Positions 1 to 32,779 of a stretch of DNA of 32,779 nt are shown in pieces (the first letter of the stretch is position 1; the number at the start of each line of letters is the position of its first letter). Source of the stretch: Thermoplasmata archaeon (GTDB lineage Archaea; Thermoplasmatota; Thermoplasmata; Lutacidiplasmatales; UBA184). The notes below the pieces were generated by a model. That model searched no databases, had not been told where the DNA came from, and saw only the letters and a list, made by a program, of their open reading frames with translations. The DNA is taken from contig JAKIVR010000017.1 of the NCBI GenBank assembly GCA_022750455.1, positions 1 through 32,779 on the forward strand, given 5' to 3'. Position numbers and translations under genes: made by a program.

Positions 1-33
1 CGCCGCGGCCGCGGCGGTCTCGAAGGAGCCTCC

Positions 34-1344
34 ATGACCGACGAACGTAGTTCCGAGATGCCGGGACTCTACAAGCTGACCATCGACGAACGGAAGAAGC
101 GGATCCAGGCGTGGGCCGGGCTCAGCGAGAAGGAGATGGAGTCGTACTCGTTCGCCCCCGGGATCGATCCGATGATGATCGACCGGATGGTCGAGAACGT
201 CGTCGGGACGTTCTCGTTGCCCCTCGGCATCGCCACGAACTTCCGCGTCAACGGCCGCGACTACCTGATCCCCATGGCGATCGAGGAGCCGAGCGTCGTC
301 GCCGCCGCCTCCAACGCGGCGAAGGTCGCCCGGGCGGCCGGTGGGTTCCACGCCCAGACGACCGCCCCGGTGATGATCGGACAGGTCCAGATCCTCGACG
401 TCGCCGACCCCTCCGGCGCGCGGATGCGGATCCTCGCGCAGCGCGAGGCTCTCCTGGAGATGGCCAACACCAAGGACCCGATGCTCGTGAAGGCCGGCGG
501 CGGAGCGAAGGACCTCGAAGTGCGGATCCTCCCGTCCTCGCGGGGGACGATGCTCGTGGTCCACCTGCTCGTGGATGCCCGGGACGCGGGCGGCATGAAC
601 GCGGTCAATACGATGTGCGAGTCGCTCGCCCCCCGCCTCGCCGAGCTCGCCCACGGCCGGTCGGTGCTGCGGATCATCTCGAACCTCGCGGTCCATCGGC
701 TGGCCCGGGCCTCGGCGACGTTCCCCGCCGCCGCCCTCGCGACCGCGGACCGGACCGGGCCCGAGGTCGTCGATGCCATTCTCGACGCGTACGCCTTGGC
801 CTGCGTCGATCCGTACCGCTGCGCCACCCACAACAAGGGGATCATGAATGGGATCTCGGCCGTGGTCGTGGCGACCGGCAACGATTTCCGGGCGATCGAG
901 AGCGGCGCGCACTCCTATGCGGCGTTCCGGGCGGTCGATGGCGGCATCATCGCGCCCCTCACCACGTACGAAACGAACGCCGTGGGGGACCTGGTGGGCA
1001 CGATCGAGCTGCCGATCGCCGTCGGGCTGATCGGCGGCGCCACCGCCGTGCATCCGACGGCGAAGGCGAACGTCAAGCTTCTCGGAGTGCGCAGCGCGGC
1101 CGAGCTCGCCCAAGTGATCGCCTCGGTCGGACTGGCCCAGAACTTCGCGGCGCTCCGGGCCTTGGCCACGGAAGGGATCCAACGCGGTCACATGGAGCTG
1201 CACGCCCGGAACGTGGCGGCGACCGCCGGGGCTCGACCCGAGGAAGTGGACGCGATCGTCGCCCAGATGATCGAGGAGCACATGATCCGGATCGATCGGG
1301 CCAAGGAGATCCTCCAGCTCCGTCGCGGAGGCGCCGCGGCATGA
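34..1344 (+). CDS. hmgA: Hydroxymethylglutaryl-CoA reductase, class II type
   Basis: Reduces HMG-CoA to mevalonate, the committed step toward archaeal isoprenoid lipids; soluble enzyme of 436 residues. The sequence follows the class II (Pseudomonas mevalonii-like) pattern: ENVVGTF at 54-60, EEPS at 84-87 with the catalytic Glu, DAGGMNAVN near 184-192, HNKGIMNGI with the catalytic Lys at 268, an Asp at 284, and RGHMELHARN at 384-393 with the catalytic His. It lacks the N-terminal membrane region of eukaryotic class I enzymes. The ATG at 34 follows an AAGGAG Shine-Dalgarno at good distance; an in-frame ATG at 58 is a weaker alternative. Its stop overlaps the pdxT start (ATGA), so the two are translationally coupled. 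Class II reductases occur in Thermoplasmata and Archaeoglobi, whereas most archaea use class I. Cofactor preference cannot be read safely here. Confidence 0.95.
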   Translation: MTDERSSEMPGLYKLTIDERKKRIQAWAGLSEKEMESYSFAPGIDPMMIDRMVENVVGTFSLPLGIATNFRVNGRDYLIPMAIEEPSVVAAASNAAKVARAAGGFHAQTTAPVMIGQVQILDVADPSGARMRILAQREALLEMANTKDPMLVKAGGGAKDLEVRILPSSRGTMLVVHLLVDARDAGGMNAVNTMCESLAPRLAELAHGRSVLRIISNLAVHRLARASATFPAAALATADRTGPEVVDAILDAYALACVDPYRCATHNKGIMNGISAVVVATGNDFRAIESGAHSYAAFRAVDGGIIAPLTTYETNAVGDLVGTIELPIAVGLIGGATAVHPTAKANVKLLGVRSAAELAQVIASVGLAQNFAALRALATEGIQRGHMELHARNVAATAGARPEEVDAIVAQMIEEHMIRIDRAKEILQLRRGGAAA

Positions 1345-2009
1345 CGATCGGGATCCTCTCGTTGCAGGGGGACTATCCGGAACAGCGACGGGCGATCGCG
1401 CGGGTGACGGCGGAGCCGACCGTTCTCATTCGCACGCCCAAGGACCTGGAGACGATCGAGGCGCTCATCCTCCCCGGCGGCGAGACCACGACCCACGCGC
1501 GACTCCTCGTCAGCTCCGGACTCGCGGCCCCCTTGGCGGAGCGGATCCGATCTGGACTGCCGGTTCTCGCGACCTGCGCCGGGCTCCTCCTGCTCGCGAG
1601 CCGGTTGGAAGCCGGCCCCACCGGTCACGAGCCCGCGAGCCTCGGGGTGCTCGATGTGACGCTCCGACGGAACGACTACGGCAGCCAGCGGGACTCGTTC
1701 GAGGCTCCGATCGTGGTGGCCGGAATCTCCGGCGCTCCGTTCCCCGGCGTGTTCATCCGTGCCCCGCGGATCCTCTTGTGCGGACCTGGGGTCGAGCCGC
1801 TCGCCCGCCGGGGTGAGGAGCTCGTCGGGGTGAAGTGCGGGCCGATCTGGGGGCTGACGTTCCACCCGGAGCTCACGTCGGACTCCCGGCTGCACGCGCT
1901 GTGGTTGGCCTCGTTCCGGCCGCCGGTCGCCGCGAAGGCCCCGAGCGGTCGTCGTTCGACCCCCGCGCGGACGCCTCCGGGCAAGTCGAGCCCGAAGCGC
2001 AAGCGGTAG
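1341..2009 (+). CDS. pdxT: Pyridoxal 5'-phosphate synthase glutaminase subunit PdxT
   Basis: Class I glutamine amidotransferase that hydrolyses glutamine and passes ammonia to PdxS in DXP-independent vitamin B6 synthesis. Of 222 residues, the start reads as the typical ILSLQGDYPEQ. The glycine-rich GGETT lies at 46-50, the nucleophilic Cys is in TCAG at Cys79, NDYGSQRDSFE at 111-121 and FIRAP at 138-142 are family signatures, and HPE at 175-177 supplies the His and Glu of the triad. After residue about 192 there is an extra basic, Pro/Ser/Lys-rich tail that PdxT proteins normally lack. The ATG at 1341 overlaps the preceding stop by four bases, which fixes the start. The partner pdxS is not in this window. 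The gene converges on dph2 with about 30 bases between stops. Confidence 0.94.
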   Translation: MTIGILSLQGDYPEQRRAIARVTAEPTVLIRTPKDLETIEALILPGGETTTHARLLVSSGLAAPLAERIRSGLPVLATCAGLLLLASRLEAGPTGHEPASLGVLDVTLRRNDYGSQRDSFEAPIVVAGISGAPFPGVFIRAPRILLCGPGVEPLARRGEELVGVKCGPIWGLTFHPELTSDSRLHALWLASFRPPVAAKAPSGRRSTPARTPPGKSSPKRKR

Positions 2010-2040
2010 TTCGACTCGTGCCGGGCCGCGCGGTGCGGGC

Positions 2041-3054
2041 TCAGTGGAACGTATCGAACTGGTACTGGTCGAGCGGACGCTCGCCGATCGCCATCAGGAA
2101 CTCCGGGGGCGTGAGCACGGGCGCCGGGTACATCTCGCTGTCATCGAGCGCGATCCGGGGGCACGCGGTGCAGACGAACGCCTCCCAGCCACGTCCCAGG
2201 AGGTCTCGCGGATCGAAACGGTCGCCGAGCACGAGCGACGCGCTCCGCCCGTGGGCCTCGGCCCGTCGGACCAACGACTCGGCCATTCCTCGGCGGCTCT
2301 GGCCCGCGAACGTGGAGACGAGGATCCCCCATCGCTGGGCCGAGCTCGCCTGGGCGACCAACATCTGGCGGTGGGCCACCAGGCGTGCTCGGTCCAAGGG
2401 TGGTTCGAGGATCGCCTGGAGCGGATCCAGAGCCCACACCGGCTTCGTCACCGCGTACGCGAGGCCGAGGGGGTGGAAACGCCCGGTTCCGAGGAAGAGG
2501 AATCCTGCGACGTCCTCCTCCACCGACTGGGCCGTCGTGTAGTTGCATCCCAGCGCCTGAGCGGCGTACTGGAGCCGACGGTCGCCGCTCCCGATCCGGA
2601 CGGTCACGCCTCGGCGACCGAGCGACTCGATGAGCGGGTCGACGAGGTCGAGATGCTGGATCGAGGCGACCAACCCGAGCTGGCGCGGGAGGCCCGCATC
2701 GACCACGACCTGCGCGAGCCGTTCGGGATCGCCGCCGGGCTGGCGCATCTCCACAAAGAACGTCGGCACCGGGGCGACAACGTTCGGGATCTCGGCGTGG
2801 CCGAGAACGATCGCGGCCTCCGCACCGCCGATCTCCGAGGCCGTAGGCAGGTCGCAGGCCCCGAAGCATGCTCGGACCAGTACCGCGACGCGCGCGCCCG
2901 TCGCTTCCGAGATCCGGGCGGCCGTCTCGTCCGCGGAGCGCAGAAGCCCGGCGGGCACCTGCAAGGCGAGGCGACGGTATCCGTGGCGGCGAAGCTCCGC
3001 GAAGAGCGGTTCCCCCACGGTGGGAAAGCAGGGAGAAGGGGTCGGAACGGCCAT
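2041..3054 (-). CDS. dph2: Diphthamide biosynthesis enzyme Dph2 (3-amino-3-carboxypropyl transferase)
   Basis: Non-canonical radical SAM enzyme that transfers the 3-amino-3-carboxypropyl group of SAM to the target histidine of elongation factor 2, the first step of diphthamide formation. The 337-residue protein carries the three widely spaced cysteine sites that bind the 4Fe-4S cluster: RACFGACDLP at 61-70, LGCNYTT with Cys170, and CTACPRIALDD with Cys295/Cys298. Spacing agrees with archaeal homodimeric Dph2. The start was set at the ATG of MAVPTPSPCF because the family-like sequence begins there; the open frame continues upstream without similarity and into the Nudix gene. It is the last gene of the minus-strand run of translation-related genes, 25 bases after the Nudix stop. 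Confidence 0.93.
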   Translation of the reverse strand: MAVPTPSPCFPTVGEPLFAELRRHGYRRLALQVPAGLLRSADETAARISEATGARVAVLVRACFGACDLPTASEIGGAEAAIVLGHAEIPNVVAPVPTFFVEMRQPGGDPERLAQVVVDAGLPRQLGLVASIQHLDLVDPLIESLGRRGVTVRIGSGDRRLQYAAQALGCNYTTAQSVEEDVAGFLFLGTGRFHPLGLAYAVTKPVWALDPLQAILEPPLDRARLVAHRQMLVAQASSAQRWGILVSTFAGQSRRGMAESLVRRAEAHGRSASLVLGDRFDPRDLLGRGWEAFVCTACPRIALDDSEMYPAPVLTPPEFLMAIGERPLDQYQFDTFH

Positions 3055-3079
3055 CGGAGACCGGATCGCCGGGGGGAGA

Positions 3080-3529
3080 CTATCTCGTTTGGGGTGGCGA
3101 GGCGCGGCCTCCGAGCCGCTCCAGCAGGCGCGCGACCGCGCCCCGATTGTCCTCGTAGTGGAATCGGTGGACCGCCTCGCGCGCGGAGACCCACGCAAAC
3201 GCATCGTGTTCGTCGCTCAGCGTGGGCGCGGCGGCCCGGTCGAGTTCGACGCCCCACGCCTCGAGGCGCCACCGTCGTTGATCGGGCCCTTCGAATACCA
3301 CGGTCCATCCGAGGGGCAGGTACCGCTCCACGTGGGCGAATCCGGTCTCCTCCCATAGCTCTCGTCGGAGCGTCGACAGTCGAGCTCCATCGCGGGGGTC
3401 GACCTTCCCACTGACCGGGACCCAGATGCGGCCGCGAGGGGGCGGTCGGCGGAGCACGAGAAGTCGCAACGGTGCCGGGGTGTAGACGTACCCCTCCACG
3501 CACTCCTGGTCGATCTGGAGCTCATCCAC
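3080..3529 (-). CDS. Nudix-family hydrolase with a slightly degenerate Nudix box
   Basis: Nudix fold enzyme of 149 residues, probably cleaving a nucleoside diphosphate linked to another moiety. The C-terminal half of the Nudix box is intact (RRELWEETGF, near 55-64), preceded by SGKVDPRDGA. Against G-x5-E-x7-REUXEEXGU the first part has one extra residue and Asp/Gly where Glu is usual, so metal binding may rely on the REXXEE glutamates. The remaining strands (PLGWTVVFEG, WRLEAWGVEL) resemble small dNTP or Ap4A hydrolases, but the substrate is not clear. The start is a GTG at 3527-3529, overlapping the NAC stop by eight bases, so translation is probably coupled. An ATG six bases further on is in another frame. 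Confidence 0.8.
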   Translation of the reverse strand: MDELQIDQECVEGYVYTPAPLRLLVLRRPPPRGRIWVPVSGKVDPRDGARLSTLRRELWEETGFAHVERYLPLGWTVVFEGPDQRRWRLEAWGVELDRAAAPTLSDEHDAFAWVSAREAVHRFHYEDNRGAVARLLERLGGRASPPQTR

Positions 3530-3941
3530 CGCCGGGGCCCCGACGGGAGAGGAGCTGGAGGATCGCCTCGGCGGGCTCTCCGTGGGCGTCGCGGAGGGCG
3601 GAGATCGCCGTCGGCCGGTCCACGCCGGTCTGGGAGATCACGAGCTCGACATCCTCCTCGGGAGGGCCCGCCGCGGCGGCCGGAGCTGTCGGCGCCGTCG
3701 AGGGGGCCTTCTCGGCCGGCGCGCAGGCGCCGCGGGGACGCACCTCGGGTTCGCCGACGATCTGGTAGGTCTTGACGCCCTGGACCGTGAGGATCGTCAC
3801 CTCGGGCTTTCGGAAATGATGCTCTTCGGTGGCGGTGCGCACGATGACCTCCTCCACGCCCGAGATCGGCTCGGAGGTGAGCCCCATGCGCTTCATCATG
3901 AGCTGCATCTGGCGCGGATTCATCCGGCCGCCTGGGATCAT
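3522..3941 (-). CDS. nac: Nascent polypeptide-associated complex protein (archaeal NAC)
   Basis: Ribosome-associated chaperone that binds nascent chains near the exit tunnel; archaeal NAC works as a homodimer. The 139-residue protein opens with the typical MNPRQMQLMMKRMG stretch. A NAC beta-barrel domain follows at about 20-65 (TEEHHFRKPEVTILTVQG, TYQIVGEPE). A low-complexity Ala/Pro linker spans about 72-93, and a UBA domain covers 95-135 (ISQTGVDRPTAISALRDAHGEPAEAILQL). That order is diagnostic. The start ATG at 3939-3941 has an AGGAG about eight bases upstream on the coding strand. The gene sits 20 bases after the CBS-HPF gene and overlaps the Nudix gene. Pairing with a ribosome-hibernation-like protein makes sense for a translation-linked operon. 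Confidence 0.95.
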   Translation of the reverse strand: MIPGGRMNPRQMQLMMKRMGLTSEPISGVEEVIVRTATEEHHFRKPEVTILTVQGVKTYQIVGEPEVRPRGACAPAEKAPSTAPTAPAAAAGPPEEDVELVISQTGVDRPTAISALRDAHGEPAEAILQLLSRRGPGGG

Positions 3942-3961
3942 CGTGGACTCCTAGGAGAGGG

Positions 3962-5218
3962 TCACTCGTCGCCGTCGCCGCGGGAGAGCCGCCGGAGCCG
4001 CGCCTCGAGCTCCGGGTCGGCGGGGACCTCGTCGTCCGGCTTCGCCTTCCCCTGGCGTCCGCGGGCGCGCTTGCGGTCCCTCGACTCCTCGTGGGTGCGC
4101 TGGACCTGTTCCGAGAGATCGTCCATCAGCCCGGCGATCCCGGCGAAGTAGTTCCACTCGGTCTCGGAGGCGTAGAAGATGCCCTGGTCCGTGTGCAGCC
4201 GCGCCTGGACCGTCGCCCCTCCGGTCTTGCGGTTCTGGTGCGGGGCGATGTTGAGGTTGAGCAGCAGCGGTTGCACGTGCCGCGAGATCCGGTGCATCCC
4301 CTGGGCGATCACGTGGTCGATCTCCGCCAGCAGCTCGGGATCGGCGTTGCCGCGGAGCCCGTGGATCTGCACGTACACGTCGGAGGCGCCCCGGGCCGCG
4401 CCGGGCTCGGTGCGGCCGACCGCCAACCCGAGAAGGTCCGCCTGGGAGACGATCCCGGTCGGACGGCCCCCATCGACCACAAAGACGCTGGAGATCGCCT
4501 CGCTGCTCATGCGGCGCGCCGCCTGGGCCGCGGAGGTGCCCATGGGTACCGTCACAGCCGGGGAGTGCATGATCGTGCCGACCGACACCGCGAACGCCCG
4601 GTGCGGTCGCGTCGAGGAGCGAGAGGCGTCCCCCTTGCCGGCCTTCAGTGGTCGCCAGAGGACCCGGCCGAGGTCCGCGAGGCCGACGGCGCCGACGAGC
4701 CGACCGGCTTTGTCGACGACCGGCACCGGGTGCTCCTCGAGGAGTCGGATCTGTCCGAGCAGATGATCGATGGAGTCGGACTCCTTCAGGACCAGCGTCA
4801 CGGGGCTCGCGATCTGCTCGACGCGGTACTGGGCGATGGACGCGACGTCGGGGAGCGACTTCACGAGGTCCGTGCGGGAGACGATCCCGATGAGATCGCC
4901 CTTCTTCCCGACGACGGGGGCGGCGCGCAGGCCGGTCGCCAGGAGGCGCTCGGCGAGCTCCGGGAACGGCGTCCCCTCGGTGATCAACGGCGGGAGGAGC
5001 ATCAGGTGCTCGACCTTCGTGGAGAGGGAGAGGTTCGTGCGCCGCGCGATCGATTCGAATGTGATCATGCCGACCAGGGCGCGCCGTCGGAGCACGGGCA
5101 GCTCGTGGAAGTGCTTGTTGTGCATCAGCCCGAGCGCGTGGGAGAGCGGCGCGTCGTGCGAGACGGTGATCGGTCGGGGCGTCATCAGGTCGCGCGCGGT
5201 CGGCCAGTTTCCGGGCAT
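3962..5218 (-). CDS. Four-CBS-domain protein with C-terminal HPF/RaiA-like ribosome-binding domain
   Basis: The 418-residue protein has four CBS motifs (about 7-60, 66-122, 131-186, 209-267), each with the usual sequence such as PVVGKKGDLIGIVSRTDL. CBS pairs normally bind adenosine nucleotides or SAM. Residues about 280-376 match the bacterial hibernation-promoting factor fold: VYVQIHG at the start, an internal NLNIAPHQNR strand, and FYASETEWNYFAGIAGLMDD aligning with the HASAEGQDMYAAIDGL region of HPF. A charged Lys/Arg/Glu tail follows. Inference: a ribosome-inactivating factor whose binding is controlled by cell energy state. The start is the ATG before PGNWPTARDLM; the open frame runs further upstream but overlaps the next gene without similarity. 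A weak TATA-like CTAAAG lies about 33 bases upstream. It is followed 20 bases later by NAC. Confidence 0.85.
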   Translation of the reverse strand: MPGNWPTARDLMTPRPITVSHDAPLSHALGLMHNKHFHELPVLRRRALVGMITFESIARRTNLSLSTKVEHLMLLPPLITEGTPFPELAERLLATGLRAAPVVGKKGDLIGIVSRTDLVKSLPDVASIAQYRVEQIASPVTLVLKESDSIDHLLGQIRLLEEHPVPVVDKAGRLVGAVGLADLGRVLWRPLKAGKGDASRSSTRPHRAFAVSVGTIMHSPAVTVPMGTSAAQAARRMSSEAISSVFVVDGGRPTGIVSQADLLGLAVGRTEPGAARGASDVYVQIHGLRGNADPELLAEIDHVIAQGMHRISRHVQPLLLNLNIAPHQNRKTGGATVQARLHTDQGIFYASETEWNYFAGIAGLMDDLSEQVQRTHEESRDRKRARGRQGKAKPDDEVPADPELEARLRRLSRGDGDE

Positions 5219-5289
5219 GGCAGGGCCCGGGGCGCTCGGGAGAGCCTTTAGTCTTTCGGAAGCGGCCTCGAGCTCCCTCGCCGTCCCGG

Positions 5290-5793
5290 TCAGGGGAGGT
5301 CGCGGGCCATCTGGTACCCGTTCTCCCCGTCCGAGTAGTACGCCCGGAGCAGGTCGACCACGGAGAACTGGAACCGGCTGTAGAATCGGATCGCCGTGAC
5401 GTTCCCGACCCGCACCTCGAGCGTCGCCCGACGGAGCCCCTTGGTCCGGGCCCGCTGGAGGAACTCCAACATGAGCGCCGAACCGACGCCGTGCGTCCGC
5501 TGGTTCCGGTCGACCGCGAACATCAGGATGCGCCCTTCCCGTTCGATCTGGCTCACGCCGAGCAGGAATCCGACCGGTCGCTCCCGGGAGTCGACGGCGA
5601 CCAAGAATCCCTCCGGCCACGCCTGGCGGAGGGAGAAGTACAGGGACGCGTCGTAGCGCTCCCGCAGCGCCTCGGCGACGATCTCGATGATCGTCGGAAG
5701 GTCGGCGGGCTCGAAGCTCCGGAGGCGAGTGCTCCCGCCGGCGCCCGGGATCGGGGACAGGGAGTGGGGGACGGACTCAGCGATACATCTCAC
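5290..5793 (-). CDS. rimI: RimI/Ard1-type N-terminal acetyltransferase (GNAT family)
   Basis: Acetyl-CoA-dependent N-acetyltransferase, 167 residues; archaeal members acetylate N-termini of proteins including ribosomal proteins. The acetyl-CoA binding motif A is RNQRTHGVGSALM around 95-107. The C-terminal GNVTAIRFYSRFQF, then YYSDGENGYQMARDL, matches the RimI pattern N-x-x-AI-x-FY and the YY-x-DG-x-x-x-x-M segment. The N-terminal 22 residues are unconserved. The likely start is the GTG at 5791-5793, which overlaps the end of the PAC2 gene by 17 bases; no better ATG exists before the conserved LRSFEPADLPTI. It is second in the minus-strand run, 71 bases before the CBS-HPF gene. Substrate specificity is inferred only from the family. 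Confidence 0.88.
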   Translation of the reverse strand: MRCIAESVPHSLSPIPGAGGSTRLRSFEPADLPTIIEIVAEALRERYDASLYFSLRQAWPEGFLVAVDSRERPVGFLLGVSQIEREGRILMFAVDRNQRTHGVGSALMLEFLQRARTKGLRRATLEVRVGNVTAIRFYSRFQFSVVDLLRAYYSDGENGYQMARDLP

Positions 5794-6565
5794 CCGGCCC
5801 TTCGCTCTCGGCTTGGCGCATGTTGGCGAGGGATTGGCGTTGTGTCTGGAGGTTCTTCCGCACCTCCCCCTCGATCTGGCGGGCCTTCTCCCGCAGCGGC
5901 TTGGTGTCGAGCACGAGCATCGGCACGAGGGGGTTGATCGCCTCGATCACCTTCGCGGCGGCCCGGGCGTCGGGATACTCCCGGTGCGCCTGGGCGACGA
6001 GGCACATGGTGGGGAGCGGCCGGCCCAGCGCCGCGAGCATGACCGCCCCGGAGAAGCCGGTGACCACGCCGTTGGCGGCCTCGAACGCGAACTTCTCCAG
6101 CATCGGCAACGCCGCCCGGTTCGTCATCGCGACGACCCGCGCGTCGGCGGTCTTCGTCTCGTCCTCCAGGGGCTGGCCCTCGACGCAGACGACGAGCTGG
6201 ATCCCCTTCGACTCGGCCCAGTCGAGGAGGACGCGGCTCAGCGCGTTCAACAGCTCGGCGGGCGGCTGGATGTCGGAGATGGCGACGACGAGCTGGTCGC
6301 AGCGGCGGTCCGGGCCGCAGACGATCTTGCTGGCGTACACGCGGATCGGGGCGCCGACGACGCCCTCCTCCATGATCACGGTCGGGGGAAAGCCGTCGCT
6401 GACCAGGTAGGCGATCGTCGCCATGTCCAGCGTGTGGACGAGGTACGACGCGGCGACCGAGCCGACGAGCCCGTGCGTCGGGAAGCCGACGATCATCATG
6501 GCGCCGTTGAGCGGCTCGTCCCGGGTCTCTACGACATGCAGGTCGTCCGGGTGCGCTCCCGCCAT
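5777..6565 (-). CDS. PAC2-family protein (archaeal proteasome assembly chaperone homologue)
   Basis: The 262-residue protein has the archaeal PAC2 pattern: an N-terminal segment with GFPTHGLVGSVAASYLV at about 27-43, YLVSDGFPPTVIMEEG at 53-68, and a central region with FSGAVMLAALGRPLPTMCLVAQA. The C-terminus is helical and charged (LREKARQIEGEVRKNLQTQ). PbaA/PbaB homologues help assemble or cap the 20S proteasome, but several PAC2 proteins have no proven role. The start ATG lies 27 bases downstream of a strong TATA-like box (6588-6597), with no Shine-Dalgarno, consistent with a leaderless mRNA and with this being the first gene of the run down to 2041. A short palindrome lies between TATA and start. 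Confidence 0.9.
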   Translation of the reverse strand: MAGAHPDDLHVVETRDEPLNGAMMIVGFPTHGLVGSVAASYLVHTLDMATIAYLVSDGFPPTVIMEEGVVGAPIRVYASKIVCGPDRRCDQLVVAISDIQPPAELLNALSRVLLDWAESKGIQLVVCVEGQPLEDETKTADARVVAMTNRAALPMLEKFAFEAANGVVTGFSGAVMLAALGRPLPTMCLVAQAHREYPDARAAAKVIEAINPLVPMLVLDTKPLREKARQIEGEVRKNLQTQRQSLANMRQAESEGPGEMYR

Positions 6566-6570
6566 CGACC

Positions 6571-6587
6571 CCTCAGCGGGGCTGAGG
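6571..6587. repeat. Seven-base-pair palindrome between TATA box and PAC2 start
   Basis: CCTCAGC and GCTGAGG face each other across GGG. On the minus strand the palindrome lies directly after the TATA box and ends six bases before the PAC2 start codon, so it covers the expected transcription start. It could be a repressor site or an mRNA 5' hairpin. Confidence 0.5.
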
Positions 6588-6597
6588 ATTTAAATAT
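6588..6597 (-). promoter_or_regulatory. TATA box of the PAC2 operon, possibly bidirectional
   Basis: ATTTAAATAT is a rare AT-only run in this GC-rich DNA. Its centre is about 27 bases upstream of the PAC2 start codon, the spacing expected for a leaderless archaeal transcript. The core ATTTAAAT is palindromic, so it could also drive the divergent sulfoquinovose synthase gene with a leader of about 50 bases. Confidence 0.75.
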
Positions 6598-6668
6598 CCT
6601 TCGAGGCGGCGGCGGTTGGGGCGCGAGCCGTCCCCTTCAAGTGGGTGGAGGTTCCTGCTAACTCATTC

Positions 6669-7928
6669 ATGAAGGTCTTGGTCACGGGGATCGATGGGTA
6701 CACTGGCTGGCCGCTCGCCCTGCATCTGCTCGCCCGCGGGCATGACGTCGTAGGGATCGACAACTTCGTGACCCGACGTCGGGTCAAGGAGGTCGGCGCC
6801 GACTCCGCGACTCCGATCAAGCCGTTCCCGAAGCGGATCGAGGCGGTCCGGGAGCTGACCGGCAAGACGATCGGGTTCCACAAGGGCGACCTCGGGGACT
6901 ACGAGTTCGTCGACCGGGTGCTCCGCAGCGAGAAGCCGGACGCCATCGTCCACCTCGCCGAGCAGCGCTCGGCCCCGTACTCGATGATCGATGTCCACCA
7001 CGCGGTGACGACGCAGGTGGAGAACCTCACCGGCACCCTCCACATCCTCTACGCGATGCGGGAGCACACCCCCGAGGCGCATCTGATCAAGATGGGCACG
7101 ATGGGGGAGTACGGCACCCCGAACATCGAGATCCCCGAGGGGTTCTTCGAGATCGAGTACAAGGGACGCAAGGACCTCTTGCCGTTCCCCCGCCAAGGCG
7201 GCTCGTGGTACCACTGGTCCAAGGTCTTCGACTCGGGCGACGTCATGTTCGCGAGCAAGATCTGGGGCCTGCGCGCCACCGATGTCATGCAAGGCGTCGT
7301 CTACGGGACCCGGACGCCCGAGATCACGGACAACCGCCTGTTGACCCGGTTCGATTTCGACGAGGTCTGGGGCACCGCGCTGAACCGGTTCGTCGTCCAA
7401 GCGCTCCTCGGCCTGCCGATCACCCCCTACGGGGCCGGCGAGCAGCGGCGCGGCTTCCTCGCGCTCGAGGACTCCATGCAATCGCTCCGCATCGCGGTCG
7501 AGAGCCCGCCGCCGGCGGGGGAGTACCGGGTGTGGAACCAGTTCGACGAGGAGTACTCGGTGAACCAGCTCGCGGAGATCACCCAGACCGTCGCCGCCGA
7601 GAAAGGGATCGCCGCGACGATCGAGCACCCGCCCGACCCCCGCCACGAGGCGGAGAGGCACTTCTACCATCCGATCCACGAAGCGCTCCCGGCGCTGGGC
7701 TACCGGCGCTCCCGGGAGCTCCCCGAGGTGATCCGGGAGATCTTCGCGGACCTCCGACGGTACCGCCGCCGGATCGAGGCGAAGCGACACACCATCGCGC
7801 CGGTGGTTCGCTGGGCGACCGGGGACAACCGCTCCGCGGTCCATGGACGCGCTCCGACGTCGACCGTGACGGCCCCGGTGGCGACACCGGCCGCCGCCTC
7901 GCCGACGGGCGTCCCCTCCTCGGAGTAA
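6669..7928 (+). CDS. sqdB: UDP-sulfoquinovose synthase (SQD1/Agl3 family)
   Basis: NAD-dependent extended short-chain dehydrogenase that converts UDP-glucose plus sulfite to UDP-sulfoquinovose. The 419-residue sequence matches the family closely: GIDGYTGWPLALHL (Rossmann loop, 7-20), GIDNFVTRR, HLAEQRSAPYSMID, GTMGEYGTPNIEIPEGFF from 143 with the catalytic Thr, and YHWSK at 171-175 with catalytic Tyr and Lys. Later come QGVVYGTRTPE, TRFDFDEVWGTALNRF and YGAGEQRRGFLAL. The last ~35 residues are a Thr/Pro/Ala-rich tail not typical of the family. The ATG at 6669 begins exactly at the Rossmann strand; an in-frame GTG at 6645 would add eight unconserved residues. The nucleotidyltransferase starts eight bases after the stop. 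In plants the product feeds sulfolipid; in Sulfolobus it feeds N-glycan. Confidence 0.93.
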   Translation: MKVLVTGIDGYTGWPLALHLLARGHDVVGIDNFVTRRRVKEVGADSATPIKPFPKRIEAVRELTGKTIGFHKGDLGDYEFVDRVLRSEKPDAIVHLAEQRSAPYSMIDVHHAVTTQVENLTGTLHILYAMREHTPEAHLIKMGTMGEYGTPNIEIPEGFFEIEYKGRKDLLPFPRQGGSWYHWSKVFDSGDVMFASKIWGLRATDVMQGVVYGTRTPEITDNRLLTRFDFDEVWGTALNRFVVQALLGLPITPYGAGEQRRGFLALEDSMQSLRIAVESPPPAGEYRVWNQFDEEYSVNQLAEITQTVAAEKGIAATIEHPPDPRHEAERHFYHPIHEALPALGYRRSRELPEVIREIFADLRRYRRRIEAKRHTIAPVVRWATGDNRSAVHGRAPTSTVTAPVATPAAASPTGVPSSE

Positions 7929-7935
7929 CGGCGGG

Positions 7936-8826
7936 ATGGAAGGCGTCCTCACCCTCGCGGGCGAGGGGACCCGCATGCTCCCGTGGAGCCGCGGGCTGCG
8001 CAAGGAGTTCCTCCCGCTGCACGACCAGGGGCAGGACGGGTCGACGATCCTCAAGCCGGTCGCTCACTTGGCGCTGGAGTCGCTGGTCGGCGCCGGCGCG
8101 GACTCGATCACGCTCGTCGTCTCGCTGCGCGACATCGCGACCGCCAAGTCGTACTTCTCCATCGATCGGGAGTTCCTGGAGCGGCACGGCCACCACCGCG
8201 AGCGGCTCTCCGAGACCCAGCAGTTCTACGACACCTTGAGCCGTCTCAAGATCCACTTTGAGGTCCAGCCCGAACCGCTCGGCTTCGGCGACGCCGTGCT
8301 GCGTGCGCGGAGCGCCGTCGGCCACGAGCCGTTCCTCCTCCACGCCGCGGACGCCGTCCTCTGGGAGCACACCCGGGGCCACACGCTCCGCGTGCTCGCG
8401 GCGCTACGGGAGGCCGAGAAGCTGGACGCCGTCCTCCTGGTCCGTCACGTCGCTGATCCCCGACGGTACGGGGTCGTCGAGGGGACGCCGGCCGGACGAT
8501 ACCGGGGCTACCGTCGTCTGAACGTCGTCCGCATGGAGGAGAAGCCGGCGAAGCCGAAGTCGGCGTGGGCGGCGACCGCCGTCTACGCGTTCTCCCCGGA
8601 GCTGTTCACCGCGCTCGACCGGGTCCGCCGCCGCGACCACCCGAAGGAGCTCGAGGTCACCGACGCAATCCGCGAGCTGCTCGCCGGCGGAGGCCGCGTG
8701 GCCGCCCTCGTGCTGACGCAATCGGTCGGCTCGTGGCGCTCCGTCGGATCTCTCGAAGGCTACCTGCGGGCGTTCCACCAGAGCCGGGCGTGGTCGAAGT
8801 CCCCGGTCCACCGGGCCCCGGCGTGA
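7936..8826 (+). CDS. GalU-like sugar-1-phosphate nucleotidyltransferase (probable UTP-glucose-1-phosphate uridylyltransferase)
   Basis: A 296-residue nucleotidyltransferase of the GalU/RmlA type. The N-terminal signature LAGEGTRMLPWSRGLRKEFL at 7-26 holds the nucleotide-binding GxGTR and the catalytic Lys. Downstream are QPEPLGFGDAVLRAR, the usual substrate-binding stretch, and HAADAVLW where GalU has the metal-binding Asp. RYGVVEGT and VRMEEKPAKPKS are further family segments. It lies eight bases after sulfoquinovose synthase, so the natural reading is that it makes the UDP-glucose which that enzyme consumes. The sugar and base cannot be proven from sequence; dTTP-glucose specificity is possible. 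The start ATG is at 7936. Confidence 0.85.
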   Translation: MEGVLTLAGEGTRMLPWSRGLRKEFLPLHDQGQDGSTILKPVAHLALESLVGAGADSITLVVSLRDIATAKSYFSIDREFLERHGHHRERLSETQQFYDTLSRLKIHFEVQPEPLGFGDAVLRARSAVGHEPFLLHAADAVLWEHTRGHTLRVLAALREAEKLDAVLLVRHVADPRRYGVVEGTPAGRYRGYRRLNVVRMEEKPAKPKSAWAATAVYAFSPELFTALDRVRRRDHPKELEVTDAIRELLAGGGRVAALVLTQSVGSWRSVGSLEGYLRAFHQSRAWSKSPVHRAPA

Positions 8827-8937
8827 CCCGGTCGCCGTTCGCAGAGGGTTAAGAGCAGGGCCCCCTTGCGGGAGCCGTAGGAACCGGCGCTCCCGTCGTG
8901 GGCGCGGGGGAGGCACACCGCATCGTTGAAGCGCCAA

Positions 8938-10005
8938 ATGGTCGATATGCTCTCGGATCTGGTGAAGATCCCGAGCGACTCCTTTGCGGACAAGCAGGAG
9001 ATCCTCGACTACGTGCAATCGTTCACCGACCAGATCCGCATGCGGAACACCCTCTTTGGGGAGTCCGGTGCGCCCGCCCTCCTCGCCGAGTACGGCCAGA
9101 GCGGCGTCGTCTTCTCCGGCCACCTGGACACGCCGCCGATCGGCGACTACTGGAGCTTCTCGCAGAGCCAGGTCGCGGCCGGCCGGATGTACGGACGCGG
9201 CGCGGCCGACATGAAGGGGACCGTCGTCGCCATGCTCCAGGCCGCCCAAGACCTGGTCGCCCGGAAGATCCCGGTCTGTCTCGCCTTCAGCACCGATGAG
9301 GAGACGACGATGCAGGGCGCCATGGCGCTCTCGAAGACGCTCCCGATCCGGCGCGCGAAGGCGATCGTCGTGGGCGAGCCCACCGGTCTGCGCGTCGCCT
9401 ACGCGGAGAAGGGCGTCCTCGACCTGACCATCGAGACCCGGGGCAAGGCCGCGCACGGCGCGATGCCCCACCTCGGGGAGAACGCCATCTCGAAGATGAT
9501 GCGGATCCTCCGGGGACTCGAGGGGTTCAAAGGACGCATCGCCCACCCGGAGCTCGGCGTCGTCACCGTGAACGTCGGCACGTTCAACGGCGGCACGAGA
9601 CTGAACGTGGTGCCGAACAAGTGCACCGCCGAGGTCGATATCCGGTTCCCCCCGCCGTACTCGCCGGACCAGTTGTACCGCGAGATCGAGGAGCATCTCC
9701 GCCGGAACAAGACCCCGTTCACTCTCCGACGCATTCTCCAGATGCCCTCCGTCCAGATCGATCCGAACGCCGAGCACGTCCGCCTTCTCCAAGAGGTCGC
9801 GGCCGCCGAGACCGCGGTGCTCGTCCACGCCTCCGAGGCGGTCCACTACTCCCAGGTGAACCCGCGCGTGGTCATCTTCGGCGCCGGGGAGGAGGAGCTC
9901 TCGCACCAGGCGAACGAGTACGTCAAGATCGAGGCCGTGGCGCGCGCCTCGGAGATCTTCAAGAAGTACGCCCAGCGGATGGTCTCCCCTCGCTCCGCGG
10001 GATAA
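8938..10005 (+). CDS. M20-family zinc peptidase/deacylase (ArgE/DapE/LysK type)
   Basis: Di-zinc hydrolase of 355 residues that removes an acyl or aminoacyl group. Metal ligands are visible in order: GHLDTPP with His62 and Asp64, GRGAADMKG with Asp91, STDEETT with the catalytic and metal-binding Glu pair 121/122, VVGEPTG with Glu147, and ELSHQANE near the C-terminus with His323. The dimerization (lid) domain starts near 160 (KAAHGAMPHLGENAI). Candidates are acetylornithine deacetylase, succinyl-diaminopimelate desuccinylase or LysW-lysine hydrolase; sequence alone does not decide, and no arginine or lysine synthesis genes adjoin it. The ATG at 8938 was preferred over an in-frame TTG at 8926. 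It sits between the sulfosugar genes and two glycosyltransferases, nine bases before the first of them. Confidence 0.85.
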   Translation: MVDMLSDLVKIPSDSFADKQEILDYVQSFTDQIRMRNTLFGESGAPALLAEYGQSGVVFSGHLDTPPIGDYWSFSQSQVAAGRMYGRGAADMKGTVVAMLQAAQDLVARKIPVCLAFSTDEETTMQGAMALSKTLPIRRAKAIVVGEPTGLRVAYAEKGVLDLTIETRGKAAHGAMPHLGENAISKMMRILRGLEGFKGRIAHPELGVVTVNVGTFNGGTRLNVVPNKCTAEVDIRFPPPYSPDQLYREIEEHLRRNKTPFTLRRILQMPSVQIDPNAEHVRLLQEVAAAETAVLVHASEAVHYSQVNPRVVIFGAGEEELSHQANEYVKIEAVARASEIFKKYAQRMVSPRSAG

Positions 10006-10014
10006 GGCCGGGTC

Positions 10015-11196
10015 GTGCGGATCGCCGAGGTCTCGACCCGGTACCCGCCGGGGCCCGGTGGGGTCGAACGTCACGTGTTCGAGCTCTCGCACCGGCTCGC
10101 GGCCCGCGGCGACGACGTTCGGGTCTTCTCGAGCGACCTGTACCGAGAGTTCCCCTGGGAACGGTTCCCCGCGAGCGTCCCGCGCCGCTCGAACGAGTCG
10201 GGCGTCCGGGTGGAGCGGTTGCGGGTCGTCTCGCTGCCGGGCGAGATGCACTACCCGTTCTTCCTAGGGCTCGGGGCCGCCCTGCGCCGGGCGGAACCCG
10301 ACGTAGTGCACGTCCACACGTACGGGACGCACCACGTCGCCGTCGCCCGGCGGTACGGGAGGCGGACGAAGACCCCGTTCGTCCTGACGACCCACTTCCA
10401 CCCGATCTGGTCGATCGAAGGGGGGGCCGCCCGCCATCGACTGCGCGGGTTCTACGATCGCCGGCTCGCCGCCCCCATTGTGGCGAATGCGGCCCGGGTG
10501 ATCGTACAGACCCGGGAGGAGGAGAGGCTGCTGCGCGAAGTGCTCCCGACGTTGCCACCGGTCGTCCGGATCCCTCCGGGCCATACACCGCTGCCCCCCC
10601 CGGTCCCGGAGGAGACGATGCGCCGGGTCCTTGGGCTCGACGGACCGTACGTGCTCTTCGTCGGACGGCTCGCTTCGAACAAGGGGTTGGAAGGGCTGGT
10701 CGACGCCTTCGTCCCTCTCGCGAGCCACGACCCGACCGCCTCGCTCGTGCTGATCGGGGAGGACGGGGGGATGCGGGACCGGGTCGAGCGGCGGATCCGG
10801 GAGCGGGGGCTGGCGGGCCGGGTCCAACGGACCGGCCACGTCGAGGACGAGGCGCTCCTCGCCTCGGCATTCCGGTCCGCGCAGCTGGTGGTGCTGCCGA
10901 GCGACTACGAAGCGTTCGGTCTCGTCCTGTTGGAGGCGCTCGGCCACGGCCGGTGCGTCATCGCCTCGAGGGTCGGGGGGATCCCGGAGGTCCTTGACGG
11001 GGGCAAGGCCGGTTGCCTCGTGCCCCCCCACGACGTCCCCGCCCTGAGCGAGGCGTTGCTGCGACTCTGGGACTCCGAGGTCGAGCGAGTTCGTCTCGGC
11101 GCGTACGGTCGGACCGAGGTGGTCCCGCGCTACTCGTGGGATCGGGTGGCGGCGGAGATCCAACAGCTGTTCCAGACGGTGGTGGACCACCCGTGA
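10015..11196 (+). CDS. GT4-family glycosyltransferase
   Basis: GT-B fold retaining glycosyltransferase of 393 residues. The N-terminal acceptor domain begins RIAEVSTRYPPGPGGVERHV, with the glycine-rich GGVE loop typical of GT4. The donor domain has YVLFVGRLASNKGLEGLVDA around 217-236, a common uridine-sugar signature, and the EX7E motif in SDYEAFGLVLLEAL near 302-315, followed by VGGIPEVL. There are no membrane segments, so it would act at the cytoplasmic face. The start is a GTG at 10015 (an ATG is absent before the first strand). The stop overlaps the next GT4 gene as GTGA. The closeness to sulfoquinovose synthase suggests that it may transfer sulfoquinovose or glucose, which is inference only. 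Confidence 0.9.
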   Translation: MRIAEVSTRYPPGPGGVERHVFELSHRLAARGDDVRVFSSDLYREFPWERFPASVPRRSNESGVRVERLRVVSLPGEMHYPFFLGLGAALRRAEPDVVHVHTYGTHHVAVARRYGRRTKTPFVLTTHFHPIWSIEGGAARHRLRGFYDRRLAAPIVANAARVIVQTREEERLLREVLPTLPPVVRIPPGHTPLPPPVPEETMRRVLGLDGPYVLFVGRLASNKGLEGLVDAFVPLASHDPTASLVLIGEDGGMRDRVERRIRERGLAGRVQRTGHVEDEALLASAFRSAQLVVLPSDYEAFGLVLLEALGHGRCVIASRVGGIPEVLDGGKAGCLVPPHDVPALSEALLRLWDSEVERVRLGAYGRTEVVPRYSWDRVAAEIQQLFQTVVDHP

Positions 11197-12386
11197 ACGT
11201 CGCCCTGGTCACCCTTCGATTCGACGCGCCCGGGGGCGTCGAGACGACGGTCCGCCAGCTCGCCCAATACCTGAAGTCGCAGGGCGACCAGGTCACCGTC
11301 TACGCGACGGATCTCTTCAACGAAGGTCGATGGGAGCGCCGGACCGACTTTCCCGACGAGGTCGACGGGGTGCCGGTCCGGTGGTTCCCGGTCTACAAGC
11401 GGCTGATCCCGGGACTGACGCTGCCCCTACCGGTCGGGATGACCGAAGCGCTCCGGACGACACCCCACGATCTGATCCACGCCCACTCCCACCGGTACGG
11501 CCACGTGCTCACCTCGGCCGCCGCCGCGGCGTCCTCCGGGGGCCAGAGCGTGATCTCGACCCACTACCACCCCGCGAGCTCCTGGGAGACCCCGTGGCGC
11601 GCCGACCTCCTCCGGGGACAGGACTTTCTCTTCGGTGCCAGCGCGTACCGGATCGCGGCCCGGCTCATCGTGGAGACGGAGTTCGAGGCGGGACAGGTGC
11701 GAGAGTTCGCCCCGGCCGAGAAGATCCGGGTCGTTCCGCCGGGCATCGACCTCGCCCCGTGGAAGGAGGCGCCCCCGCCCACCACCGCGACGGACCCCCC
11801 GTTACCCGAGAGGTACTTGCTGTTCGCCGGACGGATCGCCCCGAACAAGGGGCTCCGCACGTTGATCGAGGCGTTGTCGCGCCTGACGGGCTCCCACCGG
11901 CTCCCTCTCGTCGTGATGGGTCGCGATTGGGGCGAACAGGCGTCGTTGGAACAGCTCGCCCGCGCGCGCGGGGTCGCGGATCGCGTGATCTGGCTCGGCC
12001 ATCTGAAAGGTGCCGCGTCGTACCGTCGGGTGGTCCGGCGATCGACCGTCTTCGTACTACCGAGCGAGTACGAGGCGTTCGGGCTCGTCCTGTTGGAATC
12101 GATGGTGGCCGGCTCCCCGATCGTCGCGACGTCGGTCGGAGGGGTCCCGGAGGTGCTCGCCCACGGCAAGGCGGGCCGACTCGTCCCGTACGAGGACGCC
12201 GCGGCGCTCGCTCAGGCGATCGAGGCGACGCTCGACGACGAGGCGACCACGCGGGCGATGGTCCAGTTCAGCCGCGAGTACGTCGAGCAGTTCAGCCTCC
12301 GGCGATCGATGGAGATGCACCGCGAGGTCTATCGCGAGGTCATCGAAGGCGGAAGGTCGAGGCGGGCGACCTCGTTGGCGAACTGA
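11193..12386 (+). CDS. GT4-family glycosyltransferase, second copy
   Basis: A 397-residue retaining glycosyltransferase with the same domain order as its upstream neighbour but clearly divergent from it. The start NVALVTLRFDAPGGVETTV contains the GGVE loop. HAHSHRYGHV and STHYHPASSW form the acceptor side. YLLFAGRIAPNKGLRTLIEA lies in the donor domain. The EX7E motif is in SEYEAFGLVLLESM, followed by VGGVPEVLAHGKAG. The GTG at 11193 overlaps the previous stop by four bases, indicating coupled translation. Its 3' end runs into a short minus-strand ORF (12329-12463). Two consecutive GT4 enzymes usually add successive sugars to one glycan or glycolipid. The acceptor is unknown. Confidence 0.9.
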   Translation: MNVALVTLRFDAPGGVETTVRQLAQYLKSQGDQVTVYATDLFNEGRWERRTDFPDEVDGVPVRWFPVYKRLIPGLTLPLPVGMTEALRTTPHDLIHAHSHRYGHVLTSAAAAASSGGQSVISTHYHPASSWETPWRADLLRGQDFLFGASAYRIAARLIVETEFEAGQVREFAPAEKIRVVPPGIDLAPWKEAPPPTTATDPPLPERYLLFAGRIAPNKGLRTLIEALSRLTGSHRLPLVVMGRDWGEQASLEQLARARGVADRVIWLGHLKGAASYRRVVRRSTVFVLPSEYEAFGLVLLESMVAGSPIVATSVGGVPEVLAHGKAGRLVPYEDAAALAQAIEATLDDEATTRAMVQFSREYVEQFSLRRSMEMHREVYREVIEGGRSRRATSLAN

Positions 12387-12463
12387 CGCAACGCCGTCCG
12401 TTCGGCCGCCGGATGCAGGATCGAGGCGGCCCAGAGGATCGCGGCGAGGAGACGGTACTTCAT
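12329..12463 (-). CDS. Small hypothetical protein coupled to the aminotransferase
   Basis: A possible 44-residue protein that begins KYRLLAAILWAASILHPAAE and is basic overall. Its ATG overlaps the aminotransferase stop as ATGA, the same coupling seen at other junctions in the window. The last 58 bases overlap the 3' end of the convergent glycosyltransferase gene. The composition looks protein-like: an N-terminal hydrophobic helix followed by a charged amphipathic helix (TALRQFANEVARLDLP). I do not recognise a family. It could be a chance ORF. Confidence 0.4.
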   Translation of the reverse strand: MKYRLLAAILWAASILHPAAERTALRQFANEVARLDLPPSMTSR

Positions 12464-13602
12464 GCGCCCACGCTCTCGGCGTACTCGTGGAGGATCCGGA
12501 TCCCCCGCCGCAGGTTCGCCCGGGAGTTGGCGAACGACAGTCGCAGGTGACCGGCTCCGAGCGAGCCGAACGCGTCGCCCGGGGTCGTGATCAAGCCGCG
12601 CCGGAGCAGGGCGTTGGCGACGTCGCCGGCCGAGCCGGGCCAGCGGAACTGGGGGAACGCATAGAACGCGCCGCCGGGGATGGTGCAGCGCAGTCCCGGG
12701 ACTTGGTTGAGCGCCTTCCCGATCAGGCCCCGGCGGGCCCGGAACTCGGCGATCATCGCCCGGTTCACGGACGGGCCGGCCTCGAGCCCGGCCAAGACGG
12801 CGATCTGGGCCGGCGTGGGGGGACACGCGATGAGGTGGTAGTGGATCTTGTTGATCTCCGCGGCGATCGGCGGCGGCGCCACGACAAAGCCGAGGCGCCA
12901 GCCCGTCATGGCGAACATCTTGGAGAACGAGTGCACGATCACGACCCGCTCGTGCGTCCCCCAGAACGAGCGGAACTTCCCATCATAGACCATCTCCTCG
13001 TACACCTCGTCCGAGACGATGGTGAGATCGTGCTCCTGCGCGATCTTGCGGATCCGGGCGACCGCGGACGCGGAGAGGACGCCGCCGGTCGGATTCGCCG
13101 GCGAGTTGACGACGATGGCCCGGGTACGCTTGGTGATCCGGCGTTCGAGGGAGTCGAGATCCGGCTGGAATCCGCGGCGCTCGTCGAGATCGTACGGGAC
13201 CGGGGTCGCGCCGCACATCTTCGCATGGGCGGGGTACAGGACGAAACCGGGATTCGGCACCAACACTTCGTCCCCGGTATCATAGAGGGTCAGGGCCGTG
13301 GCGGCGAGCCCCTCGGAGCCGCCGGCGGTGACGACCACGCTCTCCCGGCCGATCTCGGGCGTGATGTGACGGTACCGGGCCGCGATCGCCTCCCGCAGCG
13401 CGGGAAGTCCGGCCGAAGGTCCGTAATGGTTGTCGCCGCGTTGCACGGCTTCGCACAGGGCGTCCCGGACGACCGCCGGGGGATTGAAGTCCGGCTCGCC
13501 GAGACCGAGGTTGATCGCGTTCGGAGGCGCCGCCTCAAACATGCGGCGAATCCCGGAAATCTCGAGGGCGAGCGCCCGCCGGGCGATCACTTTGGTTGCC
13601 AC
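12460..13602 (-). CDS. Class I PLP-dependent aminotransferase (aspartate aminotransferase-like)
   Basis: Fold-type I aminotransferase of about 380 residues. Visible features are NLGLGEPDFNPP near the N-terminus, HYGPSAGLPALREAIA, VVTAGGSEGL, NPGFVLYPAHA, NSPANPTGG, VSDEVYEEMVYD with the PLP-binding Asp and Tyr, HSFSKMFAMTGWRLGF containing the Schiff-base Lys, and the C-terminal LRLSFANSRANLRRGI with the substrate carboxylate-binding Arg. This is the archaeal AspC-like subgroup; candidate substrates are aspartate, alanine or aromatic amino acids. The start is uncertain: GTG at 13602 is used here. GTG at 13590 would place a TTAA-containing box (13615-13620) at the leaderless spacing of about 27 bases. 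The frame stays open further upstream without similarity. Confidence 0.9.
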   Translation of the reverse strand: MATKVIARRALALEISGIRRMFEAAPPNAINLGLGEPDFNPPAVVRDALCEAVQRGDNHYGPSAGLPALREAIAARYRHITPEIGRESVVVTAGGSEGLAATALTLYDTGDEVLVPNPGFVLYPAHAKMCGATPVPYDLDERRGFQPDLDSLERRITKRTRAIVVNSPANPTGGVLSASAVARIRKIAQEHDLTIVSDEVYEEMVYDGKFRSFWGTHERVVIVHSFSKMFAMTGWRLGFVVAPPPIAAEINKIHYHLIACPPTPAQIAVLAGLEAGPSVNRAMIAEFRARRGLIGKALNQVPGLRCTIPGGAFYAFPQFRWPGSAGDVANALLRRGLITTPGDAFGSLGAGHLRLSFANSRANLRRGIRILHEYAESVGA

Positions 13603-13755
13603 CGACGGATGCGACTTAAGGTTTGGCGATTCCCGACGAGCGGACGACGATCTGACGCGACGGTCTAGCGTGCTGCGGCGGATTCTCGTCGAAAATCGGC
13701 CGAGGTCGTCCATCGAAACCTTTTCCAACCGGGACCGACTCTCGGGCCCTTGGCG

Positions 13756-13947
13756 ATGGACGTTCGGACGGTTCTTCTCGGTGTGGAAGAGCGCGACAAG
13801 TGGCGACGCCGGCTCGCCACCTTGGAAGGGGCGCTGCGGGACGTGCGGACGCGCCGCCAGCACGCGGAACGTCGGTTGAAGATCCTCAACCGGGAGCTCG
13901 CCCGCCTCGGTCGTCCGCCCGCCGCCGGAGCGGTCGATGCTCGCTGA
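13756..13947 (+). CDS. Small coiled-coil protein A of a coupled pair
   Basis: A 63-residue, strongly charged protein. After a short start (MDVRTVLLGVEERDKW) it is one long predicted helix with heptad-like spacing of Leu and Ala (RRLATLEGALRDVRTRRQHA, then RLKILNRELARLG). The start is taken as the ATG at 13756, although an in-frame TTG lies six bases earlier. It overlaps the next small gene by 11 bases, so the two are probably translated together. No family is recognised. By size and helical character it could be a prefoldin-like or assembly-chaperone subunit, which is speculation. The 153-base gap upstream is divergent with the aminotransferase gene. Confidence 0.6.
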   Translation: MDVRTVLLGVEERDKWRRRLATLEGALRDVRTRRQHAERRLKILNRELARLGRPPAAGAVDAR

Positions 13948-14173
13948 GCCCCGCTCGCTCCCGGTGTTCCCGAGCCGGCGCGCGGCCCTCGACTCCCAGC
14001 GCGCCGCGTTGGAGACCGAGGTGAGCGCCTTGTCCCGCGAGGAGGCGTACTTGTCCCGGCAGATCGAGCGCGCGGGGGAGCAGGTGCGCTACTACGAGCG
14101 GTTGTTGAGGGACCTCAAGCGGGATTGGGACCGCCGCCCTCCGCTCCGCGAGCTCGTGCGCCAGTTCCGCTGA
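13937..14173 (+). CDS. Small coiled-coil protein B of a coupled pair
   Basis: A 78-residue protein. Residues about 15-60 form a continuous helix with regular hydrophobic positions (ALETEVSALSREEAYLSRQI, then ERAGEQVRYYERLLRDLKRD). A short tail, RRPPLRELVRQFR, follows. The ATG at 13937 lies inside the end of the previous gene, in another frame, so translational coupling is likely. It ends 12 bases before the ketopantoate reductase-like gene. I do not recognise the family. Matching helix length suggests that it may pair with the preceding protein in a hetero-coiled coil. Confidence 0.6.
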   Translation: MLAEPRSLPVFPSRRAALDSQRAALETEVSALSREEAYLSRQIERAGEQVRYYERLLRDLKRDWDRRPPLRELVRQFR

Positions 14174-14185
14174 TCCGGTGCGGCC

Positions 14186-15136
14186 GTGCGCGTCATCGTC
14201 TTCGGGGCCGGGGCCGTGGGCGGCCTCGTCGCCGCGAAGCTGCTGGGAGGGGACCGGGAGGTCGTCGTCATCGCCCGGCTCGACGACGTCGTGGTCCTGC
14301 GGAGCCGGGGCCTGCACGTGTCGGGTCGGACCGAGGGCACGTTCGAGCCGTCGTCGTTCGACGGCCTGGTGATGGGGATGGAGGCGGACGCGGTCGTTCT
14401 CACCGTGAAGAGCTACGACGTGTACGAGGCCGCCCGGCAGATCGGGAGGTTCCTTCCGACCCACCCGCCGCTCCTGGCGCTGCAGAACGGTCTCGGCATC
14501 GAGGAGCAGATCCTCGATGGACTGCGGGCCGAGGGATCGCCGACGCCCCCGGGCCGGGTGACGCCGGGAATCTCGACCGTCGCCGTGACCCGCCGGGCCC
14601 CGGGGGAGCTGTTCCACGCCGCGGAGGGCGAGGTGATCCTGCCGAGCCCCTCGGAGGCGGGATCGAAGGCGTCGGCCGACCGGTTCGAAGGGCTGCTGAC
14701 CTCCGGGGGCTTCTCCGTTCGACGCGTGGGGGAATTCGCCCGCGAGCGCTGGCGGAAGGTGATCGTCAACGCGGCGATCAACCCCGTCACCGCGGACCAC
14801 GACGTCCTGAACGGTCAGTTGGCGAGGGACCCGTGGCGGGGGCAGGCGGAGACCCTCCTCCACGAAGCCCAAGCGGTGGCCGAGGCCGAGGGGATCTCGT
14901 TCGACGACTCCGAGATCGAGGCCGACCTGTGGCGGATCGTGCGGGCGACCGCGGCGAACGCCTCCAGCATGCTCCAGGACGTGCGCCGGAACCACCGGAC
15001 GGAGGTCGAGGCGATCACGGGGGAGATCCTCCGACGGGGCGTGACGCACGGATTGGAGCTGCCGGCGAGCCGCCGAGTGTACGACCGGCTCAAGGCCCGG
15101 GAACCCGCCGCGCCGCCGGGTGAGCAACGTTCATAG
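14186..15136 (+). CDS. panE: Ketopantoate reductase-like protein (ApbA/PanE family)
   Basis: NADPH-dependent 2-dehydropantoate 2-reductase family, 316 residues, acting in pantothenate/CoA synthesis. The N-terminal Rossmann motif is RVIVFGAGAVGGLVAAKL. VVLTVKSYDVYEA and LLALQNGLGIEEQIL are the typical NADP-domain strands. The C-terminal helical domain contains RWRKVIVNAAINPVTA with the catalytic Lys, and RRNHRTEVEAITGEILRRG with the substrate-contacting Glu. The start is GTG at 14186, directly at the first Rossmann strand. The family includes paralogues of unknown substrate, and the gap from other CoA genes leaves some doubt. The next gene, phosphoglycerate kinase, starts 11 bases later. Confidence 0.87.
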   Translation: MRVIVFGAGAVGGLVAAKLLGGDREVVVIARLDDVVVLRSRGLHVSGRTEGTFEPSSFDGLVMGMEADAVVLTVKSYDVYEAARQIGRFLPTHPPLLALQNGLGIEEQILDGLRAEGSPTPPGRVTPGISTVAVTRRAPGELFHAAEGEVILPSPSEAGSKASADRFEGLLTSGGFSVRRVGEFARERWRKVIVNAAINPVTADHDVLNGQLARDPWRGQAETLLHEAQAVAEAEGISFDDSEIEADLWRIVRATAANASSMLQDVRRNHRTEVEAITGEILRRGVTHGLELPASRRVYDRLKAREPAAPPGEQRS

Positions 15137-15147
15137 ACGGCCAGCCA

Positions 15148-16350
15148 TTGGCCGGCCCGTTGCCCGAAAAGCGGAGCGTCCGGACGGCGACGGTCCGGGG
15201 CCGTCGTGTACTCCTTCGAGTGGATTTCAACGTCCCGATCGGGGCCGATGGGCTCGTGGCGGACCCCCACCGGATCCTCGAGGCGCTCTCGACCGTTCGT
15301 TGGCTCCAGGGGCAGGGGGCCCGGACGATCCTGCTCTCCCACTTTGGCCGACCGAAGGGACGACCCGATCCGCGGTTCTCCTTGCGACCGGTCGCCGCCG
15401 CGCTCTCTCGGTACCTGGGACAACCGGTGCCGCTCGCCCCCGATTGTGTGGGACCGACGGCGCGCGCCGCCGCCTCCGCCGTGGAGAACGGCGGCTGCGT
15501 CCTTCTGGAGAACCTGCGGTTCCACCCGGGAGAGGAGGCGAACGATCCCGCCTTCGCGGCCGAGCTCGCCAGCCTCGGGGAGCTGTTCGTCGAGGAGGCG
15601 TTCGGGGCGGTGCACCGGGCCCACGCCTCCACGGTCGGGATCCCCGAGAAGCTCCCCTCGTACGCCGGCCTGCTCGTCTCCCGGGAGATGGAGGAGCTCG
15701 GGCGGCTCGTCGAAGCTCCCGAACGGCCGTACGTGGCAATCGTGGGCGGGGCCAAGGTCGCCGACAAGCTGCCGTTCCTTGAAGGCCTCCTTGGTCGGAC
15801 GAATGCGATCTTGATCGGGGGCGCCCTCGCGTTTCCGTTCCTCGCCGCGGACGGCGTCGATCTCGGGGCCTCGTCGGTCGAGCCGGGGCTCGACGACGCG
15901 GTCCGAGCGTTCCGGGCGAAGGCGGAGTCCCTCGGGACCCGGATCGAGCTGCCCGTCGATTGGCTCACGGAACGGACCGAAGACGACGGCTCCTCGAGCG
16001 TCGTGCCCGCCCCCACGACGACCGTCCCCGCCGACTGCGTGGCCCGGGATATCGGGCCCCGGACCCGGGACCGGTTCTACGAGGTGATCAAGGATTCGAA
16101 GAGCGTCTTCTGGAACGGGCCGCTGGGGCTCGCCGAGGACCGCCGGTTCGCCGCCGGGACGCGCGAGGTCCTCGCCGGATTGGGCACGATCGCCGGCTAT
16201 CACGTCGCGGCGGGCGGGGACTCCGCGCGGGTCGCTTCGGACCTCGGGGTCGACGGCGCGTTCCAGTACATCTCTACCGGCGGCGGCGCCGCGCTCGAGT
16301 TCGTGGCGGGAGAGACGCTCCCGGGGCTCGCGGTCCTCCCCGACGCCTAG
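15148..16350 (+). CDS. pgk: Phosphoglycerate kinase, bacterial-type sequence
   Basis: Interconverts 1,3-bisphosphoglycerate/ADP and 3-phosphoglycerate/ATP in glycolysis and gluconeogenesis. The 400-residue protein has the two PGK lobes with RVDFNVP near 25-31, LLSHFGRPKGRPDPRFSL, LLENLRFHPGEEANDPAF, FGAVHRAHAST, IVGGAKVADKLPFLEGLL, VFWNGPLGLAE and ISTGGGAALEF. Substrate-binding Arg and His residues are all present. Wording such as SHFGRPKG..DPRFSL, EEANDP and HRAHAS follows bacterial rather than typical archaeal PGK. The family's usual VNDAFG is VEEAFG here. The start is a TTG (15148; an in-frame TTG at 15160 is equally possible), as no ATG or GTG precedes the conserved region. Its last 77 bases overlap the convergent cutA frame. 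Confidence 0.92.
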   Translation: MAGPLPEKRSVRTATVRGRRVLLRVDFNVPIGADGLVADPHRILEALSTVRWLQGQGARTILLSHFGRPKGRPDPRFSLRPVAAALSRYLGQPVPLAPDCVGPTARAAASAVENGGCVLLENLRFHPGEEANDPAFAAELASLGELFVEEAFGAVHRAHASTVGIPEKLPSYAGLLVSREMEELGRLVEAPERPYVAIVGGAKVADKLPFLEGLLGRTNAILIGGALAFPFLAADGVDLGASSVEPGLDDAVRAFRAKAESLGTRIELPVDWLTERTEDDGSSSVVPAPTTTVPADCVARDIGPRTRDRFYEVIKDSKSVFWNGPLGLAEDRRFAAGTREVLAGLGTIAGYHVAAGGDSARVASDLGVDGAFQYISTGGGAALEFVAGETLPGLAVLPDA

Positions 16351-16723
16351 GGGCGACCGGCCCCTCCCGGGAGGCGGGGTCGATCGCGGCCTGGAGCCAG
16401 TTCACGTACGGCTCGTGTACGCGCGGCACGTGGATCTCGTGGATGTCGGGCACGTCGTACGGGTGGTGCTTCGCCAGGTACGCGAACAGCGCCCCCAGCC
16501 GCTTGGGCGTGGTCTTCATCCACAACCCCTGCTCGGACGCCGTCTCGACCCGGCCCCGCCACCAGTAGGTGGAACGGATCGGGGAGATCTGGGCGCACGC
16601 CGCGAGCTGGCGCCGGACGACGGCGTCCGCCATCGCGACGGCGGTCGGTTCATCCGGCAGGGAGCAGAAGACGAGGCGCACGCGCCGGTCCGCCCCGGTT
16701 GGGTCGAGCGGGGGCGCCGTCAC
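16274..16723 (-). CDS. cutA: CutA1-like divalent cation tolerance protein
   Basis: Small trimeric PII-like-fold protein found in all domains; linked to copper tolerance in bacteria, with its molecular role unsettled. The conserved core is LVFCSLPDEPTAVAMADAVV, RQLAACAQISPIRSTYWWRG, and GLWMKTTPKRLGALFAYLAK, followed by HPYDVPDIHEIHV and YVNWL. The protein is 149 residues, longer than the usual 105-115. The extra part is a basic Arg/Pro tail after residue about 118 that reads through the end of the convergent pgk gene, so it may be incidental. The GTG start at 16721-16723 overlaps the stop of the polymerase subunit gene (GTGA), so cutA is the downstream partner in that operon. Confidence 0.87.
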   Translation of the reverse strand: MTAPPLDPTGADRRVRLVFCSLPDEPTAVAMADAVVRRQLAACAQISPIRSTYWWRGRVETASEQGLWMKTTPKRLGALFAYLAKHHPYDVPDIHEIHVPRVHEPYVNWLQAAIDPASREGPVAPRRRGGPRAPGASLPPRTRARRRRR

Positions 16724-18228
16724 GACAGCACGATCTCCTTCCCCCGACCGCTGAGGAAGTCGAGCGTGGCGACGCTCAGGTCGGTCAGGTCGACGATCGC
16801 GGAGCGGGCCGGGACGGGCGTAATGTTCCGCATCCTCTGGTAGCCGGTCTCTCCCTGCCACGTCGAGGCGTTCACCAGCAACGTCCCCCGGTACTGGTCG
16901 ACGCCGTAGGTGTGGGAGTGACCGGTGACGAGTATGTCGGGGACCGGATCGATGACCAGCCCGTCCCGGGGGAGGGGCGCGAGCGGCGTGCGCGACCCGT
17001 AGATCGGCGCGAGGTGGCGCATCGCCAACATCGTCTTCATTACCTCGGTCGGCCGCGAATAGCTCGCCCCGGGGAGCGCGGGGATCAGGTCATCGAAGCT
17101 CCGGCCATGGTACGCCTCGATCACCACGCCCCCCATGGCGAACGTCGAGGGGTTGCCGAGGACCCGGACGTTGGGGGGGAGCGACGTCGTGAGCTCGGTC
17201 GGGATCGCCGGCTGCGGTTCGGCGGGGCAGACCGCGTCGTGGTTCCCGGGCACGACCACGATCTCGAGCTCGGCGGGGAGCTCGCGGAGCCGTCGACCGA
17301 GCTCGGCGTACTGTTCCACGATGTCCCCGATCGCCAGGTCCCTCTCCTGATGGGGGTAGATGCCGATCCCGTCGACGAGGTCCCCGGCGATGACGACCTG
17401 CCGGATCTCGGAGGCGACGTCGGGGGCGACGTCCTGCCCCCGGAGGAACGCAAGGAGCCCGGCCCAGCTCTCGTCGAGGAACGACCGGCTGCCGATGTGA
17501 AGGTCGGAGAGGAGGAGCACCCGGTGCGGTCGGCCGGCGCGGTGGCGGGGCCGGTCCGTCGGCACATCCGGGCGCACGACCGACTTGGCGACGACCGACC
17601 GGTGGAGATCGGTCGGCACCCCCACGTGGATGCCGACGACCTCGTCGGGGATCCACGTCACCCGGGACGCCGGGATCTCGTCGGGTACGATGACCTCGGC
17701 CGCCCCGGTCTCGTCCTCGACGCTGAGGCGGAGCCCCCGGCGGCGCTGCAGCGGTCGCACCTCCCGCACCATGACGACGATCGAGGCGGCCCCGGGCCGC
17801 TGACGGAGGTCCCGGATCGGCGTCACGTTCGGCAGGTCCGGGCGGCCCCGGAGGAGCCGGCCCAGCGAGCGGTATCGCGCGGTGAACAGGCTTCCGTACG
17901 CCTCGAGCGGAGCCCGTCCGCCGGGGCCGGGGGCGAATCCCTCCGAGATCAGCGAGAACAACGGACCCTCGGAGAGGACCGATCCGGTCCGGGTCGGCTC
18001 GCCGGGCCCCGGCGAGGAGCGACCGGTCGGGGCGCTCGCCGACCCCGCGGGCGGGTGGAGCACCGTCTCGACGATGGAGAGGGTGACGAACATCTCCTCG
18101 GGGGGCATCCGCTCGACGACCATCCGGCAGGCGAGGAGCGGTTCGGGCGTCGAGCTGAGACGTTCCAGGGCGTCGGGCGAGACGAGACGGCGGTTCTCCG
18201 CAAAGTATCGGATGAGGTGCTCGTGCAT
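16720..18228 (-). CDS. polB: DNA polymerase D (PolII) small subunit DP1, 3'-5' exonuclease
   Basis: Small subunit of the archaeal family D replicative polymerase, carrying the Mre11-like proofreading nuclease. The 502-residue protein has an N-terminal helical region, a low-complexity Pro/Gly/Ser linker near 60-82, an OB-fold at about 135-225 (ASIVVMVREV, LSVEDETGAAEVIVPDEI), and the calcineurin-type phosphoesterase. Its metal motifs are SDLHIGS at 241-247, AGDLVDG at 281-287, PGNHDAV at 327-333, AYHGRSFDD near 372-380 and TGHSHTYG at 435-442. All expected metal ligands are present, so the nuclease should be active. The large subunit DP2 is not in the window. The ATG at 18226-18228 begins the typical LIRYFAENRRLVSPDAL. 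Confidence 0.95.
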   Translation of the reverse strand: MHEHLIRYFAENRRLVSPDALERLSSTPEPLLACRMVVERMPPEEMFVTLSIVETVLHPPAGSASAPTGRSSPGPGEPTRTGSVLSEGPLFSLISEGFAPGPGGRAPLEAYGSLFTARYRSLGRLLRGRPDLPNVTPIRDLRQRPGAASIVVMVREVRPLQRRRGLRLSVEDETGAAEVIVPDEIPASRVTWIPDEVVGIHVGVPTDLHRSVVAKSVVRPDVPTDRPRHRAGRPHRVLLLSDLHIGSRSFLDESWAGLLAFLRGQDVAPDVASEIRQVVIAGDLVDGIGIYPHQERDLAIGDIVEQYAELGRRLRELPAELEIVVVPGNHDAVCPAEPQPAIPTELTTSLPPNVRVLGNPSTFAMGGVVIEAYHGRSFDDLIPALPGASYSRPTEVMKTMLAMRHLAPIYGSRTPLAPLPRDGLVIDPVPDILVTGHSHTYGVDQYRGTLLVNASTWQGETGYQRMRNITPVPARSAIVDLTDLSVATLDFLSGRGKEIVLS

Positions 18229-18344
18229 CGCCGAAACCCTCCCCCGGTGACGCCGGGCGCACCGACACGAAGCGGGAGACGACGCGGAACTCGGCGCCCT
18301 ATTTCAGATGGGTGGCGCCGCTCGGCCGACGCGCCGGGACGGGC

Positions 18345-19022
18345 CTAGGAGCGGTACGATTCCTTGGCGTACGACGCGCCTTTCGGGTACTTCTCGCGGA
18401 GGTGCATGATGAGCGACTCCGGCGAGTTGTTCACGTGGGCGGAGTACCAGGCGACGACGACGTCCTTCAACGCCCGGTGCAGGTCGCGGACGTTGATGGA
18501 GTTCTCCGGGGCCTCGTAGACCACGGCCTGGCTCATCATCCGCATCCAGCCGGTGTACCGGTGGTACGATTCGCCATCGCACCACTCGAAAATGCCGCGG
18601 AAGTGGGGATGTCCCTCGGCGGTCTGGTAGTACCAGAAGCGGAGCGTGAAGCCGACCCAGCCCTGGCTGCGGTCCCGCAGCTCGATCGTCTTGACCGCGC
18701 TGAAGTCGAACGTCTCCTTGAACGTCCACTGGTGCGGATAGTCGACGAACGTCGCGAACAGCGTCTGGGACGGTTCCACGGTCAGGTGGAGGGCGGAGTC
18801 CTCGAACTGGTTGTGGATCTCCCAGACGTCCTGGAGGATCCGGCGGTTCAGGCCGGCGCGGCGCGAAAGGTCCTCGCCGGGGCGCTCGGTGACGGACTTC
18901 TGCGTCCGGGTGAGCTCGGCCTTGAGGGAGGCCACGAAATCGTCCTCCGGGAGGGCTTCGAAGGAGGGCTCAGGCTCGTTCGAGGGCGGAGGTGCCGGGC
19001 GGACTGTACGGCGTCGGGCCAT
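18345..19022 (-). CDS. Conserved-looking hypothetical protein, 225 residues
   Basis: I do not recognise this family. The N-terminal ~35 residues are basic and proline-rich (MARRRTVRPAPPPSNEPEPS). A helical stretch follows with LKAELTRTQKSV and LNRRILQDVWEIHNQFEDSA. From about 90 on, a compact domain rich in Trp, Tyr and Phe appears to hold beta strands (LRFWYYQTAEGHPHFRGIF, EWCDGESYHRYTGWMRMMSQ). A helical C-terminus follows (LHRALKDVVVAWYSAH). No signal peptide or membrane segment is seen, so it should be cytosolic. The ATG at 19022 has a TATA-like box about 35 bases upstream, giving a very short leader. It lies between the polymerase D subunit gene (116 bases downstream) and divergent dnaG, which hints at a role near replication without proving it. 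Confidence 0.8.
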   Translation of the reverse strand: MARRRTVRPAPPPSNEPEPSFEALPEDDFVASLKAELTRTQKSVTERPGEDLSRRAGLNRRILQDVWEIHNQFEDSALHLTVEPSQTLFATFVDYPHQWTFKETFDFSAVKTIELRDRSQGWVGFTLRFWYYQTAEGHPHFRGIFEWCDGESYHRYTGWMRMMSQAVVYEAPENSINVRDLHRALKDVVVAWYSAHVNNSPESLIMHLREKYPKGASYAKESYRS

Positions 19023-19053
19023 GGAACAACCTAGGCGCGCGTAGCGGTGGGCG

Positions 19054-19061
19054 ATAATAAG
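19054..19061 (-). promoter_or_regulatory. TATA-like box for the 225-residue hypothetical gene
   Basis: On the minus strand this reads CTTATTAT, an AT-rich island 32-39 bases upstream of the ATG at 19022. The spacing predicts a leader of only a few bases. Confidence 0.55.
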
Positions 19062-19168
19062 ACGTTCGTCGGTTCTGTCTCGACCGGAGCGCGCAGGACC
19101 GTCGAGGCGGCTCCGTGGCTCCTTACCTCGACCCGCCGTCAGAGAGGACATTTCAGGTTCGCTCTCGC

Positions 19169-19176
19169 TTAAATAG
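19169..19176 (+). promoter_or_regulatory. TATA box of the dnaG leader transcript
   Basis: TTAAATAG lies within the near-palindrome CGCT-TAAAT-AGCG. Transcription should start near 19198-19202, about 200 bases before dnaG. No other TATA-like sequence lies closer to dnaG, so this is the probable promoter of dnaG and the Lon-like gene. Confidence 0.65.
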
Positions 19177-19197
19177 CGGAACGGCATAGATTGGTCG

Positions 19198-19404
19198 GAC
19201 TGACCTTGACGACGAAGGAGGCGGATGCCTCGCGTCGCACGCGATTCATGAACCGACGATCCTTGCTTACCCAGAGATTCGTTCGCGCTTCACGAGACGA
19301 CGTGCCACTGCGCGATCGCGTCCTCTGATTTTTGCGCTGGGGTTGGCACCCCGGGACCACACCGGTCCCGCCAATCAACCAACAACCAAAGGAGAACAAT
19401 ACAC
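19198..19404 (+). promoter_or_regulatory. Long dnaG leader with two upstream ORFs and two hairpins
   Basis: The stretch between the probable transcription start and dnaG is unusually long for this genome. It holds a strong Shine-Dalgarno (AAGGAGG, 19215-19221) before an 8-codon ORF at 19225-19251. That ORF's stop overlaps the ATG of a 26-codon ORF at 19248-19328. A T-run follows (19329-19333). Then come two hairpins: GGGGT/ACCCC at 19339-19352 with a four-base loop, and GGGACC/GGTCCC at 19353-19369 with a five-base loop. The last 35 bases are A/C-rich and unstructured and contain the dnaG AAAGGAG. It could be an attenuator-type leader, or a short ncRNA ending at the T-run. Confidence 0.45.
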
Positions 19405-20736
19405 ATGAGCAACGACCCAACCGCCGCCAAATACCTGATCCGGGCCCGAATCACCGCCGACGGTGTGATCGACAAACCCGACGTCGTCGGAGCCGTCTTC
19501 GGGCAGACCGAAGGACTTCTCGGAGACGAACTCGACCTGAGAGACCTCCAGAAATCCGGCCGTGTCGGCCGCATCGAAGTGGAGATCGACTCGAAGAAGG
19601 GGAAGACCGAAGGCGAGGTGCAGATCCCCTCCTCGCTCGACCAGGTCGAGACCGCGATCCTCGCCTCCGGACTCGAGACCGTCGACCGGATCGGCCCCTG
19701 CCGGGCCAAGATCGAGGTCACCGGTGTCGAGGATATCCGTGTCGCGAAACGCCAGAAGATCGTCGAGCGCGCGAAGGCGATCCTGAGCCACATCCAGGAG
19801 GACTCGAAGGGCGTCGGCATCGACATCGCCGAGGCCGTCCGCAAGTCCGTCCAGGTCGAGGAGATCACCACCTACGGGCCCGAGCACCTGCCCGCGGGAC
19901 CGAACGTCGACGGCGCGGACGCGCTGATCGTCGTCGAGGGACGCTCCGACGTGCTGAACCTGCTGCGCTGCGGGATCAAGAACTCCATCGCGGTCGAAGG
20001 GACGAGCGTCCCGCAGACGGTGAAGGACCTCTCGCGGGGCAAGACCGTCACCGTCTTCACCGACGGGGACCGGGCGGGCGAACTGATCCTGCGGGAGATG
20101 CTCCAGACGATGGACATCGACTTCGTGGCCCGGGCGCCGCGGGGATCCGAGGTGGAGGAGCTCACCCAGAAGCAGCTCCTCAAGTGCCTGAGGAACAAGA
20201 TCCCGATCAACCAGTTCCTCGAGATGAGCGGGCTCGAGTCGACGGGCGCGAGCCGCCCGCCGGTCCCCGAGGACCGCTCCGAGGGGGGAGGCGGAGGGGG
20301 CGGCGGTCCGCCGCCCCGCCGCGATGACCGGGAGCGCGGGCGCGACCGGGACCAGCACGATCGGGGCCCGCCCCCGGCCGGCGTGCCGCTGCCGCCCCCG
20401 CCGCCCCCCGCGGCGGCCGCGACGTTGCCGCCCCGCATCGCCGGCTATTTCACCATGCTCGGGGGGATCGAGAACACGGCGCGCTCCCTCTTCCTGGGCG
20501 CGGACGACGCGGTGCTCGTCGACATCCCCGTGAAGGAGATGATCGACCGGCTCGCGACGATCGATGGCTCGGTCAAGACGCTCGTCTTCGACGGCGTGGT
20601 GAGCCAGCGGCTCCTCGACGTCGCGCAGGAGAAGGGGCTCGAGACGGTCGTCGGCAACCGCCTCGGAGCGGTCGGAAAGATCCCGGAGACGGTGCGCGTC
20701 CTCACCCGCGCGGATGTGGGCCCGTCGCCCCGCTAG
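19405..20736 (+). CDS. dnaG: Archaeal DnaG-type primase / exosome-associated protein
   Basis: Archaeal DnaG of 443 residues. In archaea it is a TOPRIM-domain primase homologue and a stable partner of the RNA exosome, binding poly(A) RNA. The N-terminal domain starts with KYLIRARITADGVIDKPDVV and ELDLRDLQKSGRVGRIEVE. The TOPRIM core has IVVEGRSDVLNLLRCG at 175-190 and VFTDGDRAGE at 217-226, with the acidic metal-binding residues intact. Residues about 290-340 form a long Gly run, then Arg/Asp and Pro-rich sequence, far more extended than usual. The C-terminal domain follows from about 342 (RIAGYFTMLGGIENTARSLF). An AAAGGAG 11 bases before the ATG fixes the start. The Lon-like gene follows after 34 bases. 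Confidence 0.95.
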   Translation: MSNDPTAAKYLIRARITADGVIDKPDVVGAVFGQTEGLLGDELDLRDLQKSGRVGRIEVEIDSKKGKTEGEVQIPSSLDQVETAILASGLETVDRIGPCRAKIEVTGVEDIRVAKRQKIVERAKAILSHIQEDSKGVGIDIAEAVRKSVQVEEITTYGPEHLPAGPNVDGADALIVVEGRSDVLNLLRCGIKNSIAVEGTSVPQTVKDLSRGKTVTVFTDGDRAGELILREMLQTMDIDFVARAPRGSEVEELTQKQLLKCLRNKIPINQFLEMSGLESTGASRPPVPEDRSEGGGGGGGGPPPRRDDRERGRDRDQHDRGPPPAGVPLPPPPPPAAAATLPPRIAGYFTMLGGIENTARSLFLGADDAVLVDIPVKEMIDRLATIDGSVKTLVFDGVVSQRLLDVAQEKGLETVVGNRLGAVGKIPETVRVLTRADVGPSPR

Positions 20737-20770
20737 GGCTTCATCCGTACCGGCGCCGTAGGAGCGGCGG

Positions 20771-22330
20771 ATGACGATCGGCGAGACGCCCTCGGCCGCC
20801 GGGAGGCGCCCTCCCGGACCCGCGTCCCTCCGCGAGGTCACGACCTCCGACGAGATCCCGATCCCTTCCGACCCGCTCGACCGGGTCATCGGACAGGAGA
20901 AGGCGGTGGAGATCGCCCGGATCGCGGCGTACCAGCGCCGCCACCTGCTCCTCGTCGGCCCCCCCGGGATTGGCAAGTCGATGACGGCCCAGGCGCTCGC
21001 GCTGCACCTGGAGCGACCCCACTCCGAGATCCGGGTCGTCCACAACCCCGAGAATCCCGAGCGGCCCTCCATCGAGGTCCTCGCCCGGGAAGAGGTGCTC
21101 CACGAGCGGGAGGCCGCGAGGACCACCGAAGGGGTGGTCATCGATGCGAAGGAGGCGCCCGCCTCCGTCGCCGAGCGGCTCGGGTACCGTTGCGCGCGGT
21201 GTTCCTTCTACTCGACTCCGGCCGACCGGTACTGCCCGAGCTGTGGCAACACCAAGCAGCTCCTCCCCGGAGCCCCGAACAGTGGGAACCCGTTCCGGGA
21301 CCTCGTCGGCGGGATCCTCGAGCTGACGGTCAGCCCCGGCGGCAATCCACAGGAGTCGGTCCGTACGACCCGTCTGAAGGACGGGGTGGAAGAGGTGGTC
21401 GCGTACGAACGAGCGGGCGACCGGATCCGTGTGCTCGACCAGCGCTCCTTGGAGCGCCGACGTCAGCAGCAGCGGGAGAGCCCCCACAAGGTCCTCGTGA
21501 AGATCGACCGAAACACGTTCGTGATGGCGACGGGGGCGAGCGAGACGGAGTTGTTGGGCGACGTGCGGCACGATCCGTACGGCGGCCATCCTCAACTCGG
21601 CACCCTTCCGTTCGAACGCGTGATCCCCGGGGCGATCCACGAGGCGCACGAGGGCGTCCTCTTTCTCGACGAGCTCCCCCATCTTGGCTCGTTGCAACGG
21701 TTCATCCTCACGGCGATGCAGGAGAAGCGGTTCCCGATCTCCGGGCGAAATCCCCAATCCGGCGGGGCGAGCGTGCGGGTCGACAGTGTACCGTGCGACT
21801 TCCTCCTCGTCGCCGCCTGCAACATCCAGGACATCCAGCAGGTCCTCTCGCCCCTCCGATCCAGGATCGCAGGGGGCGGGTACGAAGTGCTTCTCGACAC
21901 GGCGATGCCGGACACGGAGCGGAACCAGCTGCGATTCGCCCAGTTCGTCGCGCAGGAGATCGCGACCGACGGTCGGCTCCGGCCCGCGACCCGCGAAGCG
22001 ATCGTCGAACTGCTGATCGAGTCCCGTCGCCGTGCCGAGCGGATCGATGGCCGTCGGAATGCGCTCACGCTCCGTCTGCGTGAAATGGGAGGACTCATCC
22101 GAACCGCCGGCGATCTCGCCACGATCTCGGGGAGCCAGCACCTCGAGGCGGCCCACGTCAAGCAGGCCCTCGACCGGGCGCGCTCCATCGAGGAACAGAT
22201 CCGGGACGCCTACGGCTCGTTCCAGGGGGGCATGCAGAAGGACGTCACCGAGGCCCAACGCCAGAGCATGGGGTACTACACCTGGAATGAGAACCGAGAC
22301 CCGTCGCGCTATCCGGGCGGCTACGGCTGA
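20771..22330 (+). CDS. LonB-like AAA+ ATPase lacking the protease domain, with a zinc-ribbon insertion
   Basis: The 519-residue protein resembles the ATPase half of archaeal LonB. DRVIGQEKAVEIARIAA is at 37-53, Walker A GPPGIGKS at 63-70, Walker B VLFLDELPHL at 296-305, and an arginine-containing LSPLRSRI segment follows. The C-terminal small AAA domain includes TLRLREMGGLIRTAGDLATI. Two departures stand out. Where LonB has transmembrane helices between Walker A and B, this protein has a CxxC...CxxC zinc ribbon (Cys141, 144, 155, 158) and no hydrophobic segment. The S16 protease domain with its Ser-Lys dyad is missing; the protein ends in a Tyr/Gly/Asn-rich tail. It may be a remodelling ATPase rather than a protease. 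The start ATG follows GGAG, in an apparent operon with dnaG. Confidence 0.85.
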   Translation: MTIGETPSAAGRRPPGPASLREVTTSDEIPIPSDPLDRVIGQEKAVEIARIAAYQRRHLLLVGPPGIGKSMTAQALALHLERPHSEIRVVHNPENPERPSIEVLAREEVLHEREAARTTEGVVIDAKEAPASVAERLGYRCARCSFYSTPADRYCPSCGNTKQLLPGAPNSGNPFRDLVGGILELTVSPGGNPQESVRTTRLKDGVEEVVAYERAGDRIRVLDQRSLERRRQQQRESPHKVLVKIDRNTFVMATGASETELLGDVRHDPYGGHPQLGTLPFERVIPGAIHEAHEGVLFLDELPHLGSLQRFILTAMQEKRFPISGRNPQSGGASVRVDSVPCDFLLVAACNIQDIQQVLSPLRSRIAGGGYEVLLDTAMPDTERNQLRFAQFVAQEIATDGRLRPATREAIVELLIESRRRAERIDGRRNALTLRLREMGGLIRTAGDLATISGSQHLEAAHVKQALDRARSIEEQIRDAYGSFQGGMQKDVTEAQRQSMGYYTWNENRDPSRYPGGYG

Positions 22331-22350
22331 CAGGTCGTGAGAGCAACCCC

Positions 22351-22355
22351 TTAAA
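22351..22355 (+). promoter_or_regulatory. TATA-like element of the tRNA-Val gene
   Basis: TTAAA lies inside CCCCTTAAAGGGG, about 29 bases before the first tRNA base, the normal archaeal spacing. The flanking C and G runs form a small palindrome that could also act as a weak terminator for the preceding gene. Confidence 0.5.
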
Positions 22356-22381
22356 GGGGGCCGACCGTGGCCGCGGTCGCT

Positions 22382-22454
22382 GGGCGCGTGGTCTAGTGGT
22401 CATGACGTCACCCTGACATGGTGAAGATCGCCAGTTCGAATCTGGCCGCGCCCA
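22382..22454 (+). tRNA. tRNA-Val (anticodon GAC)
   Basis: A full cloverleaf can be drawn. The acceptor stem is GGGCGCG with CGCGCCC, the D arm covers 22391-22406, and the anticodon stem is TCACC/GGTGA with loop CTGACAT, giving anticodon GAC. The variable loop is AGATC, the T arm is GCCAG-TTCGAAT-CTGGC, and the discriminator base is A. All stems are complete. The 3' CCA is not encoded (ACCT follows). No intron is present. Confidence 0.96.
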
Positions 22455-22572
22455 CCTCGCGGGAGAAGGAGCGGGGAGATCGATCGGTTCGAACGTCCGA
22501 GCTCGCCCGGCCGGTGTCGAGCCTCGGGCCCGCGGGGACGGAGCCGGGGAGGAATGACTCGCCGATGCCAGC

Positions 22573-22578
22573 ATTTAT
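22573..22578 (+). promoter_or_regulatory. TATA-like box before the membrane-anchored surface protein
   Basis: ATTTAT is centred about 30 bases before the ATG at 22606. No Shine-Dalgarno precedes that ATG, so a leaderless transcript is likely. Confidence 0.45.
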
Positions 22579-22605
22579 CGAGTAAGCCGCCGTATTGCGT
22601 ACTCC

Positions 22606-23271
22606 ATGGGAGGAGTCCCACCGAGCATTCCCCCGCCGCCCGAAGCTGCCCTGCGCCTGCGGCGCTCCCGCCGGGTCATCTGGACCGCGGTCCTCGCGGT
22701 CGCTGGCGTGGTGGCGCTGGTACTGCTGGTCGCCTTCTATCCATCCCCCCCAACGACCCCGGGCACCGGAGGTCCTCTGGGGGCGCCATTCGGGTTCGGA
22801 CGCTTTACCCCGTTGGCGATCCCTCACGGTGGGGTGGCTGCCCCCGGTTGCGCATCGGGCACCGGGCCGAGCGGTACCGTCTATTGCGAGCGGGTCGGGT
22901 TCGTTGAGTCTGTGGGCGGATTCTCCACAGCCGACATCCGGTTTGCGCTGCAATCCGACACAGGCACTACTCTGTCCTTCGCGAGCGTGACCCTACTTGA
23001 CGAGTTTGGGAACGCGGTCGCCCAGTACACGACGACCGCGTCCACGGGGAGCTGGAGCCTCTGTCCCCACACATCGAGCGGCCTCTGCCACTCCGAGGGA
23101 TCGACCCTCGAGACGACGCTCCCCGCGCCGATGAATTCGACCGACTCCCTCGTGCTCCAAATTACCCCGAGCAACGGTTCGGCGGGCACCTCACCGACGG
23201 GGGATATCTTCGTCGCCTTCGGCACGGGCCTGGGGCCCTTTGTCGGTGAAGTGACTGGAACCTGTGTCTAG
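22606..23271 (+). CDS. Membrane-anchored extracellular protein of unknown function
   Basis: A 221-residue protein with an N-terminal Pro-rich and basic segment (ALRLRRSRR). One transmembrane anchor follows at about 25-46 (WTAVLAVAGVVALVLLVAFY), then a Gly/Pro/Thr-rich stalk and an outside domain. That domain is rich in Ser, Thr and Gly with alternating hydrophobic residues (DIRFALQSDTGTTLSFASVT), as in beta-sandwich surface proteins. Four or more Cys residues (in PGCASG, VYCERV, LCPH, LCHSEG) could form disulfides. I do not recognise a family; it resembles pilin-like or secreted archaeal proteins only in general layout. It stands alone after the tRNA gene. Its TAG stop is followed by 65 more open codons in the same frame. 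Confidence 0.75.
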   Translation: MGGVPPSIPPPPEAALRLRRSRRVIWTAVLAVAGVVALVLLVAFYPSPPTTPGTGGPLGAPFGFGRFTPLAIPHGGVAAPGCASGTGPSGTVYCERVGFVESVGGFSTADIRFALQSDTGTTLSFASVTLLDEFGNAVAQYTTTASTGSWSLCPHTSSGLCHSEGSTLETTLPAPMNSTDSLVLQITPSNGSAGTSPTGDIFVAFGTGLGPFVGEVTGTCV

Positions 23272-23819
23272 CAGCGTGTCGAGCCGGAGAGTTCAAGGAG
23301 GCACATTCGGAGGCGCTTCGAGAATGTCGTTGAATGCGTCCCGGGGCGAGCCGTGACCCCGGTCGTGCCCAAGCCGTGGCGCTGGACCCATGCTCGGCTC
23401 GTGGATCAACTCCAGCGACTCCACGAGGAGCATGGCCAGATGACCCGGCTCTTCTCGTCCGGCCGATGAACCCCCCCGATCTCTGGGCCCGGGGGGCGGG
23501 AGCGAACTAGACCGCGTAATCGACGGCCCTCGCTGCGGCGATACTCGGAACCGGAGATGGGACCGATGCACTCCCGGTGGGTGCCATCAATCAGTTCTAC
23601 GAATCGCGGAAGGTGACGCTCTGCCCGGAGGCGGCGGCGCGCACTGGGGGCGAGGACCCCGGTGGCGCCCCGTGAGCGAGTGGCGATGGGGCGGCTTCGC
23701 CCATAGGTCCGACCGGCGCGGCTCCGAGAGGATGGTCATTCTCCCCCTGGCTCCGGGGGGCTGTGGGAAGGTCGCAAACCCCGGCCCGTCCGCAGAGTTG
23801 ACCGGGGAGTTGGCCCGGG
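23272..23819. other. 548-base stretch with no confident gene; two open fragments
   Basis: No recognised gene, RNA or mobile element is seen. On the plus strand, 23272-23469 is open in the same frame as the preceding gene. It encodes a protein-like fragment (RFENVVECVPGRAVTP, then WTHARLVDQLQRLHEEHGQM), with a GTG at 23353 as the only plausible own start. A second open fragment on the plus strand at about 23519-23674 includes GAINQFYESRKVTLCPE. Neither has an ATG at a sensible place. They may be decayed gene remnants or tiny genes. The G/C homopolymers around 23470-23500 do not look coding. Confidence 0.4.
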
Positions 23820-24599
23820 CTAGCTCGACGCCTTCCAGCTCTCGGTGAAGCTGGAGCCGTCGACCGACAGCGCCGAGGTGGCTGCGAGCGTCTTGCCGCC
23901 GGAGTCGACCATGTTGATCGCCGTGGCGGTCGCGAAGCTCCCGAACGTTCCGGTCGTGCCGCTGACCGTCGCGCTGCAGCCAATGGTCGAGGTGTAGTCC
24001 GCGCCGAACTTTGCCGTCCCGAAGTTCGCGAGATGTGTGAGGGCGGTGCCCACCTCCGGTCGCTCCGCGATGCATTCGGCCGAACTTCGTTTGGCCGATG
24101 CGACGGCTCCCTTCTTCGTGAAGGCGTGGGTCCCATCCTGGACCTTGATCGAAAACTTGGACGACGTCGAGTTGTACGTGACGGTCACGGAGATGTTGTC
24201 TCCCGCGTGGACGGTGATCGATCCGATCGTGACGGAGGCCGCGGGGTAGAACTCGTACCACGCGGAGTAGTGGGGGGTGCCTCCCGAGCAGTAGGCGAGG
24301 GTTCCGCCCTGTTCGACCGTGGCGGAAGTGTATCCATCGATCCCGTCCCAGAACGCGGCGTAGGTCGTAGAGTGGGTGCAGGTCACCGCGGGTTGCACCC
24401 AGGAGCCGGTCACTTGGATGACGCTCCCGTTGCGCCCGGTCACCGCGTAGCCGGCCCAATTCGTGGAACGGACCGTGTAGTGGAGACCCGGTGAGATCGT
24501 CGCCGGCGCGGCGGCGCCCACGGAACCGACGGCGACCCCCACCGAGGCCCCGATCGTGACGGCGAGGATCACCCAGGTCCAAAACTTGGGAGCGCTCAT
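23820..24599 (-). CDS. Secreted G1-family glutamic peptidase (eqolisin)
   Basis: A 259-residue secreted protein whose mature part matches the glutamic peptidase fold of scytalidoglutamic peptidase and its prokaryotic relatives. A signal peptide covers about 1-30 (ILAVTIGASVGVAVGSVGAA, with an AAA cleavage region). The catalytic pair is visible: Gln97 in DGYTSATVEQGGTLAY and Glu175 in SSAECIAERPEVG. NWAGYAV near 47-53, WYEFYPA near 114-120 and LANFGT are further family segments. Such enzymes are acid peptidases with a Gln/Glu dyad, insensitive to pepstatin. It would act outside the cell on protein in an acidic habitat. No propeptide of fungal length is present. A TATA-like CTTATCGC lies about 32 bases upstream. 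Confidence 0.88.
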   Translation of the reverse strand: MSAPKFWTWVILAVTIGASVGVAVGSVGAAAPATISPGLHYTVRSTNWAGYAVTGRNGSVIQVTGSWVQPAVTCTHSTTYAAFWDGIDGYTSATVEQGGTLAYCSGGTPHYSAWYEFYPAASVTIGSITVHAGDNISVTVTYNSTSSKFSIKVQDGTHAFTKKGAVASAKRSSAECIAERPEVGTALTHLANFGTAKFGADYTSTIGCSATVSGTTGTFGSFATATAINMVDSGGKTLAATSALSVDGSSFTESWKASS

Positions 24600-24626
24600 G
24601 GTCCGATCGTGGGGATGGCAAACGAA

Positions 24627-24634
24627 GCGATAAG
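24627..24634 (-). promoter_or_regulatory. TATA-like box of the glutamic peptidase gene
   Basis: On the minus strand CTTATCGC is centred about 32 bases before the start codon at 24599. It is the only AT-richer patch in the upstream region. Confidence 0.4.
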
Positions 24635-24698
24635 GGAGACCGAGGTGCGTCGCCGCGGGACGCCGAGCTCCCCCCGGGACGCGGGAACTGGGTGGCTC

Positions 24699-25154
24699 TC
24701 AGGAGCCCGCGGGAGCGGCCAGCACGTACCACGAGAGGTACGTACTGAGCCCGAAGAGCACGACCGAACACCACAGGACCAGCTCGGTCCGCATCCAGAG
24801 CTTGTAGTTCCGGAACCGGAACCGTTCCGGGATCCGGTTGGTGCCGGCGACGAGGAGGATGTAGACGCCGAGCAGCTCGGCCGCGGTGCCCGCGAACAGC
24901 ATGATCGTCGGCAGGAGGTAGTACGGGGTCGCGATCTCTCCGGGCAGATCGGGGAGGATGTTGACGACGAACTGGGGGACCATCCAGACGAGAACAATCG
25001 GAAGGTTCACCAGGACCAACGAACTCTGGAGGTACATGTGAAGCCGCAGATGTCCGCGTCGGACGGCGAACATCCCCATCACCAGGCCGACCGCGATCGC
25101 GACCTCCGCGACGGCGGCGATGTCGGAGATGATCGGCGCGCTCGAACCGGACAC
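24699..25154 (-). CDS. Four-helix integral membrane protein, DUF420-like
   Basis: A 151-residue protein with four predicted transmembrane helices, at about 13-32 (AAVAEVAIAVGLVMGMFAV), 44-65 (SSLVLVNLPIVLVWMVPQFV), 80-103 and 123-145 (TELVLWCSVVLFGLSTYLSW). The loop RRGHLRLHMYLQ has two His residues just before helix 2, as in DUF420/YozB proteins and other small heme-linked membrane proteins, so a heme or copper role is conceivable. The start is a GTG at 25152-25154, since no ATG precedes the first helix. It lies 99 bases upstream of the peptidase gene on the same strand, with its own spacing, so an operon is uncertain. Confidence 0.65.
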   Translation of the reverse strand: MSGSSAPIISDIAAVAEVAIAVGLVMGMFAVRRGHLRLHMYLQSSLVLVNLPIVLVWMVPQFVVNILPDLPGEIATPYYLLPTIMLFAGTAAELLGVYILLVAGTNRIPERFRFRNYKLWMRTELVLWCSVVLFGLSTYLSWYVLAAPAGS

Positions 25155-25254
25155 CCCTCGCCTCCTCCGCTCCGAACGACTCTACCGGGACCGAATTGGG
25201 AATCGAGGGGACGCTCCACCGGGAGTGTTTCGATCGGCCGAATCGGAGTCCATC

Positions 25255-25746
25255 TCAGAAATCTCGAGGGGGCACGAAATCGGTGACGGTCCTCTTCTTC
25301 GGTCGGGAGTAGTACTCCTCCCACAGCGCTCGGAGCGCCTCCTCCTCGACGGGATGGGCGTAGATGGGAGAGATGAGCGGTCCGGCCTGGTCGACGAGGA
25401 CCAGGACGACCGACCGGACCCGCCGCACGTCGGCCCCTTCCCCATGGTACATCATCAGCACTTTCCAGTACTGGTCCCCGGCGTGGAGGATCTCGGCCCG
25501 TCCCCGGAAGCGGTACCCCTTCCGAGAGTACGGATCGACCACGTTGATCTCGATGCGTGGATTGGCGGCGAGGTTCCGAACGGTGTGCGGAGATTCGACG
25601 TCCGCGAAGACCAGGTGCTCGTCATCGAACACGGTGAGGGAGCCCTTGGGGGAGACGTTGGGAAATCCATCCGGCGAAACCGTGGCGACGAACCCGAGCC
25701 GCTGTTCGCGGACCAAGGTCTTCATCTCCTCGGTGAGGACCGCCAT
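25255..25746 (-). CDS. PPOX-class (pyridoxamine 5'-phosphate oxidase-like) flavin-binding protein
   Basis: A 163-residue split-barrel protein of the PNPOx-like superfamily, whose members bind FMN, F420 or heme. The start (MAVLTEEMKTLVREQRLGFV) is followed by ATVSPDGFPNVSPKGSLTVF at about 21-40, the usual first strands. DDEHLVFADVESPHTVRNL follows, where the conserved TxxNL contacts the cofactor. The next strands are NPRIEINVVDPYSRKGYRFR and GRAEILHAGDQYWKV. The C-terminal part (DFVPPRDF) is short. The reaction is unknown; the pattern is closer to the general-stress or F420/FMN group than to true PdxH. The ATG at 25744-25746 matches the start of similarity. The nearest gene upstream on this strand is the alpha/beta hydrolase, 152 bases away. 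Confidence 0.85.
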   Translation of the reverse strand: MAVLTEEMKTLVREQRLGFVATVSPDGFPNVSPKGSLTVFDDEHLVFADVESPHTVRNLAANPRIEINVVDPYSRKGYRFRGRAEILHAGDQYWKVLMMYHGEGADVRRVRSVVLVLVDQAGPLISPIYAHPVEEEALRALWEEYYSRPKKRTVTDFVPPRDF

Positions 25747-25898
25747 GCGCTCCACTGGCGTGGCGCCCCCATTTTGAACTTGCGGCGCACGGCAATCTCC
25801 CCCGGTGACCAGGTCCGACGGTCTCCGGACGGTTCGTCCCCTCGACCGGCAGAGAGCGGGTCCCGGACGGGAGCCCTGGCGCGTCGGTCTCCGAGGCC

Positions 25899-26696
25899 CT
25901 AGGGGACTGCGGGTAGCCGACCGAGGAACGGCAGGAGGGCCTGGGCAAACGTGTCGGGGGCCTCCAAGAATGGCAGGTGACCGGCGCCGGGAATCCCGAT
26001 CCCAACGCCCGCCGGGATCCGCTCGACCATCGACTGGGTCTGGGCGGGGGGGATCAACCGGTCCTCCTCCCCCCAGATCACCAACGTCGGGAGTCGCAAC
26101 TTGGAGAGTTCGGGGGTCAGGTCCGCCCGATGGGCGATCGCCTCGAGCGTGCGAGTGATCGTCGTCGACCGGACGCTGCGGACGATGCCGCGAAGGTCCT
26201 CGACGAGGGGTCCAGCGCGCTCCCACGTGGTGGGGGCCACGAGCGCCCGCACGGTCTCGTCGACGTCCAAGGTCTGGACCGGATCGTGAAGTCGTTCGGC
26301 GGTCGCCAATCGCTTCGCCCGAGCCTCCGGCGTGTCCGCTCCGGAGCGTGTGTCCGTGAGCACCAGCGCCTCGAACTGTTCCGGATGGCTCCGAAGGAGC
26401 TCCAAGGCGACGTAGCCGCCGAAGGAGTGTCCCACCAAGACCACGCGGCGCGAGAACCGACGGGCCAGGGTCTGGTGCACGCTCTCGGCGAATCCCGCCA
26501 AGGTGACGGGGACCGGCCACTCGTGGGCCAATCCGTACCCGGGGAGATCGAGCAGCACCGCATGGTGGCTCGACGATAGGGACGCCAACTGGGGCTGCCA
26601 GATCGCATGCGTCAATGGGTACCCGTGGAGAAAGACCACGGGGCGGCCCTCGCCGCCCTCCACGACGGGCCAAATCGACACTGGCTCCGAACTCAT
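25899..26696 (-). CDS. Alpha/beta-fold hydrolase
   Basis: A 265-residue alpha/beta hydrolase with a complete catalytic triad. The nucleophile is Ser91 in LVGHSFGGYVALELL, the acid is Asp212 in WGEEDRLIPP, and the His is His240 in GAGHLPFLEAPD. The oxyanion-hole segment HGYPLTHAIW lies at 24-33. A helical lid region spans about 125-185. There is no signal peptide, so it is cytosolic. The substrate cannot be assigned; relatives include esterases, epoxide hydrolases, haloperoxidase-like enzymes and C-C bond hydrolases. An AAGGAGG lies about 14 bases before the ATG, so it is probably translated from a leadered mRNA. The small basic protein gene lies 74 bases upstream on the same strand. Confidence 0.85.
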   Translation of the reverse strand: MSSEPVSIWPVVEGGEGRPVVFLHGYPLTHAIWQPQLASLSSSHHAVLLDLPGYGLAHEWPVPVTLAGFAESVHQTLARRFSRRVVLVGHSFGGYVALELLRSHPEQFEALVLTDTRSGADTPEARAKRLATAERLHDPVQTLDVDETVRALVAPTTWERAGPLVEDLRGIVRSVRSTTITRTLEAIAHRADLTPELSKLRLPTLVIWGEEDRLIPPAQTQSMVERIPAGVGIGIPGAGHLPFLEAPDTFAQALLPFLGRLPAVP

Positions 26697-26770
26697 ACGT
26701 CGGGTGCGAACCTCCTTCGATCAGCCCGGTCCCACGACCGGACCCGTCCTACGGAGCAGCGCCGAGCCGT

Positions 26771-26965
26771 TTAACGGGCTCGCGTCGTCGCGCTCTTCTT
26801 CACCATGAAGCTGACGCGCGATCGTCGAGGCGCCTTCTTGCCTTCCAAGAAGTTGACCCGAGTGGTGTGGCCCCTCGATTTCGTCGCCGTGAACTTCACA
26901 CGGACCCGGCGGGGCGCCTTCTTGCCTTCCAGGAATGATACCTTGGTCCTTCGCTTAGCTACCAT
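26771..26965 (-). CDS. Small basic protein with two KVSF-FLEGKKAPRR repeats
   Basis: A 64-residue, very basic protein made of two near-identical units. Each has the pattern V-[SN]-FLEGKKAPRR-x-RV-[KS]-F; the first is RRTKVSFLEGKKAPRR and the second TTRVNFLEGKKAPRR, each followed by a short strand and a basic link. The alternation of Val/Phe with Lys/Arg suggests a beta-strand, nucleic-acid-binding mini-protein. It recalls short KVSF-repeat proteins I associate with other archaea, from memory only. The start is set at the ATG of MVAKRRTKV because a TATA-like box lies 28 bases upstream; 17 in-frame upstream codons begin before that box. The stop lies in a palindrome (GAGCC...GGCTC), possibly a terminator. 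Confidence 0.75.
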   Translation of the reverse strand: MVAKRRTKVSFLEGKKAPRRVRVKFTATKSRGHTTRVNFLEGKKAPRRSRVSFMVKKSATTRAR

Positions 26966-26988
26966 GAGGGTTGGGAGCGGGATCGGTA

Positions 26989-26996
26989 GGTTAAAC
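26989..26996 (-). promoter_or_regulatory. TATA box of the small basic protein gene
   Basis: On the minus strand GTTTAACC is centred about 28 bases before the ATG at 26965. No Shine-Dalgarno is present, so the mRNA is probably leaderless. Confidence 0.6.
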
Positions 26997-27049
26997 CCCC
27001 CCTTAATTCGAATCAAGCCGACGACGGGTCCGAGGGTCGACCCGAGGCC

Positions 27050-27808
27050 CTAGAATCCCCGGAACACCTCGTAGTCGATGTCATCTTCAGGAATCCCCAG
27101 AGGGCCCTGGAGGGCGGCCACGACGTCGTTCACCATTTCGGGAAGACCCGCGACGTAGTACTTCGGACGGTCTAGCGGCTCGGCCAACTCCTGGATCCAA
27201 GACGGGTCGATCCGTCCGACCCGCCCGCCCCAGGGCGTGGGGGATTCCGCCGGGCGGGTGACCGTATAGTGCACTTGCACGCGATCGGAACGGCGTGCGA
27301 TCGAGTCTAATTCGGCGCGGAAGACGAGCTCCTCGGGGATCCGCGCCGAGTAGAGGAGGCGCTGCTCGGGGGCGATCTCCGTGTCGACGGCGTACCGAAG
27401 CATCCCACGGAACGGGGTGATCCCGATCCCGCCGGCGATGAAGACGCTCGGGCGCTCGACATCGAGGAGGAACTGTCCCAAGGGGCCGTAGATCTCCGCG
27501 GTCTCCCCCGGCTGCAGCCGCGCGAGCGCCTGCTTGAACGGGGTATCCGAGATCTTGCACGTGACCGAAAGTCGGTCCGTCTCCGACGGACTGGAGGAGA
27601 GGGAGAGGGACCGGACGGCTCCCCACGGATCGTCGACGCCGGGCAGCGCCAGACGGATGGCTTGGTTCGAGAGGTATCGGAATCCGGATCCCTCGGTAGA
27701 GAAATGGAACGTCATCGCGCTGGGCGATTCTCGTCGGCTTTCGAGCAGCGGTAGAACGTGACGACCCGGTAGAGGGACGGGAGGACCGACGACCGCTTCC
27801 CCGGGCAT
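27050..27808 (-). CDS. Ferredoxin-NADP reductase-type flavoprotein
   Basis: A 252-residue FNR-superfamily oxidoreductase with an FAD domain followed by an NAD(P)H domain. The flavin signature RSLSLSSSPSE lies near 66-76 (the RxYS motif with Leu for Tyr). LQPGETAEIYGPLGQF carries the isoalloxazine loop. The nucleotide domain has FIAGGIGITPFRGMLRYA near 124-141, a GGxGxTP phosphate loop, then LLYSARIPEEL. YYVAGLPEMVNDV is at the C-terminus. No 2Fe-2S or other cofactor domain is attached, so the electron partner must be a separate protein. A TATA-like box sits 26 bases upstream, and the gene stands alone. It could be a ferredoxin or flavodoxin reductase, or the reductase of an unknown oxygenase. 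Confidence 0.88.
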   Translation of the reverse strand: MPGEAVVGPPVPLPGRHVLPLLESRRESPSAMTFHFSTEGSGFRYLSNQAIRLALPGVDDPWGAVRSLSLSSSPSETDRLSVTCKISDTPFKQALARLQPGETAEIYGPLGQFLLDVERPSVFIAGGIGITPFRGMLRYAVDTEIAPEQRLLYSARIPEELVFRAELDSIARRSDRVQVHYTVTRPAESPTPWGGRVGRIDPSWIQELAEPLDRPKYYVAGLPEMVNDVVAALQGPLGIPEDDIDYEVFRGF

Positions 27809-27830
27809 GCCCCCGGGGACCGACGGCGGG

Positions 27831-27837
27831 GTATAAC
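27831..27837 (-). promoter_or_regulatory. TATA box of the FNR-like gene
   Basis: On the minus strand GTTATAC is centred 26 bases upstream of the start codon at 27808, the textbook leaderless spacing for archaea. Confidence 0.65.
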
Positions 27838-28040
27838 GACGGGACCGGTCGGCGAGACGTCACCTGTCGCAGCGCGAAAAGGCAGATTTCCGGCCGATGG
27901 GGGTCGACGAGCCTCGGCGGGACGAGAGCGCCGCCGCCACGGAGGATTGATATTGTCACGGCCGTTGGCGTCGGTCGTCGGGGTCCGGCGGCGGCTCCGG
28001 GTCCCGTTCGGACGACGGGGTACACGAACTGGATCTCCCT

Positions 28041-28763
28041 ATGAGCACGAATTCCGATCCCGCGGTCCCGAGAGAGAATCCGGGCATCCGCCGGATCGCC
28101 ATCGGGGCGGGCCTCGGTCTCGCCGGAGGGTTGGTCGGGATCGTCTTCCCGATCGCGTTGATCGTTCTGGGCACCCTCGAACCGGGGGGACTCGCGAAGC
28201 TCGGTTCGTCGACGCTCGAGGCCACCACCATCCTGGTGCTCGCCGGGGCTCTGCTGTTCGTCCTCTCCCTCGCGCTCTACCGCTGGGGATTCTCCGCCCT
28301 TCGCAAGGTGGACCGGACGTTCACCACGGCCTCCATCCTCTGCCTCGTCGGGTCGTTGGGCTTCCTCCTGATCCTGCTCGCTGCAACGCTTCTGGTGGGA
28401 TCCTCCAACGCGCTCGTCGCCTGCGCCCAAGTCCCCCAACAGGGGCTGAAGTGTTTGGACAATGTCAGCCCGCTCGGAGCGTACTCCGCGACCATCGGAT
28501 TCTGGATGGCTTGGATCGGGGGCGTCGGCTTGGTCCTAGGTCTCGGCCACACGGGAGGACGGTACCATCGCGCGCCGATCTACGGCGGGAGCTTCCTCTA
28601 CGGCCTCTTGCTCTTGGTGGTCGTCGGACCGTTCCTGGGACTCGTCTATGCGGTCCCCCACGTGGAGTACCTCCTGCTGGCGATCCCACTCCTCGCCCTT
28701 CTAGCTCCGGGGTTCACGTTGTGGGGAGCGCTGCCCGCGGCCCGATCTTCGGTCCGGGGCTGA
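28041..28763 (+). CDS. Six-helix membrane protein, possibly DUF973-like
   Basis: A 240-residue integral membrane protein. Hydrophobic helices lie at about 20-45, 60-82, 94-118, 143-168, 180-205 and 209-232, with a short polar N-terminus (STNSDPAVPRENPG). The one sizeable loop, between helices 3 and 4, contains two Cys (VACAQVPQQGLKCLDN) that might form a disulfide outside the cell. The glycine-rich helices (AIGAGLGLAGGLVGIVFPIA) resemble archaeal DUF973 proteins, a family of unknown function. No transporter signature is visible. The start ATG lacks a clear Shine-Dalgarno or TATA box. It is divergent from the FNR-like gene with 232 bases between them, in which I see no further gene. Confidence 0.7.
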   Translation: MSTNSDPAVPRENPGIRRIAIGAGLGLAGGLVGIVFPIALIVLGTLEPGGLAKLGSSTLEATTILVLAGALLFVLSLALYRWGFSALRKVDRTFTTASILCLVGSLGFLLILLAATLLVGSSNALVACAQVPQQGLKCLDNVSPLGAYSATIGFWMAWIGGVGLVLGLGHTGGRYHRAPIYGGSFLYGLLLLVVVGPFLGLVYAVPHVEYLLLAIPLLALLAPGFTLWGALPAARSSVRG

Positions 28764-28778
28764 CGAGGTCGGACCGAC

Positions 28779-29177
28779 CTACGGCAGGGTCCCGGGCGAC
28801 GCCCGAGGTACGAACAGCAACGAGATCGAGTTCACGCAGTGCCGGCTGTTCTTGGGCGTGAACCTCTCGCCCCGGAACTCGTGCCCGAGGTGGGCGCCAC
28901 AGCGAGCGCAGAGGATCTCCGTCCGCTCCCCATCCCGGTCCGTCTCCCGACGGACCGCCCCTTCGATCTCTTGATCGAAGCTCGGCCATCCGCAGCGGGC
29001 GTCGAACTTGTCATCGGACCGGTACAAGGGGGCCGAGCAGCGCCGGCACACGTACGTCCCGGCGGCGGTCATCTCCTCGTACTCGCCAGAGAACGGGGCT
29101 TCGGTCCCCTTGTGCACGATGACTCGCTCTTCCTCGCGGGTGAGCTTGCGCCAGCCTTTCGGATCCGTCGCGGCCAT
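28779..29177 (-). CDS. msrB: Peptide-methionine (R)-S-oxide reductase MsrB
   Basis: Repairs oxidised methionine by reducing the R-sulfoxide. The 132-residue sequence is complete. It has [20 protein letters not shown] at the start, CRRC at 44-47 and CARC at 90-93 as the structural zinc site, RCGWPSF with Cys62 as the likely resolving residue, GHEFRGE, and RHCVNSISL with catalytic Cys114 (most homologues have RYCINS). The start ATG at 29175-29177 matches the family N-terminus. Unusually, this start codon lies within one arm of a perfect 17-base inverted repeat, so the mRNA could fold over its own start. The gene is convergent with the six-helix membrane protein gene. Confidence 0.94.
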
Positions 29178-29230
29178 GGTGGGGGGAGGGGGGGGTCGGT
29201 TCTTGAGCTCGCTCCCCCACCATGGCCGCG
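29169..29230. repeat. 17-base perfect inverted repeat spanning the msrB start codon
   Basis: The arms are 29169-29185 and 29214-29230, separated by 28 bases that include a G-run (C-run on the msrB strand). Each arm contains CCATGG; in the left arm this is the msrB start codon. In msrB mRNA the upstream arm could pair with the start region and hide it. The same arm sequence on the plus strand also presents an ATG (29221) that opens a 34-codon frame with no similarity. Confidence 0.7.
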
Positions 29231-29307
29231 AGCCCGAGCGTGGACGCGTGGGATCGCCCTCCGAGACGTAAACCGCCCCGGAGAAATGAGCGGGGGGAGG
29301 GACGCGC

Positions 29308-29838
29308 ATGGTGGATGAGGTCACCCTGACCCTGATCGGCACGTGGATCCTCGTCCTCGGCACCTTGTTCTTCATGTTCTGGCAGACCCGACAGGCCCAC
29401 CTTCTGAACTCCGCCAACGCCGTCCTGGAACTGCGCTCTCAGTTCGAGTCGCCGGACATCCGACGCGCCCGACGCGAGCTGGCGCAGTTCTTCCTTCGGG
29501 ACACCTCGGACGGAATGGCGCCGGTCGAGCTGTTGACGTTCTACGAACTGCTCGGGATCATGGTGCGCCGGGGGTTGCTCGATCGACAGCTCGTCTGGAA
29601 CGCGTTCGGAAGCTACGTCACGATCACGTACTACCGGATGCGGCATCCCGCGGACCGACTGGGCCGCCTCCGCAAGGACTTCGGGGATCCCCTCGCCTTC
29701 TCCCAGTTCGAGTGGCTCGCAGGGGAGGTGCTGCGGATCGACGCCAAGCGCCTCGGCCCAGGGCAACACGAGCTGATCAATCCGGCCGACGAGGCGCAGG
29801 CGATCTTTGCCGTGGAAGCCCAGATCCGAGCGGAGTGA
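29308..29838 (+). CDS. Single-helix membrane protein, DUF4760-like
   Basis: A 176-residue protein with one N-terminal transmembrane helix at about 7-25 ([19 protein letters not shown]). It is followed by [20 protein letters not shown] and a cytosolic helical domain ([32 protein letters not shown]). The layout, a membrane anchor then a helical domain with R-R-A-R and a [15 protein letters not shown]-type segment, recalls DUF4760-type proteins of unknown role. The ATG at 29308 follows GGGGGGAGGGACGCGC, a possible Shine-Dalgarno. The methyltransferase gene follows on the same strand after 82 bases. Function unknown. Confidence 0.7.
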
Positions 29839-29920
29839 CCTCCCTCGGCTCCGGAACCTTCATGGAGGGAGCCCGGTACCCACCTCCGTGACCGGCGCCC
29901 GATCCCCGAAGCTCTCGTCG

Positions 29921-30757
29921 ATGAACTCCGGGTCGTCGGACCGGATCATCCATGGGGACGCCGGTCGGGTGCTTGCCTCCCTGCCGGCGGAGTCCGTGCA
30001 CCTCGCGATCACGTCCCCTCCGTACAACGTCGGAATTCCGTATCGAGGGTACACCGATGACCGGACCCCCGATGAGTATCTCGCCTGGCTCCGCACGACG
30101 TGGCAGGAGCTTCTCCGCGTGCTGGTGCCCGGCGGTCGTTTCGCCCTGAACGTCGCCCCCACGTCGATCAAGGATTTCCGTCCGATCCACCACGACCTCA
30201 CCCGGGACCTTCGGCGCATGGGCTACATCCTGCGCACCGAGATCATCTGGTACAAGCAGACGATGGGACGGCGCACCGCGTGGGGAAGCTGGCGCAGCCC
30301 CGCCAACCCCCACGTCGTCCCGTCGTGGGAGTACGTCCTCGTCTTCTCCAAGGGGAGCTGGCGCCTCGACGGCTCGCGGGAGATGATCGACATCTCCTCC
30401 GCCGAGTTCCAGACCGCGAGCGATGGGTTCTGGGCGATCCCCCCCGAGCGGGTCCGCAAGGGCCATCCGGCGCCGTTCCCCGAGGAGCTGATCCGACGGC
30501 TGGTGAAATTCTACAGCTACCAGGGCAACGTCGTCCTGGACATGTTCGGGGGGACCGGTACCGTGGCGGCGGTCGCGCGCGAGAACGGTCGCCACTTCTT
30601 GCACATCGACGCCTCCTCCGAATACTGCGAGCTCGCCTTGGAGCGTGTCCGCGCCGTTCGACCGTTGACGCGCCGGGTGCGCGTGCCGGCGCCCCGCCAG
30701 GTCGAGGAGGAGGGCCCGGCCCCGCGGCTCCGTTCAGGTCGCCGGCGGGCGTCGTAG
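29921..30757 (+). CDS. Orphan DNA methyltransferase, probably N4-cytosine, beta class
   Basis: SAM-dependent DNA amino-methyltransferase of 278 residues. The catalytic motif IV, TSPPYNVG, is at 31-38, and SAM-binding motif I, DMFGGTGTVAAVA, lies near 207-219. Motif IV before motif I marks the beta arrangement. Ser in place of the first Asp of DPPY is commonest in N4-cytosine enzymes. WYKQTMGRRTAWGSW, ANPHVVPSWEYVLVFSKG and HPAPFPEELIRRLVKFYSY are typical of the family. No restriction endonuclease gene adjoins it, so it is probably a solitary enzyme. The ATG at 29921 was chosen because similarity starts at once (RIIHGDAGRVL); an in-frame GTG at 29888 is an alternative. The last ~35 residues are a basic, unconserved tail. 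Confidence 0.87.
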   Translation: MNSGSSDRIIHGDAGRVLASLPAESVHLAITSPPYNVGIPYRGYTDDRTPDEYLAWLRTTWQELLRVLVPGGRFALNVAPTSIKDFRPIHHDLTRDLRRMGYILRTEIIWYKQTMGRRTAWGSWRSPANPHVVPSWEYVLVFSKGSWRLDGSREMIDISSAEFQTASDGFWAIPPERVRKGHPAPFPEELIRRLVKFYSYQGNVVLDMFGGTGTVAAVARENGRHFLHIDASSEYCELALERVRAVRPLTRRVRVPAPRQVEEEGPAPRLRSGRRRAS

Positions 30758-31543
30758 TCCGAGACGCTCGGTCATCTGCGCCACGGCGTACTCCAGCAAC
30801 GGCTCGAGGTTCACCGTATCGGCCCGGTTGTACTCCACGAGAAGTTTCAACGACTCCGCCTCTCCGCGTCGGTACGACTCCCAGAGCCGAACGGCGTCGA
30901 GCCCGTGGATCCCCTCCACCCCCGACCGATCCCCGATCCCGAGCTGCTGCTCGATCCGTTTCAGTCCGCCGGTGCGACCGATGCGGCGGAACAACGGCCA
31001 GAGATCGATGTGGCCGGGGGGTGGCACCCAGCTCGGGAACGTCGCCTCCAGGAACGGCACGTCGAAGCGCAGGCCATTGAAGGTGACGAGGACCTGGAAC
31101 GGGCGCAGGTACGCGGGCAGCTCGCCGAGGTCTTCGTCGGCGATGAAGGAGCGCGTCGCCCCCCGACCGTGGACCGTGACGACGGTTACGATCCCGTCGA
31201 ACGGGCTCAGCGAGGTCGTTTCGATGTCCAGGAAGCCGGTCACGTCCCGGAACTCCGGATAGAGGCGCCAGTGCTCCGGAAACGGCAATCGTCGCGCAAA
31301 GTGGGCGACGCTCCGGGCGCGGTACGCCGCTTCGCTCCCTTCCAGCTCGCGATCGTACCGCCCCTTCCATCGCGGGTCGACGCCGGGGACGGTCGGATGC
31401 TCCCGGAACTCGGTCCAGTCGAGGATCCCGGCGCGCCACAGCTCGACCTCGGACCACGGGCTGAACCCGGGCAGGTGGAGGAACGTCGACCGGAGCGCAC
31501 TTCGGCTCCCGAGGAGCGGCGACGGGACCGCCGCTACGGCCAC
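30734..31543 (-). CDS. YprB-like ribonuclease H-fold DEDD exonuclease
   Basis: Predicted 3'-5' exonuclease of the RNase H fold. In the 269-residue protein, FLDIETTSL near 104-112 gives the first D and E of DEDD. TFNGLRFDVPFLEATFP holds the second acidic site. DLWPLFRRIGRTGGLKRIEQ, then QLGIGDRSG, and YNRADTVNLEPLLEYAV complete the family pattern. The N-terminus (FLHLPGFSPWSEVELWRAGI, LDWTEF) is the usual YprB lead-in. The GTG at 31543 is taken as the start because it overlaps the upstream gene's stop by ten bases and precedes the conserved FLHL by only 20 codons; the frame stays open much further without similarity. Its 3' end overlaps the convergent methyltransferase by 24 bases. The substrate (DNA or RNA) is unknown. 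Confidence 0.82.
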   Translation of the reverse strand: MAVAAVPSPLLGSRSALRSTFLHLPGFSPWSEVELWRAGILDWTEFREHPTVPGVDPRWKGRYDRELEGSEAAYRARSVAHFARRLPFPEHWRLYPEFRDVTGFLDIETTSLSPFDGIVTVVTVHGRGATRSFIADEDLGELPAYLRPFQVLVTFNGLRFDVPFLEATFPSWVPPPGHIDLWPLFRRIGRTGGLKRIEQQLGIGDRSGVEGIHGLDAVRLWESYRRGEAESLKLLVEYNRADTVNLEPLLEYAVAQMTERLGLRRPPAT

Positions 31544-31905
31544 GGGTCCGCGGCCTCCACCGGTAAGGTTCCTAGCGGTTGGACGTGCTGTTTGACCGCC
31601 GACCAGAAGCGGCGCACCGTTTCCGAGGTCGGGCGACCTGCATGCACGCGCTCCCGATACTCGGCGGTGAGGTACGACGGGTTGTCCGCCTCCCACACGA
31701 TCCGGATCGCTCCGTTCTCGTACGCCCCCTCCCAAGCGAAAAGACGTCGCCGGGGATCCGTGGAGATCGGGGCGGGGAGCATCTCGTCCAGCGGTGGCTC
31801 CGGGGGGGGCGGCGGGCCCGGGATCAACATCAAGGCCGGAGGCATCTCGGGAATCCGAAGTCGGATCCACGCGAGCACCGGCCAATGCGCGTACTCCGAC
31901 GTCAT
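31534..31905 (-). CDS. Hypothetical protein, 123 residues, coupled to the YprB-like exonuclease
   Basis: No family is recognised. The protein starts TSEYAHWPVLAWIRLRIPEM, has a Pro-rich segment (IPGPPPPPEPP) near 38-48, and a C-terminal part with mixed helices and strands (AWEGAYENGAIRIVWEADNP, TSETVRRFWSAVKQHVQPL). There is no signal peptide or membrane helix. The ATG at 31903-31905 is the best start; the open frame upstream runs toward the rRNA hairpin and lacks protein-like composition. The stop overlaps the exonuclease start, so the two are probably co-translated, and it may assist that enzyme. It is downstream of the 23S rRNA gene on the same strand. Confidence 0.6.
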   Translation of the reverse strand: MTSEYAHWPVLAWIRLRIPEMPPALMLIPGPPPPPEPPLDEMLPAPISTDPRRRLFAWEGAYENGAIRIVWEADNPSYLTAEYRERVHAGRPTSETVRRFWSAVKQHVQPLGTLPVEAADPWP

Positions 31906-32017
31906 CGGACGACCCAGCCGGCAGTCCTTCAAAGCCTCGCGCCGCGGACCACCGCGCGACCGGGCTCCGCGGAGACAATTCCAACGGGGATCTCTCGAGC
32001 GCGTCCGCCCAGGATGA

Positions 32018-32056
32018 GATATTTCCGCGGTCCAAGGACCGCGGGGGGAAAATATC
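32018..32056 (-). terminator. Strong hairpin just downstream of 23S rRNA (processing stem or terminator)
   Basis: GATATTT pairs with AAATATC, and CCGCGGTCC with GGACCGCGG, leaving a two-base loop and a one-sided five-base bulge (32045-32049). This gives 16 base pairs in one hairpin, about 35-70 bases past the estimated end of mature 23S. No T-run follows on the minus strand, so an RNA-processing signal is at least as likely as termination. Confidence 0.6.
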
Positions 32057-32089
32057 ACACGCGTTCTGTGTAACTGTCCAGCGCCGCCA

Positions 32090-32779
32090 GGTAACGTAGC
32101 TGTGAACGTTAGTGGCCGCGGGCTGAGTAGATCGCCCGAAGGCTTTCTACGTACACCCCGGCTCTATCAAACTCGTCGTTTACGAGTGCTCGTATGGGTC
32201 TCTCGTTTTCGAGGGGGTTTCGGGCTTAGATGCTTTCAGCCCTTATCCCGTAGCGCGTGGCTGCTCAGCGATGCCTTGCCAGACAACTGATGGACTAGAG
32301 GCGCCGATTCCCCGTTCCTCTCGTACTGTGGGAACCTTCTCGTCAGAGACCCTCGCACTTCCGCCAAAAAGCAACACACCTGTCTCGCGACGGTGTGAAC
32401 CCAGCTCACGATCCCTTTTAATGGGCGAACAACCCCACCCTTGGCAGCTGCTGCACCACCAGGATAGGCAGAACCGACATCGAAGTAGCAAGCCTCCAGG
32501 TCGATAGGGACTCTTGCTGGAGACAACTCAGTTATCCCCGGGGTAACTTTTCTCTTATCAATGGCCCCTACAGGGAAGGCACATTGGTTCGCTAGGCCCT
32601 GCTTTCGCATCGGGAATCCTCGTTATGCAGATTCCCGTCAAGCCGACTTTTGCCCTTGCACTCCACGGTGGATTTCTGACCCACCTGAGTCGACCTTTGG
32701 GGGCCCTTGTTACATTTTGGAGGGCGTGGCGCCCCACCCAAACTACCTACCTACGGGTGTCCCCCGGAACGGGGTGAGC
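32090..32779 (-). rRNA. 23S ribosomal RNA, 3' portion, running off the window
   Basis: On the minus strand the sequence matches the conserved 3' third of large-subunit rRNA. The complement of the peptidyl-transferase centre stretch (GTTATCCCCGGGGTAACTTTT on the plus strand, around 32531-32551) is present. The sarcin-ricin region is also there (complement of AGTACGAGAGGAAC, near 32311-32325), as is the archaeal-style 3' domain with GCTTTCAGCC at 32231-32240. The mature 3' end is estimated at about 32090 from alignment with the ...CUAAxG... end of known 23S, give or take 15 bases. The gene continues beyond 32779. Neither a 5S gene nor a tRNA follows it downstream. Confidence 0.93.

Follow-up and report, generated by a model that had tools for sequence, protein, structure and literature searches.

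A protease-less relative of archaeal LonB, conserved downstream of dnaG in Thermoplasmata, with a C-terminal tail that may dock on the 20S proteasome

Lon is the textbook case of a motor and a protease in one chain. The archaeal 20S proteasome works with several AAA ATPases (PAN, Cdc48, and AMA), and archaeal proteasome ATPases dock on it via a C-terminal HbYX motif (PMC4192671), an ending carried by 0.93% of archaeal proteins (PMC11475706). Canonical HbYX has a hydrophobic residue before the aromatic one, and its pocket occupancy drives gate opening of the archaeal 20S (PMC12352868). The window analyzed here (the whole stretch of DNA, 32,779 nucleotides) encodes an intact Lon-type AAA+ ATPase of 519 amino acids (20771..22330, + strand, ATG start), whose closest solved relative is the LonB of Thermococcus onnurineus (3k1j; E=5e-82 with the single sequence, 4e-111 in a profile search), matched over the AAA+ region only in both cases. 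An AlphaFold model of the protein (mean pLDDT 83.6, pTM 0.75) likewise gave 3k1j as its top match in the PDB (Foldseek, E=2e-35). The NCBIfam model for LonB (TIGR00764) scored 345 bits, below its curated cut-off of 516.6, and its alignment to the protein reaches only model position 402 of 608, leaving out the protease part that would follow. The PAN model (TIGR01242) was not among the best 25 families for this protein. Downstream, the gene is bordered by a tRNA-Val (GAC; 22382..22456, +, predicted by ARAGORN), and no protease fragment was found in the 51 bases between the stop codon and this tRNA.

The motor itself carries a full set of motifs, nearly all of whose residues are invariant in an alignment of 49 diverse family members. 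These comprise Walker A (GPPGIGKS, residues 63-70; 20957..20980, +), with G63, P64, G66, G68, K69, and S70 invariant, and Walker B (LFLDEL, residues 297-302; 21659..21676, +), with D300 and E301 invariant. The pore-loop aromatic motif HDPY (residues 267-270; 21569..21580, +) is invariant in the family alignment, its LonB counterpart being HDPF, and sensor 1 (N351), the arginine fingers R363 and R365 (LRSR), and sensor 2 (LRLR) are also present. As read from these motifs, the ATPase site and pore loop of the family are intact, in agreement with the first-pass annotation of this DNA, which had described intact Walker motifs and an intact Lon-type small AAA domain.

An alignment with 20 LonB paralogues from the same phylum, together with the structural model, places a soluble insertion (residues ~121-243; 21131..21499, +) at the site that the transmembrane insertion occupies in LonB. 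This insertion contains a zinc ribbon, a flexible loop modeled at low confidence (residues 166-192), three beta strands, and one helix. The ribbon cysteines (C141-x2-C144-x10-C155-x2-C158; 21191..21244, +) sit where LonB has its membrane helices, as had been proposed from the sequence at first pass. All four are invariant among the 49 aligned members, and close and distant relatives alike retain the four-cysteine motif (140/140 distinct members, one of which has CxxxxC as its second knuckle). Zinc binding is predicted, Pfam zinc-ribbon matches on the insertion being weak and below cut-off.

This architecture extends well beyond one genome. Tallying result rows at E below 1e-150 across 295 genomes of the phylum, we found the family in 103 of the 108 genomes of the same class and in 12 genomes outside it. 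Among 61 near relatives, the best match was nearly always full length and free of internal stop codons, and the S16 protease motif (GDSA) occurred in 0 of 140 distinct members, close or distant. The best 80 of 564 relatives in a contig scan were labeled as Thermoplasmata, Methanomassiliicoccales, or DHVE2, or bore broad labels such as "Euryarchaeota archaeon"; named carriers among these 80 include Methanomethylophilaceae, many Thermoplasmata MAGs, and Candidatus Lutacidiplasma silvani. A separate LonB is encoded in nearly every family-carrying genome and is universal, too, in lineages that do not have the protease-less family. In the genome studied here, it lies on another contig (C37), the end of which cuts off its N-terminus; its membrane segment and GDSA/TAK dyad motifs are present, and it shares 39% identity with the protease-less ATPase over 399 aligned positions. 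A truncated LonB, a pseudogene, or an assembly error, for which nothing but the missing domain speaks, is effectively ruled out by this class-wide architecture, by 140 distinct members that all have four cysteines and individual tails, and by the LonB found elsewhere in the same genome. The view taken at first pass of a distinct rather than damaged protein, with no S16 domain and no protease remnant before the tRNA, thus holds.

A single long branch divides the family from LonB in a tree built on the core that both share (FastTree support 0.75, no outgroup). Because all LonB sequences in this tree came from within the phylum, the direction of change is not polarized; the earlier wording that the protein had "lost" its protease and "swapped" its anchor accordingly stands for the absence of both and the presence of the ribbon, and not for the order in which these arose. 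Judging by matches to the 519-residue protein, no NCBIfam or Pfam model fits the architecture, and literature text searches found no published description of it. Two Lon-like entries are named in a Cuniculiplasma proteome (CSP5_1287 and CSP5_1716; PMC7285479), either of which may or may not belong to this family. On the sequences compared, the protease-less ATPase forms a stable and separate family, with a known fold and with an architecture and a proposed partner that are new.

The feature that points to this partner is a conserved C-terminal tail that had been missed in the first-pass annotation. The tail beyond the last helix (residues 501-519; 22271..22327, +) is disordered from about residue 501 (pLDDT <50 for most of its length) and ends in GGYG. 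The penultimate residue is aromatic in 138 of 140 distinct members (116 Tyr and 22 Phe), and the remaining two have Ile, ending in YIG. Endings include GYG, GYQ, GYE, SYQ, SYE, MFH, MFN, and AYH. A second conserved aromatic stretch in the tail reads Y-x-W-N. The spacing from the preceding aromatic box, where this could be recognized, varies from 7 to 16 residues; hence, it is the C-terminal end itself that is kept. Since the aromatic residue is preceded by Gly in 92 of 140 members (Met, Ala, Ile, or Val in 31; Ser, Pro, or Thr in 15), most of these tails are only partial HbYX motifs. Rpt1 likewise has a partial motif without the hydrophobic residue (PMC10349882).

Within this phylum, the PAN and Cdc48 tails offer a direct comparison. 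PAN mostly ends in -MFA here, with -MFV, -MFS, and -AFA also seen (25 relatives), and the PAN of the genome studied ends in TMFA; penultimate Phe therefore appears to be an accepted form in this phylum. As a general observation on these PAN proteins (L164-L193, L213), Phe occupies the position where the textbook HbYX has Tyr. In three genomes (G207, G129, and G279), the PAN ending (-MFA) and the family ending (-MFH) are nearly identical. The Cdc48 of the genome studied ends in TIFR, and that of lineage f19 (12 genomes without PAN), which we infer from the missing PAN to be the Thermoplasma group, ends in GLYQ, GLYL, or GLYN. As controls, 18 of 20 LonB tails that were read are not of the penultimate-aromatic kind, and the commonest penultimate residues of the neighboring dnaG product are L, A, G, and P. 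Two full-length membrane LonB of another lineage (f15; L214 and L216) have the ending ...QGYE, as seen in the protease-less family. Hence, a GYE-type ending occurs outside proteasome partners as well.

Directly upstream of the ATPase gene, on the same strand, lies dnaG, encoding archaeal DnaG with its Toprim domain (19405..20736, +; NF003108, E=1.8e-153). The position behind dnaG, remarked on at first pass, proved to hold across the class: dnaG is the next gene upstream, in the same orientation, in 132 of the 137 distinct members whose flanking sequence sufficed, at a median distance of about 25 bases (dnaG stop codon to first base of the profile match), and clustering of the open reading frames (ORFs) of family loci confirms the adjacency. 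No other neighbor occurs in more than 16 of 82 loci, with the exception of a single antisense ORF cluster lying close to where the ATPase gene ends, on the opposite strand. Archaeal DnaG is an exosome subunit (PMC7667871), binds the exosome via Csl4 according to the title of Hou et al. 2013 as cited there, and has been linked to replication by gene context (PMC2643942). The genomic context thus suggests a link of the ATPase to replication or the exosome.

Other ORFs in the window were also noted. A 280-residue protein without a Pfam or NCBIfam match is encoded divergently from dnaG (18345-19187, -), at a position matching that of opposite-strand ORF clusters which about 13 related loci have upstream of dnaG. 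Two genes away from dnaG, and oriented the other way, is the gene for the small subunit of DNA polymerase D (16720-18228, -; NF003118, 425 of 445 bits), and a small basic ORF of 81 residues (26771-27016, -) carries repeats of a FLEGKKAPRR-like unit.

We consider that the family may represent a soluble unfoldase of the Lon type which uses its (partial) HbYX tail to dock on the 20S proteasome, a sequence-based reading to which we give a probability of roughly 43%. Such a protein would assemble into a hexameric AAA+ ring, bind its substrate by the ribbon and beta domain, and thread it through the ring pore, while its C-terminal tails would dock into the pockets between 20S alpha subunits. The covalent protease ring of Lon continues from the same C-terminal side as the family tail, so that the tail would stand in for the fused protease by recruiting a separate one. 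Tails with Gly before the aromatic residue might tether the 20S without opening its gate on their own. The combination of an intact motor with the absence of the S16 motif from all members fits an unfoldase in need of an external protease, and docking is favored by the penultimate-aromatic tails common to the family, PAN, and Cdc48 of the phylum, by the persistence of the penultimate aromatic behind a linker of variable length, and by the interchange of Tyr and Phe at this position. In addition, each of the 13 genomes examined encoded 20S subunits, and the pocket residues G19, L21, V24, and K66 were seen in the alpha subunits inspected (positions from PMC10349882). The Gly before the aromatic in most members is the chief weakness of this reading, and the gene next to the ATPase, dnaG and not a proteasome gene, also speaks against docking.

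A general replacement of PAN by this family was considered and rejected, as a search of 295 genomes of the phylum placed PAN in the genome studied (contig C46) and in most of the class. Some lineages have neither protein, and only f19 keeps the protease-less family while being without PAN; as PAN is present in most family-carrying genomes, there is no pattern of replacement outside f19. As a separate observation, the genome studied holds a third match to the proteasome fold (PF00227; C83:2771-3280, L273) besides its two 20S subunits.

The strong pairing with dnaG is also what would be expected if the ATPase remodeled a DnaG/exosome or replication complex and its tail bound the exosome, DnaG, or a replication partner in place of the 20S. 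Contacts with nucleic acid or protein are common among zinc ribbons, and the ties of DnaG to both the exosome and replication add to the appeal of such a role, which we regard as possible on tentative grounds. It accounts less readily for the resemblance of the family tail to the PAN and Cdc48 tails of the same genomes; moreover, no nucleic-acid-binding domain was identified in the ATPase, and the pairing with dnaG may mean co-expression only. Docking on the 20S and remodeling would be compatible if the motor stripped exosome- or DnaG-bound complexes and handed the proteins to the 20S. Co-expression with dnaG would tie unfolding to DnaG/exosome or replication clients. The composite scenario, in which a Lon motor has been re-coupled by its tail to the 20S, its anchor has become a soluble substrate-binding ribbon, and RNA decay by the exosome is physically tied, through the position next to dnaG, to proteasomal protein decay across the class, appears rather doubtful as a whole.

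An intact ATPase and pore loop without a protease domain could also belong to a self-contained chaperone or disaggregase with no protease partner, whose tail, disordered in the model, would serve to assemble or regulate the ring itself, and the PAN and Cdc48 genes of the genome studied already serve the 20S. We consider this unlikely given that the penultimate aromatic is kept exactly at the extreme C-terminus despite indels in the linker, which suggests a pocket that reads the C-terminus. Less probable by far is a regulator of LonB that would co-assemble with the full-length protease, either within mixed rings or as a second ring stacked on it. The common AAA+ fold, the sequence identity to the LonB of the same genome, and the presence of LonB in nearly every carrier are in its favor; nonetheless, LonB is held at the membrane by an insertion that the protease-less family does not have, is equally universal in lineages without the family, and is separated from it by a long branch.

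The family may constitute an unrecognized motor that feeds the archaeal proteasome. A Lon motor conserved across a class without its protease would show how such machines split and re-pair. If docking on the 20S is true, a Lon-type member would join PAN, Cdc48, and AMA among the archaeal proteasome ATPases, in a group some of whose lineages are without PAN, and the linkage to dnaG makes the old proposal of a connection between the archaeal exosome and proteasome directly testable.

Among known systems, archaeal LonB (TIGR00764; 3k1j, 4zpx) is the best match to the protease-less ATPase in both sequence and fold, and the two share the N-terminal half, the AAA+ core, and the pore-loop and small-domain motifs. 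In contrast to LonB, the family has neither the S16 protease domain nor the membrane helices, in place of which it carries the zinc ribbon and beta domain; it also has its own C-terminal extension and forms a separate clade. With PAN (TIGR01242), it shares the AAA+ ring, a dependence on a separate protease that is putative in the family, and a tail with a penultimate aromatic residue (-MFX in both proteins in some genomes), but it belongs to the Lon-type AAA+ lineage, does not match the PAN model, and usually has Gly before the aromatic. Unlike the protease-less family, Cdc48 carries a pair of AAA domains and AMA falls in a different branch; neither is of the Lon type or ribbon-bearing. Both are likewise non-PAN AAA ATPases with C-terminal docking tails and 20S partners (PMC4192671), docking by the family being putative, and the Cdc48 tails TIFR and LYQ occur in the same genomes as the family. 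LonC (MtaLonC), a weaker fold match, is another Lon relative in which the pairing of ATPase and protease is broken, and it represents the opposite case, in which the protease was kept and ATPase activity was lost (PMC3391209).
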